From positions 1,426,001-1,490,000 of the forward strand of contig NZ_CP058335.1 in the NCBI RefSeq assembly GCF_013391105.1: a stretch of 64,000 nt of DNA, given 5' to 3'. Within the stretch, counting starts at the first letter, position 1; each line of letters opens with the position of its first letter. Under the pieces are notes generated by a model, which was given only the letters and a program-made list of their open reading frames with translations, had not been told where the DNA came from and searched no databases. Origin of the DNA: Natronomonas salina. GTDB lineage: Archaea; Halobacteriota; Halobacteria; Halobacteriales; Haloarculaceae. Below, in pieces: positions 1-64,000 of the stretch. The translations under genes were made by a program, and so were the position numbers.

Positions 1-1353
1 AAGCTCCGCGCGTACGTGACCTACACGTTCCTCGTCGCGGCGGTCATCTACCCGGTCGTCACCGGGCTGACGTGGGCCGGTGGCTTCGTCGCCGAACTCG
101 GCTTCCACGACTTCGCGGGCGGCATGATCGTCCACGGCGTCGGGGGCATCGCCGGCCTGACGGCCGCCTACGTCCTCGGCCCGCGCATCGGCCGGTTCAA
201 CGAGGACGGCTCGGCGAACGTCATCCCCGGTCACTCGATGACCTTCGCCGTCCTCGGGACGCTCGTGCTCTGCTTCGGCTGGTACGGGTTCAACGTCGGG
301 ACGGCCGTCCCGGTGTTCGCGGTCAACGAGGCCGGCGAGTTCGTCGGCCTCGGCGGCGGCTGGGAGGTCGTCGGACGCGTCGGACTGAACACGACCCTCG
401 GCATGGCGATGGGCGCCGTCGGCGCCGGACTCGTCGCCCTCGCCCGCACGGGCAAGGTCGACACGCTGTACGTCGCCAACGGCATGCTCGCCGGGCTCGT
501 CGGCGTGACCGGCACCGCCGACGTCATCACCCCGATGGGCGGCATCGGCCTCGGCTTCCTCGCCGGCGCCCAGCTGCCCGTCGTCTTCGAGTTCGTCGAG
601 AAGCGCCTGAAGATCGACGACGTCTGCGCGGTGTTCCCGGTCCACGGGAGCGCCGGGGTCCTGGGCGTCGTCCTCTACCCGCTGTGGTCGACGAGCGGGA
701 CCGCCATCGGCGCCGGGCTCGTCCCGGAGGGCATCCTCAGCATCGAGGCGTCGATGTTCGTCCCGCAGATCGCCGGCGCGGCGATCATCACGCTGTGGAC
801 GGTGCTCGCGACCCTCGTCGTCTGGGGGCTGTTCAAGGCCGTCGGTCAGGCCCGCGTCACCCCCGACCACGAGCGCGAGGGCCTCGACATCTCCGAGCAC
901 GGCACCGACACCTACCCCGAGTTCGGTGCCGGCGACTCGGTCGCCACCGACGGCGGGTTCACCGAGCGGAACGGCATCGTCCGCCCCGACGGCGGCCAGC
1001 CGAACGACGGCGGCATCAAGATGGTCATGGCGTTCGTCCGCCCGGACAAGCTCTCCGACATCAAGGAGGGCCTCGCCGAGGTCGGCGCCCCGTCGCTGAC
1101 GGTCACCAACGTCTCCGGCCGCGGCAGCCAGCCCGCCAAGAAGGGCCAGTGGCGCGGCGAGGAGTACAGCGTCGACCTCCACCAGAAGGTGAAGATCGAG
1201 TGCGTCGTCGCCGACATCCCGGCCGCGGACGTCGCGGAGGCCATCCGCGACTCCGGGAAGACGGGCGAGCCGGGCGACGGCAAGGTGTTCGTCATCCCGG
1301 TCGAACAGGCCTACCAGATCCGCACCGGCGAGGTCGGCACCAGCGCGGTGTGA
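1..1353 (+). CDS. amt: Ammonium transporter fused to a C-terminal P-II (GlnK-like) domain, 5' end cut off
   Basis: Membrane channel for ammonium uptake carrying its own nitrogen-status sensor domain. The frame is open from the first base, so the N-terminus lies outside the window; 450 residues are present. The first part is Amt/Rh-like, with hydrophobic helices and Amt segments such as [16 protein letters not shown] and [11 protein letters not shown] hydrophilic linker follows, then from about window codon 339 a complete P-II domain: a beta strand ([20 protein letters not shown]), a T-loop with RGEEYSVD then [10 protein letters not shown], and a C-terminal part with [11 protein letters not shown] and IRTGE. 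The tyrosine corresponds to the T-loop tyrosine of bacterial GlnB/GlnK. P-II proteins bind ATP/ADP and 2-oxoglutarate and block Amt channels; in haloarchaea glnK is usually a separate gene beside amt, so the fusion is unusual. The next gene begins one base after the stop. Confidence 0.93.
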
Positions 1354-1354
1354 C

Positions 1355-1801
1355 GTGACCGAGTCGCTCGACAGGCAGATCGTCGCGGCGCTCTGTCGGG
1401 ACGGCCGCACCGACGTCCGGTCGCTCGCCGAGGGGACCGACGCGGTCGCGACGACGGTTCAGAAACACCTGCGGGCGCTCGAATCCGACGGCGTCATCGA
1501 GGGCTACGCCGCCCGGCTGGACTACGGCCGGCTCGGCTACGAGACGGCCGTCGTCGAACTGGCCGTCGAACTCGAGGCGGTCGACGACGTGGTGACGCGG
1601 CTCGGCGACCGACGCGAGTTCGTCACCGTCTACCAGACGACAGGCGAGTTCACCGTCTTCGCCGTCGGCAAGTTCGAATCCGAGGCGGCCGTCGCCGACT
1701 GCCTGCGCGATCTGCACGACGACCCCGACGTCGACTCGGTGCGGCTGAACGCGGTCTCGTCGGTCGTCCGCGAGGGCGGCTCGCCCCTCCTGGGCGACTG
1801 A
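1355..1801 (+). CDS. Lrp/AsnC-family transcriptional regulator
   Basis: 148-residue DNA-binding regulator. Residues about 5-50 form the winged helix-turn-helix (LDRQIVAALCRDGRTDVRSL, then TTVQKHLRALESDGVIEGY). The remainder is the RAM/AsnC effector domain (VVELAVELEAVDDV, FVTVYQTTGEFTVFAVGKF). The GTG start lies one base after the amt stop, so the two genes are very probably cotranscribed and translationally coupled, suggesting control by nitrogen or amino-acid status. It resembles the Lrp at 63223-63675 through the shared segment DGxIEGYAxRxxYGxLGY, so the two are probably paralogues. The effector ligand and targets cannot be read from the sequence. Confidence 0.9.
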   Translation: MTESLDRQIVAALCRDGRTDVRSLAEGTDAVATTVQKHLRALESDGVIEGYAARLDYGRLGYETAVVELAVELEAVDDVVTRLGDRREFVTVYQTTGEFTVFAVGKFESEAAVADCLRDLHDDPDVDSVRLNAVSSVVREGGSPLLGD

Positions 1802-1843
1802 CCACGCGTGCGGCCGTGGGGACGCGCGTGGGGATGCACGCCA

Positions 1844-1872
1844 GGCCGCTTCGAACGCGGCCACTTCTTTTC
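1844..1872 (+). terminator. Stem-loop followed by a pyrimidine tract, possible terminator of amt-lrp
   Basis: Six-base stem GGCCGC/GCGGCC (1844-1849 and 1857-1862) with loop TTCGAAC, followed by ACTTCTTTTCT. It lies about 43 bases after the lrp stop. Archaeal termination mostly uses T-rich tracts, so the pyrimidine run matters more than the stem. Confidence 0.35.
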
Positions 1873-2229
1873 TCGCGACGAAGTGAGACCATAGCAACTA
1901 CGGTACCTACGCGATGCTGCGGTGGGGCTCCGGAGACGTACTCGTCCGAGCCGAATATCGGGACATTCCACGACCGTTATAGCGAGCCTCGAGATCGCCA
2001 CACGAGCGGTGCAGTCGCGTGGGATGAATGCGAAACGTCGTCAGTATACGACGCCCCTGTCGGCGCTCACGTACCGTTCTGGCGGCGTTCGCACGGTCTC
2101 TCAGGAGACGGGAGACGGGATGGTAGCCAGTGAGCTTCCGGTCGGTCGCCGTCGGTGCGCCGTGGCTTCGCCCTCCGTCGGCCACGGCTGGTCCGTCGGA
2201 GTTCGCCGCAGAAGTTTCCGGTCCCCGGA
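1873..2229. other. Non-coding stretch between convergent genes, nothing recognised
   Basis: Lies between the lrp terminator candidate and the 3' end of the minus-strand HalOD1 gene. The open frames here have basic, Arg/Ser-rich translations typical of antisense frames in GC-rich haloarchaeal DNA, unlike the acidic real proteins nearby. No RNA gene signature or repeat was seen. Confidence 0.5.
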
Positions 2230-2529
2230 CTACCCGTCGACGTCCGCGACGGCGGAGCGACGGCCGTCGGCCGTCGCGGCCACGTCGGCCTTCGAGACCT
2301 CGATGCGCCGGTCGCCGCTGACGGCGACCTCGAAGTCCGCGTACTCGAAGACGACGCGTCGCCCCGGGAGCTCGCGCTCCGGCCCCACCTCGAAGAACCG
2401 GTCGAGCGCGTCCGGGTCGACCACGTCGCACAGCGTGGGCAGTTCGTCGGCGTCACACTCAGCTTCGGCAGCCACCGCCTCGACCACCGCGACCGTGGCG
2501 GATGACTCACCCCAACCGTACGTTCCCAT
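2230..2529 (-). CDS. HalOD1 output-domain protein
   Basis: 99-residue protein made almost entirely of the halobacterial output domain HalOD1, a small domain common in haloarchaea and often attached to response-regulator receivers. Diagnostic segments are VVEAVAAEAECDADELPTL, VVDPDALDRFF and the strand pair VVFEYADFEVAVSGDRRIEV. There is no receiver domain, so it is a stand-alone copy whose input is unknown. It lies downstream of nirA on the same strand, but a 198-base gap containing an AT-rich inverted repeat separates it from the candidate micropeptide, so it probably has its own promoter. A role in nitrogen control is only suggested by position. Confidence 0.82.
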   Translation of the reverse strand: MGTYGWGESSATVAVVEAVAAEAECDADELPTLCDVVDPDALDRFFEVGPERELPGRRVVFEYADFEVAVSGDRRIEVSKADVAATADGRRSAVADVDG

Positions 2530-2593
2530 GGGAGAGCCCTCAGGAGGGTTCCTCTTGAGTCCTTACCTTCGTTCGACGCCCGAACTTCTAGAT

Positions 2594-2643
2594 AACTGGT
2601 AATTAATCGCTAGCCACCCCTCTGTAACAGTAATTAACCAGTT
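2594..2643 (-). promoter_or_regulatory. AT-rich inverted repeat upstream of the HalOD1 gene
   Basis: Two arms, AACTGGTAATTAAT (2594-2607) and GTAATTAACCAGTT (2630-2643), are nearly perfect inverted complements, 22 bases apart, in very AT-rich DNA compared with the surroundings. They lie 65-115 bases upstream of the HalOD1 start and downstream of nirA. Such symmetry suggests an operator for a dimeric regulator; a second half-site (GTTAAT) continues after the right arm. The binding protein is unknown. Confidence 0.4.
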
Positions 2644-2726
2644 AATACCACCTGAAACGGTCGGCGCCCCGGAATCTGTCGCCGTGAAAAGTACAGGAAG
2701 GACCGACGAGGGAATGACTGTCGTCG

Positions 2727-2795
2727 TTACTCGTCGTCGCGATCGAACAGCTCCGGCGCGGCGTCGTAGGACGCCTCCGGATCGGCGTCAGTCAT
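2727..2795 (-). CDS. Candidate 22-residue acidic micropeptide overlapping the nirA stop
   Basis: ATG at 2795 opens a 22-codon frame (MTDADPEASYDAAPELFDRD, then DE, TAA) that overlaps the end of nirA by eight bases. A strong Shine-Dalgarno match, GGAGGTG, lies seven bases before the ATG inside the nirA coding sequence, so ribosomes finishing nirA could reinitiate here. Nine of 22 residues are Asp or Glu and none is Lys, which fits a genuine haloarchaeal protein. I do not recognise it. It may be a translated small protein of the nitrite-reductase operon, or chance; conservation would decide. Confidence 0.45.
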   Translation of the reverse strand: MTDADPEASYDAAPELFDRDDE

Positions 2796-4542
2796 CGGTC
2801 GCCACCTCCCCCGCGCTCGGCGGCGACGACTCCTCCTGGGCGAAGGGGTACCAGGACTGCTTCCCGTCGGTGAGACAGGGGTCTTCGTAGCCCGCGACCT
2901 CTTCCGGTTCGGCCAGCTCGACGAGCGTCTCGTGGCCGGTGGCGTCGACCCACTCGCGGAACGTCTGGCCCTCCTCGCGGAGCGCGGCGTAGGCCTCGAC
3001 GAGGTTCTTGATCAGCCCGGGTACCTCGTCGGCGGGTACCCGCTGGCGGACCCAGTCGATGAACGCGGGCTCCTCGCCGATGCCGCCACCGACGCCGACG
3101 TCTAGCGCCTCGACCATCTCGCCGTCCTTGCGGGCGCGCATGCCCTGCAGGCCGATGTCCGCGGTCATCGCCTGGCCGCAGTCGGCCGTACAGCCGGAGT
3201 AGTGCATCTTGATGCGGTCGACGTCGTCGGGCAGGTCGACCGCCTCGCCGAGCCACCGGAGCGTCCGCGCCATCCGGGCCTTGGTCTCGGTCAGTGCCAG
3301 CGAGCAGAACTCCGTCCCGGTGCAGGCCATCGCCCCCTGGACGAACGGGTTGGGCTCGGGCCTGTAGGTGTCGAGCAGCGGCTCGTTGAGCAGGTTCGAG
3401 AGGTTGCGGTCGGGGACGTCCATGATCAGGGGGTTCTGCCGGCGGGTCAGGCGCACCTCCCCCGAGCCGTAGGCGTCGGCGAGGTCGGCGAGCTCGACGA
3501 CGTCCTCGGCCGGCATCCGCCCGACGGCCACCGAGAGCCCGACGTAGTTCCGGCCGTCCGTCTGGTCGTAGACGCCGACGTGGTCGTGGGCGCCCTGCTC
3601 GGCGGGCTTGCCGGCGTTGTAGGTGTACTCCCCGCGGAAGTCCGTGCCGGCCCGCTCCAGTTCGAACGGCAGGCGCTCGTCGAGGGCCTCGCGGATCTCG
3701 TCGGTGCCCCACTCGTCGACGAAGAACCGCGCGCGGTTCTTCGAGCGGTTCTCGCGGTTGCCCTCCTCGTGGTAGAGTTCGACGAACGCGCGGACGGTCT
3801 CCTTCGCCCGGTCGGGCCGGACGAACAGGTCGAGCGAGCGAGCGCGGCGTGGCTCGCGACCGCCGAGACCGCCGCCGACGCGCACGTTGAATCCCCTGAC
3901 CGGCTCGCCGTCGACGAGCTTGCGGGCGGGCTCCAGGCCGATGTCGTTGATCGAGTCCTGGGCGCAGCCCTGCCTGCAGCCGGTGACGGAGATGTTGAAC
4001 TTCCGGGGCATGTTGCAGAGGTCGTCGTCGCCGCGGATCTCCGCCTGGATCTCGTCGAGCAGTTCGCGGGTCTCGACGTACTCGTCGGCCTTACCGGCGA
4101 CGGGACAGCCGGAGATGTTGCGCATCGTGTCGCCGCCGGCCGACCGCGAGGAGACGCCGGCCGACTCCAGTTTCTCCCATATCTCTGGGACGTCCTCCAG
4201 TTTCAGCCAGTGGAGCTGGATCGACTGCCGGGTCGTGAAGTCGACCCAGGCGTTCCCGAACTCGGGGTTCTCGACGGGGCCCTCCGCGTAGTCGCGGGCC
4301 ACCTCGCCGATGGCACGCAACTGTCCGGGCTCGAGGACGCCGCCGCAGTTCGTCAGCCGCATCATGAAGTAGCTCTCCTGGCCGTCGCGGTGGTGGAACA
4401 GCCCCCAGAACTTGAACCGGGAGAACCACGCGGCCTTCTCGTCGTCCGGGATGGAGTCGAAGCCCCGCTCGGCGAACTCGAGGATCTTCTCGCGGACCTC
4501 GTCGCCGTAGCAGTCCTCCTTGTATCCTTCTTTCTTGTGCAC
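2788..4542 (-). CDS. nirA: Assimilatory ferredoxin-dependent nitrite reductase (NirA/NasD)
   Basis: Reduces nitrite to ammonium with six electrons from ferredoxin, using a [4Fe-4S] cluster coupled to siroheme. The 584-residue protein has the duplicated nitrite/sulfite reductase fold: two ferredoxin-like half domains (one near FFMMRL-type segment YFMMRLTNCGG, one near YVGLSVAVGRMPAEDVVELA) and the cluster-binding cysteines CTGTEFC (C407, C413) and CTADC (C451, C455). The GCRQGCAQDSIND segment is also typical. The GTG start is supported by a near-perfect Shine-Dalgarno, GGAGGTGA, a few bases upstream, unusual in a group with many leaderless messages. It lies downstream of nasA-narK-mobA as in haloarchaeal nitrate-assimilation clusters, where the homologue is called NasD. 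Sulfite reductase is the main alternative, but context favours nitrite. Confidence 0.92.
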   Translation of the reverse strand: MHKKEGYKEDCYGDEVREKILEFAERGFDSIPDDEKAAWFSRFKFWGLFHHRDGQESYFMMRLTNCGGVLEPGQLRAIGEVARDYAEGPVENPEFGNAWVDFTTRQSIQLHWLKLEDVPEIWEKLESAGVSSRSAGGDTMRNISGCPVAGKADEYVETRELLDEIQAEIRGDDDLCNMPRKFNISVTGCRQGCAQDSINDIGLEPARKLVDGEPVRGFNVRVGGGLGGREPRRARSLDLFVRPDRAKETVRAFVELYHEEGNRENRSKNRARFFVDEWGTDEIREALDERLPFELERAGTDFRGEYTYNAGKPAEQGAHDHVGVYDQTDGRNYVGLSVAVGRMPAEDVVELADLADAYGSGEVRLTRRQNPLIMDVPDRNLSNLLNEPLLDTYRPEPNPFVQGAMACTGTEFCSLALTETKARMARTLRWLGEAVDLPDDVDRIKMHYSGCTADCGQAMTADIGLQGMRARKDGEMVEALDVGVGGGIGEEPAFIDWVRQRVPADEVPGLIKNLVEAYAALREEGQTFREWVDATGHETLVELAEPEEVAGYEDPCLTDGKQSWYPFAQEESSPPSAGEVATDD

Positions 4543-4544
4543 TT

Positions 4545-4616
4545 TCAGTCACCTCCCACGCTGTCTGACTGTCCGTCTACCGATGCCGCGAATTCCTGTC
4601 CGAATGCGTCGTTCAT
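4545..4616 (-). CDS. Candidate 23-residue leader peptide before nirA
   Basis: ATG at 4616 opens a frame for MNDAFGQEFAASVDGQSDSV then GGD and TGA. The stop ends two bases before the nirA GTG, and the last codons of this ORF are the nirA Shine-Dalgarno (GGA GGT GAC TGA). Translation of the leader would therefore run across the nirA ribosome site, a geometry suited to translational coupling or attenuation. An AT-rich stretch at about 4718-4742 (TTTTATA on the minus strand) could hold the promoter, giving a leader transcript of roughly 170 bases before nirA. No family is recognised; the acidic composition fits a real protein but proves little at this length. Confidence 0.4.
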   Translation of the reverse strand: MNDAFGQEFAASVDGQSDSVGGD

Positions 4617-4779
4617 CACGGTAGAGCATACCCTCTTTTCGGCCAAAACAGTGGCTGTTGACGAGTGTCCAGATACTCTCGCTCGATGCTTCCGACCGTG
4701 GCGTATTGGAGCGGATATGTAGAATATAAGTTGTATAAAACGGCGGCTTCCCGGTCGTTCGCTGAACGAACGTCCGCGG

Positions 4780-5370
4780 TCAGAGGGCCTCGAGGGCCGC
4801 CGCGACGTCCTCGGGGGTATTGCAGTTCGTCACCGCGCGGGCGTCGGCGTCCACGCGCGCGACGTCGAGGCGGGCGAGCGCGTCTGCGAGCCGTCGTGAC
4901 CCGCAGGCCAGCGTCGTCTCGCAGGCCCGCCGCGCCGCGCCGACCCGGTAGGCCGCACCGAGCGGCGACGGGGGGCCGTCGGCGTCGACGACGGCCGCGT
5001 CGGCGGCCGGGAGCGACTGGAGCAGGGAGTCGGCCGTCGACCCGTCGAACAGCGGCATGTCGCACCCGACGACGACGGCGCGGTCGGCGGCGGCCACTCG
5101 AAATGCGGTCAGGAGCCCCGCCAGCGGGCCGCGGCCCGGGACCGGGTCGACCGCGAACCGCGGGGCGAGCCCCTCCAGGGCCGACGCGAGCGCGTCTCGC
5201 TGCTCGGCCCGGCAGCTGACGACAAGTTCGTCGCCGGGCAGGCCCTCGACGGCACGGCGGCACATCGGCTCGCCGTCGACGTCGGCCAGCGCCTTGTCAC
5301 CCTCGGGGTACCGGCGGGAGCGGCCGCCGGCGAGCAGGACGACGGCCGTCGACGGGCGGCCCTCAGTCAT
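4780..5370 (-). CDS. mobA: Molybdenum cofactor guanylyltransferase
   Basis: Transfers GMP from GTP to Mo-molybdopterin, making the bis-guanine-dinucleotide form of the cofactor used by DMSO-reductase-family enzymes such as the nitrate reductase encoded two genes upstream. The 196-residue protein has the nucleotidyltransferase signature [19 protein letters not shown] near the N-terminus, [10 protein letters not shown] in the middle, the metal-site segment [10 protein letters not shown], and the closing motif NCNTPEDV. Its start overlaps the narK stop by eight bases, so it is the last gene of a nasA-narK-mobA operon. Local placement suggests cofactor supply matched to nitrate reductase synthesis. 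In Haloferax mediterranei the corresponding position is called nasC. Confidence 0.88.
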
Positions 5371-6664
5371 CCGCGCTCACCACCTCGCCGTCGGAGAACG
5401 AGACGAGCCCGTCGACGTTGGCCCGCCGGGCGACCTCCGGCCGGTAGACGTAGGCGTTCAGCAGGACGATGGGGACGACGACGACCGCGACGAGCGCGTA
5501 GCTGGCGTGGATCTGCCCCCGGCTGGCGGTCCACGAGAAGACCAGCGGGAAGGCGACGCCGCCGACGGTGCCGAACCCGCCGACGATGCCCGCGGCCGCC
5601 CCGGAGCGGTCCGGGAACATCGCGGGGAGCTGCGCGAAGATGGCGCCGGAGGTGAACCCGCAGCCGAGGCCGACGAGCGCGACGGCGCCGACGGTCAGGC
5701 CGACGTTCCCGGTCCGGCCGGCCAGCGTCAGGCCGACGAGCGCGACGAGGAGGTAGCACATGCAGACGAACGTCCACTGCTCGCGGTACCGCCCCTCGAA
5801 GACGGGGAGGAGGGCGCGCTCGCTTCGGTCGAGGCGGTCGCTGACGTAGCCGCTGATCGGCCGCAGGCAGCCCGACGACAGCGAGAACGCCGCGGCGAAG
5901 GTGCTCGCCAGCACGAGGTCGGCGCCGAAGCCCGTCCGGAAGTACGTCGGCAGCCAGCTGTTCATCGAGATCTCCATCCCGAAGCTCAGCAGGTAGCCGA
6001 ACGCCAGCGCGACCACGCCGTAGCGGGTGGCGGTGTGGGCCAGCCCCTCCAGGGTGGCACCGTCGGCGGCGGCCCGCGCTCGCTCCTCGGTGGCGGCGTC
6101 CTCGCCGAGGACGTAGTAGACGACGCCGAGCAGGGCCGCCGCGACGCCGACGTAGAAGAACGCCGCCCGCCAGCCGGCGTCGAACACCGGGCCGCGCCAC
6201 CCGGTGCCGAAGACGCGCGGGAGGACGAGCGCCCCGGCGGCCGCCCCGGCGTTGCCGAGGCCCGCGTAGATGCCCTCGGCGGTGCCGAGCTGCTCCTCGG
6301 GGAACCACTGGGAGACGTGTTGGATGCCGACGACGAAGGTGACGCCGGCCGCGGCGACGACCAGCCGGAGCGCGAAGAACGTCCGGTAGGAGTCGGCGAA
6401 CCCGCTGGCGGCGGAGGCGACGCCGACGCAGACGAGGGCGGCGGCGAACAGCCGGGTCGCGCCGTACCGGTCGGTGAGCCAGCCGGTGAGGACGCGGCCG
6501 AACGGGACGATCCAGACGGCGGCGCTGGCGAGGACGCCGAGTTCGGCCAGCGAGAGGTCGAAGGACTCGCCGATGGGACCGGTGAAGGGGGCGAAGGAGA
6601 ACCACACGAGGAAGGAGAGGTTGAAGCTCGCGGTGGCCAGCGCCAGCGTCCGCCACTTCGTCAT
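5363..6664 (-). CDS. narK: Nitrate/nitrite transporter, MFS NarK family
   Basis: Twelve-helix major facilitator that brings nitrate (and possibly exports nitrite) across the membrane. The ATG at 6664 gives 433 residues beginning [20 protein letters not shown]. Helix 2-3 loop [13 protein letters not shown] is the MFS signature; the glycine-rich nitrate signature appears twice, as [20 protein letters not shown] and [20 protein letters not shown]. The start lies five bases after the nasA stop; an in-frame GTG three codons earlier would overlap nasA instead. Position between the nitrate reductase and mobA fits the NasB/NarK porter of haloarchaeal assimilatory clusters. The length indicates the single-unit 12-helix type, not the fused 24-helix type. 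Confidence 0.92.
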
Positions 6665-6669
6665 CCGAA

Positions 6670-8748
6670 TCACGCCGGGACCTCCTCGCGGACGCGCTCC
6701 TCGACTTCGACCGGCTCCAGGCGGACCGCACACTGCTTGAAGTTCGGCTCGCCGGTCGGGTCCCGCTGTTTCGTCGTCAGCACGTTCGTCGCCGGGTGGT
6801 GGATCGGCAGCCAGGCGACGCCCTCCGGGACCGCCGCGTCGACCGCCAGCGTGGCGGTGATGGCGCCCCGGCGGGACTCGATCTCGACGGCCTCCCCGTC
6901 GCCGACGGGGGCGCTCTCCGGGTGGACGCGGACGGTCGCCGGGTCGGGGTCGGTCGACCGCGACCGGACGCCGGTGTTGTAGCCGTCGCCTTCCCGCGCC
7001 GTGGTCAGCGTCAGCGGGTACGACTCCGAGACGGGTTCGGCGACGCCCTCGAAAGTAGCCGCCGAGAACCGGGCGCGCCCCGACGGCGTCGGGAACGACC
7101 ACCGCTCGTCACCGGTCGACGGGTCCGCGTCGGCGTCGTAGTACCGGTAGCCGGCGTGGCTCGAGGCGTCCGGCGCCGGCCACCGGACCGCGTGCTCCTC
7201 GTCGAGGCGCTCGTAGCTGATCCCCGAGCAGTCAGCGAGCGTCCCGCGGGTGAGCGCGGCGAACTCCTCGAACACCGCGGCGGGGGCCTTCGACGGGAAG
7301 AGGCCGGGCTCCAGGGCCTCGCCGACGGTCGCGATCAGGTCGAGGTCGGTCCGGACGCCCGACGGCGGGTCGGTCACCCGGCGGACCCGCGAGATGGTCC
7401 GCTCCATGTTCGTGGTCGTCCCCTCGCTCTCCCCCCAGGTCGCCGCCGGCAGGACGACGTCGGCGAGTTCGGTCGTCTCGGTGCTGAAGGCGTCCTGGAC
7501 GACGAGGAACGCCTCGTCGAGGGCCTCGCGGACGGCGGTCGCGTCCGGCATCCCAGCCGCGGGGTTCGTCGCGACGGCGTAGATCGCCTCCACCTCGTCG
7601 CCAACCGAGTCGAGCATCCCGACCGGACCGGGACCGGGGTCGTCGGGCAGCCGGTCGACCGGGACGCCCCAGGCGCTGGCGACGTCCCGGCGGGCCGTCG
7701 GGTCGTCGAAGTCGCGGTGGCCCGGCCAGGTGCCCTTCGAGGAGCAGACGCGCGTGCCCATCGAGTTGGCCTGGCCGGTCAGCGAGAACGGGCCGCTCCC
7801 GGGCCCGAGGTTGCCCGAGGCGAGACAGAGGTCGACCAGCGCGCTCGCGGTGTCGGTCCCCTGGACGTGCTGGTTGACGCCCATGCCCCAGTACAGCAGC
7901 GTCGGCGCGTCGAGGGCCGAACAGAGCAGGTCGACGTCCGCGAGGTCGACGCCGGCCTCAGCCGCGGCGTCGGCGGCGTCCGGCAGGACCGCGAGCAGGT
8001 CGTCGAACCCCTCGGTGTGGGCGTCGACGAACGCGCGGTCGACGCCGTCGTCCGCCACTAGGCGCGCGAGGACCGCCCGGGCCAGCGCGAGGTCCGTCCC
8101 GGGGTCGGGCGCGACGTGATGGTCGGCGGCGCCGGCCGTCTTCGTCTCCACCGGGTCGACGACGATCAGTTCGCTGTCGTCGTCGCCGGCGGAGTCGTGG
8201 ATCCACCGGAACATGACGGGATGGGCGACCGCGGGGTTGGCGCCCCACACGAGGTGGGTCTCCGCGTCGGGAACGTCGTCGTACGTCGGCGGCGGCGCGT
8301 CGCTGCCGAAGGCGTCGTAGTAGGCGGCGACGGCGCTGGCCATACAGAGCGTCGTGTTGGCGCCGTAGTTCCGGGTGCCGAGGGCGCCGCGGGCGAGCTT
8401 CCCGAGGGCGTAGGCGGCCTCGTTGGTCTGCTGGCCGCTGCCGAGGACGGCGACGGCGTCGGGGTCGTCCTCGGCGGCGCGCCGCAGCCCGTTGATGGCC
8501 TCGCCGAGCGCGACGTCCCACGTCGTCGGCACGAGCTCGTCGCCGCGGCGGACCATCGGCCGGGTGAGCCACTCGCCCTCGGGGTCGGTGCTCTCCCTGA
8601 TGCCGCGGCCGCAGGCCAGCCCCTCGTTCGTCGGGTGGGCGGGGTCGCCGCGCGCGACGTCGACGCCGACGCCGATGTCGACGCCGCGGTGGACGTGCCC
8701 GCAGCCGACGGCACAGCGCATGCAGGTGGTGGGGACCGGGTCGCTCAC
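6670..8748 (-). CDS. nasA: Assimilatory nitrate reductase, molybdopterin subunit
   Basis: Reduces nitrate to nitrite in the cytoplasm with a Mo-bis-MGD cofactor and one N-terminal [4Fe-4S] cluster; electrons presumably come from ferredoxin. The 692-residue protein has cluster cysteines C9, C12, C16 and C46 (CMRCAVGC ... LACGRG), the cofactor-domain segment [10 protein letters not shown] containing the likely Mo-ligand cysteine, and the C-terminal molydopterin-dinucleotide-binding region with [18 protein letters not shown] and [11 protein letters not shown]. No twin-arginine signal is present, consistent with an assimilatory enzyme. The GTG start overlaps the stop of a 34-codon ORF in a GTGA arrangement. 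It leads the nasA-narK-mobA operon. Formate dehydrogenase is an alternative by family but the neighbours strongly indicate nitrate. Confidence 0.93.
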
Positions 8749-8849
8749 GGCACACCCCCAGTGGTTGTAACGCTCGTCGAGTGTTTCGCCTCACAAATCG
8801 CACAGACGTATCGAAGTACCGCAGTAACCTCGTCGAATCGGATATCCAT
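8745..8849 (-). CDS. Candidate 34-residue peptide coupled to nasA, with a CxxC motif
   Basis: ATG at 8849 opens a 34-codon frame (MDIRFDEVTAVLRYVCAICE, then [14 protein letters not shown]) whose TGA overlaps the nasA GTG as GTGA. C16 and C19 form a CxxC pair followed by KH, which could bind a metal, though a second ligand pair is absent. A TATA-like TTTTGCTATG lies about 25 bases upstream of the ATG, which would make this ORF the first of a leaderless nas transcript. The overlap geometry is that of a coupled leader or small subunit. No family is recognised, and it could be a chance frame. Confidence 0.42.
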   Translation of the reverse strand: MDIRFDEVTAVLRYVCAICEAKHSTSVTTTGGVP

Positions 8850-9364
8850 GAACGGTCGAGTAGACGAACCACCATAGCAAAACCGTAATCGTTGACGGAC
8901 CTGTAGTTCTCGGCCCGACAACTGACGGCCCGGCCGGTTTCTAATGGTATATTACTTCTTTAATCACGTATTCTGCCGACGACCGGACGGACGTCTAACG
9001 GCGGTTGTCGGTGGGTGACGGGCAGAGGAACGAGATCGGGCCCCGGCAGGAGGGGCCCGCACGGAGGAACCGCTGGTGCCAGCCGTGGCGGCTCTTGGTG
9101 AGCAGTGCTGTACCGGAGACCGCGGTGACCCGCGGTACCAGACTGTCGGTGGCCGGGCATAAACACCGTGTCGAACACGGCAATAACTGTTCTAGCTGCG
9201 CGTATTGGCTACGAACATCCATATCTACGGATCTATTCTGGCCTAATGCTGCATTCGATGGCAGAGCGCCCGCCCGACGGGCCAGTGAGGGGTGGTCCCA
9301 TATCCGCCGAAGCGGCGGCTCCCGAGACGGTAACCTCTTTCGGGGCGGGCGGTCAACGCCCTCC
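8850..9364. other. Gene-free region with strong hairpins between nasA and hemL; possible non-coding RNA
   Basis: This 515-base gap separates divergent nas and hemL transcripts. No acidic, haloarchaeal-looking protein frame was found. It contains a perfect eight-base stem CGGGCCCC/GGGGCCCG (9037-9044 and 9052-9059, loop GGCAGGA), a GCTGG/CCAGC stem near 9072-9083, ACCGCG/CGCGGT (9119-9136) and CCGTGT/ACACGG (9166-9180), all within 145 bases. AT-rich pockets flank them (near 8940-8975 and 9180-9260). The clustering suggests a structured RNA or a long regulated leader, but I could not match it to RNase P, SRP RNA, tRNA or a known riboswitch. Confidence 0.35.
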
Positions 9365-10705
9365 ATGAACCACTCCGCGTCGCGTTCGCTGTACGATCGG
9401 GCGCTGTCGGTGCTCCCCGGCGGCGTGAACTCGTCGGTCCGCGCCGCCCCGCAGCCGTACCCGCTGTTCGTCGAGCGCGGGGAGGCCGGCCACGTCGTCG
9501 ACGCCGACGGCAACCGCTACGTCGACTGGGTCCAGGGGCTCGGGCCGCTGCTGCTCGGCCACGACACGCCCGAACCGGTCCAGGCCGCCGTCCAGTCGCG
9601 GGCCGCCGAGGGCCCGATGTACGGCATGCCGACCGAGATCGAGGTCGAGCACGCCGAGTTCGTCTGCCGGCACGTCCCCAGCGTCGAGATGGTCCGGTTC
9701 GTCAACAGCGGCACCGAGGCGACGGTCTCGGCCGTCCGGCTGGCCCGCGGCGTCACCGGACGGGACAAGGTCGTCGTCATGCAGGGCGGCTACCACGGCG
9801 CCCAGGAGACGACGCTCGTCGAGGGCGACGCCGACCACCCCAGCCCCTCCAGCGCCGGCGTCCCGCAGTCGTTCGCCGAGCACACGCTCCCGGTGCCGTT
9901 CAACGACGAGGCGGCGGCCCGCGAGGTCTTCGAGGAGCACGGCGACGACGTCGCCGCGGTCCTCGTCGAGCCCGTCCAGGCGAACATGGGCATCGTCACC
10001 CCGGAGAACGGCTACCACGAGACGCTGCGGGAACTGACCGAGGACCACGGCTCGCTCCTGATCTTCGACGAGGTCATCACCGGCTTCCGCGTCGGCGGCC
10101 TCCAGTGCGCCCAGGGGAAGTACGGCATCGACCCCGACCTCACGACGTTCGGGAAGATCATCGGCGGCGGCTACCCGGTCGGCGCCGTCGGCGGCAAGAC
10201 CGAGTACCTCGAGCAGTTCAGCCCCGTCGGCGACGTCTTCCAGGCCGGCACCTTCTCCGGACACCCGGTGACGATGGCCGCCGGCCTCGAGACGCTCAAG
10301 TTCTGCGCCGAGAACGACGTCCACGACCACGTGAACGAGCTCGGCCGGCAGCTACGGGAGGGCCTCACGGACATCGTCGCCGACCACGCCCCCGAGTACA
10401 CCGTCGTCGGGACCGACTCGCTGTTCAAGGTGATCTTCACCCGCGCCGACGACGGCCCGCAGGACGACTGCTGTGCGAACGGCTGCCGGCAGGACCCCTC
10501 CTGCAGCCGGTACGAGTCCTGTCCCAAGCGCGGCACCGACGTCAAGCGGGCGGAGACCGAGCGCTACGCCCGACTGTTCCGCCCACAGATGCTCGAGGAG
10601 GGCGTCCTCCTCTCGCAGAACCAGTTCGAGTCGAACTTCGTCTCCTACGGCCACACCGAGTCGGACGTCGAGGAGACCCTCGAGGCGTACAAGGAGGCGC
10701 TGTAG
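9365..10705 (+). CDS. hemL: Glutamate-1-semialdehyde 2,1-aminomutase
   Basis: PLP enzyme converting glutamate-1-semialdehyde to 5-aminolevulinate, the committed precursor of heme and siroheme in the C5 pathway. The ATG at 9365 gives 446 residues starting [20 protein letters not shown], matching the family's usual start. Visible motifs: [10 protein letters not shown], the cofactor-site [39 protein letters not shown] and the Schiff-base lysine near K264 in [18 protein letters not shown]. Near the C-terminus there is a cysteine-rich insert with C369, C370, C374, C380 and C386, absent from the textbook bacterial enzyme. hemC, hemD and a uroporphyrinogen-III methyltransferase lie 27 kb away. No partner gene is adjacent. 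Confidence 0.94.
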
Positions 10706-10750
10706 CCGCCGCTGTTCGGGGCGAGCGTCCGGAGAAGTACCGGCGGGCGT

Positions 10751-11011
10751 TCAGGCGCTCGCGCCGTCGCCGTAGTTCTCCTCGAGGTACTCGACGATGT
10801 CGTCGGACTCCGGCATCCCCTCGACGCCGTTCGCCTCGTCCACGATGACGGGGACGCCGGTCTGGCCGCTGACCTCCTCGACCTCCGTCCGCTCGGAGTG
10901 GTCGCCAGGTACCTCGACGGTGTCGTAGTCGACGTCGAGGTCCTCCAGCTTGTCGGTGACCTTCGCGCAGTACGGACAGCCGGGGAGCTCGTAGAGCGTG
11001 ATGTTCGCCAT
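10751..11011 (-). CDS. Glutaredoxin-like thioredoxin-fold protein
   Basis: 86-residue redox protein. Starts MANITLYELPGCPYCAKVTD, with the glutaredoxin CPYC active site at residues 12-15 following the first beta strand, then the TGVPVIVD cis-proline segment and the GMPESDDIVEYLEENYG C-terminal helix. It would catalyse thiol-disulfide exchange or deglutathionylation-type reactions; haloarchaea use gamma-glutamylcysteine rather than glutathione, so the physiological thiol is probably that. It converges with hemL and appears to be transcribed alone. Haloarchaea carry several paralogues, so a specific role cannot be assigned. Confidence 0.9.
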   Translation of the reverse strand: MANITLYELPGCPYCAKVTDKLEDLDVDYDTVEVPGDHSERTEVEEVSGQTGVPVIVDEANGVEGMPESDDIVEYLEENYGDGASA

Positions 11012-11145
11012 CGCCCGTAGATACGGCGTCGGGCGTAAAGAGCGCGGCGGTCGTGTGTCCGGCCGTGACCAGACCGGGCAGGTACCTTCGGCGTACTCGG
11101 TCTGACGGAACGGGCGCCGCCGATGGGAGGGAGGAGCGGTGGCGG

Positions 11146-11298
11146 CTATCGAGCCGCCTCGATCCACTCCTCGGCGACGAACTCGTCGTAGCAGGGCTCG
11201 CAGAGCGCCACCTCGAGTCGCCGGTCCCCCTCGACGACCAGCGTCCTGGTCGCCCCGTCGTCGCCGGCGGCGCAGTTCGAGCACTCGAGTCCGGCCAT
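11146..11298 (-). CDS. Small zinc-finger protein, 50 residues
   Basis: Begins MAGLECSNCAAGDDGATRTL and carries two CxxC knuckles: CSNC (C6, C9) and CEPC (C33, C36), with a short beta-hairpin-like stretch between them and an acidic C-terminal helix. That is the layout of a four-cysteine zinc ribbon. The ATG directly abuts the stop of the upstream DUF7344 gene with no intervening base, so the two are almost certainly co-translated. Haloarchaea encode many such two-CxxC micro-proteins, several of which affect biofilm formation or motility, but I cannot assign this one. The regular codon usage and intact cysteine pairs make it a real gene. Confidence 0.8.
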   Translation of the reverse strand: MAGLECSNCAAGDDGATRTLVVEGDRRLEVALCEPCYDEFVAEEWIEAAR

Positions 11299-11628
11299 CT
11301 ACTCGATCTCCAGGGTGCGGCCGGGCTCCTCGACAGACTCCGGGACGGGGCCCGTGAGCGTCAGCGTCCGCCGGTCGGCGTCGAACGCGACCAGACCGGC
11401 CGCCGCCAGCTTGGGGACGTGGCGGTGGTAGAGCGTGATCTCGACCCGCTCGGCGGAGTCCTCGCACTCGCTGTCGGCCGCCAGCTCCGCGGCGACCTCC
11501 GACAGCGACGCCGGCCCGTCCGCCCCTCGCAGCAGCGCGAGGACCCGCCGTCGCCGCCGGTGGGTGAGTACCTCGAACAGTTCGTCCCGATCCCGTCCCT
11601 CGGTCCGCCGGCTCGATTCCAGTTGCAT
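11299..11628 (-). CDS. DUF7344-type winged-helix protein, probable transcription regulator
   Basis: 109-residue protein (112 if the ATG at 11637 is used). The core is a winged helix: ELFEVLTHRRRRRVLALLRG, then SLSEVAAELAA, then VEITLYHRHVPKLAAAGLVA, the last being the recognition helix and wing typical of haloarchaeal DUF7344 proteins. No sensor domain is present. A TATA-like CTTATC centred about 28 bases upstream of the ATG at 11628 favours that start for a leaderless transcript. Stop and next start touch, making an operon with the zinc-finger micro-protein. DNA binding is inferred from the fold; targets are unknown. Confidence 0.78.
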   Translation of the reverse strand: MQLESSRRTEGRDRDELFEVLTHRRRRRVLALLRGADGPASLSEVAAELAADSECEDSAERVEITLYHRHVPKLAAAGLVAFDADRRTLTLTGPVPESVEEPGRTLEIE

Positions 11629-11733
11629 TATCGCCACGGATGGGGGAGTTCGGGATAAGGGGTTTTCCCAAGATATTAGGTAAGTATCTGGAAACCGGAT
11701 ATCTGCCGGTCTCTTCGCACCCGTGGCCGCCCC

Positions 11734-13161
11734 TCACCCGAGCCGGTCGCCGATACCGGCCGTGATGCGACGGCGGTGGACGACGGCCTCGCCGACGCCC
11801 CAGCCGAGCGCGACCAGCAATCCGAGGACGAGCGACAGGAACGCCCACGAGCCGATGCCGACCGGGCGGAAGAACGGCTCGACGTGGGAGTACCGCGTCG
11901 CGAGTTCGTCGAACGCGCCGGACCAGGGCGTGTGAGAACCGAAGTCCGAGATGCCGTCGCCGACGGTGTACTGGCTGGCCGGACCGCTGTCCCCGCCGCC
12001 GGTGACCGTGTAGTTGCCGCCCGTTCCGTGGTCGGCCATCGTCGGGCCGTTGGCGCCCTCCTCGCCGCGCTCGGCGTCGTACGGCGCCCACGCGGCGTAG
12101 AACTCCCAGACGACCTCGCCCTCCGGGGTGATCTCGACGACGCGGTGGTTGAGCGTGTCCGTCACGAGCGTGTTGCCGTTCGGCAGCCTGTCGGCGTCCC
12201 GGGGCCAGTTGAAGCCGTCGACGGACCAGGTGCGCTCCCACTCGCACTCCTCGGGCGGGGTGCCGGCGCCGAGCCGCGGGTCCGCGTCGCCGCAGTCGCG
12301 CTCGTACTCGACGACGCGGTCGTTCTCGCTGTCGGCGACGAGGACGACGGGCGTGCCGTCCTCCCGTTCGAGGTACTCGGGGTTGTGCTGCTCGTACAGG
12401 ATCTCGTGGTCGTCGTCGGAGCCGAGCCGCATAACGATCTCGTCGGTCTCGCGGTCGACGACGATCGCCTGATCGAAGTTCCGCGGCGAGGCGAGGACGT
12501 AGCGCTCGTCGTCACCGATCAGGTCCACGTCGTTGACGTGCGTCCAGTCCTCCGAGAAGCCGCCGTCGGTGTCGTTCGGGTAGTGCTCGCGGAACAGCCA
12601 CTCCCACTCGGTCTCGCCGCTTTCGGTGTCCTCGATGTAGAGCCGGTCGTCGCTAACGCCCGTGCTCTCGTCGAAGTTCCGCATGTTCGCGACGAGCAGC
12701 CGGCGGCCGGACAGCAGGTTGACGTTGTGGGTGTCCATCGCGCCCGGTAGCTCGTGGGTCCAGACCGGCTCCCCGGTCGCGGGGTCGTACTCGAAGACGA
12801 CCGTGCCGTCGGTGTTCGTGGCCGTCACGAAGAGGTTCCCGTTCGACAGGGTGTCGACCTCGTAGAACCAGTTGGCCCCGACGGAGTCGCCGTCGAAGCG
12901 CCACTCGACTTCGGCGTCCGGGTCGGCGGCGACCAGGCGGGCGGGTTTCTTCGGCTTGCCGTAGCCAGCGAAGTGGAACCCCTGGACGCTGACGTACGTC
13001 GTGTTCTCCGCCGGCTGCTCGACCGTCCCGGGGCCGAGTTCGACGGCGTCGGTCGCGACGGCGGAGTAGGCGGCGGGCAGCAGGAGCGCGAGGACGAGGG
13101 CGGCGAGCACCCGGCGGAGTACCGCACGCCGGGAGTGGCCGCTCGCTCGCGGGAAATCCAT
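11734..13161 (-). CDS. Arylsulfotransferase-like (ASST family) membrane protein
   Basis: 475-residue protein. An N-terminal hydrophobic segment (residues about 12-38) follows a basic start with two Arg (SHRRAVLRRV-like), and a second hydrophobic helix lies near the C-terminus (GIGSWAFLSLVLGLLVALGW), followed by a basic tail; most of the chain should face outside the cell. The middle shows beta-propeller repeats such as SNGNLFVTATNTDGTVVFEY, GRRLLVANMRNFDE and LPNGNTLVTDTLNHRVVEIT, characteristic of the arylsulfotransferase/NHL-like superfamily. Bacterial members move sulfate between phenols; haloarchaeal members are uncharacterised, and sulfation of surface glycans is conceivable. Catalytic His residues could include those in TWTHELPG and DTHNVN segments. 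Probably monocistronic. Confidence 0.78.
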   Translation of the reverse strand: MDFPRASGHSRRAVLRRVLAALVLALLLPAAYSAVATDAVELGPGTVEQPAENTTYVSVQGFHFAGYGKPKKPARLVAADPDAEVEWRFDGDSVGANWFYEVDTLSNGNLFVTATNTDGTVVFEYDPATGEPVWTHELPGAMDTHNVNLLSGRRLLVANMRNFDESTGVSDDRLYIEDTESGETEWEWLFREHYPNDTDGGFSEDWTHVNDVDLIGDDERYVLASPRNFDQAIVVDRETDEIVMRLGSDDDHEILYEQHNPEYLEREDGTPVVLVADSENDRVVEYERDCGDADPRLGAGTPPEECEWERTWSVDGFNWPRDADRLPNGNTLVTDTLNHRVVEITPEGEVVWEFYAAWAPYDAERGEEGANGPTMADHGTGGNYTVTGGGDSGPASQYTVGDGISDFGSHTPWSGAFDELATRYSHVEPFFRPVGIGSWAFLSLVLGLLVALGWGVGEAVVHRRRITAGIGDRLG

Positions 13162-13210
13162 GGTGCCACAGGGGAGTGACCGGAAGGAAGGTGTTACGGT
13201 TCCGCGCCCG

Positions 13211-14689
13211 TCAGAACGCCAGCATCCCGGCGCTGACCGCGAAGTAGACGACGAAGTAGACGACGAAGACGGCCGCCAGCACCCACTGTCCCGGCGAGAC
13301 GTCGCGGCGCTCTCCCATCGCGGCCTTGACGAGCGGGTAGCTCATGATGCCGGCCGCCAGCCCGTTGGCGATGGAGGCCGTCAGGGGCATGACCGTGATC
13401 GTCAGGCCGGCGGAGATGGCCCAGGCCGGGTCCTGCCAGTCGATGTCGGCTACTCCCTGCAGCATGAGGATCCCCACGACGACCAGCGCGATGTAGGTGG
13501 CGTACGTCGGGATGGCGGTGACCAGCGGGACGACGAGCAGCGACAGCAGGAAGAGGATCCCGACGACCAGCGCCGTGAAGCCGGTGCGGCCGCCCTCCTC
13601 GACGCCGGTCGCCGACTCGATGAAGGTCGTCACTGTCGAGGTGCCCATCATCGCGCCGACGGTGGTGCCGACGGCGTCGGCCATCAGGGGTTCGTCCATG
13701 TCGGGGAGGTTCCCCTCGTCGTCGAGGAAGCCGCCGATCTGGGAGACGCCGATGAGCGTCCCCGCCGTGTCGAAGAAGTCGACGAAGAAGAACGTGAAGA
13801 CGACCAGCGCGAACGTCAGCGGGTCCTCGGTGATGAGCGAGAGGCCCTCGACGAACCCGAAGAACAGCGGCGTGAAGTCGTACTGGACGCCGAACAGCAG
13901 CGAACCGAGGCCGTCGGACTCGACCTGCGAGACGGTGCCGGGTTCGAGGACGCCGCGGTCGACGACGCCCGCGAGCGTCAGCGCGTAGCCCGCGACGGCC
14001 GTCGAGAGGATGCCGAGGACGATCGACCCCTTGATGTCGCGGGCGTACAGCAGCAGCGTGACGACGAGGCCGAGCAGCGACAGCGCCGCGACCGGGCTCT
14101 GGAGGACGTTCCCCAGCGTGACGAGCGTCGCGTCGTCGGCGACGACGACGTTCATCTCCTGGAGGCCGAGGAAGAGCAGGTAGACGCCGATACCGGCCCC
14201 GACCGCGAACTTCACCGGTTCGGGGAACAGCCGGATGATGTACTCCCTGGCGCCGACGGCGGTCAGCGCGATGAAGATGACGCCCTCGGTGAACACCGCG
14301 GCGAGGGCGACCTGCCACGGGACGCCCAGCGTGAGCACGACGGTGAAGGTGAAGAAGGCGTTCAGGCCCATGCCCGGCGCCAGGCCGAACGGCCGCTTGG
14401 CGTACAGCGCCATCACGAGGATGGCGACGACCGACGCCAGGATGGTGACGACGGTCAGCATCTCGACGACCTGGGCGAACGTGTACGTCTCGCCGGCGAT
14501 CTCCGTCCGCAGAACCTCTCCGCCCTCGGGGACCCCACCCACGATGGCCGGCGCGAGGATGTTCGGATTGACGACGACGATGTACGCCATCGCCAGGAAC
14601 GTCGTGACCCCCGCCAGCGTCTCCGTCTCGAAATCCGTGTCGTGCTCGTCGAAGTCGAAGTACTCCGCGAGCGAATCAGTTACACCCAT
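13211..14689 (-). CDS. NCS2-family purine/xanthine-uracil permease, AzgA-like
   Basis: 492-residue transporter with about 12-14 hydrophobic helices. The start MGVTDSLAEYFDFDEHDTDF is followed by TETLAGVTTFLAMAYIVVVN, the AzgA/PbuG N-terminal signature, and by FGLAPGMGLNAFFTF, the half-helix that binds nucleobase, with the later FFVDFFDTAGTLIGV and SATGVEEGGRTGFTAL motifs. AzgA members take up adenine, guanine or hypoxanthine by proton symport. It is followed upstream on the same strand by gfcR and pyrE, a neighbourhood rich in phosphoribosyltransferase folds. A TATA-like TATTAAG on the minus strand near 14722-14729 suggests its own promoter. Confidence 0.9.
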   Translation of the reverse strand: MGVTDSLAEYFDFDEHDTDFETETLAGVTTFLAMAYIVVVNPNILAPAIVGGVPEGGEVLRTEIAGETYTFAQVVEMLTVVTILASVVAILVMALYAKRPFGLAPGMGLNAFFTFTVVLTLGVPWQVALAAVFTEGVIFIALTAVGAREYIIRLFPEPVKFAVGAGIGVYLLFLGLQEMNVVVADDATLVTLGNVLQSPVAALSLLGLVVTLLLYARDIKGSIVLGILSTAVAGYALTLAGVVDRGVLEPGTVSQVESDGLGSLLFGVQYDFTPLFFGFVEGLSLITEDPLTFALVVFTFFFVDFFDTAGTLIGVSQIGGFLDDEGNLPDMDEPLMADAVGTTVGAMMGTSTVTTFIESATGVEEGGRTGFTALVVGILFLLSLLVVPLVTAIPTYATYIALVVVGILMLQGVADIDWQDPAWAISAGLTITVMPLTASIANGLAAGIMSYPLVKAAMGERRDVSPGQWVLAAVFVVYFVVYFAVSAGMLAF

Positions 14690-14823
14690 AATTCACGTTC
14701 GAGCATACCGCGGGAGTGGTTCTTAATACTTGTCGTCTATTTCTGGCTTTCCTACGCACGAACTTGGATACTTCGGGGGTAGGCGGCGAGCCCGCGACGC
14801 CACGAGATAGGCACCGTTGCGGG

Positions 14824-15537
14824 TCACTCCAGGGTGACGAGCGAGCCGACCGGCGCGTCCGTGTGCGCCCTGGCGCGGTCGATCCCCTCGTCGCCGACGG
14901 CGATGAGCGCGAAGACGCCGGCGACGTCGGCGCCGGCCGAGTCGGCGATGTCGAGGAGCAGCTCCTGGGTCTCCCCCGACCGGATGAGGTCGTCGACGAC
15001 CAGCACGGACTCGCCGGCGTCGACGGCGTTCGCCGGGAGGTAGTAGTCGATCTCGATGCCGGAGGAGAGCCGCTGTCGGGCCTCGATGAACTCCTCGACG
15101 GCCGTCTCCCGGGACTTCTTGGCGTACGCACAGCGCGCGCCGAAGTGCCGGGCCATCGCCGCCGCGAGCGTGATGCCGTCGGTCGCGGCCGTCAGCACCG
15201 CGTCCGGCGGTTCGATGCCCAGCGACTCGGTGGCGACCGGCGGGACGAGCGACAGCAGCGACTGGTCGAAGACGACGCGGGAGTTGTCGACGTACCCCTC
15301 GTCGTCGAGGGCGATGCGGGCGGTCAGCTCCTCTGCGAGCAGTTCCTCGCCGACGCCGTCGACCACCTCGCGGGCGCGTGCCTCGCTCGGGAGGACGTGC
15401 CCGTTGACGTAGCGGTTCAGGTCGCCGGCCGGCAGCCCGGTCTCGGCGGCGAGCTCCTCGTACGTGTGCGTCTCCTTCAGCGTCCGCAGCACGTCGACGG
15501 CCCGCAGCTGGAGGGCGGCCTTCTCCGAACGGTTCAT
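14824..15537 (-). CDS. gfcR: Transcriptional regulator GfcR (HTH plus phosphoribosyltransferase domain)
   Basis: 237-residue protein with an N-terminal helix-turn-helix (residues about 8-50, ALQLRAVDVLRTLKETHTYE then AAETGLPAGDLNRYVNGHVL) and a type I phosphoribosyltransferase domain carrying the PRPP-loop version VLVVDDLIRSGETQE. The same architecture is found in haloarchaeal GfcR, shown in Haloferax volcanii to activate genes of sugar degradation. Here it lies between a nucleobase permease and pyrE, so a role in purine or PRPP-responsive control is an alternative. A TATA-like element 29-34 bases upstream suggests a leaderless message. The assignment rests on domain order and motif, not on a tested function here. 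Confidence 0.78.
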   Translation of the reverse strand: MNRSEKAALQLRAVDVLRTLKETHTYEELAAETGLPAGDLNRYVNGHVLPSEARAREVVDGVGEELLAEELTARIALDDEGYVDNSRVVFDQSLLSLVPPVATESLGIEPPDAVLTAATDGITLAAAMARHFGARCAYAKKSRETAVEEFIEARQRLSSGIEIDYYLPANAVDAGESVLVVDDLIRSGETQELLLDIADSAGADVAGVFALIAVGDEGIDRARAHTDAPVGSLVTLE

Positions 15538-15565
15538 GTCCTAGACGGCGGCCCCGCACGCGCAT

Positions 15566-15571
15566 GAATAC
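15566..15571 (-). promoter_or_regulatory. TATA-like element of gfcR
   Basis: Minus-strand GTATTC preceded by CGAA, 29-34 bases before the gfcR ATG, matching the BRE-TATA spacing of haloarchaeal leaderless promoters. The 8-mer CGAAGTAT also occurs upstream of the permease at 13211-14689, further from its start codon. Confidence 0.5.
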
Positions 15572-15634
15572 TTCGATGTATCCCGAAGAGACAATAGACA
15601 CAGAGGTGGATACCGACGGCGACGGCCGGGCGGC

Positions 15635-16165
15635 TCAGTCGCGGTCGGCGTCGGCCAGGAGGTCCGAGGCGGTCAGCAGCGACTCGAGTTCGACGTCGTG
15701 CTCGGCGAGGTTCTCGCGGGCACCCTCCTCGCGGTCGACGACCACGAGCACGCGGTTCACCGTCGCGCCGGCCTCCCGGAGCGCCTCGACCGCGTCGACG
15801 GCGCTCTGACCCGTGGTGGCGATGTCCTCGAGGACGACGACCTCCTCGCCCGCTTCGAGAGAGCCCTCGATCTGGTTGCCGGTGCCGTACTCCTTGGCCT
15901 GCTTCCGGACGATGACGTAGGGGGTGGCAGTCTCGACGGCCGTCGCCGCCACCAGCGGGACCGCGCCGAGGGCGACGCCGGCGAGCTTGCGGCCGTTGAG
16001 GCGCTCTGCGAACGCCTCGGCGATGCGCTCGAGGCACTCCGGGTCGGTCTCGAAGACGTACTTGTCGACGTAGTACTCGGAGGTGCCGCCGTGGGAGAGC
16101 TCGAACTCCCCGAACTTGACCGCGTCGGCGGCCCGGAGCGCGTCGATGAGTTCCTGGTCGGCCAT
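15635..16165 (-). CDS. pyrE: Orotate phosphoribosyltransferase
   Basis: Joins orotate to PRPP to give orotidine monophosphate in pyrimidine synthesis. The 176-residue length is the usual archaeal size. Motifs: [20 protein letters not shown], the substrate-binding region; [36 protein letters not shown], the catalytic lysine loop; and [20 protein letters not shown], the PRPP-binding motif. It precedes gfcR on the same strand with a gap of about 97 bases containing a separate promoter, so the two may be independently expressed. In Haloferax genetics pyrE is the common uracil-auxotrophy marker; both PyrE and GfcR derive from the same fold. Confidence 0.93.
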
Positions 16166-16217
16166 ATCGGTTCCTCGCGGGTCCGGGTGAAAAACGGCGC
16201 GGAATCGTCGCTGCGGT

Positions 16218-17327
16218 CTACTCGTCGGCCGCCTCCGCCAGCACGTCGTCGGGGATCTCCACGCCGAGGCCCGGCTCCTCCGGCGCGCGGATGGTACCGT
16301 CGTCGTGGGCGAACCCCTCCTCGAGCATGAACGACCAGACCTCGGGCGTCCACGGCGGCTCCATCGGGTACTCGCACCAGGGGCTGCCGACCGCGGTCAT
16401 CACGTGGAGGTTCGCCGCGAAGCCGAGGGCGTTCGTCCAGGTGTGCGGGACGAACTGGAGGCCGTGGGCCTGGGCCATCCGCGCGACGTCGACGCCCTGT
16501 CTGATGCCCGTCGCCAGCGCGGCGTCCGGCTGGAGGACGTCGAGGGAGCCCTGGTCGACGAACTCCCGGAAGTGGTGGACGCCGTTGTTGAACTCGCCGC
16601 CGGCGACGTTGACGTCGACGGCGTCCCGGAGCCGGGCGTACCCCTCGTAGTCGCGCCGGGGGAGCGGCTCCTCGAGCCACTCGACGCCGCCGATCTCGTC
16701 GAGGCCGCGGGCGAACTCCAGGGCGTCGGCGAACGACCACTTGACCTCCTCCTCCATGACCCGGACCGCCCAGCCCTTGTTCGCGTCGACCATCAGCGTC
16801 AGGTCGGGGAACGCCTCGCGGACCTCGCGGACGGTCTCGAGGTGGTCGACCTCGGTGACGCGGAGCTTCACGGCCTCGAAGCCCTCGTCGATCCGTTCCT
16901 CGACGTAGTCGATGCGCTCGTCGGCCGGCTGGACCTCGCCGGTCGAGGCGTAGACGGGGATGTCGGTCGCCTCGGCGCCGAACAGCTCGTAGACGGGCTT
17001 GCCCGCGTCCTTGCCGATGATGTCCCACAGCGCCATCTCGACGTGCCAGGGGCGTGGCCCGACGAGGTTGACGGTGTCGAGCTTCCCGAGGATGCCCTCG
17101 ACGTTGTGGGGGTCCTCGCCGGTCAGGAACAGCTCGAGGGGCGTCTCGTACTCGAGGCCGCCGGCGAACGACGGCGAGGCGCCGTAGCCGGTGATGCCCT
17201 CGTCGGTCTCGATCTCGAACAGCTCCAGTTCGTGGCTCGACTGCGGGTAGCCGGGGATCCACGTCGGGTAGAACGGCTCCTCGAGGTGGTGCTCGAGGTG
17301 GTACTGGTTGACGCCGGTGATCTGCAT
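16218..17327 (-). CDS. Enolase-superfamily enzyme, mandelate racemase/muconate lactonizing type
   Basis: 369-residue enzyme starting [20 protein letters not shown]. It has the capping domain followed by the TIM-barrel with a KxR segment ([10 protein letters not shown]), the first metal-ligand segment [11 protein letters not shown], the second [14 protein letters not shown], and [10 protein letters not shown] for the third; the barrel ends with [16 protein letters not shown] and [11 protein letters not shown], whose His is typical of sugar-acid dehydratases. Mg-dependent proton abstraction from a carboxylate substrate is expected. Family members dehydrate galactonate, xylonate, gluconate or related acids; substrate cannot be told from the sequence. 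It ends 52 bases before pyrE and may be transcribed with it. Confidence 0.83.
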
Positions 17328-17382
17328 GGGAGCGAGGCGCACGCGTCCGGCTTCAAGGTTCGCCCGGGCGTCGCCGGGGCGC

Positions 17383-19071
17383 TTAAGGTGGCCGGCGCCG
17401 CGGCCCGTCGGCCCCGACGGCGCCCGCTCTCTCCGCGCCGCCGCGGGTAACGGGCTCGCGGACCTCGGCGCCGGTGAACTCGAAGCGGGCGCCGCCGCCG
17501 GCCGCCTCCCTGACCGAGACCTCCCAGCCGTGGGCGACGGCGATGCTCCGGACGACCGGCAGCCCGAGGCCGGTGCCGCCGTGGGTGGAGTAGCCGTACT
17601 CGAAGACGTCCGCGCGGCTCTCCGTCGGGATGCCGGTCCCGTCGTCGGCGACGAAGAATCCATCCGGGAGCGCGCCCACGCGAACGGTGACTTCCTCGCC
17701 GCGGCCGGCTCCCCCGGCACCGTGCTCGACGGTGTTCCGGAAGAGGTTCTCCAGCAGCTGGACGAACCGCGGTTCGTCGGCGAGGACCACGCCGTCGTCG
17801 ACGGTCTCGAGAGTCGCCCCGCCCGTCTCGACGTTCCCCCAGGCGGTCTCGGCCGCGTCCAGCAGCGACACGGGAGCGGTCTCCTCGACGGCGCGACCCT
17901 CCCGGCCGAGCGTGAGCAGGTCGTCGATGAGCGTCTCGATGCGCTCGGCGGCCGGCGGCACCCGCTCGAGGTGGGAGACGTCGCCGGTCTCCCGGGCCAG
18001 TTCCGCGTAGCCGGTGATGGCGTTCAGCGGGTTCCGGAGGTCGTGGGCCGCGACGCGGGTGAACTCCTCGAGGCGCCCGGTCTGCTCGCGGAGCTGGCGC
18101 CGCCGCCGCATCTGGTCGGTGCGGTCGCTGGCCAGCAGGACGGAGCCGTCGCCCTCCAGCGGCAGTTCGCGGGTCCGGTACCACCGCTCCGTGCCGTCGA
18201 CGGTGACGGACCCCGGGTCGTCGCCGGCCGCCAGCAGCGGGTCCGGCGCGACCTCGGAGACCGGGCGGCCGACGGCGTCCCCGCTCGCGGAGCTCTCGTG
18301 GCCATCCAGCAGCGACCCGGCCGCCGGGTTGAGGTCGACCACCGCCGACCGTGCGACCGGCGTGAGGTCCGCCAGGCCGACCCGGAAGACGGCGTAGGCG
18401 AGCAGCGCGCTGCCGACCGCGAAGCCGACCGGCGTGGGGTCGACCGGGAACGCCGGGCCGAGCGAGAAGAGGTAGGCGACGTTGACGGCCCACGGGAACG
18501 CCGCGCCGGCGAGGACGAAAAGCGCCTGCCGGCGGTACACCCGGTGGTTGCTCGCGGCGAACCGCCCCAGCAGCGCGGTCGCGCCGCCGAACAGCACGTA
18601 GCTGTACAGCGCGTTCACCCAGAACCAGGGACCCGACTCGGTCGTGAACACGGTCTCGGTTCCGAACGGCACCTCGGAGACGCCCGCGAAGAACAGGTCG
18701 TGGCTCGGGTCGGTCGCCAGCAGCAGCAGCGACGCCGCCGGCACGACGAACAGCAGGGCGACGCGACGGGCGTTCAGGTGCGACCCCCAGCCGGTGTACA
18801 GCACCGCGAAGACGAACAGCAGCACCGCGGCGGTCGAGACGCCGAGGTACATGACGAGCGTCCACACGTACCAGACCGCCTCCGTCGGCGCGAGCAGCCG
18901 ACCGAACGCGCCCAGCGACCACAGCAGCACCGCGAGCATGCAGGCGCCGAAGGCGGTCGCGACGCGGGTCGACCGCCGGAGGAGGCAGTAGATCGCGAGG
19001 CTCGTCGCGAGGCCGATGGCGACCCCGTAGCCGACGAGCAGCAGGAACGTCGACGTGGCGGTCGCGGTCAT
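17383..19071 (-). CDS. Sensor histidine kinase with an N-terminal seven-helix membrane region
   Basis: 562 residues. The first 210 or so form about seven hydrophobic helices, the histidine-kinase 7TM N-terminal module common in haloarchaea. A short PAS-like region follows (SAVVDLNPAAGSLLDGHESS), then the H-box AAHDLRNPLNAITGYAELAR with the phosphorylated histidine near H343, the N-box LLENLFRNTVEHG, and the G-boxes DDGTGIP and THGGTGLGLPVVRSIA. It therefore autophosphorylates and passes phosphate to a receiver not present beside it. The C-terminal tail is rich in Arg and Pro, unlike the rest. Signal unknown. A stop-to-next-gene gap of 55 bases separates it from the enolase-superfamily gene. 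Confidence 0.9.
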   Translation of the reverse strand: MTATATSTFLLLVGYGVAIGLATSLAIYCLLRRSTRVATAFGACMLAVLLWSLGAFGRLLAPTEAVWYVWTLVMYLGVSTAAVLLFVFAVLYTGWGSHLNARRVALLFVVPAASLLLLATDPSHDLFFAGVSEVPFGTETVFTTESGPWFWVNALYSYVLFGGATALLGRFAASNHRVYRRQALFVLAGAAFPWAVNVAYLFSLGPAFPVDPTPVGFAVGSALLAYAVFRVGLADLTPVARSAVVDLNPAAGSLLDGHESSASGDAVGRPVSEVAPDPLLAAGDDPGSVTVDGTERWYRTRELPLEGDGSVLLASDRTDQMRRRRQLREQTGRLEEFTRVAAHDLRNPLNAITGYAELARETGDVSHLERVPPAAERIETLIDDLLTLGREGRAVEETAPVSLLDAAETAWGNVETGGATLETVDDGVVLADEPRFVQLLENLFRNTVEHGAGGAGRGEEVTVRVGALPDGFFVADDGTGIPTESRADVFEYGYSTHGGTGLGLPVVRSIAVAHGWEVSVREAAGGGARFEFTGAEVREPVTRGGAERAGAVGADGPRRRPP

Positions 19072-19158
19072 CCGGTGGGTCCGTGACCCCGGCCGGCCAT
19101 AACTCTACCGGGAGTTCTAGCGCCGTCGGGTAGTTGCCCCCTGTCCCGTGCGTGAAAA

Positions 19159-19197
19159 CTACAGCCGGAATCCTACAGCCGGATAACTATAGCCGGA
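19159..19197. repeat. Three direct repeats of a 14-base unit at the end of the DUF424 gene
   Basis: CTACAGCCGGA at 19159-19169 and 19173-19183 and CTATAGCCGGA at 19187-19197 recur with an exact 14-base period. The third copy contains the stop codon (CTA = TAG on the minus strand) and last codons of the DUF424 gene, so the two downstream copies look like duplications of that gene end, with further TAG triplets in each unit. Confidence 0.7.
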
Positions 19198-19480
19198 GGT
19201 ACTGGGCGTGGACCGTCCCGTCGAACTCGAGGACGTTCGCCTCCTCGACGAAGCCGTGCTCGATGGCCACGCCGACGGCCTCGCTGCCGACGAGGTTCGC
19301 CACCGAGCACCGCGCGAGGCTGGCGACGACCTCCTCGGCGGTCGCCTCCTCGCCCTCGTAGAAGTCCGGGTCGACCGTCAGCGACGCCTCGCCGTTCTCG
19401 AAGGTCTCGCCGAGGACGTCCGGATCGCAGACCGAGACGAGCAGTCCCTCCTGGGTCGACCGCTCGCACAGCAGCATCAT
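19187..19480 (-). CDS. DUF424 family protein
   Basis: 97-residue conserved archaeal protein of unknown function. Characteristic DUF424 segments are MLLCERSTQEGLLVSVCDPD, GETFENGEASLTVDPDFYEG, SLARCSVANLVGSEAVGVAI and FVEEANVLEFDGTVHAQYL. The family is widespread in archaea and has been linked by context with translation, but no reaction is established. Its first ATG overlaps the stop of the upstream TPR gene (ATGATG over TGA), so the pair is translationally coupled. A second ATG follows at once and would give 96 residues. Confidence 0.86.
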   Translation of the reverse strand: MMLLCERSTQEGLLVSVCDPDVLGETFENGEASLTVDPDFYEGEEATAEEVVASLARCSVANLVGSEAVGVAIEHGFVEEANVLEFDGTVHAQYLRL

Positions 19481-20217
19481 TGCTCCTCGACGAACTGCTC
19501 CTCGGCGCGCTGCCGTAGCTCCTCGGCCTCCGCGGCGACCTCCTCGGCCTCCTCGTCCTCGCCCATCTCCTCGAGCGCGCGGGCCTTCTCCTCGAGGACG
19601 TCGGCGTCGCGGTACCCCAGCCGCATCGCGTTGTCGAAGCAGGAGACGGCGTCCTCCGCGAGGCCGCGCTCCAGCAGGAAGAACCCGCGGTTGTACCAGC
19701 CCTGCGGGAACCGCGGGTCGAGTTCGACGGCCCGCTCGGCGTGTTCGAGGGCCTGCTCGGTCTGGCCGGACTTCCACAGCGCGTACGCGAGGTTCGTCTC
19801 CGCCGACGCGGCGTGCTCGGAGTCGTCGTCGATGCGGAGCGCCTCCCGGTAGGAGTCGATGGCCTGCTGGAACTCCTGCAGTTCCGCGTGGGCGGCGCCC
19901 TTGTTCACCCACGCCTCCTGCTCGATCAGCTCGTCGTCGGCGTACTGGGCCGCCCGCTGGAGGGTGTCCGTCGCCTGCTCGTGGCGGTTGATCCGCATGT
20001 AGTCCATCGCCACGTCCAGCAGCTCCTCGGCGTCGACCTGTTCGGACGCGATCTGTCGCCGGTCGAGCGTGTCGGCCACCACGCGGGAGTCCACCGGGTC
20101 CACCTGTTCCGGGTCGGGGTCGAGCTCCGGCGGGTCGAGGTCGAACCCCTCGTAGGGGTCGCCGAACCCCTGGCCCTCCGAGAACTCGTGGGAGTCGTCT
20201 GGCTCCTCGTCGGTCAT
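19477..20217 (-). CDS. Tetratricopeptide repeat protein
   Basis: 246 residues, very acidic. The first 60 or so are disordered and Asp/Glu/Pro-rich; then several TPR-like helix pairs follow, for example ELLDVAMDYMRINRHEQATD, ALRIDDDSEHAASAETNLAY, HAERAVELDPRFPQGWYNRG and CFDNAMRLGYRDADVLEEKA. The chain ends in a Glu-rich coiled region. TPRs mediate protein-protein contacts; the partner is unknown. Soluble: no signal peptide or membrane helix. It is coupled to the DUF424 gene by stop/start overlap, and its promoter should lie in the divergent gap shared with the CaCA exchanger. Confidence 0.83.
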   Translation of the reverse strand: MTDEEPDDSHEFSEGQGFGDPYEGFDLDPPELDPDPEQVDPVDSRVVADTLDRRQIASEQVDAEELLDVAMDYMRINRHEQATDTLQRAAQYADDELIEQEAWVNKGAAHAELQEFQQAIDSYREALRIDDDSEHAASAETNLAYALWKSGQTEQALEHAERAVELDPRFPQGWYNRGFFLLERGLAEDAVSCFDNAMRLGYRDADVLEEKARALEEMGEDEEAEEVAAEAEELRQRAEEQFVEEQ

Positions 20218-20275
20218 GTTACGATGTGTAGCCTACCGAGGGGGTAAAGGGTTGCGACCCGCTTTTCGCACGCGC

Positions 20276-20294
20276 GGCGCGGCGGAGCCGCGCC
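20276..20294. repeat. Perfect eight-base hairpin in the TPR/CaCA intergenic region
   Basis: GGCGCGGC, loop GGA, then GCCGCGCC. It lies between the divergent TPR and exchanger genes, about 59 bases from one start and 85 from the other. It may act on DNA or in a leader RNA; no function is known. Confidence 0.4.
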
Positions 20295-20379
20295 TCGCGG
20301 CAAGAACGTGGGGGAACTTCGAGGCATACCGGCCGCGCTGGGACAGGCCTTTGTTCGAGGGCCGACACGTCCCACGTAG

Positions 20380-21396
20380 ATGGTCGGTCTCTCGGGCGGC
20401 GTCGCGTTCTACCTCGGTCTCGCCATCGTCTCGACGGCGGTCATCTGGGCGGGCAGCGGCCGCCTCGAGCGCTCCGCCGAGCGGCTCAGCAAGCACTACG
20501 GCATCCCCGTCGCCGTCCACGGCGCCGTGGTGGTCGCCGTCGGGTCCAGCTTCCCCGAACTGAGTTCCGTCGTCGTCAGCACGCTCGTCCACGACGAGTT
20601 CTCCCTCGGCGTCGGCGCCATCGTCGGCAGCGCCATCTTCAACCTGCTCGTCATCCCGGCGGTGTCGGGGCTCACCAGCGACACCCTCGAGGCGACCCGC
20701 GACATCGTCCACAAGGACGCCCAGTTCTACGTCATCAGCATCCTCGTCCTCTTCCTCGTCTTCGCCCTCGGGGCCACCTACGTCCCCGGCGGGACGAACC
20801 GCGAGGCCATCCTGACGCCCGTGCTGGCGCTGATACCGCTGACGACCTACGCCGTCTACGTCTTCCTCCAGTACCAGGACACCCAAGACCACGTCGCCGA
20901 GAAGGTCGAGGTGAACGCCCGCCGGCAGTGGGGCGTCCTCGCCGTCGGCCTCCTGCTCATCGCCGTCGGCGTCGAGGGCATCGTCCGGGCCGCGCTGGGC
21001 TTCGGCGCCATCTTCGAGACGCCGAGCCTCCTGTGGGGCCTGACGGTCATCGCCGCCGCGACGAGCCTCCCGGACGCCATCGTCAGCGTCCGCGCCGCCC
21101 GGGAGGGCCAGAGCGTCACCAGCCTCACGAACGTCCTCGGCAGCAACACGTTCAACCTGCTCGTCGCCATCCCCGTCGGCGTCCTGCTCGCGGGGTCGGC
21201 CACCGTCAACTTCCTCGCCGCCATCCCGATGCTGGGCTTCCTCGCCTTCGCCACCATCCTCTTCGTCGTCTTCACGCGCACCCACCTCGAACTCACCGAC
21301 CCCGAGGCCTACGTCTTCCTGGGGCTGTACGGGTTCTTCGTCCTCTGGATGACCCTGGAGACCACCGGCGTCGTCGAGACCGTCCGGGGATTCTGA
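20380..21396 (+). CDS. Sodium/calcium exchanger-family (CaCA) membrane protein
   Basis: 338-residue transporter with about ten hydrophobic helices arranged as two inverted homologous halves. The diagnostic alpha-repeats are visible: first half VAVGSSFPELSSVVVSTLVH with VGSAIFNLLVI, second half IAAATSLPDAIVSVRAA with LGSNTFNLLVAI. These conserved acidic and Asn residues coordinate the exchanged cation. The family moves Ca2+ or K+ out against Na+ or H+, which suits a halophile. The ATG gives a start within the first helix, normal for this family. Probably single-gene transcription unit, divergent from the TPR gene. Confidence 0.9.
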   Translation: MVGLSGGVAFYLGLAIVSTAVIWAGSGRLERSAERLSKHYGIPVAVHGAVVVAVGSSFPELSSVVVSTLVHDEFSLGVGAIVGSAIFNLLVIPAVSGLTSDTLEATRDIVHKDAQFYVISILVLFLVFALGATYVPGGTNREAILTPVLALIPLTTYAVYVFLQYQDTQDHVAEKVEVNARRQWGVLAVGLLLIAVGVEGIVRAALGFGAIFETPSLLWGLTVIAAATSLPDAIVSVRAAREGQSVTSLTNVLGSNTFNLLVAIPVGVLLAGSATVNFLAAIPMLGFLAFATILFVVFTRTHLELTDPEAYVFLGLYGFFVLWMTLETTGVVETVRGF

Positions 21397-21489
21397 CTCG
21401 CCCGGGCCCACCCCGGCCCCGACTTGCCGAAGGGACCGAACCGTGCGACGGCCTGGCAAACTTTACGACCCGCCCGCGTACGGGGAGCC

Positions 21490-22038
21490 ATGAGACTGTT
21501 CGTCAGCGTGGGCGTCGACGGACTGGAGGAGGAGATCGCGGCCGTCCAGGAACCGCTGCGGGACCTGCCCGGGCTGAACCCCACCGACCCCGAACAGGCC
21601 CACGTGACGATGAAGTTCCTCGGCGAGGGCGACCACGACCTCGAGGCGCTGACCGACGCCGTCGAAGCGGCGGTGAAGGGCGCCGACGTCGAGCCCTTCG
21701 AGGCGCGGTTCGAAGGGCTGGGCGTCTTCCCGTCGCTGGACTACATCAGCGTCGTCTGGCTCGGCGTCGACGACGGAACCGAGGCGCTGACCGACCTCCA
21801 CCGCGCCCTGGAGCTGGAAACGACGGCGCTCGGCTACGACGAGGAGTCCCACGAGTTCACGCCGCACGTCACCCTCGCGCGGATGGACCACGCCGCCGCC
21901 AAGGAGGACGTCCAGCGGTACGTCCGCGAGGAGGACCCCGAGGCCGGGACGCGCCGGGTCGAGGAGCTGCGCCTCGTGGAGAGCACGCTGACTCCCGAGG
22001 GACCCGAATACGAGACATTAGAGCGCTTCGAGTTCTGA
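21490..22038 (+). CDS. thpR: RNA 2',3'-cyclic phosphodiesterase (LigT/ThpR)
   Basis: 182-residue two-histidine phosphoesterase. The ATG at 21490 starts MRLFVSVGVDGLEEEIAAVQ. The two catalytic HxTx motifs are both present: HVTMKFLGEG in the first half and HVTLARMDH in the second, separated by the usual distance. Known family members open 2',3'-cyclic phosphates to 2'-phosphates at RNA ends and, in reverse, can ligate tRNA halves. A KptA-type 2'-phosphotransferase elsewhere in this window (37067-37645) could remove the product phosphate, which hints at a shared RNA-end pathway. It lies just upstream of the eL39-eL31-aIF6 operon on the same strand but with its own gap of 111 bases. Confidence 0.9.
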   Translation: MRLFVSVGVDGLEEEIAAVQEPLRDLPGLNPTDPEQAHVTMKFLGEGDHDLEALTDAVEAAVKGADVEPFEARFEGLGVFPSLDYISVVWLGVDDGTEALTDLHRALELETTALGYDEESHEFTPHVTLARMDHAAAKEDVQRYVREEDPEAGTRRVEELRLVESTLTPEGPEYETLERFEF

Positions 22039-22118
22039 GGTGCGCAGGGGCGTCGACACCGGCGGCCGGCCCCCGTCCCGTCGCCGGCCGTCGGCTACCC
22101 ACGGCCAATGGACAAGAA

Positions 22119-22124
22119 TTTAAA
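22119..22124 (+). promoter_or_regulatory. TATA box of the eL39-eL31-aIF6 operon
   Basis: TTTAAA preceded by an A-rich BRE-like ACAAGAA, ending 25 bases before the eL39 ATG. Strong match to the haloarchaeal leaderless promoter layout, and it decides the start at 22150 rather than an upstream in-frame ATG. Confidence 0.7.
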
Positions 22125-22149
22125 CGCCGCGACGGAAGGTGCCTCCACT

Positions 22150-22302
22150 ATGAGCAAGAAGTCCAAGGCCAAGAAGCAGCGACTGGCCAAGCTCGAGCGG
22201 CAGAACAGCCGGGTGCCGGCCTGGGTCATCATGAAGACCGACCGCGACACGCTGCGGAACCACAAGCGCCGCAACTGGCGGCGGAGTGACACGGACGAAT
22301 GA
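22150..22302 (+). CDS. rpl39e: Large-subunit ribosomal protein eL39
   Basis: 50-residue, highly basic rRNA-binding protein that lines the polypeptide exit tunnel of archaeal and eukaryotic ribosomes. The sequence [20 protein letters not shown] then [20 protein letters not shown] and NWRRS matches the family throughout, with usual length. An upstream in-frame ATG would add 14 residues but would place the start before the transcript predicted from the TATA box. Its TGA overlaps the next start, coupling it with eL31. Confidence 0.96.
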
Positions 22303-22571
22303 GCGCCGAGTTCGACGAGCGCGTCATGACGGTGCCGCTCCGCGACGTCCACGCGGAGCCGAACGGCGAACGCGCCGACAAGGCGATGAAGCTCGTCCGC
22401 GAGCACCTCGCACAGCACTTCAACGTCGACGGCGAGGCGGTCCGGCTGGACCCCTCGATCAACGAGGAGATCTGGTCGCGCGGCCGCTCGAAGCCGCCGC
22501 GGAAGCTCCGCGTGCGGGCCGCCCGCTTCGAGGAGGAGGGCGAGGCCGTCGTCGAAGCAGAGACCGCGTAA
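22299..22571 (+). CDS. rpl31e: Large-subunit ribosomal protein eL31
   Basis: 90-residue ribosomal protein located near the tunnel exit, where it helps dock SRP and other factors. Identifying segments are [60 protein letters not shown] and [14 protein letters not shown]. The ATGA overlap with eL39 and the one-base gap to aIF6 show an operon. The C-terminus is acidic, a halophilic adaptation. Confidence 0.96.
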
Positions 22572-22572
22572 C

Positions 22573-23238
22573 GTGCTCCGCACGGCCCTCTCCGGCTCCG
22601 CCTACGTCGGCGTCTTCATGCGGGCCACCGACGACTGTCTCCTCGCCCGCCCGGACCTCGACGAGTCGCTCCTGAGCGACTTCGAAGCGGAGCTGGAGGT
22701 CGAGGCCGTCCCCACCACCATCGCCGGGTCGGCGACCGTCGGCGCCCTCGCGGCGGGCAACGAGAACGGCCTGCTCGTCAGCGAGCGGGTCACCGACCGC
22801 GAGCGCGACCGCATCGAGGAGGGCACCGACCTCCCGGTCGTCGAGCTCCCCGGCCGCATCAACGCAGCGGGCAACGTCGTCCTCGCGAACGACGCGGGCG
22901 CGTACGTCCACCCCGACCTCCCGCGGAACGCAATCCAGGCCGTCAAGGACGCCCTCGACGTCCCCGTCGAGCGCGGGATGATCGCGGACGTCCGGACGGT
23001 CGGTACCGCCGCGGTCGTCACGAACGACGGCGTGCTCTGCCACCCGAAGACCAACGACGAGGAACTGGACTTCCTCGAGGAGCTCTTCGGCGTCTACGCC
23101 GACATCGGCACCATCAACTACGGCGGCCCGCTGGTCGGCTCCGGGCTGGTCGCCAACTCCTCCGGCTACGTCGCCGGCCAGGAGACCACCGGGCCCGAGC
23201 TGGGTCGCATCGAGGACGCCCTCGGCTTCATCGACTGA
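22573..23238 (+). CDS. eif6: Translation initiation factor aIF6
   Basis: Anti-association factor that binds the large ribosomal subunit and prevents premature joining; needed in 60S/50S biogenesis. The 221-residue chain shows the fivefold pseudo-symmetric repeats of the family: [80 protein letters not shown] and [24 protein letters not shown] start lies one base after the eL31 stop, so translation is coupled. In many archaea LX/eL20, prefoldin alpha and ftsY follow directly; here they lie 8.8 kb further on. Confidence 0.96.
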
Positions 23239-23289
23239 GAGCCGTATCGGCGGAACGCTTTTCGACCCGCTCTACGAGCGTCCCTCAGG

Positions 23290-23505
23290 ATGCCGTCCGA
23301 TACCTCCGGCGTCGACGACCTCGCCTCGTCCCTCCACCGCACCGCCCTCGGTACACTGCTGGCCATCGTCGGGATCCTCGGCGTCGGTCTCGCGAGGCGA
23401 CTCCCCGACGGCGACTACCTGATCGGCCTCCTGGGAGTGGTCCTCGCCCTCGGCGCCGTCGTGTGGATATCCTCCCTGCTTGGAGAGGGGTTGCGCGAGC
23501 GCTAG
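23290..23505 (+). CDS. Small two-helix membrane protein, unknown function
   Basis: 71 residues: an acidic N-terminus (MPSDTSGVDDLASSLHRTAL), a first hydrophobic helix LLAIVGILGVGLARR, a short charged loop RLPDGDYL, then a second helix IGLLGVVLALGAVVWISSLL with a basic end GLRER. Similar two-helix micro-proteins are frequent in haloarchaea; no function is known. It lies downstream of aIF6 with a 51-base gap and may be read through from that operon. Its end overlaps by four bases the 3' end of the convergent PanE-like gene. Confidence 0.7.
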   Translation: MPSDTSGVDDLASSLHRTALGTLLAIVGILGVGLARRLPDGDYLIGLLGVVLALGAVVWISSLLGEGLRER

Positions 23506-24422
23506 CTCCGCCGCTCGGCCCAGGGCGACAGGATGGCGTGGACGGCCTCGTTCATCGGGACGTCGACGCCGACCTCCTCGGCGTGCCGGACGACCGACCC
23601 GTGGAGGGCGTCCAGTTCGAGTCGGTTGCCGTGCTCGAGGTCGTAGTGCAGCGACGAGTAGGCGTCGGCGTCGAGGTCCCGGGCGAACGCGAGCCACTCG
23701 TCGACCGTCCCGTCGGGGAGGTCGACGCCCTCCGCCCGCGCGACCGCGGCGACCTCCGCCATGAGCCGCCGGTAGAACCGCCAGGCGGGCTCGGACTCGC
23801 GGATGTCGCCGACGGGCAGGCGGCTGGTCGCCGTCGCGCCGGCCTGCGCGCAGATGAAGACGAACTTCCGCCACAGCTCGACGGAGACGTCGTCGGCCAG
23901 TACCGCCTCGACGCCGTCGGCGCCGGAGAGCGCCGCGTCGAGCCGCCGGATGCGGTCGGTGCGCTCGCCGTCGAGTTCGCCGTAGACGAACCGCGCCGGC
24001 CCGCCGGTGTGCTCGACGACGCCCGGCGAGGCGATGGTGGAGAAGATGTAGGCGACGCCGCCGCAGACGTACTCGTCGCCGACGGCCTCGGCCAGCCAGC
24101 GCTCGTTGTCGACGCCGTTCTGGAAGGAGACCACGGCGGTGTCGTCGCCGAGCAGCGGGTCGAGTTCCGCGGCGGCCGACCGCGTGTCGTAGGCCTTCAC
24201 GCAGAACAGGACCGCGTCGCAGGCGCCGACCTCGGCGGGGTCGTCGGTCGCGGGGACCTCGACGACGGTGTCGCCGGCGACGCTCTCGAGCCGCAAGCCG
24301 TCGTTCCGGATGGCCTCGAGGTGGTCGCCGCGCGCGATCAGGTGGACCTCGTGGCCGGCGTCGGCGAGGCGCGCCCCGAGGTAACCGCCCACGCCGCCGG
24401 CTCCGAACACCGCGAACTTCAT
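23502..24422 (-). CDS. 2-dehydropantoate 2-reductase-family protein (PanE/ApbA)
   Basis: 306-residue NADPH-dependent reductase. The ATG at 24422 places the Rossmann GxGxxG at the extreme N-terminus (MKFAVFGAGGVGGYLGARLA), as in this family. Other signatures: VLFCVKAYDTRSA, VVSFQNGVDNERWLA, the catalytic lysine region VELWRKFVFICAQAG and the C-terminal YSSLHYDLEHGNRLELDALH. PanE makes pantoate for coenzyme A; archaea often use such a protein, but paralogues act on other ketoacids. It is next to a 2-hydroxyacid dehydrogenase on the same strand, 70 bases away. Pantoate synthesis is likely but not proven. Confidence 0.85.
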   Translation of the reverse strand: MKFAVFGAGGVGGYLGARLADAGHEVHLIARGDHLEAIRNDGLRLESVAGDTVVEVPATDDPAEVGACDAVLFCVKAYDTRSAAAELDPLLGDDTAVVSFQNGVDNERWLAEAVGDEYVCGGVAYIFSTIASPGVVEHTGGPARFVYGELDGERTDRIRRLDAALSGADGVEAVLADDVSVELWRKFVFICAQAGATATSRLPVGDIRESEPAWRFYRRLMAEVAAVARAEGVDLPDGTVDEWLAFARDLDADAYSSLHYDLEHGNRLELDALHGSVVRHAEEVGVDVPMNEAVHAILSPWAERRS

Positions 24423-24491
24423 GGCTCGCGGTTGGGGCGACGGCGCCATAGAAGTTCGGTAGCCGCCGTCGAAGAGCGGGGCGACGACCGA

Positions 24492-25418
24492 TCAGACGAC
24501 CTGGTTCGCCAGCGACTCGCCGGTCTCGAACCGCCTGGCGTTCTCCCGGACGAGCGCGGCGATCCGCTCGTAGTAGTCGTCGGTCATCGCCGCGACGTGC
24601 GGCGTCACGACCACGTTCTCCATCCCCCACAGCGGCGAGTCCTCGGGGAGCGGCTCCGTCTCGAAGACGTCCAGGGCGGCGCCGGCGAGTTCGCCGGCCT
24701 CCAGGGCGTCGACCAGCGCGGACTCGTCGACCACCGGCCCGCGGGCGACGTTCACGAGGACGGCGTCGTCGCGCATCGCGGCCAGCTCCGCCTCGCCGAC
24801 GAGGCCCTCGGTCTCGTCGGTCAGGGGGACGGCGACGACCACGAACTTCGCCGCCGAGACGGCCTCCTGGAGTTCCGTGGAGGGGTGGACCGTCCGGACG
24901 TGGTCGACGGGGGTCGGCGTCCGCTTGACGCCGACGACGTCCGTGCCGAGGGCGTCGGCCCGCCTGGCGACGCCACGGCCGAGCGTCCCCAGGCCGACGA
25001 CGCAGACGGTCTCGCCGTCGAGCGTGAACGCGTCGTCCCATTCCCCTCGCGACCACGCCCGTCGCTCCTGGTTCGAGCGGTAGCGGTGCAGCCCGCGGGC
25101 GAACTGCAGCATGTAGCCCGCGACCGTCTCGCCGACGGCGTCGCCGTGGATGCCGGTGCTGTTGGTCAGCCGAACGCCCGCGTCCCGCAGTTCGTCGAAG
25201 GGGAAGCGGTCGACGCCCGACTGGATGGAGTGGATCCACCCGAGGTCCGCCGCCAGGAACGCCGCCTCGTAGTCGAACGTCACCAGCGCGTCGCACCCGT
25301 CGACGGCACCGGTGGAGACCACCGACACCTCGAGGTCGAGGTCGTCGAGTTCCGTCCGGAGCACGTCCGGCGGAAACACCGCGCCGACGGAGTCGTGGAT
25401 GCCGATACGCGAGAGCAT
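24492..25418 (-). CDS. D-2-hydroxyacid dehydrogenase, NAD(P)-dependent
   Basis: 308-residue enzyme interconverting a 2-keto acid and a D-2-hydroxy acid. The nucleotide-binding loop is VCVVGLGTLGRGVARRADAL. The catalytic Arg sits in VLVNVARGPVVDESALVDAL, the Glu in DVFETEPLPEDSPLW, and the His in VVVTPHVAAMTDDYYER, the three standard residues of the family. The N-terminal catalytic domain starts with a normal-length ATG. Substrate could be glyoxylate, hydroxypyruvate or a branched keto acid. It neighbours a PanE-like reductase on the same strand. Confidence 0.9.
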   Translation of the reverse strand: MLSRIGIHDSVGAVFPPDVLRTELDDLDLEVSVVSTGAVDGCDALVTFDYEAAFLAADLGWIHSIQSGVDRFPFDELRDAGVRLTNSTGIHGDAVGETVAGYMLQFARGLHRYRSNQERRAWSRGEWDDAFTLDGETVCVVGLGTLGRGVARRADALGTDVVGVKRTPTPVDHVRTVHPSTELQEAVSAAKFVVVAVPLTDETEGLVGEAELAAMRDDAVLVNVARGPVVDESALVDALEAGELAGAALDVFETEPLPEDSPLWGMENVVVTPHVAAMTDDYYERIAALVRENARRFETGESLANQVV

Positions 25419-25434
25419 GAAAGGTAGTCGGGCG

Positions 25435-25662
25435 TCAGCCGTAGATGAACCGGGACGCGAGGTCGTCGAGGCGGTCCTTCACCCGGCGGACGAGCACCTC
25501 GTGGCCGACGACCCGCCGGAGTTCGGCCTCCTGGATCTCGATTCGGGCACCCTCGAAGGGGTTCCTGGCGTCGCCGTCGTCGTCCTCCTCCTCGCCCCCG
25601 GCGGCGTCCACCACCGTCGAGACGCTACAGCGCCCGCAGGCCTCCGTTCGTTTCCCTCCCAT
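25435..25662 (-). CDS. Conserved haloarchaeal-type hypothetical protein, 75 residues
   Basis: Not recognised. The ATG at 25662 starts MGGKRTEACGRCSVSTVVDA, with one CGRC pair; then a strongly acidic linker (GGEEEDDDGDARNPFEGA) and an amphipathic helix LRRVVGHEVLVRRVKDRLDD with a basic face. An alternative GTG three codons upstream is possible. The single CxxC could bind metal only as a dimer. It ends 16 bases before the hydroxyacid dehydrogenase start, so the two may be cotranscribed. The acidic middle and the intact frame favour a real gene. Confidence 0.55.
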   Translation of the reverse strand: MGGKRTEACGRCSVSTVVDAAGGEEEDDDGDARNPFEGARIEIQEAELRRVVGHEVLVRRVKDRLDDLASRFIYG

Positions 25663-25922
25663 GCGTATCACTCACAGGGAGTAGGCCGAGCGGGCGGTTA
25701 AATGTTCGGCGGACCTGTCGATGTCTCGTCACGTATGCCGTCTCACCGTGGCCGGTACCCCCTGGGCAGACCCGCGACCTGCGGGAACTATTTATCCGGG
25801 TAGTGGTAATCGGTGGCACGTGCGGTGCGACGTCGCCGGGAGGGTATCCGGGCTGCCGCGAACGGAACGGACCGCGGCCACGCCGGACGGGTCGCTCCCG
25901 ACGGCGCCACCCTCGACCAGCC

Positions 25923-26525
25923 ATGAGTGACGCCGAGACCCCCGACGCCGAGCGCGCTGGCGACGACCGGCCGACCTGGGACGACGAGTACCTCGAGACC
26001 GTCGGCGGGCGGCTCCACCACAACTACGACCTCGAGGCCGACTACCGCGTCGACGGCGAGTCGTTCCCCCTGTACGGCCACATGGAGATCCACAGCGAGA
26101 AGCACTTCCTCCACCCGGCCCTCTCCTTCGCCCACCACGAGTCCCACGAGCACCTCTTCGTCCGGCGCGCGGAGCGCGTCACCGAGGCCGACCTGCGACG
26201 GCTCGTCGACCTCGGCCACGAGCTCGCCGACCGGTGGATCGACCCCCACGAGGAGCACTACAGCACGGAGTTCACGTTCGTCGTGATCGCAGCCGAGATC
26301 CCGGAGAACGTTCGGTCGTTCGTTGCCGACCTCGACGAGCGGCAGCTTCTCAAGTACGGCTTCCACGGCCACTACGAGGTCAACCTGGTGGTGGCCGCAC
26401 CGGAGGCCCGGGACCTCGTCGCCAGCGACGAGGCCGACGTCGAGGAGGCGTTCCGGACGTGGACGGAGATCGAGCGGCAGGAGCCCGGACTGCTCGACCT
26501 CGTCGCTCGCCGATTGCAGCTCTGA
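25923..26525 (+). CDS. Conserved hypothetical protein, His-rich, 200 residues
   Basis: Not recognised. The N-terminus is acidic and probably disordered (MSDAETPDAERAGDDRPTWD). The core is rich in His: RLHHNYDLEADYRV, GHMEIHSEKHFLHPALSFAH and HHESHEHLFVRR, then the mixed alpha/beta region TEFTFVVIAAEIPENVRSFV and LKYGFHGHYEVNLVVAAPEA. The His clusters could bind a metal, but no catalytic motif is clear. A TATA-like CTATTTATCC about 130 bases upstream suggests a longer leader than usual here. It is a single gene facing the convergent cstA-like gene. Confidence 0.6.
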   Translation: MSDAETPDAERAGDDRPTWDDEYLETVGGRLHHNYDLEADYRVDGESFPLYGHMEIHSEKHFLHPALSFAHHESHEHLFVRRAERVTEADLRRLVDLGHELADRWIDPHEEHYSTEFTFVVIAAEIPENVRSFVADLDERQLLKYGFHGHYEVNLVVAAPEARDLVASDEADVEEAFRTWTEIERQEPGLLDLVARRLQL

Positions 26526-26573
26526 CCGGTCGCCGGAGCGCTCCGGCCGGCGGCGAAGAAGGAGACGGCGTCG

Positions 26574-28439
26574 TCAGTCGTCGTCCGCTTCGGGCTCACC
26601 CCCGTCGGCCACGGCCGGTTCGTCGCCGATCCGTCCGAGATCGCGCAGGTTGCCGTAGCCCATCCAGACCAGCGACACGGCCAGCCCGACCAGCGTCAGC
26701 GCGATGACCAGCTGGACGACCGCCGACACCTGCCCGAGCAGCGTCGTCTCCGCCTCGGCGGTGATGCCGAGCAGCCGGCCGCCGAGCACCTGGTACAGCG
26801 ACACCCACAGCAGCCCGGCGACGGTGATGACGACCATCAGCGCCATCGGGACGCCGGTCGAGACGAGCTGCTTGGTCTCGTCCCAGTTGGCGAGCCAGAC
26901 GGTGACGGTCAGCAGCGCCATCGCCGCCAGCAGCTGGTTGGCGCCGCCGAACAGCGTCCAGAGGTCCTCCCAGCGGCCGCTCCCGAGGAGGAAGAACGCC
27001 GCGATGACGATGATCGCGGTGCTGGCGTAGCGGTTGGCGCCGTACTCCTGGACCGTCGTCTGTGGCGTCCCGACGACCTCCTCGAGCATGTACCGCCCCA
27101 GCCGGCAGGCGGTGTCCATGCTCGTCAGCAGGAACGCCGAGAGCACGAGCGCCATGAACACCTCGCCGACGGCGAACGGGACGCCGAGGGCGGTCAGGAT
27201 GGCGCCGCCGCCGAGCGCGAAGTTGGGGAGTGCGAGCCCGATGCCGCCCGTGGCCTCCGGGGCCGCGACGACCGCGACGGCGCACAGCGCCACCGCCGCG
27301 AGCAGCCCCTCGGCGAGCATGCCGCCGTAGCCGATGAGCCGGGCGTCGGTCTCCTTGTCGAGCTGCTTGGCCGTCGTCCCGGAGGAGACCAGCGAGTGGA
27401 AGCCGCTGATCGTCCCGCAGGCGATGGTGATGAACAGCAGCGGGAACAGCGGCATCAGCGGGAGGCTGTCGGCGAACGGGCTGCCGCCGCCGAAGAACCC
27501 GTTCCAGGCGCCCAGCGATATCTCGAAGCTGAGCGCCGAGCCGCCGGTCGTCGCGTCCATCCCGGTGACGAACGTCCCGACGATCACGGCGAGCAGGGCG
27601 CCGCCGACGCCGGCGTACAGCAGGAACGACGACAGGTAGTCCCGGGGCTGGAGCAGCAGCCACACCGGCAGGACGCTGGCGGCCCCGCCGTACAGCAGGA
27701 CCACCAGCACCCAGGCGCCGATGTTGGCGCTCCCGAGTAGCTCCGGCATCCAGAACGGCGCCGAGTCGAGCAGCACGAAGGTCCCCTCGGGGTGCTCGCC
27801 GACGATGGCGAGCGGCGCCTGGATGCCCGCCCAGACGGACGCAAACACGCCCGCGACGAACACGACGGTCCCGATGGCGAACGGCAGGTCCAGCTGGTAG
27901 AGCCAGACCCCGAACACGACCGCGAGCCCGATGTAGATCAGACTCGACGTCGCCGCCGCGGGGTAGGCGTCGAAGACGAGGCCGATGACCAGCGCGAACA
28001 CCGCCACCACGAGGATGATGAGCAGGAAGGCGAACCACAGCAGCATGTTCTTCCCGCGGTCGCCGAGGTACTGACCGATGATGTACCCGATCGACTTGCC
28101 CTCGTGGCGGACGCTGCTCGACAGCGAACTGAAGTCGTGGACCGCGCCCAGCAGGGGGTTCCCGATGGCGACCCACAGCACCGCCGGGACCCACCCCCAC
28201 ACGAACGCGGCCGTGATGGGGCCGACGATCGGCGCGCCGCCCGCGATGCTCGAGTAGTGGTGCCCGAGCAGCACTGGTCGTTTCGCCGGTACGTACTCCT
28301 GGCCGTCCTCGTACTTGTGAGCCGGTGTCTCACGCTCGTCGTCCAGTTCGAGGAACTGGGACAGGTACCGTCCGTAGCCAACGTACGCGACGGTGAACGT
28401 CGAGAGCACCAGCGCCACGATCCATATTACTCCTGCCAT
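26574..28439 (-). CDS. Carbon starvation protein CstA-family transporter
   Basis: 621-residue membrane protein with about 16 hydrophobic helices. Family signatures near the N-terminus are YEDGQEYVPAKRPVLLGHHY, the following FSSIAGGAPIVGPI-like segment and the loop VHDFSSLSSSVRHEGKSIGY; the middle has CGTISGFHSLVSSGTTAKQL. CstA and its relative BtsT are peptide or pyruvate transporters induced by carbon limitation in bacteria. The acidic C-terminal tail is unlike bacterial members. Single-gene unit, about 110 bases from the ArsA-type gene upstream. Substrate in haloarchaea is unknown. Confidence 0.9.
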   Translation of the reverse strand: MAGVIWIVALVLSTFTVAYVGYGRYLSQFLELDDERETPAHKYEDGQEYVPAKRPVLLGHHYSSIAGGAPIVGPITAAFVWGWVPAVLWVAIGNPLLGAVHDFSSLSSSVRHEGKSIGYIIGQYLGDRGKNMLLWFAFLLIILVVAVFALVIGLVFDAYPAAATSSLIYIGLAVVFGVWLYQLDLPFAIGTVVFVAGVFASVWAGIQAPLAIVGEHPEGTFVLLDSAPFWMPELLGSANIGAWVLVVLLYGGAASVLPVWLLLQPRDYLSSFLLYAGVGGALLAVIVGTFVTGMDATTGGSALSFEISLGAWNGFFGGGSPFADSLPLMPLFPLLFITIACGTISGFHSLVSSGTTAKQLDKETDARLIGYGGMLAEGLLAAVALCAVAVVAAPEATGGIGLALPNFALGGGAILTALGVPFAVGEVFMALVLSAFLLTSMDTACRLGRYMLEEVVGTPQTTVQEYGANRYASTAIIVIAAFFLLGSGRWEDLWTLFGGANQLLAAMALLTVTVWLANWDETKQLVSTGVPMALMVVITVAGLLWVSLYQVLGGRLLGITAEAETTLLGQVSAVVQLVIALTLVGLAVSLVWMGYGNLRDLGRIGDEPAVADGGEPEADDD

Positions 28440-28576
28440 ATGCTACCACACCCCGACTGTTAGGTGTATCAGTAATAAAATTATGTGCACGTTTTTGTCG
28501 GTTGTTGCCGGCTCACCCCACTCGCTGCCATCTATCGGCAGCCGCCCGGCCAGTCCCGCCTCACGCCGCCGACCCG

Positions 28577-29539
28577 TCAGTGGCCCAGCGCGGTCGACAG
28601 CGCCAGTTCGTCGGCGACCTCCTCGAGCAGGTCGCCCTTCACCTCCCGGACGCGGGTCTCGATCTCGGCGGCGACCGGGACCTCGAAGCGCTCGCGGATC
28701 TCCGCGAGCCGCGCCCGCTCGGTCTCGACGCGGTCCCGGAGGAACCGCGCGCCGCGGCCCTCCTCCTCGGGGTCGGGTTCCGGCGTCAATCTGTTGACGA
28801 CGAGGCCGTCCACCCGCAGGTCGGCCTCGCGCATCGACGCGAGCGCCCGCTCGGTCTCCCGGATCGACAGCTCGTCCGGGTTGAGCACGAGCGTGAACGA
28901 CGACTCCTCGCGGAGCGTCTCGCCGGCGTAGGCGAAGGTCTCCTTGCGCTCCTGCAGTCGGGCGACGATGGGGTCGGACTCGATCAGCTCCGCCGTCCGC
29001 TTCTCGCCGATGGCGGCCCGCTCGAAGTACTCCACGCTCTTGCGGCGCTTCGAGAGCAGCTGGTCGATCCACCGCTCGAGGTACTCCGGGAGCGCGAGCA
29101 GCCGGAGGGTCCCGCCGGTCGGCGAGGTGTCGAAGACGACGCGGTCGTAGTCGTCGGCGCCGCGCATCACCTCGACGAACCGGTCGAACAGCGCCGCCTC
29201 GTAGGCGCCGGGCGTCCGGTGGGCCATCTCGAGCTGCATCGATATCTCGTTGACCATCGCGGGGCTGAGCTGCTCGCCGAGCTGACGGCGCAACTCCTGG
29301 AAGTGCTCGTCGACCGCCTCGTCGGGGTCGATCTCCATCGCGGAGAGGCCGTCGTACCCCGCGACGGGGCCGGGTTCGTCGTCGAACTGCTGGTCGAAGA
29401 CGTCCGAGGTACTGTGGGCGGGATCCGTCGAGACGACCAGGGTCTCCAGGCCGTCGCGGGCGCACTTCAGCCCGTAGGCCGCCGAGACCGTCGTCTTGCC
29501 GACGCCGCCCTTGCCGCCGAAGAAGGTGAACGCGGCCAT
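28577..29539 (-). CDS. ArsA/Get3-type ATPase
   Basis: 320-residue P-loop ATPase of the SIMIBI class. The deviant Walker A is at the N-terminus: MAAFTFFGGKGGVGKTTVSA (residues about 8-16), followed by switch I region STDPAHSTSDVF, the switch II DTSPTGGTLRLLALPEYLER and VLNPDELSIRETERAL. A single ATPase domain, as in eukaryotic and archaeal Get3, rather than the doubled bacterial ArsA. Get3 delivers tail-anchored membrane proteins; archaeal members bind similar helices in some studies. It overlaps its upstream neighbour in a TGATG arrangement, which suggests a stoichiometric partner. No arsenic-resistance gene lies nearby. Confidence 0.88.
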   Translation of the reverse strand: MAAFTFFGGKGGVGKTTVSAAYGLKCARDGLETLVVSTDPAHSTSDVFDQQFDDEPGPVAGYDGLSAMEIDPDEAVDEHFQELRRQLGEQLSPAMVNEISMQLEMAHRTPGAYEAALFDRFVEVMRGADDYDRVVFDTSPTGGTLRLLALPEYLERWIDQLLSKRRKSVEYFERAAIGEKRTAELIESDPIVARLQERKETFAYAGETLREESSFTLVLNPDELSIRETERALASMREADLRVDGLVVNRLTPEPDPEEEGRGARFLRDRVETERARLAEIRERFEVPVAAEIETRVREVKGDLLEEVADELALSTALGH

Positions 29540-29835
29540 CAGAAGTGGTAGGTCTGGCCCTTCCGCTCGACCAGGGAGTCGCGGTCCCACATCCGGCGCT
29601 GCCAGGCCTCGAACTCGTCGCCGAGGAACGGCAGCAGTTCGGCGGTGTAGTAGGAGACCGGACTCGGGATGCCGAAGGCGTCCGGGAAGCAGGCGAGCAT
29701 GAAGGCGTCGGCGAGGTCCTCGGCCTCGTTCTCGATGGCCTCGAAGGCCGGGTGCTCGATCATGCCGTGGTACAGCCCCCGCGCCCACACCCGCAGCCGG
29801 TCGATGAAGTCCTCGATTCGGTCGGCCAGCGACAT
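29539..29835 (-). CDS. Hypothetical protein coupled to the ArsA/Get3 ATPase
   Basis: 98 residues, mostly helical, not recognised: MSLADRIEDFIDRLRVWARG, then MIEHPAFEAIENEAEDLADA, FMLACFPDAFGIPSPVSYYT and DEFEAWQRRMWDRDSLVERK. It has a single hydrophobic patch (ADAFMLACFPDAFGIP) but no clear membrane helix. Its TGA overlaps the ATG of the ATPase by one base (TGATG), so the two are translationally coupled and probably act together. No metal-binding or catalytic motif. A cofactor or substrate-handling partner of the Get3-like ATPase is inference from position. Confidence 0.7.
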   Translation of the reverse strand: MSLADRIEDFIDRLRVWARGLYHGMIEHPAFEAIENEAEDLADAFMLACFPDAFGIPSPVSYYTAELLPFLGDEFEAWQRRMWDRDSLVERKGQTYHF

Positions 29836-29896
29836 GTCCCCCGGTACCGCACAGCACGGGATAAGGGTACCGCCCGTTGCGGGACCGGGCCCGCGG

Positions 29897-30214
29897 TCAG
29901 AGGTGGAGCAGCGCCACGAGCGCGAGGACCACGAGGACGCCGATGACCATGGCGTAGACGAGCTTCCGGAAGCGGACGGCGGCCGGGACGGTCCGGCGGA
30001 CGAGTGGGTTGGCGGTCCAGACGTAGCGGTAGTAGGAACTGCCGACGGTGGCGGCCGCCAGCCCGACCGACGCGGTCACCGCCGTCGGCTGCCCGACGCC
30101 GTGGGACTTCAGGTAGAGCGGGCCCCAGGCTATCGCGATCATCACGCCCAGCAGCGCGACCACGAGGAACGGGACCGGGTCGACGGGGGTCCCGTCGCTG
30201 TTCCGGAGCCGCAT
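29897..30214 (-). CDS. Small integral membrane protein, unknown function
   Basis: 105 residues with three predicted helices: PFLVVALLGVMIAIAWGPLYL, the middle TAVTASVGLAAATVGSSYYR and the C-terminal VYAMVIGVLVVLALVALLHL. The start MRLRNSDGTPVDPVPF is polar, and a basic loop RRTVPAAVRFRKL sits before the last helix. No family recognised. It is upstream of the ATPase pair on the same strand, 61 bases away, and could be part of that unit. Confidence 0.62.
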   Translation of the reverse strand: MRLRNSDGTPVDPVPFLVVALLGVMIAIAWGPLYLKSHGVGQPTAVTASVGLAAATVGSSYYRYVWTANPLVRRTVPAAVRFRKLVYAMVIGVLVVLALVALLHL

Positions 30215-30316
30215 CGCCTAAGAGTGGGTTCCGCTGGCGCATAAGGACTCGGACGGCCGCGAACCTCGCCGCGACGGGCGGGGGATTTACGTCGGTCTCG
30301 CCTCCACGGTGGGACG

Positions 30317-30493
30317 ATGGCCACCGACGGCGACCCGCGCGTCCACCTCCTGCTCAACCTCGTCCTGTCGGCGCTGTTCGTCGCAGTCGTCCTCCGGGGC
30401 CTCGACTTCGTCGGCGCCCTGGATCTGACGATCCCCCGGCTGGTCGTCGGGACCCTCGCGCTGATGCTGCTCACGCACGTCGTGACGCGGTAA
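30317..30493 (+). CDS. Small two-helix membrane protein, 58 residues
   Basis: ATG at 30317 opens MATDGDPRVHLLLNLVLSAL, a first helix continuing LFVAVVLRGLDFVGAL, and a second helix LTIPRLVVGTLALMLLTHVV ending TR. The N-terminus is acidic and the C-terminus basic, consistent with a membrane micro-protein. It sits alone between two divergent minus-strand units. Its coding character (acidic plus hydrophobic, regular codon third-position GC) supports it, although it is short. No function is known. Confidence 0.6.
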   Translation: MATDGDPRVHLLLNLVLSALFVAVVLRGLDFVGALDLTIPRLVVGTLALMLLTHVVTR

Positions 30494-30535
30494 CGGCCGG
30501 GCGAATCGGACGGACACCGGTCGGCCCGGCGGCGC

Positions 30536-30949
30536 TCACTCGACGTCCTCGGCGAGCGCGTCGAGCGCCCGCCGGAGTTCGCCGCGGCGCTTCCAGGCGG
30601 CCAGGCGGTCGGTGAGGAACGCCGGCCGAAGTCCCATCCCGACCGTCGACGACGCCGTCACGGCGGTCCCCTCGTCCTTCGGCGCGTACGTCAGCGTCGT
30701 CTCCATGGTCTCCAAGGGCTGGCCCTCTCCCTCCTCCTGCTCGTAGTAGAAGCCGTCCTCGCGCTCCTCGAACCGCAGGGTCAGCTCCAGGCCCGAGCCG
30801 CCGGCGACGACGAGCGTGTCCGAGGCCCGCTCCCGGACGTCGAACACCGAGAAGCTCCCCTCGTAGGCCACGATGGACGCCGGGTCCAGGGCGCGCTCGA
30901 CCCGGGCGGGCTGGGCGCGGACGAACCGGGAGACCTCGACCGTCCGCAT
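30536..30949 (-). CDS. SRPBCC (START-like) domain protein
   Basis: 137-residue small-molecule-binding fold. Starts MRTVEVSRFVRAQPARVERA, with the family pattern of a strand, an ARVERALDPASIVAYEGSFS helix, then strands LTLRFEEREDGFYYEQEEGE and METTLTYAPKDEGTAVTASS, and a C-terminal helix AAWKRRGELRRALDALAEDV. Typical haloarchaeal members are polyketide-cyclase-like or unknown. It starts two bases after the stop of the upstream quinone oxidoreductase gene, so the two form an operon. Confidence 0.75.
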   Translation of the reverse strand: MRTVEVSRFVRAQPARVERALDPASIVAYEGSFSVFDVRERASDTLVVAGGSGLELTLRFEEREDGFYYEQEEGEGQPLETMETTLTYAPKDEGTAVTASSTVGMGLRPAFLTDRLAAWKRRGELRRALDALAEDVE

Positions 30950-30951
30950 CC

Positions 30952-31917
30952 TCAGGGCTCGACGACGAGCTTCCCGAGGAAGCTGTCCTCCATGACGGCG
31001 CGCTGGGCCTCCCCGGCCTCCTCGAGGTCGTAGCGCCGGGCGACCTCGACGGAGAGCTCCCCGACGTCCATGAGGTGGGCGACCCCGCGGAGCGGGACCC
31101 GGAGGTCCGGCGTGTTGAACATCGACATGAACGTGTAGGTGACGTCCTTCGAGCGGGCGGCGCCGTCGTTCGTGAACCCTGGGGTGGGGTCGTTCTCGCC
31201 GATGCCGACGACCCTCGCGCGCTCGGCGGCGACGTCGGCGTCGAACTGGAGGTAGTCGTCGAGGCGGTGGTCCAGCACGACGTCGACGCCGCCGTCCGAG
31301 GCCGACAGCACCTCGTCGGCGAGGTCGTCGCTGCCGTAGTCCAGGACGACGTCTGCCCCCAGGTCGGCGACGGCGTCGTGGTACGTCGGCGAGGCGGTGG
31401 TGATCGTCCGCGCGCTCACCGCGTCGGCGATCTGGACTGCGGCGTGGCCGACGCCGCCCGAGCCGCCGTGGACGAGGCAGTACTCCGCCGGGTCGAGGGC
31501 CGCGTGGTCGACCAGCGCTCGCCAGGCCGTCCCGGCCACGACCCCCGCCGCGCCCGCCTCGGCGGCGTCGACGCCGTCGGGGAGGTGGACGACCCGATCG
31601 GCCGGCACCGTCGCGAACTCCGCGTAGCTGCCCTGGTGGCCGGCGTTGCCGATGCCGGTGCCGAAGACCCGGTCGCCGGTCTCGACCCCCTCGACGTCCG
31701 CGCCGAGTTCGACGACGACGCCGGCGACGTCGACGCCGGGCGTGAAGGGGAGCCCGACCGGCTCGTAGGAGCCGTCGCGGAAGTACGTGTCCACCGGATT
31801 GACGCCCGCGGCGTCGACCTCCACCAGCAGTTCGTGCTCGCCCGGGTCGGGACGCGGCACGTCCTCGACGCTCATCACGTCGGTCCCGCCGTGCTCGGAG
31901 AGGCGTACAGCTCTCAT
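30952..31917 (-). CDS. NADPH:quinone oxidoreductase-like medium-chain dehydrogenase
   Basis: 321-residue MDR-superfamily enzyme. Start chosen at MRAVRLSEHGGTDVMSVEDV (ATG at 31917). The GroES-like first domain has PGEHELLVEVDAAGVNPVD and LPFTPGVDVAGVVVELGADV; the zinc-binding Cys/His ligands of alcohol dehydrogenases are missing, as in quinone oxidoreductases. The nucleotide loop is LVHGGSGGVGHAAVQIADAV. NADPH-dependent reduction of quinones or enones is expected; the true substrate is unknown. Cotranscribed with the SRPBCC gene downstream. Confidence 0.87.
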   Translation of the reverse strand: MRAVRLSEHGGTDVMSVEDVPRPDPGEHELLVEVDAAGVNPVDTYFRDGSYEPVGLPFTPGVDVAGVVVELGADVEGVETGDRVFGTGIGNAGHQGSYAEFATVPADRVVHLPDGVDAAEAGAAGVVAGTAWRALVDHAALDPAEYCLVHGGSGGVGHAAVQIADAVSARTITTASPTYHDAVADLGADVVLDYGSDDLADEVLSASDGGVDVVLDHRLDDYLQFDADVAAERARVVGIGENDPTPGFTNDGAARSKDVTYTFMSMFNTPDLRVPLRGVAHLMDVGELSVEVARRYDLEEAGEAQRAVMEDSFLGKLVVEP

Positions 31918-32011
31918 GGTGGACGTTCGCACGCGACGGAGGGCTATAAGGATGCGTGCCGAGCGACCAGGAGAGGGAAGATACTTCCCGTTCGCGCGAT
32001 ACCCTTCCTAC

Positions 32012-32185
32012 ATGAGTGAGTTCACCGTCCGGGGCACGTTCCCGGCTCGCTACGGCGACCAGGAGTTCGAGAAGCAGGTCGACGCCCCGAACGAGGACGT
32101 CGCGGTCGAACGCGTCTACTCGGAGTTCGGCTCCCAGCACGGGCTCAAGCGCACGCAGATCGCCATCGACGGGGTGGACGCATGA
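32012..32185 (+). CDS. rplX: Large-subunit ribosomal protein LX (eL20/L18a-type)
   Basis: 57-residue ribosomal protein: MSEFTVRGTFPARYGDQEFE, then KQVDAPNEDVAVERVYSEFG and SQHGLKRTQIAIDGVDA. The pattern matches archaeal LX. Overlaps pfdA by four bases (ATGA), so translation is coupled. An ATACTT element at 31981-31986 preceded by GGGAAG could be the promoter. Confidence 0.93.
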   Translation: MSEFTVRGTFPARYGDQEFEKQVDAPNEDVAVERVYSEFGSQHGLKRTQIAIDGVDA

Positions 32186-32643
32186 GCCTCGGCGGCGGCG
32201 GTGGCGGCGGCGCCATGCAGCAGATCCAGCAGCAACTGCAGGCCCTCGAGGAGGAGAAGCAGGCCATCGAGGCCGAGATCGAGAGCGTCCGCCAGGAGCA
32301 ATCCGAGATCGACGAGGCCATCGAGGCCATCGAGGCCCTGGAGACGGGCTCGACGGTGCAGGTGCCCCTCGGCGGCGGCGCCTACGTCCGCGCGGAGGTC
32401 CAGGACATGGACGAGGTCGTCGTCGGCCTCGGCGGCGGCTACGCGGCCGAGCGAGACGGCGAGGGTGCCATCGAGTCCCTCGAGCAGAAGAAGGACACCC
32501 TCGACGACCGCATCGAGGAGCTCGAGAGCGAGATCGACGAGGTCGAGGAGGAGTCCGAGAACCTCGAGCAGAAGGCCCAGCAGGCCCAGCAGCAGCAGAT
32601 GCAGCAGATGCAGCAGCAGATGCAGCAGCAGGACGACGAGTAA
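32182..32643 (+). CDS. pfdA: Prefoldin alpha subunit
   Basis: 153-residue subunit of the hexameric chaperone that passes unfolded proteins to the thermosome. Two long coiled coils bracket a central beta hairpin: first coil MQQIQQQLQALEEEKQAIEA, hairpin region GSTVQVPLGGGAYVRAEVQD, second coil EQKKDTLDDRIEELESEIDE. The C-terminus is unusually rich in Gln and Met (QQQQMQQMQQQMQQQ with DDE), encoded by a CAG-rich stretch near 32590-32630. The start overlaps LX by four bases; ftsY follows six bases after the stop. Confidence 0.93.
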   Translation: MSLGGGGGGGAMQQIQQQLQALEEEKQAIEAEIESVRQEQSEIDEAIEAIEALETGSTVQVPLGGGAYVRAEVQDMDEVVVGLGGGYAAERDGEGAIESLEQKKDTLDDRIEELESEIDEVEEESENLEQKAQQAQQQQMQQMQQQMQQQDDE

Positions 32644-32649
32644 GGCCCG

Positions 32650-33768
32650 ATGTTCGACGGACTGAAAGACAAGCTCGGCCGCTTCAAGGACGACGTCGAG
32701 GAGCAGGCCGACGAACCGGACGACGCCGAGGCGGAAGCCGCGGCTGAATCGCCGCCCGACGCCGAATCCGAGCCCGCCGACCCAGCAGCGCCGGCCGAGG
32801 AGACCGCGGAGTCACCCGCGGAACCTGCCGACGCCGACGACGGCGGCGCCGACGAGTCCGACTCGGACGACGGCCCAGGGCTGGCGAAGAAGACGATGCT
32901 GGCGGCGACGGGCAAGACGATCATCACCGAGGAGGAGCTCGAGGAGCCCCTCGAGCAGCTTGAGCTGGAGCTGCTGCAGGGCGACGTCGAGATGAGCGTC
33001 GCCCGCGAGATCACCGACCAGATCCGCGAGCGGCTGGTCGGCGAGACGCGCAAGCAGGTCGAGTCCGGCGAGCAGGTCGTCCAGCGCGCCATCGCCGACG
33101 CCCTCCGGGAGGTCATCGGCGTCGGCCAGTTCGACTTCGAGCAGCGGCTCGTCGACGCGGAGAAGCCGGTCGTCGTCGTCTTCACCGGCGTCAACGGCGT
33201 CGGGAAGACGACCTCCATCGCGAAGATGTCCCGCTGGCTCGAGGAGCGCGGCCTCTCGTCGGTGCTGGCCAACGGCGACACCTACCGCGCCGGCGCCAAC
33301 GAGCAGATCGAGGAGCACGCGGGTGCCCTCGACACCAAGATCATCACCCACGAGCAGGGCGGCGACCCGGCGGCGGTCATCTACGACGCCGTCGAGTACG
33401 CCGAGGCCAACGACGTCGACGTCGTCCTCGGCGACACCGCCGGTCGACTCCACACCTCCAACGACCTGATGGCGCAACTGGAAAAGATCGACCGCGTCGT
33501 CGACCCCGACATGACGCTGTTCGTCGACGAGGCCGTCGCCGGCCAGGACGCGACGAACCGCGCCAGGGAGTTCAACGACGCCGCCGAGATCGACGGGACC
33601 GTCCTCACGAAGGCCGACGCCGACTCCCAGGGCGGCGCCGCCATCTCCATCGCGCAGGTGACCGGCAAGCCGATCCTCTTCCTCGGCACCGGCCAGGGGT
33701 ACGACGACCTCGAGCGCTTCGACCCCGACGTCATCGTCGACCGGCTGCTCGAAGGCGACGAGGACTGA
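32650..33768 (+). CDS. ftsY: Signal recognition particle receptor FtsY
   Basis: 372-residue membrane-associated GTPase that receives SRP-ribosome complexes. The first 80 residues form the acidic, low-complexity A region typical of halophilic FtsY. The N domain has LAKKTMLAATGKTIITEEEL and helices up to about residue 175. The G domain has G1 FTGVNGVGKTTSIAKM, the I-box region DTYRAGANEQIEEHAGALDT, DTAGRLHTSNDLMAQL and TKADADSQGGAAISI, and ends with LFLGTGQGYDDLERFDPDVI. Forms an operon with LX and pfdA, a common archaeal arrangement. srp54 does not follow here. Confidence 0.96.
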   Translation: MFDGLKDKLGRFKDDVEEQADEPDDAEAEAAAESPPDAESEPADPAAPAEETAESPAEPADADDGGADESDSDDGPGLAKKTMLAATGKTIITEEELEEPLEQLELELLQGDVEMSVAREITDQIRERLVGETRKQVESGEQVVQRAIADALREVIGVGQFDFEQRLVDAEKPVVVVFTGVNGVGKTTSIAKMSRWLEERGLSSVLANGDTYRAGANEQIEEHAGALDTKIITHEQGGDPAAVIYDAVEYAEANDVDVVLGDTAGRLHTSNDLMAQLEKIDRVVDPDMTLFVDEAVAGQDATNRAREFNDAAEIDGTVLTKADADSQGGAAISIAQVTGKPILFLGTGQGYDDLERFDPDVIVDRLLEGDED

Positions 33769-33798
33769 GCTTCTCCGGCCGCGACGACCCTCCGGGGG

Positions 33799-34608
33799 TC
33801 ACGCCGCAGGCTCGTCGTACGGTACTTCCAGGAGCCTGTCGCCGCAGTCCTCGCAGGCCACGCCGACGACCGTCGTCGAGCGACAGCAGGACTCGACGGT
33901 CTCCGTGTCGGCGGTGACCGCCCCGCCGCAGGTGGGGCAGGTCTCGACGAACACGCGGAGCCCGCCGAGCAGCTGGCCTCGCGCCCGCGGGGTGTAGGCC
34001 TCCCAGTTCTCGACCTTGTCCGGCAGTTCCTTCGCGGCCGCGAGGTCGGCGAGCAGCGCCGTCCGGGACTCCCACTGGCCGACGCGGGCGCCGTCGTCCC
34101 GTGCGACGAAGGCGTCGCCGTAGGACTCGAAGCTTACGCCGTCGGCGTCGAGGTCGAGGTGTTCGGCCAGTTCCGCGCGGAGGGAGTCCTCGTCGGCGAG
34201 GGCGTCCATCCGGTCCGTCCAGGCCCGCTCGAACTCGTCGGTGAGACAGAGGTCGTCGACGCCCTCGCAGGGCTCGACCGCGCCGGCCTCCAGCAGCGCC
34301 CGCTCGGGGTCGAACTCGTCGTCCGGGATCGGTTCCGGGGCGGGCTGCTTGTCGAACTTCGCGAGCAGCCAGTCCGGGAAGTACTGCTTTGTCAGTTCGG
34401 GCGTCCCGGGGACGAGGTAGCCGCGGAGCCAGACGCTCGCGGCGCCGACGGCGGCGAAGCCGACCGCCAGCGGGAGCCACAGCACGGCCAGTCCCAGGGC
34501 GACGACGCCGGTGATGGCGAGGTTCGTCGCGGTACACGGCACGCAGCGGTTCTCGCCCGTGTACTCCGGCTGCCGAACCCGCTCGATGGCGTCACGTGCG
34601 ACCGACAT
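33799..34608 (-). CDS. Membrane-anchored protein with zinc-ribbon C-terminus, unknown function
   Basis: 269 residues. The N-terminus has a CVPC pair (ENRCVPCTATNLAITG) just before one or two hydrophobic helices (VVALGLAVLWLPLAVGFAAV). A soluble region of about 150 residues follows. The C-terminus has CPTCGGAVTADTETVESCC and VVGVACEDCGDRLLEVPY, two CxxC knuckles that look like a zinc ribbon. Not recognised as a named family; haloarchaeal in character. Separated from the convergent ftsY by 30 bases. Confidence 0.62.
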   Translation of the reverse strand: MSVARDAIERVRQPEYTGENRCVPCTATNLAITGVVALGLAVLWLPLAVGFAAVGAASVWLRGYLVPGTPELTKQYFPDWLLAKFDKQPAPEPIPDDEFDPERALLEAGAVEPCEGVDDLCLTDEFERAWTDRMDALADEDSLRAELAEHLDLDADGVSFESYGDAFVARDDGARVGQWESRTALLADLAAAKELPDKVENWEAYTPRARGQLLGGLRVFVETCPTCGGAVTADTETVESCCRSTTVVGVACEDCGDRLLEVPYDEPAA

Positions 34609-34672
34609 GGTCGGGCGTACGCGCGGGAAACCAAAAGCGTGCCGCCGGCCCGTTCCGCCGTCGCCCCGTCGG

Positions 34673-35431
34673 TTACTCCTCGTCCGGGACGCCCTCGCCG
34701 CCGCGGCCCTCGCCGCCGGCGAACCGGTCGGCCCCGCTCGCGGCCGTCTCCATCGCGCGCGAGCCGTGCCACCCCTCCGCGGCGAGCCCCTGCTGGAGGC
34801 TGGCGCCGAGGCCGTCGTACACCGCCTCCCGGTCGGTCCGGACGGTCTCCTGGGGGAAGCCCGCGACGGTCTCGGCGAGTTCCACGGCGGCGTCGAGCGC
34901 CTCGCCGTCGCCGACGACCCGGTTGACGAGTCCCCACTCCTTCGCCGTCTCGGGGTCGAGTTCGCGGCCGGTCAGGATCAGCTCCAGCGCTCGCCCGAGG
35001 CCGACGACGTGCGGCAGCCGCTGGGTGCCGCCGTCGACCAGCGGCACGCCGAAGCGGCGCTCGAAGCAGCCGAAGGTGGCGGTCTCGCCGGCCACCCGGA
35101 GGTCGCACCACAGCGCCATCTCGAGGCCGCCGGCGACGCAGTGGCCCTCGATGGCAGCGACGGTGGGCTTCGAGACGCGCGTGCGGGTGAACCCGAGCCA
35201 CCCCTCGGGGCGGTCCTCCAGGTCCATCGCCTTCAGGTCCGCGCCGGCCGAGAACGTCCCCTCGCTGCCGGTCAGCACGCCGACCAGGGCGTCCTCGTCG
35301 TCGTCGAAGCGCTCCCAGGCGTCGCCGAGCGCCCTGGCGGTTTCGTCGTCGATGGCGTTTCGCCGCTGCGGCCGGTCGACCGTGACCACGGCGACCGGCC
35401 CCTCCCGCTCGTAGCTGACGGAGTCGGACAT
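34673..35431 (-). CDS. Enoyl-CoA hydratase/isomerase-family protein
   Basis: 252-residue crotonase-fold enzyme. Starts MSDSVSYEREGPVAVVTVDR with PQRRNAIDDETARALGDAWE. The oxyanion hole is formed by FSAGADLKAMDLED and GHCVAGGLEMALWCDLRVAG; the region TFGCFERRFGVPLVDGGTQR carries a Glu corresponding to a catalytic Glu of hydratases. Hydration or isomerisation of an acyl-CoA is expected; chain specificity is unknown. Apparently a single-gene unit. An acyl-CoA synthetase lies elsewhere in the window (61100-63115), but they are not linked. Confidence 0.88.
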   Translation of the reverse strand: MSDSVSYEREGPVAVVTVDRPQRRNAIDDETARALGDAWERFDDDEDALVGVLTGSEGTFSAGADLKAMDLEDRPEGWLGFTRTRVSKPTVAAIEGHCVAGGLEMALWCDLRVAGETATFGCFERRFGVPLVDGGTQRLPHVVGLGRALELILTGRELDPETAKEWGLVNRVVGDGEALDAAVELAETVAGFPQETVRTDREAVYDGLGASLQQGLAAEGWHGSRAMETAASGADRFAGGEGRGGEGVPDEE

Positions 35432-35594
35432 GTCGCGGGAGTCGGCCGAGGGCGGTATAAAATGCCGGCCCCACCTGCGCGATGAACTGCATGCTGCGAT
35501 AGCAAACTGGTAATATCGCTGGAGAGCCCTCCGTCGGAACGGCTCCAGCAGCGGCTCGGAGCTTCGAATCCGCCGGGATCGACCACGAAGGGCC

Positions 35595-37031
35595 TCAGTC
35601 GAGCTGCTCGCCGACGATGCGGTCGGCGTGCTCGACGAACGTCGCCTCGTTGCCGGCCGGGATGGTGGCGCCCGCGGCGACGTCGTGGCCGCCGCCGTCG
35701 CCGCCGGCGGCCTGGGAGGCCTCCCGCATCACGACGGAGAGGTCCAGCCCCTCGCCGACGAGCGGGCCCGTCCCGCGCCCGGAGACCTTCGTCTCCTCGT
35801 CGTTCTTGCGGGCGAAGGCGACGATGGGCATGTCGCGGGCCACCCCGTCGGCACCCATGGACATGCCGGCGATGATGCCGACGATGGTCTCGCGGATCTC
35901 GTCGCCGGCGTCGAACCACTGGAGGTGCTCCTCCTTCGTGACGCCCGTGTTCTCGACCCACTCGATGCCCTCCGAGAGGTTCCGACGGTGGTTCCGCAGC
36001 AGTTCGCGCGCGCGGTCGAGGGCGCCCGCCCGGTCGCCGAGGCAGACCGCCAGCCCCACGTCCGCGCGCTCGTAGCGGGCCGTCGCGTTCAACAGCGTCG
36101 AGAACTCGCTGGCGTCGCGGAGTTCCGTCCCTTGCTCCTCCTCGGCGAGGATGTAGGAGGTCCCGACCAGCCGGTCGATCTTGAACGCCGGGACACCCCG
36201 ACTGACGGCGTGGCGGACGAGCGCGCTGGCGACCGTCTGCTTCTCGTCGTCGGCGAGATCCACCCACCGCTTCCACTGCCCGTCGGCCCGGCAGTCGACC
36301 TCGAGGTCGTCGAGGAACGAGACCGCGCCGCGCTCGTCGTTCGTGATGCCGGGGATCCGGACGTCGGAGGCGAACTCCAGTAGCTTCGGCAGCGGGCGGG
36401 TCTGCTTGCCGTACACCGAGAGGTCCTTCGTCTCCTCGAGGACGCCGGCCTCGACCCCCTCGGCGACGATGCCGCTGTTCGAGCCGTGGAGTTCGCCGCC
36501 GGAGGCCTGCATGTCGCCGACGGCGCCGACGACCGCCAGCGCCGCGAGGTCGCGGTTGCCGAGGCGCGGTTCGGTATCGCCCGCCTCGGCCAACGCGCGC
36601 GAGAGGACGTACGCCGCCCCCGCGCCGGAGAGCTCCGAGGCGCCGTCGATGCCCTCCAGCAGCGGGTTGAGGTGGAACTCCGTGTCCGCGTCGGCGGGCT
36701 GGTGGTGGTCGGCGACAACGGGGGTGAAGTCGCCGGCCGCCTCGTGGTCGGCGATGACGTCCAGCTGACCGCTGCCGAAGTCGGTGAACAGGACCGTATC
36801 GTAGTCCCGTTCGGCGATGCCGGCGACGGAGGCGGCGTCGAGTTGCTTCTCGAAGACCGTCTCGAAGGGGATTCCGGCACGTTCGAGCGCCGAGGAGGCG
36901 ACCGCGGCGCTCGTCAGTCCGTCGGCGTCGATGTGCGAGGCCAGCAGGACGCGGTCGGCGGCGAGCAGTCGCTCGGCGCACGCGGTCGCGCGGGCCTGCA
37001 ACTCGGGGACGGGGGCGTCGGCGGCAGCCAT
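35595..37031 (-). CDS. RecJ-like DHH-family exonuclease or phosphoesterase
   Basis: 478-residue protein with DHH and DHHA1-type domains. Motifs: RVLLASHIDADGLTSAAVAS (motif I, the SHIDADG triad), YDTVLFTDFGSGQLDVIADH (motif II with Asp), the eponymous VVADHHQPADADTEFHLNP and then SELSGAGAAYVLSRALA. The C-terminal nucleic-acid region includes GGDGGGHDVAAGATIPAGNE, the GGGHxxAAG motif of the DHHA1 domain. Archaeal members include RecJ exonucleases and GINS-associated nucleases; Haloferax has several RecJ paralogues. Exact paralogue cannot be fixed. A clean TATA box precedes it. Confidence 0.86.
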   Translation of the reverse strand: MAAADAPVPELQARATACAERLLAADRVLLASHIDADGLTSAAVASSALERAGIPFETVFEKQLDAASVAGIAERDYDTVLFTDFGSGQLDVIADHEAAGDFTPVVADHHQPADADTEFHLNPLLEGIDGASELSGAGAAYVLSRALAEAGDTEPRLGNRDLAALAVVGAVGDMQASGGELHGSNSGIVAEGVEAGVLEETKDLSVYGKQTRPLPKLLEFASDVRIPGITNDERGAVSFLDDLEVDCRADGQWKRWVDLADDEKQTVASALVRHAVSRGVPAFKIDRLVGTSYILAEEEQGTELRDASEFSTLLNATARYERADVGLAVCLGDRAGALDRARELLRNHRRNLSEGIEWVENTGVTKEEHLQWFDAGDEIRETIVGIIAGMSMGADGVARDMPIVAFARKNDEETKVSGRGTGPLVGEGLDLSVVMREASQAAGGDGGGHDVAAGATIPAGNEATFVEHADRIVGEQLD

Positions 37032-37057
37032 TCGTCAGTCACTTGCCCGGGTTCGGA

Positions 37058-37063
37058 TTTAAA
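37058..37063 (-). promoter_or_regulatory. TATA box of the RecJ-like gene
   Basis: TTTAAA on the minus strand, 27-32 bases upstream of the ATG at 37031. It overlaps the region just before the end of kptA, so the recJ promoter is within the intergenic space between two same-strand genes. Confidence 0.65.
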
Positions 37064-37066
37064 CCT

Positions 37067-37645
37067 TCAGTCGAGCCGCGAGAGGTACGCCGGCGGGACG
37101 CGGTCCGCCGTGTAGGTCTCGGGGCCGCGCTCGGAGACACGGAACCCGTCGTCTCGCATCTCCCCCACGTCCACTTCGAGGATTGCGGCCTCGTCGGCGT
37201 GTCGCCGTCCGACCGCCCGGGCGGTCTCGACGTCCGGCGAGAGGTGGACCTCCCGGCGGCCCATCGGGCGGAGGCCCTCCTCGAGGATAGCGTCGAGGTT
37301 GCCCGGCGCCGTCCCGTGGTAGAGCGTCGTCGGAACGTCGCCCTGGTCGGCCGCCTCGCCGTCCCCTGCGTCGAGATCCACGTCGACAGAGTGGCCGTAC
37401 GCGGCCCGGATCTCCCCGTCCCGCGTCTCGAACCGGCCCTTCGGGTCCGCCGTCACCACCGCCGCGACGGCGTCGGCGTCCGCCCAGTCGTAGCGGTCGG
37501 TGACGACCGCCTCGACCGTCTCCCGATCTGCCCAGCCCCCGGCGTCGAGGTCCACGCCGTACTCGTCGGGGAAGTGCCGGAGCAGCCCGGAGAGGAACTT
37601 CGAGAGCCGCGTTCGGCGGCCCTCGTCGATTCCCGGGTCGGTCAC
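37067..37645 (-). CDS. kptA: RNA 2'-phosphotransferase (Tpt1/KptA)
   Basis: Removes a 2'-phosphate from RNA, transferring it to NAD+ to give ADP-ribose 1'',2''-cyclic phosphate. 192 residues from a GTG start. The N-terminal lobe is GRRTRLSKFLSGLLRHFPDE (with the RNA-binding Arg/His), then the NAD lobe has TTLYHGTAPGNLDAILEEGL, RREVHLSPDVETARAVGRRH and ILEVDVGEMRDDGFRVSERG; catalytic Arg, His and the HxSP segment are in place. The GTG overlaps the hemD stop by four bases (GTGA), so it is the last gene of the heme operon, an odd pairing. ThpR at 21490-22038 could be a functional partner in RNA-end repair. Confidence 0.9.
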   Translation of the reverse strand: MTDPGIDEGRRTRLSKFLSGLLRHFPDEYGVDLDAGGWADRETVEAVVTDRYDWADADAVAAVVTADPKGRFETRDGEIRAAYGHSVDVDLDAGDGEAADQGDVPTTLYHGTAPGNLDAILEEGLRPMGRREVHLSPDVETARAVGRRHADEAAILEVDVGEMRDDGFRVSERGPETYTADRVPPAYLSRLD

Positions 37646-38361
37646 AGCCGGTCGACGACCGCCTCGGCCAGGGCCTCGAACTCGGCGACCTCGGGGACGA
37701 CGTCGACCTCGATGCCGTGGGTCTCGGCGACCTCCCGCGTCGGCGGGCCGATGGTGCCGACGACCGCGCGGTTCAGCCCCTCGATCGCCTCGTCGCGGAT
37801 GCCCCGGTCGGCGGCGGCGTCGAGGAAGTGCTCGACGGTCAGCGAGGAGGTGAAACAGGCCCCCGCGAGGTCGCCCTCCGCGGACGCTATGGCCGACTCG
37901 CCGGCCCTCTCCGGGCGAATCAGCCGGTAGAGGACCGTCTCGTGGACGTAGGCGCCGGCGTCGTTCAGGCCGTCGGTGAGCACCGGCGAGCCGTGGTCCG
38001 ACCGGGCGACCTCGATCCGCGCGCCGGGAGCGTCGGCCTCGAGTTCCCCGACCAGCCCAGCCGAGGTGTATGTCTCCGGCATCCGGTCGACCGCGTAGCC
38101 CGCTTCGCGCAGCTTGGCGGCGGTCGACGAGCCGATGGCGACGACCGAACCCTCGGGCTGCCACCCGGCCTCGTCGGCGAGTTCGACGCCGGTCTTGCTC
38201 GTCAGGATCAGGAAATCGGCGTCCTCGCGGGGTGCGGCGCCCGTCGGTTCGACGGCGAGCATCGGGTCCGACAGCGGCTCGGCGCCGAGCGACTCGACGA
38301 TTTCGGCGGCTTCAGCCGCCCTCTCGTCGTCTGGCCGGAAGAACGCGACCGTCTCAGGCAT
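37642..38361 (-). CDS. hemD: Uroporphyrinogen-III synthase
   Basis: Cyclises hydroxymethylbilane with D-ring inversion to uroporphyrinogen III. 239 residues; the HemD family is poorly conserved, but MPETVAFFRPDDERAAEAAE, DFLILTSKTGVELADEAG, VVAIGSSTAAKLREAGYAVD, the strand [20 protein letters not shown] and the closing VVGTIGPPTREVAETHGIEV are recognisable. Position after hemC and the methyltransferase, with kptA overlapped downstream, confirms the role. A 63-base gap precedes it. Confidence 0.9.
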   Translation of the reverse strand: MPETVAFFRPDDERAAEAAEIVESLGAEPLSDPMLAVEPTGAAPREDADFLILTSKTGVELADEAGWQPEGSVVAIGSSTAAKLREAGYAVDRMPETYTSAGLVGELEADAPGARIEVARSDHGSPVLTDGLNDAGAYVHETVLYRLIRPERAGESAIASAEGDLAGACFTSSLTVEHFLDAAADRGIRDEAIEGLNRAVVGTIGPPTREVAETHGIEVDVVPEVAEFEALAEAVVDRL

Positions 38362-38424
38362 GGTTTTCCCGCCTCCGGGGTGGCGATTCGGTCGATTTTT
38401 GATATAGCGTCATGCAGTTCACCA

Positions 38425-39192
38425 TCATCTTTCGTTCTCGTTACGGCCGTTCTGCAGGAACGCTTCCACGCGGCCACGAGAGGCCGCGACACCGCCGATG
38501 ACGGTGATCGCGGGGGGATCGATACCCTCTTCGTCCCGTACGTCGACGATGGTCTCCAGCGTCCCCGTGGCGACTCGCTGATCGGGCCACGTCGCCCGCT
38601 CGACCAGCGCGACCGGCGTCTCCGGCGGCATGCCGGCCGAACGGAGCTCCTCGGTGTACATCGGGAGTTTGCCGACGCCCATCAGGACGACCAGCGTCCC
38701 GCCCGTGTCGGCGAGTGCGTGCCAGTCGATGGCCGACTCCTCCTTCGTGGGGTCCTCGTGGCCGGTGACGAAAGAGACCGAGGAGGTGTGATCGCGGTGC
38801 GTGACCGGGATGCCGGCCACGCCGGGGCCGGCCACCGCGCTCGTGATGCCCGGCACGTACTCGAAGGGAATCTCGTTGGCCGCGAGGTGCTCGGCCTCCT
38901 CGCCGCCGCGACCGAAGACGAACGGGTCCCCGCCCTTGAGCCGCACGACGGTCTTGCCCTCCTCGGCGAGCTCGACCAGCCGGCGGTTGGTGTACTCCTG
39001 GGGCGTCCACTCGCCGCCGGCGCGCTTGCCGACGTCCTCCCGTCGCTCCTCGGGGATGGACTCCAGGATCTCCGGGCCCGGGAGCTTGTCGTGGAGGACG
39101 ACGTCGGCCTCGTCGACGAGTCGGCGGGCCTTCACGGTCATGAGTTCGGGGTCGCCGGGGCCGCTGCCGACGAGGTAGACCTTCCCGGTCAT
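38425..39192 (-). CDS. cobA: Uroporphyrinogen-III C-methyltransferase (SUMT)
   Basis: Adds methyl groups at C2 and C7 of uroporphyrinogen III using S-adenosylmethionine, giving precorrin-2 for siroheme or cobalamin. 255 residues starting MTGKVYLVGSGPGDPELMTV, with the SAM-binding GSGPGDPEL signature, DVVLHDKLPGPEILESIPEE, VRLKGGDPFVFGRGGEEAEH, PGITSAVAGPGVAGIPVTHR and TLVVLMGVGKLP. No siroheme-synthase extension (CysG), so it is a stand-alone methyltransferase. The start overlaps the hemC stop (ATGA). Siroheme made from its product is a cofactor of the nitrite reductase at 2788-4542. Confidence 0.93.
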   Translation of the reverse strand: MTGKVYLVGSGPGDPELMTVKARRLVDEADVVLHDKLPGPEILESIPEERREDVGKRAGGEWTPQEYTNRRLVELAEEGKTVVRLKGGDPFVFGRGGEEAEHLAANEIPFEYVPGITSAVAGPGVAGIPVTHRDHTSSVSFVTGHEDPTKEESAIDWHALADTGGTLVVLMGVGKLPMYTEELRSAGMPPETPVALVERATWPDQRVATGTLETIVDVRDEEGIDPPAITVIGGVAASRGRVEAFLQNGRNENER

Positions 39193-40253
39193 TCCGACTC
39201 CCTCCGGGCGCGCTGGATCAGGTCGGCGGCCCCCCGGTCGGCGAGTTCGTCGGCGAACTCCCTGGCCGCTTCGGGGTGGCGCTCCACCGGGAGGTCCCGG
39301 CTCCCGCCGATCTCCTCGGTGCCGTCCTGCGAGAGGACGCGCACCCGCGCGTGGACGTACTCGCCCCGGATGACCGCGTGGATGCCGACCGGGGCGACGC
39401 AGCCCCCGCCGAGCGTCTCGAGGATCGTCCGCTCGACGGTGGTCTCGACCCGCGTCCGCGGGTGGTCGATCTCGTGGCGGATGGTCTCGCCGACGTCGCT
39501 GTCCGCCCGCGCGTTGACCGCCAGCGCCCCCTGTCCGGGCGCCGAGACGAACGACGCATCGAGCCGCTCGTGTTCGATCCGGTCCAGGAGGCCGATCCGC
39601 TCCAGTCCCGCCGCGGCCAGCACGATGGCGTCGAACCGCGTGTCGACCTCCCGGCCGAGCGCCTGCTTCTCGAACTCCGGGAGGTCGTCGAACCACTCCT
39701 CGGCCGTCCGGTCGTAGCTGGTGTCGCTCTCCTCCTCTTCGGCCTCCAGCCGTCGCTCGTGTTCCGCCTGCAGGGTCGGGGCGAGCAGCTTCTGGACCCG
39801 GGTGTCGACGTTGCCGCGGAGCGGTCGGACGTCGAGGTCCGGTCGCGCCGCCAGGAGCTGGGCCTTCCGGCGGAGGCTCGCCGTCCCGACCGTCGCCCCG
39901 TCGGGCAGCGTCTCCAGCGTGTCACCGTCCGGCGTGACGAGCACGTCACCCGGGGAGCCGCGCTCGGGGACGCCGGCGACGACCAGTTCCTCGGGGAACT
40001 CGGTCGGCATGTCCTTCATCGAGTGGACCGCGGCGTCGACCTCCCCGTCGAGGACCTTCTCGTCGAGGCTGCGGACGAACGCGCCGGTCTTGCCGAGCCG
40101 GTGGATCAACTCGTCGCGGACGCTGTCGCCGGTCGTCTCCACCTCCACGAGTTCGACCTCCCGACGGCGGCTCTCCAGGGCCTCGGCCACGGTCTGGGCC
40201 TGGCGCAACGCGAGGTCCGAGCCGCGCGTCGCCAGCCGGATCGTCTCTGTCAT
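39189..40253 (-). CDS. hemC: Hydroxymethylbilane synthase (porphobilinogen deaminase)
   Basis: Condenses four porphobilinogens into hydroxymethylbilane using a dipyrromethane cofactor on a Cys. 354 residues, longer than the usual 300-320 because of an acidic insert (residues about 150-195, around LEAEEEESDTSYDRTAEEWF). Conserved blocks: RLATRGSDLALRQAQTVAEA, HSMKDMPTEFPEELVVAGVP, VGTASLRRKAQLLAARPDLD, LRGNVDTRVQKLL, and the cofactor cysteine in ETLGGGCVAPVGIHAVIRG. First gene of the hemC-SUMT-hemD-kptA run, with its promoter presumably in the 213-base gap upstream. Confidence 0.95.
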   Translation of the reverse strand: MTETIRLATRGSDLALRQAQTVAEALESRRREVELVEVETTGDSVRDELIHRLGKTGAFVRSLDEKVLDGEVDAAVHSMKDMPTEFPEELVVAGVPERGSPGDVLVTPDGDTLETLPDGATVGTASLRRKAQLLAARPDLDVRPLRGNVDTRVQKLLAPTLQAEHERRLEAEEEESDTSYDRTAEEWFDDLPEFEKQALGREVDTRFDAIVLAAAGLERIGLLDRIEHERLDASFVSAPGQGALAVNARADSDVGETIRHEIDHPRTRVETTVERTILETLGGGCVAPVGIHAVIRGEYVHARVRVLSQDGTEEIGGSRDLPVERHPEAAREFADELADRGAADLIQRARRESE

Positions 40254-40466
40254 ACCAGACCGTCCGTCGCGGCGGTTGAAACGCCCTTCGGCTTCTCTCC
40301 GGGGGAATCTGTGGCGTACCGGTGCCGCTCCGCGCGATTCGATAAACCGCAGAGGGCGATAGGAAACCGGTAGTGACAGACAGAACTGGCTCGGAAGCGA
40401 CAGGGCCGGCGCTATAGAGGTGTCTCGGGAAACGAGAAATCGGATAGAGAAGGCTTCAGAAGTGGG

Positions 40467-41432
40467 TTACGCGGGTTCTTCGACTTCGGCGCGCTCGCGG
40501 ATGAGGTTCTCGAGCTCCTCGGGGTCGTCGATGCGGTCGAACTCCTCGCGCTCGATGAGGGCCGTGCCCTCGACGGCGTCCTGACGGGCGCGGTCGACGA
40601 CGTACACCGACCGGGTCCGGGTGACCTGGCCGACCGAGGACATGATCCGGGCGCGCTTCTCCGCGGTCCGGTTGAAGTCCGAGTGGCCGGTGAGCATCTT
40701 CTGCTTGCCGGACTCGTCCTCGCTGACGGCCTTGAACGGCGCGCGCATCGTCGGGTGGACCTCGAAGCCGACGCGCGTGAGGACCGTGACGAGCCGTGCG
40801 TCGTCCGGGTCGGCCTCCGGCTCGTCGGGGTCCTCGACGTCGTCGCGGACGTCCTCGGCCCCTTCGAGGACGTCGACCGGGCTGGCCAGCGGCGCGTCGA
40901 AGATCTCCTCGAGTTCCGCCGCGACCTCGACGCTGGCGTTCATGCCGTCCTCGTACTTCGAGACGGTCCGGCGGGAGACGCCGAGCTCGTTGGCGAGCTT
41001 CCCGAGGGACATCTCCTCCTCGGAGCGGACGTCGGAGAGCAGCTCCCCGTCGATGTTGACGTAGAGGCCGCCCGGCGCGGCGTAGATGAGCGGCGGGACC
41101 TCCTCGATGAAGTAGTCCATCGCCGTGTCCGGCGAGAACACCGGGACGCCGTGTCGGAAGTAGACGACGCCGGGCTTCAGTTCCTCGTTGCGCGTCCGGA
41201 GGCCGACGAGGATGGGCGTCGCGTCGAGGTACTCGCCGAGGCGGCGCATCTCCGCGCCGGTGTAGCCGTCGAAGGCGTCGATGTTCGCGAGTACCTTCAC
41301 CAGCAGCACGTCGTCGCTACGTCGTGCCGCGATGTCGAAGCTCTTCGGTCGAATGGCACACCGGTCACTCACCGTGAAGCCTGCGTCCTCGAGCATCGCG
41401 GTGATGTTGCCGACCAGTGCGGACCGTGACAT
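40467..41432 (-). CDS. Archaeal HTH regulator of the COG1395 type
   Basis: 321-residue conserved archaeal protein of unknown target. The N-terminal half is a nuclease-like or ligand-binding domain ([60 protein letters not shown]), followed by a classic Xre-type HTH with [25 protein letters not shown] around residues 165-190. Residues 200-240 form an Asp/Glu-rich linker. It has a leaderless-type TATA box 24-29 bases upstream. The gene is divergent from tiaS. It may sense a small molecule, but no evidence identifies it. Confidence 0.82.
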
Positions 41433-41455
41433 AGTGGTATGTAAGGGTTTCGCTG

Positions 41456-41461
41456 CATATA
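41456..41461 (-). promoter_or_regulatory. TATA box of the COG1395 regulator
   Basis: TATATG on the minus strand, 24-29 bases before the ATG at 41432, with a BRE-like CAGC upstream. It faces the TATA of tiaS across about 100 bases. Confidence 0.55.
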
Positions 41462-41553
41462 GCTGTTTCCCCGGCGGACAGCGCCGCCGTCTGGCGGTTC
41501 TGGTCTGCGGGGGGCGCTCACTCATACTCCCCGAGCCCGCGGACCGAAACCCG

Positions 41554-41559
41554 GTTATC
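41554..41559 (+). promoter_or_regulatory. TATA-like element of tiaS
   Basis: GTTATC preceded by the BRE-like GAAACCCG, 23-28 bases before the GTG start of tiaS, consistent with a leaderless message. Confidence 0.5.
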
Positions 41560-41581
41560 CGCCCCGGTCGTATCCCGGCCA

Positions 41582-42886
41582 GTGACCGTCATCGGCCTCG
41601 ACGACACCGACTCCCGCGAGCGCGGGATGTGTACGACGTACGTCGCCGACACCGTCGCCAGACGACTCGAAGCCGCCGGCGCGTCCGTCGAGCGCACGCT
41701 GCTCGTCCGGTGTAACCCCGCGGTCGAGCACAAGACCCGGGGGAACGCCGCGCTGGCGATCCACGCGGACGCCGACGTAGAGACGGCTCTCGACGTCGCC
41801 GGCGACGTCGTCGGCGAGGCCGCCGAGACCGACGACGACCGGACCAACCCGGGACTCGTTGTCGCGGACGACGCCCCGGAGGCCGTCCCGGATTCGATCG
41901 CCGGATTCGCCCGAGAGGCGGTCCCGGATTCGATCGCCGGATTCGCCCGAGAGGCGGTCCGGGACCACCTCACTCGCGACGCTGCGGCCACACTGGTCTC
42001 CGAGGTCGGCTACCGGTCTCGAGGCTGGAAGAACGGCCGGGGAGTCATCGGCGCGCTGGCGGCGGTCGGCGCCTGGCGGGCCTTCGACGACTGGACCGCC
42101 GAGTACATCACCTATCGCGAACCGGACCGCTGGGGAACCGAGCGGGACGTCGACTACGACTCGGTCTTCGAAGCCGCCGACGAACACTACCCGACGGTCT
42201 GGGACACGGTCGACCGCACGAGCGGCGAGGCGGTGTGCGTTCCCCGGACGCCCGGACCGGTGCTCTACGGTATCCGGGGGGACGACCCGTCGGTCTGTCG
42301 GCAGGTCGCCGACGCGATCGGGAGCGAACCGGTCGCCGACGCCCGAACGTTCGTCACGAACCAGGGGACCGACGCGCACCTCCGGCACGGAACCCTCCAG
42401 GGCGCACGCGGCGGTCGCTCCTATCGGCTCGACGGGACCGTGGCCGCGCCGCCGGAGACCCGCCGCGGCGGCCACGTCTTCTTCCCGCTGGTCGACGACG
42501 ACGCGGAACTGCAGTGCGCCGCCTTCGAACCGACCAAGCGGTTCCGCGACCGCGTCCGGGCGCTCCGGCCCGGCGACCGGCTCACCGTCTGCGGTGAGGT
42601 CGGCGACGGGACGCTGAAACTCGAGAAGTTCGCGGTCCGGGAGCTGAATCGAACCGAACTGGTCACCCCGACGTGTCCGGACTGCAATCGGCGGATGGAG
42701 TCCGCCGGTCGAGGCCAGGGCTATCGGTGCCGGGACTGCGAGACGACCGCCGACGGCAAGGTCGAGCGGCGGGTCGACCGCGACCTCGAGCTCGGCTGGT
42801 ACGAGGTCCCGCCGCGGGCGCGTCGCCACATCGCGAAACCGCTCGTCAGGGGCGGATTCGACGACACGACGCACCCCGAGAAGTGA
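41582..42886 (+). CDS. tiaS: tRNA(Ile2) 2-agmatinylcytidine synthetase
   Basis: Modifies C34 of tRNA-Ile(CAU) with agmatine so that it reads AUA, an archaeal essential enzyme. 434 residues from a GTG start: [20 protein letters not shown] is the N-terminal DxDxT-type ATP motif, [20 protein letters not shown] and [20 protein letters not shown] follow, and [40 protein letters not shown] and [20 protein letters not shown] continue the domains. The C-terminus has zinc-ribbon cysteines CPDCNRRM and CRDCETT. A perfect 36-base duplication inserts 12 extra residues near residue 102. Divergent from the COG1395 regulator. Confidence 0.93.
41885..41956. repeat. Perfect 36-base tandem duplication inside tiaS
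   Basis: GTCCCGGATTCGATCGCCGG plus 16 more bases occurs twice in direct succession (41885-41920 and 41921-41956) without a mismatch, giving the 12-residue unit [12 protein letters not shown] twice. It is in frame. The lack of any difference indicates a recent duplication. Confidence 0.9.
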
Positions 42887-42895
42887 GACCCCAAG

Positions 42896-43969
42896 CTATC
42901 CCTTCAGTCCGCTCCCCGACAGCGGGACGACCACGTCGTCGTCGGAGTCGAGAACACCCCGTTCGCGGTACTCCCGGAGTGCAGCGGGCGCGACCGCGCT
43001 CGTGGGTTCGACGTAGAAGCCGGCGTCGTGCAACCGATCGAGTTCGGTCGCGACGGCGGATTCGGAGAGGGCGACCACGTCGCCGTCCGTCTCCTCGACC
43101 GCCTCTAGAATCGCGTCCCGTTGCACCGGCTCACGGATCTGGATGCCGTCGGCGACGTCGTTGTCCTCGCCCGTGTCGTCGCCGTGCAGTTCGTGCGCTA
43201 TCGGGGCGTACCCCGACGCCTGGGCGCCGAGCAATCGCGGCAGGTCGTCGATCCAGCCGGCCTCACGGAGCGCGCTGAACCCCCGGTACGCGCCGAGGAA
43301 CATCGTCCCGTGGCCCAGCGGCATCACGACGGCGTCCGGGACCGACCACTCGGACTGGTGGGCGATCTCGTAGGCCATCGTCGCGGTGCCCGCGAAGAAC
43401 GCGGGGTTCCAGGCGTGGCTGGCGTACCAGCCGTCGCCGCGCTCGACCGCCTCGACGCAGGCGTCGGTGACGTCCTCGCGGCTCCCCTCGACGCGGACGA
43501 CGCCGGCGCCGCTGCGGCGGATCGCCTTCAGCTTCGACTCCTTGACGTCCGCCGGGACGTAGATCTCGGCGGGGAGCCCGGCACGGGCGGCGTAGGTCGC
43601 GATGGCCGCGCCGGCGTTGCCGGAGGAGTCCTCGACGACCGTCTCGGCGCCCACCTCGACGGCCCGCGAGAGGGTCGCGGTCGCGCCGCGGTCCTTGAAC
43701 GAGCCCGTCGGGAAGACGTACTCCAGCTTGAACCGGGCGTCCCACTCGGGGGCGTCGACCAGCGGCGTGTACCCCTCCCCGAGGGTCACGTGCCGGTCGA
43801 CGGGCAGGAACTCGTCGAACGCCCACAGTCCGTCCCGTGTATCGACGTCGGCGTCCGCCGGGTCTGCGGCGTCCGGGAGCGGTCGCTCGGCGAACCGCAA
43901 CGGCGAACCGCACTCGCAGCGCCACCGGTCGTCGTACTCCCGACCGCACTCGGAGCAGCGGAGGTTCAT
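42896..43969 (-). CDS. thrC: Threonine synthase-like PLP enzyme with zinc-ribbon N-terminus
   Basis: Converts O-phosphohomoserine to threonine and phosphate. 357 residues: the N-terminal CSECGREYDDRWRCECG zinc knuckle is typical of archaeal threonine synthases; then GEGYTPLVDAPEWDARFKLE, the PLP lysine in PTGSFKDRGATATLSRAVEV, the phosphate-binding region VVEDSSGNAGAAIATYAARA, DAVVMPLGHGTMFLGAYRGF and the C-terminal SGSGLKG. Threonine synthase is favoured by the GSFKDRG motif; paralogues of unknown use exist in haloarchaea. Converges with tiaS, leaving nine bases between their ends. Confidence 0.85.
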   Translation of the reverse strand: MNLRCSECGREYDDRWRCECGSPLRFAERPLPDAADPADADVDTRDGLWAFDEFLPVDRHVTLGEGYTPLVDAPEWDARFKLEYVFPTGSFKDRGATATLSRAVEVGAETVVEDSSGNAGAAIATYAARAGLPAEIYVPADVKESKLKAIRRSGAGVVRVEGSREDVTDACVEAVERGDGWYASHAWNPAFFAGTATMAYEIAHQSEWSVPDAVVMPLGHGTMFLGAYRGFSALREAGWIDDLPRLLGAQASGYAPIAHELHGDDTGEDNDVADGIQIREPVQRDAILEAVEETDGDVVALSESAVATELDRLHDAGFYVEPTSAVAPAALREYRERGVLDSDDDVVVPLSGSGLKG

Positions 43970-44517
43970 ACCGACAGATGTGCCGAGGGAACCCTGTCGG
44001 TTTCGGTGAGTGGCGAGCAGGCGGAACGGGAGCGTCGTGGGCGACAGAGCAGCCCGCGACGGCAAAGTGAACCGGCGGTCGTGTTCCGCGCTACGGCCTC
44101 GTCCGACCGCCGGCTGTGGTCAGATCACGGGCCGTCTGGGCGCGTCTTCAGTTATAAATCGTCGGTCGAGCAGAGCATCCGCGAGCGACCGGATGGCCCG
44201 CGAGGGAAGCGAGCGGAAGCGTTGGAAGCCGAGCGGTGCGCGGTTCGGAGCGACCGAAGGGAGCGAGAACCGCGGCACGCGAACGGCGAACGAAGTGAGC
44301 CGTGAGCGGAGGGAGTCCACCTGAGGGAGAGTACGGTTCTCGCTGGCGAGGCCGGAGGCCGAGCCAGCGTAGCGCCCGACGACTAACGCCGCGCGACCCC
44401 AGGGAGCGCGGCGGCTGAAGGAGGGCGCGCATATTTTCCCCACGTTTTTGCCCGACTGAGCGAGCGCCGCAGGCGCTCGCGAAGGAGGTGCAAAAAGTGG
44501 GCTAGAAGTGGGAGTTG
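43970..44517. repeat. Gene-free region with a cluster of hairpins; 11-base loops of shared sequence
   Basis: No convincing protein frame in 548 bases. Hairpins: CCGC/GCGG around loop GAGGGAAGCGA (44198-44216); CGCGGTTC/GAACCGCG with a 20-base loop (44239-44274); ACGGC/GCCGT around loop GAACGAAGTGA (44283-44303); CGCTGGC/GCCAGCG (44341-44369); and GCGAGCGCC/GGCGCTCGC with loop GCA (44460-44480). A TATA-like GTTATAAAT lies at about 44150-44158. Two more hairpins of the 11-base-loop type are at 51632-51690. Function unknown. Confidence 0.55.
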
Positions 44518-46215
44518 TCAGTCGTCCGCTGGCGCCGCACCGCCGCCGTCACCGACGTTGGCGTCCGGGACGGTGCCGTCGTCGTTCCAGCCGCGGAGGT
44601 CGTAGTAGTTCGAGAGCTCGTCGTCGAGGCCCTCCAGCTCGTAGGGGAGGGCGTCGTCGTCGGCGCGGTCGAAGCCGCGCTTGGAGTTGAAGTGCCGCTC
44701 GAGTTCGATGATCCGGCCGCCGACCTCCTGGAGCGTCTCCCAGTCGGTGTCGAACAGCGCCGCGTAGCGGTCGTGGTCCATACTGGAGAAGGCGAACTTA
44801 CAGAGGACGCCGGAGTCGTGGACGGCGTTCTTGTTCTCCATCTCGATGAGCCGGTCGGACTTGCCTGCGACGCCGTCGGAGTCCAGCGCCTGGTCGGGGG
44901 CGACCAGCGGGTACTCGAGCTGGTACATCTCGGCGTACATGTGGTCGGCGCCGCGGTTCGAGGTGGCGAAGGAGAGGCCCTGGCCGTTGAGCGTTCGGCC
45001 GTCGTGGGCGGCGAACTCCATGCCCTTCATCGTCCAGTTCTCGACGCCGAGCTCGTCGTGGAAGCGGTCGATGCCCTCCGCGAGCGTGTCGCCGACGCCC
45101 TCGCGGTAGGCGATCTGCTCGATGGTCTCGTGGATGAGGTCGACGTTGCCGAACTCGTCTTCGCTTGCGAGGTACGCGGAGACGACGTCGCCGCAGGAGA
45201 TGGTGTCCAGCCCGAGCTGGTCGCAGAGCTCGTTGGACTTCATGATGGCGACGAAGTCGTCGACGAGGGCGTTCGACCCGAAGCTCATCATCGTCTCGTA
45301 CTCCGGCCCCTCGGTCTCGAGGCCGGACTCCTCGTCGCGGGTGGGGAGCTTGCAGGCGAACGCGCAGGACGAGCAGGTGCCCTTCTTGTACTTGTGCTCG
45401 ATGACCGCGCCCGAGCCGATCTTGTCGATGTCGTCGAAGCGGAGCTCCTCGAAGTACTTCGTCGGGAGCGCGCCGACGGAGTTGGCGTAGTCGGAGACGG
45501 AGACGGTGCCGGCGTCCTTCATCGGGCTGCCGGACTCGGAGGCCTCCTTGTGGATCTCCATGACCAGTTCCTGGTCGATGCCCTCGATCTCGGGGCGGGA
45601 GTCGCCCTCGAAGGTGAGGAACTTGACGTTCTTCGCGCCGAGGACGGCCCCGAGGCCGCCGCGGCCGAACGCCCGCGACCCGGAGGTCATGATGGAGGCG
45701 AAGCGGACCTCGTTCTCCCCGGCGGGGCCGGTGACGGCGGTGTGCTCGCTGTCGAGGCCGTGCTCGGACTCGATGTAGTCGTTGGTCTCGCCGACGGTCG
45801 CCTCCTCGAGTTCGGGGACGGCCTCGAACTCGACGCCCTCGTCGGTGACGTGGACGCCGACCAGTTCGTCGCTGGCGCCCGTGATCTCGACGGCGGCGTA
45901 GCCGGTGTCGATGAACGGCCGGGACATGAAGCCGCCGGCGTTCGACGACAGCAGGCCGTCGGTCAGCGGCGAGAGGCCGGTACAGGACATCCGGCCGGTG
46001 TAGCTCATGATGGAGGTCTGCAGCGGGCCGGTCGCGAAGACCAGACTGTTCTCGGGACCGAGCGGGTCGGCGTCGAACGGGATGCGGTCGTGCGCGAGCT
46101 TCGTCCCCACGCCGCGGCCGCCGACGAACGTCTCCAGGACGTCGTCGATGGCCTCCTCGGCCGTCTCCTGTGCGCCGACGTCGATGGACAGCAGCGGGCC
46201 CTCCGTGTGTATCAT
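44518..46215 (-). CDS. aor: Tungsten-type aldehyde ferredoxin oxidoreductase
   Basis: Oxidises aldehydes to acids with ferredoxin, using a tungstopterin cofactor and a [4Fe-4S] cluster. 565 residues: MIHTEGPLLSIDVGAQETAE start, then FVGGRGVGTKLAHDRIPFDA and SIMSYTGRMSCTGLSPLTDG (pterin site), FGRGGLGAVLGAKNVKFLTF, the cluster cysteines in KKGTCSSCAFACKLPTR, GPEYETMMSFGSN, and LDTISCGDVVSAYLASEDEF with the fourth Cys. Archaeal AORs use it in peptide, sugar or formaldehyde metabolism; the real substrate is unknown. Acidic C-terminal tail with Gly repeat. Single-gene unit with its own TATA box. Confidence 0.9.
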   Translation of the reverse strand: MIHTEGPLLSIDVGAQETAEEAIDDVLETFVGGRGVGTKLAHDRIPFDADPLGPENSLVFATGPLQTSIMSYTGRMSCTGLSPLTDGLLSSNAGGFMSRPFIDTGYAAVEITGASDELVGVHVTDEGVEFEAVPELEEATVGETNDYIESEHGLDSEHTAVTGPAGENEVRFASIMTSGSRAFGRGGLGAVLGAKNVKFLTFEGDSRPEIEGIDQELVMEIHKEASESGSPMKDAGTVSVSDYANSVGALPTKYFEELRFDDIDKIGSGAVIEHKYKKGTCSSCAFACKLPTRDEESGLETEGPEYETMMSFGSNALVDDFVAIMKSNELCDQLGLDTISCGDVVSAYLASEDEFGNVDLIHETIEQIAYREGVGDTLAEGIDRFHDELGVENWTMKGMEFAAHDGRTLNGQGLSFATSNRGADHMYAEMYQLEYPLVAPDQALDSDGVAGKSDRLIEMENKNAVHDSGVLCKFAFSSMDHDRYAALFDTDWETLQEVGGRIIELERHFNSKRGFDRADDDALPYELEGLDDELSNYYDLRGWNDDGTVPDANVGDGGGAAPADD

Positions 46216-46244
46216 TGACGGTCGAATAGGCGTGGTCGTCGCCC

Positions 46245-46250
46245 TTAAAT
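46245..46250 (-). promoter_or_regulatory. TATA box of the aldehyde oxidoreductase gene
   Basis: ATTTAA on the minus strand, 30-35 bases before the ATG at 46215. A short distance also separates it from the end of the antiporter gene (46275), so this gap of 59 bases serves as both the antiporter 3' end and the oxidoreductase promoter. Confidence 0.55.
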
Positions 46251-46274
46251 CGTCTGCAACGGATGAGGGGTCGG

Positions 46275-48125
46275 TTAATCCCCGCGGACGAGCGCCATCG
46301 CCTCGCGGACGTCGTCCTGGTCGCCGACGAGCGTGACGTGGTCGCCCGTCTGGAGGACCTCCGTCGCCTCCGGGACGAACGTCTCGTCGTCGCGGGTGAG
46401 CAGGACGATGAGACAGCGACCGGGGAGCTCCGGGCCCACCTCGTTGAGCGGCCGCCCGACGAACGCCTCGTTGCCGAGCGTGACCTCCTGGACGTCGCCC
46501 TCCTCGCCGATGGTGCTGGACCAGCGGGCCATCGCCGGCCGCTCGATGGAGTCGTCGATGGCCTGGGCGGTCGCCAGCGTCGAGGAGATGGTGTCGACGC
46601 CGAGCTCCTCGAAGGCCTCGACGTTCTCGGGCTGGTTGACCCGGCAGATGATCCGCTCGACGTCGAACTTCGTCGACGCCAGCTGGCCGACCAGCAGGTT
46701 CGCGTCGTCGTCGCCGGTCGCCGCGACGACGGTCCGGGCGTTCTCGATGCCGGCCTCCCGGAGGGTGTCGATGGTGGTCCCGTCGCCGATGCGGACGGTG
46801 AACCCCTGCTGGCGGGCCTTCTCGACCGCTGCTTCGTCGCGCTCGATGATGACGACGTTCTCTCCCCTTTCTTCGAGGCGGGCGGCGACCTCGCGGCCGA
46901 CGCGCCCGCTGCCGATGATTATCACGCGCATTGGTATCACGTCCAGGTACTCCGCGACGTAGCGGGCGAGTCCGCCCTGCAGGACGACAGTCGAGAAGAT
47001 GACGAGGAAGACGGTGCCGACGAGCAGCGTCGCGTCCTCGCCGCGGCCCGCCGCCTGGAGCTCCACGGCGAACAGCGTGGCGACCGACGCGGGGATGATG
47101 CCGCGCGGGCCGACGAAGCCGACGAACAGCCGCTCGGCGGTCGTGAAGCCGCTCTCCATCGTCGAGACGTAGACGAGCAGCGGTCGGACGACGAAGGCGA
47201 CGGTGATGACGACGAGCAGTCCGCGGACGCCGAGCGAGATGAGGTCCTCGAACTCCAGCAGCGCCGCGAGCGCGATGAACACGAACGAGAGCACCACCAG
47301 CGTGATGTCGCCCTTGAAGTCCGCGATCTGCTCCTCGTACGGGATGTCGAGGTTGCCGAGGATGATGCCGGCGGTCGCGACGGCGGCGACGCCGGCCTCG
47401 CTGGCGATGGTGTCGGCGGCGCCGTAGGCGACGAGCGCCCCCGCCAGCGTCACGAGGCGGGCGTTCCGCGGCGCGTCGCCCGGCGAGAGGTCGATGTACC
47501 GGAGGACGAACCAGACGCCGCCGGCGACGATGACGCCGATCCCGATACCGGCCCCGACACGCTCGATGAACAGCGAGAAGAACGCGCCGACGGTCGGGTC
47601 GTCCAGCTGGATGACCTTGAACACCACGATGGCGAGGATGGCGGCGGTCACGTCGTTGACGATGCCCTCGGTCTCCAGGGCCGCCTGCACGCGGTCGCGG
47701 ACCGGGACGACCCGCAGGATGGGCGCGATGACGGTCGGCCCGGTCGCGATCAGCAACGACCCGACGAGGAAGGACATCCCCCAGGTCGCGCCCAGTTCGA
47801 AGCGGACGGCCAGCGCCGTCCCGACCAGCGAGATGAGCGCGCCGATGGTGACGAGCCGGACGCTCGCGCTCGTCGCCTGCTCGAGGTCCTCCTGCCGGAG
47901 GTGGAAGGCGCCCTCGAAGACGATGATGGCGACAGAGAGGCCGACGATGGCCGGCAGCGAGGCGAAGGAGTCCTCGGTGATGATGCTCAACCCCTCCGGA
48001 CCCAGGACGACCCCGGCGATCAGCAGGAAGACGATGCTCGGCACCTCGAAGCGGTCGGCGAGCAACTGCGCGGCGACGCCGATAGCGAGGATCGCCGCGG
48101 TCAGTGGGATCAGTTGGCTCGACAC
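46275..48125 (-). CDS. Cation:proton antiporter with C-terminal TrkA (RCK) domains
   Basis: 616-residue membrane exchanger for Na+ or K+ against H+. About 12 helices in residues 1-390 with the CPA motif VGSLLIATGPTVIAPILRVV and ETEGIVNDVTAAILAIVVFK. The TrkA-N (Rossmann) domain begins near residue 394, MRVIIIGSGRVGREVAARLE, with DGTTIDTLREAGIENARTVV, and a TrkA-C domain follows (NEVGPELPGRCLIVLLTRDD, TGDHVTLVGDQDDVREAM). The RCK domains sense nucleotide or cation and gate the antiporter, as in KefC-type systems. The transported ion is not certain. Confidence 0.88.
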   Translation of the reverse strand: MSSQLIPLTAAILAIGVAAQLLADRFEVPSIVFLLIAGVVLGPEGLSIITEDSFASLPAIVGLSVAIIVFEGAFHLRQEDLEQATSASVRLVTIGALISLVGTALAVRFELGATWGMSFLVGSLLIATGPTVIAPILRVVPVRDRVQAALETEGIVNDVTAAILAIVVFKVIQLDDPTVGAFFSLFIERVGAGIGIGVIVAGGVWFVLRYIDLSPGDAPRNARLVTLAGALVAYGAADTIASEAGVAAVATAGIILGNLDIPYEEQIADFKGDITLVVLSFVFIALAALLEFEDLISLGVRGLLVVITVAFVVRPLLVYVSTMESGFTTAERLFVGFVGPRGIIPASVATLFAVELQAAGRGEDATLLVGTVFLVIFSTVVLQGGLARYVAEYLDVIPMRVIIIGSGRVGREVAARLEERGENVVIIERDEAAVEKARQQGFTVRIGDGTTIDTLREAGIENARTVVAATGDDDANLLVGQLASTKFDVERIICRVNQPENVEAFEELGVDTISSTLATAQAIDDSIERPAMARWSSTIGEEGDVQEVTLGNEAFVGRPLNEVGPELPGRCLIVLLTRDDETFVPEATEVLQTGDHVTLVGDQDDVREAMALVRGD

Positions 48126-48212
48126 GCTGGCGACTTCACCGGACGGTGGTTCGAACAGCGGCCGAATAAATCCCCCTCACAGCGGTCGCCGGCGCCGTCG
48201 CGTCGCGGGCGG

Positions 48213-49121
48213 CTACTCGTCGGCCTCGCGTTCGTCGAGGTAGTGCAGGACGCCCCTGACGTTCATCGCCACCTCGCCGTCGGCCTTCTCGTCGCCCCAG
48301 ACCTCGTCGATGTCGTCCGACTCGACGAAGTGCTCGATGACGGCTTCGTCGTCGTCCAGTTCCGCCCGCTTCTCGGCGACGGCCTCGACCCACCGGGTGA
48401 TCACGTCGACGTACTCGCCGATGCGGCCGTCGGCCGGCACGTCGCCGAAGTGCGGGTAGCACAGCGTCTCCGGGTCGAGCCGGGCGATCATCCGGGCGTC
48501 GTCGACGACCTCCTCGAGGGTGAACCCCGGCGGCGGCGACGTCTCCCGGATGGCGTCGAGCGCGGGGACGTAGATGCCGGCGGCGTCGGCGACGAAGACC
48601 GCCTCCGAGGCCCGCTCGTGGAAGAGGACCTGGTGGAAGGCGTGGCCGGGCGCGTGGTAGACGTCGAGTTCGCGGTCGCCGAGGTCGACCGTCGCGCCGT
48701 CGTGGAACGGCTCGATGTCGGTCGCCGGGACCGGCTTCGGCTTCTCGTAGTGCTCGATCTGGTCGCCGACGGCCCGCTTCGTCCCCTCCCAGATGCCGTC
48801 GGGGTCGACGAGGAACTTCGAGCCGCTCTCGTGGACGTGGACCTCGGCGCCGGTCTCGGCCGCGATGAACCCCGCGCCGCCGGCGTGGTCGAGGTGGACG
48901 TGCGTCAGGGCGATCACCTCGAGGTCGTCGGGGGCGATGCCGACCTCGCGGAGGGCCTCGAGGATCAGCTCGTAGTTCGTGCCGATGCCGGCGTCGACGA
49001 TGGCCGGGCGCTCGGCGTCGAGGATGTAGACGGCGCCGTACTCCGGCGTGTCGAACATGCCGGTGTCGACGTAGTAGCAGTCCGGTACCCCCGCGACCGC
49101 GGAGACGTCGCCGATTCCCAT
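48213..49121 (-). CDS. Metallo-beta-lactamase-fold hydrolase
   Basis: 302-residue MBL-fold enzyme with a binuclear zinc site: HVHLDHAGG (residues about 75-83) gives the HxHxDH motif, then HAPGHAFHQVLF and the Asp in VFVADAAGIYVP; the His near LCYPHFGD is the last ligand. Family members include glyoxalase II and others; substrate unknown. The first part (GDVSAVAGVPDCYYVDTGMF) and an acidic C-terminus with DDIDEVWGDEKADGEVAM are haloarchaeal. A GTTTAC box lies 25-30 bases before the start. Confidence 0.85.
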   Translation of the reverse strand: MGIGDVSAVAGVPDCYYVDTGMFDTPEYGAVYILDAERPAIVDAGIGTNYELILEALREVGIAPDDLEVIALTHVHLDHAGGAGFIAAETGAEVHVHESGSKFLVDPDGIWEGTKRAVGDQIEHYEKPKPVPATDIEPFHDGATVDLGDRELDVYHAPGHAFHQVLFHERASEAVFVADAAGIYVPALDAIRETSPPPGFTLEEVVDDARMIARLDPETLCYPHFGDVPADGRIGEYVDVITRWVEAVAEKRAELDDDEAVIEHFVESDDIDEVWGDEKADGEVAMNVRGVLHYLDEREADE

Positions 49122-49145
49122 GGTGGTGGCAGGAGCCGAATCGAG

Positions 49146-49151
49146 GTAAAC
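49146..49151 (-). promoter_or_regulatory. TATA-like element of the MBL-fold gene
   Basis: GTTTAC on the minus strand, 25-30 bases before the ATG at 49121, consistent with a leaderless promoter. It lies in the 69-base gap between this gene and the end of the gene at 49191-50051. Confidence 0.5.
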
Positions 49152-49190
49152 TACGGGGTCGTGGCCCGCGCCGCCGGACGCGCCCGGCGC

Positions 49191-50051
49191 TCAGAAGGTG
49201 TTCTTGAGGGCGGTCCAGAGCTGGTTCTGGCGCTTCTGCAGGACCGTGACCGGGGAGGCGACGCTGTAGCTGCCGTCCTCGCGCTCCTCGGCGATGCCCT
49301 CGGCCTCGAAGTCCTCGAGCGTCGAGCGGACCGTCTCCTCGGTGAACACCGTCCGGCCGGCGACGGTCTCGGGGGTCGCGCCGCCGGGGCCCCGGACGGC
49401 GAGGTACACCGAGACGCGCTGGGGCGACTCCAGGACCTCGGTGAGCAGTTCGCCGACGATGCCGTCGCCGGCGTCGCGCTCGGAGACCGCCGTCCGCACC
49501 ATCTCGTCCTCGGTGAGCGGTTCGGCCGCCTCGAGGCCCTCCTCGAGCGCCTCGACGGCCGTCTTGCGGTTCTTCCCCGCCCGTTCGCGCTCAAGGAGGC
49601 GCTCGAAGGTCTCCGGTTCGCGGATGTCGGCTGCGAGGGCCTCGAGTTCGGCGACGGTCACGTCGGCCGGGTCGACGTCGACGAGGTCGTCCTCGGTGAT
49701 CTCGTCGTCGGTCGTGAAGCCGACCTCGCCGTAGCCCTCGACGCGGAGGTCGACGCCGAGTTCGTGGACGCCCAGTCGGAGCCGCTCGGTGTCGCAGATC
49801 AGCTGTACCCTCTCCGCGAGGTCGAGCCCCAGCGGGTCCTCGGGGGTGATCTCGTCGGCGGTGTAGCGCTCCGACTCCGACAGCTCCACGGTGACGTCCT
49901 CGGGCGGGACCGCCTCGCCGTCGAGCCGGACGGACGTGATCCCCTGGAACTCGGCCTCGACGAGGCGGTTCTTCAGCTCGAACTCGACGCCTCGCTCGGT
50001 GTTCTCGAGGCTCTCCCAGGTGAAGAGCCGCTCGAGGTACTGTTCGATCAT
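49191..50051 (-). CDS. Conserved haloarchaeal protein with C-terminal winged-helix-like region, unknown function
   Basis: 286 residues, acidic. The N-terminal domain (MIEQYLERLFTWESLENTER, then LVEAEFQGITSVRLDGEAVP and LGVHELGVDLRVEGYGEVGF) resembles the beta-sandwich DUF6379 pattern with a GE/DGE-V-P and a 'gvHelgVdl' segment, but I hold that loosely. A helical linker follows (LERERAGKNRKTAVEALEEG), then a short winged-helix-like end: FTEETVRSTLEDFEAEGIAE EREDGSYSVA. It could be a ligand-binding regulator. No catalytic motif. The gene is divergent from serS, with a 187-base gap between the two starts. Confidence 0.6.
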   Translation of the reverse strand: MIEQYLERLFTWESLENTERGVEFELKNRLVEAEFQGITSVRLDGEAVPPEDVTVELSESERYTADEITPEDPLGLDLAERVQLICDTERLRLGVHELGVDLRVEGYGEVGFTTDDEITEDDLVDVDPADVTVAELEALAADIREPETFERLLERERAGKNRKTAVEALEEGLEAAEPLTEDEMVRTAVSERDAGDGIVGELLTEVLESPQRVSVYLAVRGPGGATPETVAGRTVFTEETVRSTLEDFEAEGIAEEREDGSYSVASPVTVLQKRQNQLWTALKNTF

Positions 50052-50238
50052 GGTGGTGTGCTACGGTCCACCGCACTTCGTTCTGTCGCCAACTGGACGA
50101 ACATTACTCGGGGTTTATCCCGGGCTGGTTGCGGCTTCCCTGCAGCGCCATGAGAGCGGCTATCCGGTCGCCCGACGGGCCTGAAGGCCTCACACGCGAC
50201 CGACACGACTTTGCCCGGGAGGGGCGAACCGCCGGCAA

Positions 50239-51612
50239 ATGCTATCGAGGCAGTTCGTCAGGGAGAACCCCGACGAGGTCCGTCGCGCCCTCGACACGAA
50301 GGGCGTCGACGTGGACCTCGACCGGATCCTCGAGATCGACGAGGAGTGGCGCGACCTCAAGGCCGAGGGCGACGGCCTCCGACACGAGCGCAACGAGGTC
50401 TCCAGCGAGATCGGCGAGCTCAAGCGCGAGGGGGAGGAGGAGGCGGCCCAGGAGGCCATCGAGCGCTCCCAGGAACTGAAGGAGGAACTCGAGGCCGTCG
50501 AGAAGCGCGCCGACGAACTGGAGGCGGAACTGGAGGAGAAGCTCCTCGAACTGCCGAACGTCCCCCACCCGGACGCCCCGGTCGGCGACGACGAGTCCGA
50601 CAACGTCGAGGTCGACCGCTGGGGGTTCGACGGCCGCCGCGAACTCCCCGACGAGGTCGTCCCGCACTACGACCTCGGCGAGCAACTGGAGATCCTGGAC
50701 TTCGAGCGCGGCGCGAAGGTCTCCGGCGGCGGCTTCTACTTCGCGAAGGGCGAGGGCGCCCGCCTCGAGCACGCCCTCGTGCAGTACATGCTCGAACTCC
50801 ACCGCGAGGAGCACGACTACGTCGACGTCTTCCCGCCGCTGCCGGTCAACTCGGCGTCGATGCGCGGCACCGGCCAGTTCCCGAAGTTCGTCGACGACGC
50901 CTACCGCATCGGCGGCGCCAACGACGAGGACTACGACGACGACGACCTGTGGCTGCTCCCCACGGCGGAGGTGCCGGTCACCAACATGTACCGCGACGAG
51001 ATCCTGCTGGACGAGGACCTCCCGCTGAAGCACCAGGCCTACTCGCCGAACTTCCGCCGGGAGGCCGGCGAGCACGGCACGGAGACCCGCGGCATCGTCC
51101 GCGTCCACCAGTTCAACAAGGTCGAGATGGTGAACTTCGTCCGGCCGGAGGAGAGCTACGACCGCCTGGAGGGACTGCTCGGCGAGGCCACCGAGGTCCT
51201 CGAACGGCTCGGTCTCCCTTACCGCGTCCTCGAGATGTGCACCGGCGACATGGGCTTCACGCAGGCGAAGAAGTACGACGTCGAGGTGTGGGCGCCGGGC
51301 GACGACATGGACGAGGGCCCCGAGGAGGGCGGCCGCTGGCTCGAGGTCTCGTCGGTGTCGAACTTCGAGGACTTCCAGGCCCGGCGGGCCGGTATCCAGT
51401 ACCGGCCGGAACAGCACGAGTCCGCGGAGTACGTCCACACGCTGAACGGCTCGGGGCTGGCCGTCCCGCGGGTCGTCGTCGCCGTCCTCGAGTACTACCA
51501 GAACGACGACGGTACCGTCGTCGTTCCCGAGCCGCTCCAGCCCTACATGGGCGGGACGGAGGTCATCGAGGGGCAGGATTCGGTCGGGGAGTCGGCGCTC
51601 GGGGAGCAGTAG
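50239..51612 (+). CDS. serS: Seryl-tRNA synthetase
   Basis: Charges tRNA-Ser. 457 residues: the N-terminal antiparallel coiled coil (MLSRQFVRENPDEVRRALDT to about residue 110) binds the long variable arm; then class II motif 1 region, motif 2 FRREAGEHGTETRGIVRVHQ with FNKVEMVNFVRPEESYDRLE, and motif 3 YVHTLNGSGLAVPRVVVAVL. VSSVSNFEDFQARRAGIQYR completes the Ser/AMP site. This is the standard type rather than the methanogen type. The coiled coil carries extra acidic residues. Apparently its own transcription unit; only a weak TATA match was seen. Confidence 0.95.
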   Translation: MLSRQFVRENPDEVRRALDTKGVDVDLDRILEIDEEWRDLKAEGDGLRHERNEVSSEIGELKREGEEEAAQEAIERSQELKEELEAVEKRADELEAELEEKLLELPNVPHPDAPVGDDESDNVEVDRWGFDGRRELPDEVVPHYDLGEQLEILDFERGAKVSGGGFYFAKGEGARLEHALVQYMLELHREEHDYVDVFPPLPVNSASMRGTGQFPKFVDDAYRIGGANDEDYDDDDLWLLPTAEVPVTNMYRDEILLDEDLPLKHQAYSPNFRREAGEHGTETRGIVRVHQFNKVEMVNFVRPEESYDRLEGLLGEATEVLERLGLPYRVLEMCTGDMGFTQAKKYDVEVWAPGDDMDEGPEEGGRWLEVSSVSNFEDFQARRAGIQYRPEQHESAEYVHTLNGSGLAVPRVVVAVLEYYQNDDGTVVVPEPLQPYMGGTEVIEGQDSVGESALGEQ

Positions 51613-51631
51613 CCGAGGGTCGGAGGGAGCG

Positions 51632-51690
51632 CGAGACTCCGAGCGCAGCGAGGAGTCTCGGAACGGCGAACGGCGAGCGAAGCGAGCCGT
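51632..51690. repeat. Two further hairpins with 11-base GARCGMAGYGA-type loops after serS
   Basis: CGAGACTCC/GGAGTCTCG around loop GAGCGCAGCGA (51632-51660) and ACGGC/GCCGT around loop GAGCGAAGCGA (51670-51690). They lie in the serS/zinc-ribbon convergent gap. The loops match those at 44202-44212 and 44288-44298 closely, so this is a dispersed family. Confidence 0.7.
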
Positions 51691-51722
51691 GAGCGAACGG
51701 AACGAACAGAATACCGCGTTCT

Positions 51723-52010
51723 TCAGTCGGCGGGGTGACCGTCCCGGGAGCCGCCGGCCGCGCCTTCCTCGTCCTGTGGGAGCGGCGTCAGGCAGGACTG
51801 GCAGTACGTGAAGCCGGCCTGCCCGTCCTCGCCGCAGACCCGACACCGACCGACGGGCGTGGGTGTCACGGCGGTCGGTTCGGCGTCGGACGACGGTACG
51901 TCGGCCGTCTGTTCGCTCTCGAGGGGCCACGTCGACCGGTGGACGCCGAGGAGCGGCGGGCCGAGCAGTATCGCGGCGACGATCAGCCAGGCGATCAGGA
52001 TCGCCTCCAT
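51723..52010 (-). CDS. Small membrane protein with a C-terminal zinc ribbon
   Basis: 95 residues: one N-terminal helix EAILIAWLIVAAILLGPPLL, an acidic/Thr-Pro linker, then VGRCRVCGEDGQAGFTYCQS CLTPLPQ with two CxxC knuckles. The pattern resembles the haloarchaeal zinc-ribbon family DUF7577. An acidic, Gly-rich tail ends the chain. It probably anchors a zinc ribbon at the membrane; no partner is known. Convergent with serS; the hairpins at 51632-51690 lie between them. Confidence 0.68.
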   Translation of the reverse strand: MEAILIAWLIVAAILLGPPLLGVHRSTWPLESEQTADVPSSDAEPTAVTPTPVGRCRVCGEDGQAGFTYCQSCLTPLPQDEEGAAGGSRDGHPAD

Positions 52011-52123
52011 ACGCGAGGTATCTCCGTCGGAGTACCTCGGCGTTCCTGTTGCGGTAATACCTGTCTGACACCCGTTATCGAAGTGAGACGCCGGGGCGCT
52101 CCGGGTGGACGAACGACGGGCGT

Positions 52124-52456
52124 TCAGTGCGTGTACGTCGTCAGCGAGCGTATCCGGCCGCCGCCGACGGCGAAGACGTCGACGAAGCGGAACCACTCGC
52201 TGCCGTCGGCGCGGAGGAGCCGGCCCTCGACCGCGACCCGGCCGCCGTCGTCGGTCTCGAAGACGGCGTCGAGTTCGTGCTCGGTGTCGGTCTCGGGGCG
52301 ACCGCCCCGCATGAATGAGACGAACTCCTCGCGGCCCTCGATGGTCCGGTCGGGGCGCCGGTGGACGAACCCGCCGCCCAGCGCGTCGGTCAGCGCCCCG
52401 TAGTCGCCGTCGTCTATCGCGCGGTAGTACTCCCGGACGAGGTCGGCGGCCTCCAT
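52124..52456 (-). CDS. NTF2-like (SnoaL-type) protein
   Basis: 110-residue protein with a cone-shaped NTF2-like fold: MEAADLVREYYRAIDDGDYG, LTDALGGGFVHRRPDRTIEG, REEFVSFMRGGRPETDTEHE, LDAVFETDDGGRVAVEGRLL and WFRFVDVFAVGGGRIRSLTT YTH. Family members are enzymes (isomerases, dehydratases) or binding proteins. No specific function can be assigned. Single gene, 113 bases from the next. Confidence 0.8.
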   Translation of the reverse strand: MEAADLVREYYRAIDDGDYGALTDALGGGFVHRRPDRTIEGREEFVSFMRGGRPETDTEHELDAVFETDDGGRVAVEGRLLRADGSEWFRFVDVFAVGGGRIRSLTTYTH

Positions 52457-52590
52457 GCTCTCACCGACGGCCGCCTGCCTGAAATACGCTGTCGCCGTCC
52501 GAGGTCCACTCCGGGAGTTGTCGGCGGCGATCTGTCCCACCCCCGTCCGCCACCCGAGCGCCTTTTAGCTGAGGGTGCCCTGCTCCGACC

Positions 52591-53085
52591 GTGGAGCTGC
52601 ACGTCCGGTACGAGGGCGACGACGACCCGGAGAAGTGCTCGGCGCGGAAGCTCGAACGCTTCGACCTCGCGGCGCTGCACCGCTCGGCGCGGGCGACGCC
52701 GCACGGCATCGTCCTCGACCCCTACGCCGACCAGGCGCTGTCGCCGGCCGACCGGGAGCTGTCGGACCGGCTCGTGGCGCTGGACTGCTCGTGGGAGACC
52801 GCCGAGGCGGAGGCGTTCAAGCTCGACGGCCCCCACCGGGCGCTCCCGTTCCTCGTCGCCGGCAACCCCGTCAACTACGGGACGGCGTTCCAGCTGAACA
52901 CCGTCGAGGCGTTCGCGGGCGCGCTGTGCATCCTGGGACACCGCGAGCGGGCCGAGGAGATACTCGGGAAGTTCCGGTGGGGCCACACCTTCCTGGAGCT
53001 GAACGAGGAGCCCCTGCGCCGCTACGCCGAGTGTTCGGACTCCGAGGAGGTCGTCGCGGTCCAGGAGGAGTACCTCGGCGACTGA
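52591..53085 (+). CDS. tsr3: 16S rRNA aminocarboxypropyltransferase (Tsr3)
   Basis: Transfers the 3-amino-3-carboxypropyl group of S-adenosylmethionine to a small-subunit rRNA uridine late in ribosome maturation. 164 residues from a GTG start: [80 protein letters not shown] and [15 protein letters not shown] match the family (formerly DUF367). Position alone adds nothing. The protein is a little shorter than eukaryotic Tsr3 but usual for archaea. Confidence 0.88.
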
Positions 53086-53146
53086 CCGGACTCAGCGGCC
53101 GATATCGTGACCGAAATCTTATGAGACGGCGCCGTACCGGACCCGC

Positions 53147-53368
53147 GTGTACGAACTGAGCCTCGCCGGCGTCGTCTTCGGAGTGGGGCTCGTACTGTGG
53201 TTCCGGCCGGTGCTGGGGCTGCTGGTGTTCCACCGGTACGGCGGCCCGCCGCAGTCGGGGAGCGAGCGCCGCGTCCGCGAGCGCATCGTCCTGCTCGTCG
53301 CCGTCGGCTGCATCGTCGGCGCTGCGGCCGCCGCGACGCTCCTCTCCATCTGGAACCCCTGGGCGTAG
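53147..53368 (+). CDS. Small two-helix membrane protein, unknown function
   Basis: 73 residues from GTG: MYELSLAGVVFGVGLVLWFR PVLGLLVFHRYGG, then a charged loop SGSERRVRERI and a second helix VLLVAVGCIVGAAAAATLLS ending IWNPWA. A single-gene micro-protein; similar ones are frequent in haloarchaea. It follows Tsr3 on the same strand, 61 bases after it. Confidence 0.6.
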   Translation: MYELSLAGVVFGVGLVLWFRPVLGLLVFHRYGGPPQSGSERRVRERIVLLVAVGCIVGAAAAATLLSIWNPWA

Positions 53369-53402
53369 CGCGCCGGCCGTTGTGGTCGCCGTCCCCGACT
53401 CC

Positions 53403-54440
53403 TCACCAGCGGAAGCCCTCAGGCCCGGAGGGCGGCTCCAGGGGGCTCCCGGGGAGGTCGTCGGGGAGCTCCGCCGCGTTGTAGCCGCCCGGGGCGACGT
53501 CGTTCGGCGAATCCGGGTAGAACAGCGACGCCAGCAACTGGATGTGGCCGCGGCCGACGCCGAGTTCGAACTGCCCGCCGCCGTAACACCGGATGTCCCG
53601 CTCCTCGCAGTACTCGAGGGTCTCCAGCAGCGACTCGAGCGTGCCGAACCGAGAGGGCTTGACGTTGAGCCACCGCGGCTCGAACGGGAGGTCCTCGACG
53701 CTCGCCACGCCGGTGATCGGGGCGTCCCAGGAGACCCGTTCGCGGACCTCGTCGATCACCGGCCGCGTCTCGTCGGTGATGCGCGGGTCCTCGACGACGG
53801 CGTCGGGGAACGCCTCGACGACCCGGCGGTACAGCCCCGGGATCGGGTCGTTGTCGACGCTGGTGCCCTCGTAGTGGCCCTTCAGGTCGACGATGCGGAC
53901 GCCCCCGCGCTCGGCGATTTCGGTGACGAGGTCGTCGTCCCAGTCCGCGGTGGGGTCGAGCTTGAACTCGGCGTCGGGGTCAACCGACCGGATCTCGTCG
54001 AGGCGGTCGGCGGACTCCAGCCGCGTACTCACGACGAACGACACGGGGTCGTACTCGCGGTCCAGGACGCTCCCCAGGTCGGCGTCGTTCTGCCGCAGCG
54101 CCAGGTCCAGGGCAGCCGACTCGAAGCCCCACCGGCGGTAGTGACGGTCGGCGGCCCGCTCCGGCGGTTCGGGGAACAGTTCGAGGTCGTCCAGGCGCTC
54201 GGAGAACGAGTCCAGGGTGTACTCGCCGGTCAACTCGAGTCCGCCGTCGGCGAAGGCGTCCACGAACCGGTGGTGGTCCTCCGCCTCGTAGCCGACGTCC
54301 TCGCCGCGGCCAGTCTCGCCGCCGCCGGAGAGGGCGATCTCGGTCGACACGCGCGTGAAGTCGCTGGAGACGTCCAGCGACGCGGCCTCCAGGGCGTAGC
54401 CGTCGACGGCGAGCGGCAGGTCGGCGAGGCGGTCGTACAT
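53403..54440 (-). CDS. Enolase-like domain protein, haloarchaeal, substrate unknown
   Basis: 345 residues. Enolase-superfamily features: first acidic residue in [15 protein letters not shown], then [20 protein letters not shown], a [16 protein letters not shown] segment and the end of the barrel [20 protein letters not shown]. The capping domain is short and unusual ([20 protein letters not shown]). It is not close enough to o-succinylbenzoate synthase (MenC) to name it so. ATG at 54440 is favoured over a GTG three codons upstream. A second enolase-superfamily enzyme is at 16218-17327 but they are not alike. Confidence 0.6.
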
Positions 54441-54501
54441 CGTCCGCACTTCGTCGGCCGGCGGGAAAAAGCCGCCCGCCGGGGACCGACGAACGGTTAG
54501 G

Positions 54502-54507
54502 TTTATC
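54502..54507 (+). promoter_or_regulatory. TATA box of the eL40 gene
   Basis: TTTATC, 25-30 bases before the eL40 ATG; typical leaderless spacing. Confidence 0.6.
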
Positions 54508-54531
54508 CGGCGCGACCGTCAGACCTCTCGT

Positions 54532-54681
54532 ATGGCTAGCTTCGAAGAGGCCGAGGCGCGCATCCTCGACAAGATGATCTGCATGCGCTGTAACGCTCGC
54601 AACCCCAAGCGCGCCGACAGCTGCCGGAAGTGCGGCTACAAGAAACTCCGCCCGAAGGCGAAGGAACGCCGCGCGGCCTGA
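54532..54681 (+). CDS. rpl40e: Large-subunit ribosomal protein eL40
   Basis: 49-residue basic zinc-binding ribosomal protein: [49 protein letters not shown]. The four cysteines C17, C20, C31 and C34 form the zinc knuckle. Length and sequence match archaeal eL40. A clear TATA box precedes it. It is a single-gene unit, divergent from the enolase-like gene and convergent with the MBL hydrolase. Confidence 0.95.
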
Positions 54682-54795
54682 ACTCGGCCACCCTTCTCCG
54701 CGAACGGCTTCGCGTCCGCCAGCTACGGCTCTGGCTCTCTTCTAATCCAACGCTCGACGGCTCTAGGGCGTCCCTCGCCGTACCGTCGCTCCGGC

Positions 54796-55410
54796 CTACT
54801 CGTCGTCGGGGTACTTCGGCTCGCGTTGCTCCGCGCGCTCCAGCGCCGTCTCCACGACGTCACGGACGTCGCCGTGGAACTCCTCGCCGTGGCCCGCGTA
54901 CATGTTCTCGACGTCCTCCGGCATCGCCTCCAGCAGCGTCTCGATGCTCTCGATGAGCCGCTCGCGAGACTGGCCGGGCATGTCGGTCCGGCCGAAGCTC
55001 CCGTAGTCGAAGGCGCTGTCGTCGTGGACGACCACGTCGCCGCTGAACAGCGTGGTCGGGGAGACGAAGGCGACGTGGTCGTCGGCGTGGCCGGGCGTGT
55101 AGACGACGTCGAAGGGCTCGTCGCCGACGAACACCTGGTCGCCGTCCTCGAGTTCGGTGTGGCGGCGGGGGTGCTCGCCGTAGGCGTACAGCGGCGCGTC
55201 GAAGGCGTCGAGGACCGCGTCGAGTTCGGAGACGTGGTCGCCGTGCTGGTGGGTCAGGAGCACCGCGTCGAGGTGGTCGGTGTACCCCTCGATCTCGTCG
55301 ACGACGCCCTCCATCGCGCCGGCGTCGACCAGCACCGTCCGCTCCCCCTCGACGAGGTAGGCGTTGCAGGTGAACCCCTCGGCGTCCGCGGTCACGTTGT
55401 GGACGTCCAT
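54796..55410 (-). CDS. Metallo-beta-lactamase-fold hydrolase, glyoxalase II-like
   Basis: 204-residue MBL-fold enzyme: CNAYLVEGERTVLVDAGAME, the zinc motif LLTHQHGDHVSELDAVLDAF (HxHxDH at residues 54-59), YTPGHADDHVAFVSPTTLFS, GDVVVHDDSAFDYGSFGRTD and the last His in NMYAGHGEEFHGDVRDV. The pattern and size are like glyoxalase II or other thioester hydrolases. Convergent with rpl40e. Confidence 0.85.
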   Translation of the reverse strand: MDVHNVTADAEGFTCNAYLVEGERTVLVDAGAMEGVVDEIEGYTDHLDAVLLTHQHGDHVSELDAVLDAFDAPLYAYGEHPRRHTELEDGDQVFVGDEPFDVVYTPGHADDHVAFVSPTTLFSGDVVVHDDSAFDYGSFGRTDMPGQSRERLIESIETLLEAMPEDVENMYAGHGEEFHGDVRDVVETALERAEQREPKYPDDE

Positions 55411-55668
55411 ATCGGTCCCTCGAACGCGGGCGTATTCACGCTGGCGACTCCGCGGGCCCGACCGTCGACGGGCCCGCCGTCACTCCGGCGACGACGCAGT
55501 CCGCGTGGGAGACGTGCTCCGGGGCGGATCACTCCGGACCCACTCCGCCTGACATACGAGGACCCGAGGGGAAAGTCGGGAATAACAGTACTGCACAGTT
55601 CGGCCGTCGATTCCGGACCCGGGGGCGGGTTCCCCGTCCCGACCCGAGTCGCCGAACCCGGCGTGGAA

Positions 55669-55674
55669 TTTACA
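55669..55674 (+). promoter_or_regulatory. TATA box of the DUF5786 gene
   Basis: TTTACA, 29-34 bases before the ATG at 55703, in a 292-base gap whose other half holds the promoter of the divergent MBL gene. Nothing else was recognised in that gap. Confidence 0.55.
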
Positions 55675-55702
55675 ATCGTGTGGCCATTACCCACGGCTGG
55701 CC

Positions 55703-55876
55703 ATGGGGTTCGGCAGCTACGACGAATCCGAACAGGAGAACCAGCAGATCGACACCGATCTCGAAGACGGCGGGCAGTCGACGTTGCCGACGCACGACGG
55801 CGACGTCGAGTTCGAGTACGACGAAGCGACCAGCGAGGACCTGCTGGAGACCTACCAGGAGATCCGCGAGGGGTGA
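55703..55876 (+). CDS. DUF5786 family protein
   Basis: 57 residues, highly acidic (MGFGSYDESEQENQQIDTDL EDGGQSTLPTHDGDVEFEYD then EATSEDLLETYQEIREG). The start GFGSYDESEQENQ is the signature of this haloarchaeal family of unknown function; likely largely disordered with a C-terminal helix. The following DUF99 gene starts with GTG one base after the stop, so the pair is coupled. Confidence 0.85.
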   Translation: MGFGSYDESEQENQQIDTDLEDGGQSTLPTHDGDVEFEYDEATSEDLLETYQEIREG

Positions 55877-55877
55877 C

Positions 55878-56462
55878 GTGAAACCCGGCCGCCGCGCGCT
55901 GGGCGTCGCCGAGTCCTACCGCGGGACCGACGACGGCCCCGCGACGAGCACGCTCGCAGGCGCGGTGGTCAGCTCCGACCGCGCCGTCGACGACTTCGTC
56001 TTCTCTTCGTGCACGGTCGGCGGCAGCGACGCGACCGACGCCATCGTCGACGCCTGGGACCGGCTCGACCGTCCGGACGTCCGCTACCTCCTCGTTGCCG
56101 GCGTCGCGCCGGCGTGGTACAACTTCCTCGACCTCGGGGCGCTCCACGAGGCGACCGACCGGCCCGTCCTCGCGGTCTCGTTCGAGGCCAGCGAGGGCCT
56201 GACCGACGCCATCGAGGCGGCCTTCGAGGGCCGCGAGCGCGAGCGGCGGCTCGACGCCTACGAGGCGCTCCCGGAACGCCGACGGGTCGCGGTCGAGGGC
56301 GCGGACCTGTTCGTCCGGACCGTCGGCATCGACGACGCCGAGGTCCGCCGGGTCCTCGAGGCGTACACCCACGAGCGCCGCCCGGAGCCGCTCCGGGTCG
56401 CACAGCGGGCCGCCGGCCGGGTCGACGAGTTCCGACGCTCGCCGGGCTTCCACTCGGAGTGA
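55878..56462 (+). CDS. DUF99 family protein (endonuclease V-like fold)
   Basis: 194 residues from GTG: MKPGRRALGVAESYRGTDDG, STLAGAVVSSDRAVDDFVFS, CTVGGSDATDAIVDAWDRLD, VRYLLVAGVAPAWYNFLDLG and RPVLAVSFEASEGLTDAIEA. The family is fold-related to endonuclease V but lacks a proven nuclease role; archaeal distribution. The start one base after DUF5786 indicates an operon. Confidence 0.84.
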   Translation: MKPGRRALGVAESYRGTDDGPATSTLAGAVVSSDRAVDDFVFSSCTVGGSDATDAIVDAWDRLDRPDVRYLLVAGVAPAWYNFLDLGALHEATDRPVLAVSFEASEGLTDAIEAAFEGRERERRLDAYEALPERRRVAVEGADLFVRTVGIDDAEVRRVLEAYTHERRPEPLRVAQRAAGRVDEFRRSPGFHSE

Positions 56463-56528
56463 ACGAGGGATCGATCAGCGCCGGCCCGGACCCCGCGTGG
56501 TTAACAATCCGGCGGCCGAACGGCGCGT

Positions 56529-57110
56529 ATGGAGGACGAGCTCGCGGTCATCGAGTGCCAGCGGTGTCCCGAACTCTGCGAGAGCCGGAGCCGCATCGTC
56601 AACGGCGCGGGCCCGAACGACGCCGACCTGCTGTTCGTCGGCGAGGGGCCGGGCGAGCAGGAGGATTCCCAGGGCGAGCCGTTCGTCGGCCGCTCCGGCA
56701 GCGTTCTCGACGACGCCCTCCGGAACCACGGCGTCGACCGCAGGGACGTCCGCATCACGAACTGCGTCCGGTGTCGGCCGCCCGAGAACCGCGACCCGCA
56801 CAAGCAGGAACTGGAGAACTGCCGAGAGTACCTCGAACGGGAGATCGCCGCCGTCGACCCCGAGGTGATCGTCACGCTCGGGAAGGTCCCCAGCGAGCAC
56901 CTGCTGGGCAGGGACGTCGCGGTCACGAAGGAGGCCGGCGAGCTCCACGAGGCCAAAATCGGGGAGGGGTCGTGGCCGCTGCTCGTCTGCGTCCACCCGG
57001 CGGCGACGCTGTACGACTCCAGCCAGCAGGAGACCCTCGACGCCGCCCTCGGAGAAGCCGTCTCGCTGGTCGACGAGGAGGGCGGGCAGTCCCGGCTCGG
57101 CGAGTACTGA
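56529..57110 (+). CDS. udg: Uracil-DNA glycosylase, type 4 (Fe-S)
   Basis: Excises uracil from DNA at the start of base-excision repair. 193 residues with four [4Fe-4S] cysteines: C10, C13 (CQRCPELC) near the N-terminus with more in NCVRCRPP and ENCREY. Motif A is LLFVGEGPGEQEDSQGEPFV, motif B is CVHPAATLYDSSQQ with the conserved His. Length and cluster match archaeal UdgA. Its own unit, same strand as DUF99 with a 66-base gap. Confidence 0.92.
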   Translation: MEDELAVIECQRCPELCESRSRIVNGAGPNDADLLFVGEGPGEQEDSQGEPFVGRSGSVLDDALRNHGVDRRDVRITNCVRCRPPENRDPHKQELENCREYLEREIAAVDPEVIVTLGKVPSEHLLGRDVAVTKEAGELHEAKIGEGSWPLLVCVHPAATLYDSSQQETLDAALGEAVSLVDEEGGQSRLGEY

Positions 57111-57182
57111 ACCGCAAGACTGTAACGGAATCGGTCCCCTTATCGTACGAAACGCTACCGGTGTCAGCAACTATTAGAAACG

Positions 57183-57188
57183 TTTAAC
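57183..57188 (+). promoter_or_regulatory. TATA box of the phosphonate-type ABC transporter operon
   Basis: TTTAAC preceded by BRE-like AGAAACG, 24-29 bases before the ATG at 57212. Confidence 0.65.
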
Positions 57189-57211
57189 CCGGATTCCTCA
57201 CAGGGTCAACT

Positions 57212-58237
57212 ATGTCGAAGGGGTCGAGGGTCGATCGACGCACAGTAATCAAGTCCACCGGGGCCGCAGGTATCTTCGGGCTCGCGGGCTGTCTCGGCGG
57301 GAACGGCGACGGCAACGGCAACGGTAACGGGACCCGGGGCGACTCGGACGGGCCGACCGAGGTCCGGTTCGTCCTCAACCCGGCCGAATCCGACGTCGAC
57401 ATCGAGGCGCAGTACCAGCCGATGTTCGAGTACCTCGAGTCGGAGGTCGACGTCGCCATCGAGCCGGTGCCGACGTCCAGTTACGCGGCGACGCTCCAGG
57501 AGATCCGCCGCGACGGCGGCGAGGTCGCCGACACCTCCCCGTCCGCCGCGGTCGCCGGCGAGGAGGTCGCCGACGTCATCGGCATCCGCATCGCCTACGG
57601 CGCGGCCCGGTACTTCTCGCTCATCACGACGACGCCCGACGAGAACGGCGTCGACTCCCTGCAGGGGCTGGAGGGCGAGAACATCGCGATGGCGTCGTCG
57701 CTGTCGGTCAGCGGCACGCTGGCGCCGATGGTGATGCTCAAGGACGCCGGACTCGACGTCGGGAACGCCCCCGACGGCGACGCGGTCGACTTCAACCCGC
57801 AGTACTCCGACCACTCCACCGCCCGCGAACAGCTGATCGAGAACCCGTCGGTCGCCGCCGCGACCACCGGCGCGTTCTCGACGGCGCCGCACGTCCCCCA
57901 GGAGCAGTTCGACGAGATGTCCCAGGACTTCGTCGAGATCTCCGCGGAGTACGAGAACGCGGGGTCGGCGACCGACGAGGCCGAACTCCAGCTGCTGGCC
58001 GTCTCCGACCCGCTGCCGCGCGCGCCGCTGATGTCGCGATCCAACTGGGACGACCCGGTCCGGGAGGACATCGAGGCGGCCATCCTCGAGGCCACCGAGG
58101 AGGACCTCGCCCACGACGACGACTACGACGGCGAACCGCTGTGGTTCACGGGCGTCCAGGAGGCCTCCCACGAGGACTTCGAGCCGATCGCCGCCATCAT
58201 GGACGAGCTCGGCCTCGAGTTCGGCGACATCTCGTAA
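57212..58237 (+). CDS. phnD: Phosphonate/phosphate ABC transporter, substrate-binding lipoprotein
   Basis: 341-residue extracytoplasmic receptor. The N-terminus has a twin-arginine VDRRTVIKSTG and a lipobox FGLAGCLGG (Cys near residue 30), then a Gly/Asn linker (GNGDGNGNGNGN), so it is a Tat-exported lipoprotein. The domain TEVRFVLNPAESDVDIEAQY, the ligand loops SYAATLQEIRRDGGEVADTS and GENIAMASSLSVSGTLAPMV match PhnD. Ligand may be phosphonate, phosphite or phosphate. No C-P lyase genes follow, so phosphonate use is not shown. First gene of phnD-phnC-phnE. Confidence 0.9.
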   Translation: MSKGSRVDRRTVIKSTGAAGIFGLAGCLGGNGDGNGNGNGTRGDSDGPTEVRFVLNPAESDVDIEAQYQPMFEYLESEVDVAIEPVPTSSYAATLQEIRRDGGEVADTSPSAAVAGEEVADVIGIRIAYGAARYFSLITTTPDENGVDSLQGLEGENIAMASSLSVSGTLAPMVMLKDAGLDVGNAPDGDAVDFNPQYSDHSTAREQLIENPSVAAATTGAFSTAPHVPQEQFDEMSQDFVEISAEYENAGSATDEAELQLLAVSDPLPRAPLMSRSNWDDPVREDIEAAILEATEEDLAHDDDYDGEPLWFTGVQEASHEDFEPIAAIMDELGLEFGDIS

Positions 58238-58263
58238 CGCGGTCAAATCACTATTTCACGTTC

Positions 58264-59088
58264 ATGAGTCGCATCACGGTCGATAGCCTCACGAAGGAGT
58301 ACGGGGACGTCGTCGCGCTCGACGACGTCTCCTTCGAGATCCCCCACGGCGAGTTCGTCGTCGTCCTCGGCGTCTCCGGGTCCGGCAAGTCGACGCTGCT
58401 GCGCTGTCTCAACGGGCTGACGACGCCGACCGAGGGCGAGGTGTACATCGACGACGAGCTGGTGACCGAACCGCGGGACGACGTCGCGATGATCTTCCAG
58501 CAACACAACATCATCGGGCAGATGAGCGCCTACTCGAACGCGCTGACCGGGACGCTGAACCGGTGGGGGTTCCTCAAGAGCCTCCTCCAGCTACAGGACC
58601 GCGAGGAGAAGCTGCGGGCGCTGGACGCCCTCGAGACCGTCGGCCTCCTCGAGGAGTCCCAGCAGAAGGCCCGCCAGATGAGCGGGGGCCAACAGCAGCG
58701 CGTCGGCATCGCCCGCGCGCTCGTCCAGCAGCCCAGCGTCCTCCTGGCCGACGAACCGGTCGCGAGCCTCGACCCCGGCAGCGCCCAGCAGGTGATGGGC
58801 TACCTCCGGACCGCCGCCGAGGAGCGGGGGCTCACCGCGATGATCAGCCTCCACCAGGTGAACCTGGCCCGGAAGTTCGGCCAGCGGTTCATCGGCCTGC
58901 GGGACGGGAAGAAGGTGTTCGACGGCTACCAGGACGAGATGACCATCGAGGTGGTCGACGAGATCTACGGCGACATCGACACCGAGGGGATGCTCGCCCA
59001 GACCGACGTCGACTCGACCGACGGTGACTCCGGCGGCGCCGCCGGCCCGGTCGACCGCCCGACTGGCGGGGAGGGGCCCGTTCCATGA
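58264..59088 (+). CDS. phnC: Phosphonate/phosphate ABC transporter, ATP-binding protein
   Basis: 274 residues. Walker A is VVVLGVSGSGKSTLLRCLNG, the Q-loop IFQQHNIIGQMSAYSNALTG, signature RQMSGGQQQRVGIARALVQQ and Walker B SVLLADEPVASLDPGSAQQV, then the H-loop TAMISLHQVNLARKFGQRF. The C-terminus is a Gly/Asp tail. It hydrolyses ATP for PhnDE import. Starts 26 bases after phnD and overlaps phnE by four bases (ATGA), so all three genes form one operon. Confidence 0.93.
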   Translation: MSRITVDSLTKEYGDVVALDDVSFEIPHGEFVVVLGVSGSGKSTLLRCLNGLTTPTEGEVYIDDELVTEPRDDVAMIFQQHNIIGQMSAYSNALTGTLNRWGFLKSLLQLQDREEKLRALDALETVGLLEESQQKARQMSGGQQQRVGIARALVQQPSVLLADEPVASLDPGSAQQVMGYLRTAAEERGLTAMISLHQVNLARKFGQRFIGLRDGKKVFDGYQDEMTIEVVDEIYGDIDTEGMLAQTDVDSTDGDSGGAAGPVDRPTGGEGPVP

Positions 59089-60143
59089 GCGACGATCCGA
59101 CGCCGGACGGGACTACCACCGACGTGGACCGGGAGCCGCTCGCGGGCCGATTGGATCGGATCCAGCGCACCAGGCGCCGCCGGGCGGTCGGCTACCTGGT
59201 GCTGATCGCCGCCATCGGCCTCCTGTTCGTCCAGGCGCTCGCCGCCGCCGGCATCCTCGATACCGAGTACAACGCGGCGTTCTTCCTGGAGTCGCTCCGG
59301 GACTTCGTCCCCCTGACCCTGTACTTCGGGGTCGTCCCGTTCGTCGACTTCGGGCAGTACCTCGCGTTCATCGGCGAGCGGAACCTGCTGTTCGCCAGCG
59401 ACGTCACGCTGCTGTGGCGCGACCCGGCGACGCTCGTCGGCGAGGTCTCGACCATCGTCGCCGAGGACGGGATCTTCTCGGTGTTCGGCGTCGCCGGCAT
59501 CACGCTGGCGATGGGGTTCGCCGGGACGATCATCGGCTTCCCGCTCGCGCTGCTGTTCGGCGTCCTCGGCTCCGAACGGGTGCTGCCGTTCCCGCTGAAC
59601 TTCCTCTTCCGCGGGACGATGTCGGCCATCCGCGCCATCCCGGCGCTCGTCTGGATCCTCATCTACATCCCGCTGGCCGGGCTCACGCCGGTCTCCGCGG
59701 TGTTCGCCATCGCCACCGACACCGTCGGCAACCTCGGGCGGCTGTTCACCGACGAGCTCGAGGAGATCGAGGACGGCCCCATCGAGGCGATGGAGACGAC
59801 CGGGGCCAACCGGTCGCAGCTCGTCACCTTCGGGATGCTGAGCCAGGTGACGACCCCCTACATCGCCTGGACGCTGTACATCTTCGAGATCAACGTCCGC
59901 ATCGCGGTGTCGCTCGGCGTCCTGGGCGGGGGCGGCCTCGGCCAGGTCGTCGAGACGCAGGTGAACCTCCTGCAGTTCTCCAACGCGATGGCGACGCTGC
60001 TGTGTATCTTCCTGCTCATCATCTCGGTGGAGCTGTTCAGCCAGCGCATCCGCGCGCGGCTCCGGTCGGACACCGAGCCGATGGGCCTGAAGGAGCTGAT
60101 ACTCGGCTTCCCGCGGCGGTTCGCGGAGTCGCTGACCAGGTGA
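59085..60143 (+). CDS. phnE: Phosphonate/phosphate ABC transporter, permease
   Basis: 352-residue membrane subunit with about six helices (RRAVGYLVLIAAIGLLFVQA, GITLAMGFAGTIIGFPLALL, the PhnE block GTMSAIRAIPALVWILIYIP, and GVLGGGGLGQVVETQV). The EAA loop with the coupling helix is AMETTGANRSQLVTFGMLSQ. The N-terminus is Asp/Arg-rich and cytoplasmic, with no signal peptide. hisH follows after 55 bases and is functionally unrelated. Confidence 0.92.
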   Translation: MSDDPTPDGTTTDVDREPLAGRLDRIQRTRRRRAVGYLVLIAAIGLLFVQALAAAGILDTEYNAAFFLESLRDFVPLTLYFGVVPFVDFGQYLAFIGERNLLFASDVTLLWRDPATLVGEVSTIVAEDGIFSVFGVAGITLAMGFAGTIIGFPLALLFGVLGSERVLPFPLNFLFRGTMSAIRAIPALVWILIYIPLAGLTPVSAVFAIATDTVGNLGRLFTDELEEIEDGPIEAMETTGANRSQLVTFGMLSQVTTPYIAWTLYIFEINVRIAVSLGVLGGGGLGQVVETQVNLLQFSNAMATLLCIFLLIISVELFSQRIRARLRSDTEPMGLKELILGFPRRFAESLTR

Positions 60144-60198
60144 CCGGCCGACTCCCTCGATAGAAACCCACTTCCTTCCCGCCCGCCGACGGCTAGGC

Positions 60199-60849
60199 AT
60201 GAGCACCACTCGCCAGACGACCGCCGAGGTCGTCCTCGTCGACTACGGGCTCGGGAACCTCCGCAGCGTCACGCGCGGGCTGGAGCGGGCCGGCGCGGAC
60301 GTGACGCTCACCGACGACCCAGCGGACTTCGACCGCGCCGACGGCATCGTCCTGCCGGGCGTCGGCGCCTTCAGCGAGGGGATGGAGAACGCCGGGCCGT
60401 TCCGCGGCGCGCTGACCGACGCCGCCGCCGAGGGGCGCCCGCTGTTCGGCGTCTGCCTCGGCATGCAGATGCTCCTCACCTCGAGCGAGGAGTCCGACAT
60501 CGACGGCCAGGGCAACGTCAAGGGCCTGGACCTGATCCCGGGCCGGAACGTCCGGTTCGCGCAGGGCCAGAAGGTCCCGCACATGGGGTGGAACCAGCTG
60601 GACGTCCGGCGGGACCACCCCCTCGTCGAGGGCGTCGACGGCGAGTACACGTACTTCGTCCACTCCTACTACGCGAAACCGGAGTCGCCGGACGCCGCGG
60701 TGACGACGACCGACTACGGCGTCGAGTTCCCCTCCATCGTCGCCAACGAGGCGGGGAACGTCTTCGGCACGCAGTTCCACCCGGAGAAGTCTGGCGAGGT
60801 GGGGCTGCGGATCCTCCGGAACTTCGTCGACTACTGCACCGAGCGATAG
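60199..60849 (+). CDS. hisH: Imidazole glycerol phosphate synthase, glutaminase subunit
   Basis: Class I glutamine amidotransferase that supplies ammonia to HisF. 216 residues: VVLVDYGLGNLRSVTRGLER, GIVLPGVGAFSEGMENAGPF, the nucleophile Cys in LFGVCLGMQMLLTSSEESDI (about C86), VPHMGWNQLDVRRDHPLVEG and the catalytic His/Glu in VFGTQFHPEKSGEVGLRILR (about H194, E196). Other his genes are not nearby. Probably its own transcription unit. Confidence 0.94.
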   Translation: MSTTRQTTAEVVLVDYGLGNLRSVTRGLERAGADVTLTDDPADFDRADGIVLPGVGAFSEGMENAGPFRGALTDAAAEGRPLFGVCLGMQMLLTSSEESDIDGQGNVKGLDLIPGRNVRFAQGQKVPHMGWNQLDVRRDHPLVEGVDGEYTYFVHSYYAKPESPDAAVTTTDYGVEFPSIVANEAGNVFGTQFHPEKSGEVGLRILRNFVDYCTER

Positions 60850-61099
60850 TCCGGTCCGAGATCTCCGAGCGGAGCCGCCTCGGTCGGTCGACGCCGTCGC
60901 TCTCGTTCTCGCGGCCTGCAGAAATGGGGGCAGCTGGGTAGGGGTACTGCCACGGAGCGTGGCAGGCGAGTGTCGGGGATGCTACGGGTTAGTTATTGGC
61001 TGCCTAAGAGATTCGAGAGCCCCCGTGAACCCGGTTTCGGGCAGCTTTCCGGAATTCCTCGGCCCCTGGATTCCGCGGGGCCTGGGGCGAGTCCCGACG
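60850..61099. other. Convergent gap with a seven-base hairpin, no gene seen
   Basis: Between the ends of hisH and the acyl-CoA synthetase. CTGCCAC/GTGGCAG (60947-60953 and 60959-60965, loop GGAGC) is a perfect stem. Several short GGAATTCC- and GGCCCC-like self-complementary stretches follow near 61040-61090. Could be a bidirectional terminator or an RNA; no protein frame convinces. Confidence 0.35.
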
Positions 61100-63115
61100 T
61101 CAGTCGTGGGCCTGGACCGCCTCCACGTCCTCCTCGCCGTAGATGTCCTCGATGGCGGACTCGAACTCCTGGCGGATGTGCCGGCGCTTCTTCTTCATCG
61201 ACGGCGTCAGCAGGTCGTTGTCGGTGGTCCACCCGTGGGGGACCAGTCGGAACTCCTTGATCTGCTCGGACTTCGACAGGTCCGCGTTGATCCGCTCGAC
61301 GTCCTCGCCGATCCACTCGCGGACGCGCTCGTCCCGGCAGATGGCCGCGCGGTCCTCGGGCAGGTCGACGTCCTCGGTGGCGGCCCACGACTCCATGAGC
61401 TCGAAGTCCGGGACGACGAGCGCGGCGACGAACTTCCGGTCGTCGCCGACGACCATCAGCTGGTCGACGCGCGCCGAGGTGGCGAACGCGTCCTCGATGG
61501 GTTCCGGCGCGACGTTCTTGCCCGTATCGAGGACCAGCAGCTGCTTGACCCGGTCGACGAACGTGAAGTAGCCGTCCTCGTCGCGGGCGACCACGTCGCC
61601 GGTCCGGAAGTAGCCGTCCTCGGTGAACGCCGCGTCGGTCGCCTCCGGGTCGTTCCAGTAGCGGTCGAAGACGTTCGGCCCCTTCGCGAGCAGCTCGCCG
61701 ACCTCGCCATCGGTCGCCTCGCCCGTCTCCGCGGAGTTGACCGAGTTGAGGTCGTACGGGAACGGGTCGAGCGCCAGGTCGACGTCGCACAGCGCGAGGC
61801 CCATCGTCCCCGGGCGGGTGTCCTCCGGCGGGTTGAGCGTCAGTACCGGCGCGGTCTCGGTGAGCCCGTACCCCTCGACGATGGTCAGCCCCATGGCCCC
61901 GTAGAGCTTCGCGAGGTCCTCCGAGAGCGAGCCGCCCCCGGAGACCAGCAGCTGGACGTTGCCGCCGAGGGCCTCCCGGACCTGCGAGTAGACCAGCCGG
62001 TCGGCGACCGCCCGCTTGGCCTTCAGCCCCAGGCCGGGGTCGTCGGCCTCGTCGTACCGCTGGCCGACCCCGACCGCCCACTCGAAGATCCGCTCGCGGA
62101 CGGGCGACTCGGCGGCCTGCTCGCGCATCTGCTTGTAGATCCGCTCGTAGACCCGCGGGACCGAGGCGGCGGCCTCCGGAGCGACCTGCTCGATGTCGTC
62201 GCCGACGGTCTCGGCGCTCTCGGCGTAGGCGATGGTCACGCCGGTCGCGAACTCCAGGTAGTGGACGATGCGCTCGAAGGCGTGGGCCAGCGGCAGGAAC
62301 GACAGCGACGTCATCCCGGCCTCCAGGGTCGGGACGTCCGGCCCCTTGTCGGGCCGCGGGCCGACGCGCCGGTGGACCTGGTTCAGGCACGTCCGCCAGT
62401 TTTCGTGGGTCAGCTCGACGCCCTTCGGCGTCCCCGTGGTCCCCGACGTGTACACGATGGAGGACAGCGACGTCCAGTCGCGCTCACCGAGCCACGACTC
62501 GAGGGTCGCGTCGTCGTAGCGCTCGGCGCCCAGCTCGTAGACCTTCGCGAGCGTGTAGACGTTCTCCCAGGCGGCGTGGTCGGCGGTCACCTCGTCGACG
62601 TCCGCGGTGACGCGGTCCATGACGACGACGAACTCCAGGTCGAGGTCGTCCGAGACGTCCAGCACCGTCTCCAAGAGCGCCTCGTTCTCCACGACGCAGC
62701 CCATCGCCTCGCTGTCCTCCAGCAGGTACCGGACCTGCTCCTCCGAGGACTCCCGGTAGACGGTCGCCACGACGCCGCCGGCCGTCTGGACGGCGAGGTC
62801 GGTCTGGGCCCACTCGGCCCGGGTGTCCGAGTAGATGGCGACGCGGTCGTCAGGCCCGACGCCCAGCTCCCGGAAGCCGGTCGCGAGCCGGCTCACCGCC
62901 TTCGCCATCTCCGAGTAGGTGATCGCCTCGTACTCCCCGGCCGCCGGCTGTGGGAGGACCCCGGGCGTCATCGACCGGTCCGAGACGGCACCCTTGTACT
63001 CCTGGGCGGGGCGGTCCCCGTATCGGCCGACCGCGTCGAAGAAGAGGCGCGGAATCGTCGTCTCCCCGATCACCTCGTCCGTGTACTCACGTTCGACCTC
63101 TCTCCAGTCGGTCAT
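61100..63115 (-). CDS. Long-chain fatty-acyl-CoA synthetase (AMP-forming)
   Basis: 671-residue adenylate-forming enzyme that activates a fatty acid to acyl-CoA. ATG at 63115 gives MTDWREVEREYTDEVIGETT. The AMP motif is SLSSIVYTSGTTGTPKGVEL, then VEGYGLTETAPVLTLNPPED, DGYFRTGDVVARDEDGYFTF and VDRVKQLLVLDTGKNVAPEP IE with the catalytic lysine of the domain, LVPHGWTTDNDLLTPSMKKK at the C-terminus. Similar to archaeal and bacterial FadD/long-chain synthetases. Single gene; an ArsA-like or FadR-like regulator is not present. Substrate chain length cannot be read from sequence. Confidence 0.9.
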   Translation of the reverse strand: MTDWREVEREYTDEVIGETTIPRLFFDAVGRYGDRPAQEYKGAVSDRSMTPGVLPQPAAGEYEAITYSEMAKAVSRLATGFRELGVGPDDRVAIYSDTRAEWAQTDLAVQTAGGVVATVYRESSEEQVRYLLEDSEAMGCVVENEALLETVLDVSDDLDLEFVVVMDRVTADVDEVTADHAAWENVYTLAKVYELGAERYDDATLESWLGERDWTSLSSIVYTSGTTGTPKGVELTHENWRTCLNQVHRRVGPRPDKGPDVPTLEAGMTSLSFLPLAHAFERIVHYLEFATGVTIAYAESAETVGDDIEQVAPEAAASVPRVYERIYKQMREQAAESPVRERIFEWAVGVGQRYDEADDPGLGLKAKRAVADRLVYSQVREALGGNVQLLVSGGGSLSEDLAKLYGAMGLTIVEGYGLTETAPVLTLNPPEDTRPGTMGLALCDVDLALDPFPYDLNSVNSAETGEATDGEVGELLAKGPNVFDRYWNDPEATDAAFTEDGYFRTGDVVARDEDGYFTFVDRVKQLLVLDTGKNVAPEPIEDAFATSARVDQLMVVGDDRKFVAALVVPDFELMESWAATEDVDLPEDRAAICRDERVREWIGEDVERINADLSKSEQIKEFRLVPHGWTTDNDLLTPSMKKKRRHIRQEFESAIEDIYGEEDVEAVQAHD

Positions 63116-63222
63116 ACCCGGTGATACGACAGGACGCACTTAACCATGCGTGACCGTAGCGAACTCACGCGTTGAGGGTTTATTACTAGCGAGAGTCGAA
63201 CGGCGATGGTCTACCGCGCCGC

Positions 63223-63675
63223 TCAGTACTCCAGGTCGAACTGCTCGTTCTCGGTGACGGTGTTGAGCACGACGCTGGTGTTGGACTCCTTGATGTCGGG
63301 GTCGATGAGCAGTTCCTTGATCTGGTCGTTCATGTGGTCGGTGTCGTTGAACTTCCCGATGGCGACGATGTCGTGGTCGCCGGTGACCTCGTAGACCGAC
63401 ACCATGTGCTTGTGGTCGGCGAGGCGGTCGGTGATCTCCGGCAGGGCGCTGCCCTCGACCTTCATCTGGATGATGGCGGTGACGTCGTAGCCGAGTTTGC
63501 CGTAGTTGACGCGCGGGGCGTACCCCTCGATGATGCCGTCGTCCTCGAGGTCCGAGATGTGGTTCGAGACGGTCGTCACGGAGACGTCGAGGTCCTCCCC
63601 GAGCGAGCGCAGCGAGGCCCGGCCGTCCTCCAGGAGTGCGTTCACCAATTTGCGGTCGAGATTTTCGTACGTCAT
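63223..63675 (-). CDS. lrp: Lrp/AsnC-family regulator beside glnA
   Basis: 150-residue regulator: [23 protein letters not shown] then [40 protein letters not shown], effector domain [20 protein letters not shown] and [20 protein letters not shown]. The same lrp-glnA neighbourhood is known in Halobacterium, where Lrp is tied to amino-acid and nitrogen metabolism. Paralogue of the Lrp after the amt gene. Its TATA-like box (63700-63705) and the mirrored motif at 63681 are in the shared promoter region. Confidence 0.92.
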
Positions 63676-63680
63676 TACGC

Positions 63681-63776
63681 CCTACTACTACCCCAGGGGT
63701 TTAGAACTTTACGAATATCCACTTCTTCTGTGAGAGACGGGAGATTTGCGCAGAGCAGCAAGGTTAAAGTAGTAGG
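63681..63776. promoter_or_regulatory. Divergent lrp-glnA control region with a mirrored 9-base motif
   Basis: Two TATA-like boxes lie back to back: TCTAAA on the minus strand for lrp (63700-63705, 25-30 bases before its ATG) and GTTAAA on the plus strand for glnA (63763-63768, 35-40 bases before its ATG). CCTACTACT (63681-63689) sits between the lrp box and its start, and its exact complement AGTAGTAGG (63768-63776) starts at the end of the glnA box. A regulator bound at both could block both promoters at once; Lrp itself is a candidate. Confidence 0.5.
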
Positions 63777-63802
63777 CTGCTTCGAAGCGGACGACGAGAA
63801 AA

Positions 63803-64000
63803 ATGACGAACGACAACGTAGCCACCGACGGTGGCCTCTCCCCCCAAGCACAGAGCGTGCTCGACGAGATAGACGAGAAGAACGTCGACTTCCTGCGGCT
63901 GCAGTTCACCGACATCCTCGGGACGGTCAAGAACGTCTCCGTCCCCGCCGAGCAGGCCGAGAAGGCCTTCACGGAGGGTATCTACTTCGACGGGTCCTCC
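63803..64000 (+). CDS. glnA: Glutamine synthetase, N-terminal part (cut by window end)
   Basis: ATP-dependent ammonium assimilation into glutamine. The first 66 codons are in the window: [82 protein letters not shown] and GIYFDGSS are the family's N-terminal beta-grasp signatures. The rest is outside the window. Divergent from lrp over a short, symmetric control region. Confidence 0.95.

Follow-up and report, generated by a model that had tools for sequence, protein, structure and literature searches.

The hairpins described here belong to two larger elements located at the 3' ends of genes, within what is apparently an undescribed, widespread modular family of salt-loving archaea. A first-pass annotation of the window (the whole stretch of DNA analysed, 64 kb) had taken them for separate dispersed units; that interpretation, partly supported, was right in spirit and too small in scale. 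The four hairpins it named are present where it placed them, with loops at 44202 (arm 4), 44288 (arm 5), 51641 (arm 9) and 51675 (arm 5). The larger of the two elements is of a type that we call class I, and we favor, at somewhat less than an even chance, the reading that it is a self-contained bidirectional 3'-boundary (terminator/insulator) module in which the purine strand is folded, probably as DNA. No description of such a family was found in Rfam or in the open-access literature searched; with Rfam 15 at gathering score the 64 kb window gave no match, and the best E-value over the element was 8.4.

The motif that the four hairpins share, GARSGMAGYGA, is real, while its reading as an unpaired 11-base loop does not hold, as most of it is helix: a tandem GA/GA mismatch, a 2-bp inner helix and a GNA triloop with a C-G closing pair. 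The two longer variants, P2 among them, are built alike, but their inner stems are longer. The sole further match in the 64 kb window has an arm of 1 bp. Over the stretches used for genome-wide counts, totalling 1.26 Mb of the host genome, complementary arms of at least 4 flank 18 of the 38 intergenic matches (slid-partner control, 0.8) and none of the 26 coding matches, with gene boundaries taken from an in-house codon-usage script and not from a standard gene finder. The inner 2-bp helix covaries (GC/GC, CC/GG, AC/GT), and the basal pairs of the P5/P3 arm are 92-100% paired over 26 class I copies. Put to the refutation test that it had itself proposed, the first-pass annotation held, and its view of a structural element rather than simple repetition is borne out: the hairpins lie between genes, and their pairing is constrained although the sequence changes.

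Among hairpins with an outer stem of at least 5 and an inner stem of at least 2, the GA/GA mismatch class has 66 members and the runner-up class 15; with outer stems of at least 7 the counts are 40 and 3. Intergenic sequence holds 49 hairpins that obey this grammar, against 0.075 expected (40 dinucleotide shuffles, maximum 1), and 50 of 54 such hairpins are intergenic in sequence that is 86% coding. The folding strand is the purine strand, P4 included (GNA 68, TNC 6). The relevance of GNA mini-hairpins and tandem G.A pairs in vivo has so far been mostly a test-tube question, and the hairpins provide concrete, countable sequence rules for how DNA (or RNA) folds inside living cells. Like the synthetic d(GCGNAGC) DNA mini-hairpins, an unusually stable type, they carry a GNA loop on at least two mostly G-C pairs, closed by C-G; unlike them, they are a recurrent genomic motif coupled to tandem G.A pairs (PMC4686876).

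Class I elements have the architecture AGCAT-P1-TTC-P2-[P5/P3]-TTTTCCCCACGTTTTTGC-P4-GCAAAAAGTGGG, which the predicted fold of the + strand displays in the window (Table 1). In this copy the P1 position is enlarged by additional branched hairpins; the hairpin at 44198-44216, with its inner G-G pair unpaired, is the weakest of the four. The T-run linker occurs at 31 genomic places, and its reversed control at none. P1 directly follows AGCAT and P4 directly precedes the 3' end; the two ends of class I are not inverted copies of each other, and no terminal inverted repeats were seen. The second element in the window, class II, is a chain of hairpins on the sense strand, one of which (51632-51660) has an identical copy at G000:2404853. 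The class II pattern TARGCGAGG..CCTCG is nonspecific, its counts equalling those of the reversed control, though single true matches are visible.

Table 1. Features of the class I and class II elements, in window coordinates.
Feature	Position	Strand	Basis or remark
Class I element, whole (AGCAT ... GCAAAAAGTGGG)	44174..44501	+	linkers common to about 30 genomic copies; predicted fold
5' part: AGCAT, P1 position, TTCT linker	44174..44340	+	compared with simple copies L081, L085, L089
Hairpin CCGC-GAGGGAAGCGA-GCGG	44198..44216	+	first hairpin of the first-pass annotation
Longer hairpin, two GA/GA steps, GAA tip	44241..44272	+	sequence
Hairpin ACGGC-GAACGAAGTGA-GCCGT	44283..44303	+	
P2: CGCTGGC-GA-GGCC-GGA-GGCC-GA-GCCAGCG	44341..44369	+	
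P5/P3 arm: GCGCCC..GGGCGC around hairpin 44387-44413	44372..44428	+	basal pairing across copies
T-run linker TTTTCCCCACGTTTTTGC, 5' side of basal P4 helix	44434..44451	+	genomic recurrence
P4 hairpin, GACTGA/GAAGGAG internal loop (GA-CU-GA : GA-AG-GA), GCA tip	44452..44489	+	sequence
GCAAAAAGTGGG, class I 3' end (CCCACTTTTTGC on - strand)	44490..44501	+	
Class II element, sense-strand hairpin chain	51613..51699	+	directly 3' of serS stop codon
Hairpin CGAGACTCC-GAGCGCAGCGA-GGAGTCTCG	51632..51660	+	
Hairpin GC-GA-ACGGC-GA-GC-GAA-GC-GA-GCCGT-GA-GC	51667..51694	+	sequence, fold

The position of the hairpins relative to gene ends, which the first-pass annotation had also proposed to plot, follows a pattern. 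For 87 of 125 copies, and for 105 of 156 when counted again, the stop codon of the opposing gene lies 0-10 nt beyond the class I 3' end, and a distant family is placed in the same way in 35 of 45 copies. The opposing gene therefore usually reads stop-CCCACTTTTTGC, and the CCCACTTTTT T-run, in the sense of that gene, usually follows the stop codon by 4-11 nt. In the window copy the T-run is further away than usual: CCCACTTTTTGC, on the - strand, lies 16 nt past the aldehyde oxidoreductase gene stop at 44518-44520. Insertion of class I into pre-existing T-stretch terminators was rejected because T5 this close to stop codons is rare where the element is absent. Neighboring housekeeping genes recur across genera (thermosome nine times, Ndh five, FabG four, and others); at the equivalent thermosome stop class I, variants and class II take turns, and convergent gene pairs sometimes carry one copy each, head to head.

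Class I has about 30 copies in the host genome (G000, a Natronomonas sp.) and is present in 21 of 57 Halobacteria genera, with culturable carriers in Halobacterium, Halorientalis and Natronomonas. Its linkers are conserved while the stems vary with compensation; two copies from a single genome have hardly a stem in common. Covariation persists when copies are defined by the anchors only, and stems are replaced in a compensatory manner at orthologous stops, indicating that the structure is under constraint. Copies are gained and lost between species; congeners lack the aor and serS copies, and any individual copy can therefore be dispensed with. Comparison of congeners at these two genes gave no alignable empty-site junction.

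Taken together, the proximity to stop codons, the T-runs and the unusually stable DNA-type tips suggest that the elements probably mark gene ends and influence transcription from both sides. The transcript of the abutting gene would reach a T-run (CCCAC-TTTTT) a few nt past its stop codon and terminate there, whereas transcription from the opposite side, be it from a convergent gene or antisense noise, would meet the T-runs TTTT(T)CCCCA-GTTTTT after hairpins P1/P2 (and P5/P3), with TTTTTCCCCA-GTTTTT as a candidate transcript end. Termination activity is proposed from T-runs being the known archaeal signal. Most of the module beyond the first T-run would lie outside either mRNA, so that termination by itself leaves its size, and P4, unaccounted for. 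We infer that the purine strand forms helices that are interrupted by sheared tandem G.A pairs and end in C-GNA-G triloops, probably at the DNA level as an extruded hairpin or cruciform, and that the folded module may block or pause polymerases, insulating both genes. Class II may do a related job on the sense strand directly past the stop codon. A broader form of this proposal, in which these elements are a distinct DNA-structured gene-end class whose fold is selected as DNA and maintained as a bidirectional terminator/insulator while its stems are rewritten by compensation or arm exchange, is possible and is advanced here with some reserve. In Haloferax volcanii T-stretches terminate at 95%, and haloarchaeal terminators have a T-run shortly past the stop codon, some 3' ends having upstream hairpins (PMC7237163). 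Class I likewise has a sense T-run downstream of the stop codon, but the hairpins of those terminators are optional and simple, whereas here the T-run sits within a folded module of 150-330 nt. This suggests that haloarchaea may equip the 3' ends of housekeeping genes with large structured modules beside the described T-stretch terminators; both this point and the folding grammar are open to the existing genetics of culturable haloarchaea.

The main rival, which we consider rather unlikely, is a miniature mobile element akin to REP/BIMEs or IS605 PATEs and transferred in the form of folded single-stranded DNA, with a trans-acting enzyme recognizing the AGCAT-hairpin and hairpin-GTGGG ends and with insertion beside stop codons either targeted or merely what survives. 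The sharp ends, the many dispersed copies, the missing aor and serS copies in congeners, the DNA-type C-GNA-G tips on the folded strand and the tandem duplications, which join right after AAAAAGTGG, agree with this, as does the prevalence of TAA/TAG at 90 of 105 stops in a host with 61% TGA, which fits a TAR-like target. Random insertion, however, would not lead one to expect the 0-10 nt spacing or the recurrence at the same genes, and the stem diversity within one genome and the lack of visible terminal inverted repeats also speak against mobility. REP/BIMEs are hairpins scattered between genes at their 3' ends, at times in composite arrays, and some are no more than 15 nt away from a stop codon (PMC12306157); class I resembles them in being a dispersed extragenic palindrome in many copies. 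In place of one 20-40 nt consensus per family, it has only linkers and tip grammar in common; it differs further in its several hairpins, built-in T-runs, freely varying stems and GA/GA plus C-GNA-G grammar, with no Y1/RAYT link in element-rich genomes. PATEs of Haloquadratum walsbyi, which are IS605-related, are likewise haloarchaeal, non-coding and equipped with near-terminal palindromes in place of terminal inverted repeats, although neither placement at stop codons nor diversity of stems has been described in their case (PMC3119063). Mobilization of either kind by Y1 is weakened by element-rich genomes in which a Y1_Tnp match is absent (G044, 19 copies; G073, 26; G039, 7; G086, 6; some are draft assemblies). 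On inspection by eye, the sole Y1 locus of the host genome (L265) showed no AGCAT-P1 or P4-GTGGG ends.

That the purine strand instead yields a structured noncoding RNA, or mRNA 3'-UTR RNA, is improbable. A fold with several covarying arms, joined by conserved linkers that stay unpaired, does resemble an RNA family, class II is in the sense strand past stops, and G.U exceeds A.C in P1+P2 (9 to 3); these counts are small, however, and opposite in direction in P4 (12 to 25), G.U making up about 1% of pairs. Long intergenic hairpins are tipped by GNA triloops, with one GNRA tetraloop and no UNCG, and Rfam offers no match. An RNA with its own promoter was rejected, the AT profile upstream of AGCAT being flat with no TATA peak (58 copies); the window copy is an exception among copies in being preceded by a TATA box. 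These tips, the missing promoter and the scarcity of G.U make the DNA level the more probable one. Hairpins in tandem-gene contexts are antisense in 19 cases and sense in 10, and a sense-strand 3'-UTR terminator hairpin was rejected as an explanation for all copies, orientation being mixed and class I antisense to the abutting gene. A BIME-2-like DNA-topology site, bound by gyrase or another protein at the ends of transcription units, would suit the DNA-type hairpins and the location 3' of housekeeping genes, which are often arranged convergently, but would leave the T-runs and the 0-10 nt stop spacing without a reason; we regard it as very improbable.

Hairpin elements of sponge mitochondria, which are structurally divergent and repetitive and invade intergenic regions with a scattered distribution, offer a parallel in unrelated genomes, the abstract reporting no stop-codon rule or linker consensus (PMC2800124). 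The 18-mer matches in bacteria among the genome contigs were taken as chance, and viral contigs gave three pattern matches.

The four hairpins with an 11-base loop (GARSGMAGYGA) reported in the first-pass annotation all proved exact on recheck, and one additional match, with an arm of 1 bp, is present in the 64 kb window. Across 1.26 Mb of the host genome, arms of at least 4 bp flank 18 of 38 intergenic matches (approximately 0.8 in a slid-partner control) and 0 of 26 coding matches, an excess not shared by genes and in keeping with the structural element that had been proposed. Parsed by position, the motif reads GA - N1 C - GNA - G N1' - GA. Among all hairpins in which a 3-nt tip tops an inner stem and a 2x2 mismatch separates this from an outer stem of at least 5, the GA/GA mismatch class has 66 members and the runner-up 15; with an outer stem of at least 7 these numbers are 40 and 3. 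Intergenic DNA contains 49 GA/GA-GNA hairpins, against a mean of 0.075 in dinucleotide shuffles.

A wider survey of 2.28 Mb, mostly haloarchaeal DNA, yielded 234 GA/GA hairpins, with all four GNA tips (GAA 99, GGA 70, GCA 36, GTA 29), a C-G closing pair under the tip in 213, and C-G (201) or T-A (18) outside the GA. The inner pair varies with pairing kept (G-C 85, C-G 49, A-T 48, T-A 0); the supposed loop itself contains covarying pairs. The longer variants noted in the annotation obey the same GA/GA-GNA rule; their inner stems are extended, or they contain two GA/GA steps. The stability of tandem sheared G.A pairs follows similar rules. So does that of DNA mini-hairpins, whose GNA loop rests on two or more G-C pairs (PMC4686876).

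Comparison of the clusters showed that conserved linkers separate the variable hairpins, which are therefore parts of larger elements. The multi-hairpin element, class I, lies antisense to the gene whose stop it abuts and has the consensus AGCAT-[P1]-TTC(A)-[P2]-optional arm TAGCG..P5/P3..GCGCATA-TTTT(T)CCCCA(A/C)GTTTTTGC-[P4]-GCAAAAAGTGGG; in the window copy, extra hairpins enlarge the 5' arm. The genome contains 31 matches to the linker 18-mer TTTTCCCCAMGTTTTTGC at no more than 3 mismatches (reversed control, 0). With P1 chosen solely by its anchors, the Watson-Crick fractions of pairs 4, 5 and 8 are 0.88, 0.68 and 0.69, against shuffle maxima of 0.71, 0.49 and 0.54; pairs 5-6, when not Watson-Crick, are mainly G.A/A.G. 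The basal pairs of P5 are paired in 92-100%, the next pair inward shows switches from G-C to A-T, and the basal helix re-pairs across groups (CCCC..GGGG, CCGC..GCGG; at thermosome ends, GCACGTTTTGC..GGCAAAACCTGC and GACCTTTTACG..CGGTAAAAGGTC). Two apparently orthologous copies (L112 in genome G037, L113 in G049) have P1, P2 and P4 in common and different P5/P3 arms, apparently through arm exchange between copies.

Hairpin elements in the window
Element	Position	Strand	Description
Class I copy	44174-44501	+	consensus architecture in energy-predicted fold
Class II serS copy	51613-51699	sense strand	GA/GNA hairpin chain directly after stop; class I linkers absent

The element end AAAAAGTGG falls 0-10 nt from the opposing gene's stop codon in 87 of 125 copies, the stop is 4-11 nt from the element A-run in 105 of 156, and in a distant family it is at most 11 nt away in 35 of 45. 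Read in its own sense, the abutted gene has a stop, then 0-6 nt, then CCCACTTTTTGC. Stops at the element are TAA (49), TAG (41) and TGA (15), while in this genome, the one in which usage was counted, TGA makes up 61% of stops. A T5 equally near a stop is rare without the element. Convergent genes can each have their own copy, arranged head to head. The same adjacent genes, with names that we presume from sequence, recur across genera: thermosome (nine times), Ndh (five) and FabG (four), and also acyl-CoA dehydrogenase, methylmalonyl-CoA mutase, RadA, PsmB, NuoI and DnaJ.

The class I pattern GTTTTTN{22,52}AAAAAGTGG matched 39 of 141 Halobacteria genomes and 21 of 57 genera, with up to 30 copies, although a few single matches may be chance; carriers include Natronomonas, Haloarcula, Halorientalis, Halosimplex, Halobacterium, Halococcus and Salinibaculum. 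Outside Halobacteria, matches were at control level and not palindromic. The exact TTTTCCCCAMGTTTTTGC linker was also seen in three viral contigs (L242-L244). Turnover is evident: the window copies at aor and serS are absent from congeners, and two related genomes (G044 and G073) have four copies at the same genes with stems replaced. Thermosome 3' ends in 28 readable genomes alternate between class I, class I variants, class II and nothing, and at one stop shared within genus g3, one genome has class I where two have class II. What coordinates suggest is the second thermosome gene ends, in several g3 genomes, in a class II stem GAGGGGCC/GGCCCTC, and two other genomes have GAGGTTCC/GGAACCTC or GAGGTTC/GAACCTC at that stop; such differing yet paired stems at one position indicate compensatory replacement. 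At two loci (L245, G069:C1:700600-704600; L246, in G058), gene tail and element are duplicated in tandem and joined right after AAAAAGTGG. In the host, L096 and L097 are tandem duplications of the last codons plus element, each copy restarting right after AAAAAGTGG. This pattern suggests that replication slips or switches at this boundary.

Perfect-stem tips in element orientation are GNA in 68 cases, all C-G closed, and TNC in 6; P4, on the far side of the T-run, follows the same pattern as P1 and P2, and hence the constraint acts on a single strand throughout the module. No promoter signal was found upstream of AGCAT. G.U pairs amount to ~1%, and their bias between strands is not consistent. 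Among long intergenic hairpins there is a single GNRA tetraloop and none of the UNCG type; GNA/TNC account for 45% of triloops in intergenic DNA and 9% in coding DNA. The lack of a promoter signal, the scarcity of G.U and the triloop/tetraloop usage favour folding as DNA. In G001 and G007, near-identical P4 stems have GAA, GGA, GCA and GTA, but also TTC, TCC and TGC tips; the middle base appears free and some tips inverted, which would fit a flipping of palindrome tips.

The reading with the most support is a bidirectional 3'-boundary module, whose anatomy, covariation, placement, recurrence and turnover are observed and whose termination activity, insulation and action at the DNA level we infer. 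T-runs facing both directions would end transcription from either side, and the fold would pause or block polymerase in addition. A T-stretch in an H. volcanii reporter gave 95% termination (PMC7237163). The main rival is a mobile single-stranded-DNA element, which may describe how modules spread. The element is alike in kind to bacterial REP/BIME repeats and to the IS605-related haloarchaeal PATEs, yet it lacks some of the REP/BIME membership features tested, and element-rich genomes without any Y1 transposase argue against a REP/PATE route. The host's sole Y1 transposase (L265, G000:C1:1761836-1762183) adjoins an apparent tnpB gene, and by eye its surroundings contain no class I ends. No Rfam family matches the element and no description of it was found in open-access papers; we place it among dispersed gene-end palindromic elements.

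Adjoining the class I element on the - strand of the window (44017-44160) is a GC-rich conserved block with a TATA-like box (TTATAAAT on +), which had no Rfam match and resembles a gene for a small noncoding RNA. It also precedes another host copy (G000, about 2473580), and occurs at the congeners' aor locus without hairpins (L301-L306) and in other genera (L110, L116, L224, L256). A GGAAGAC-GAGCGGAGCGA-GTCTTCC hairpin is found at G000:C1:166976 and 167334 (L017), near tRNA-like sequence, where it lies within repeated fragments similar to the 3' end of a tRNA.
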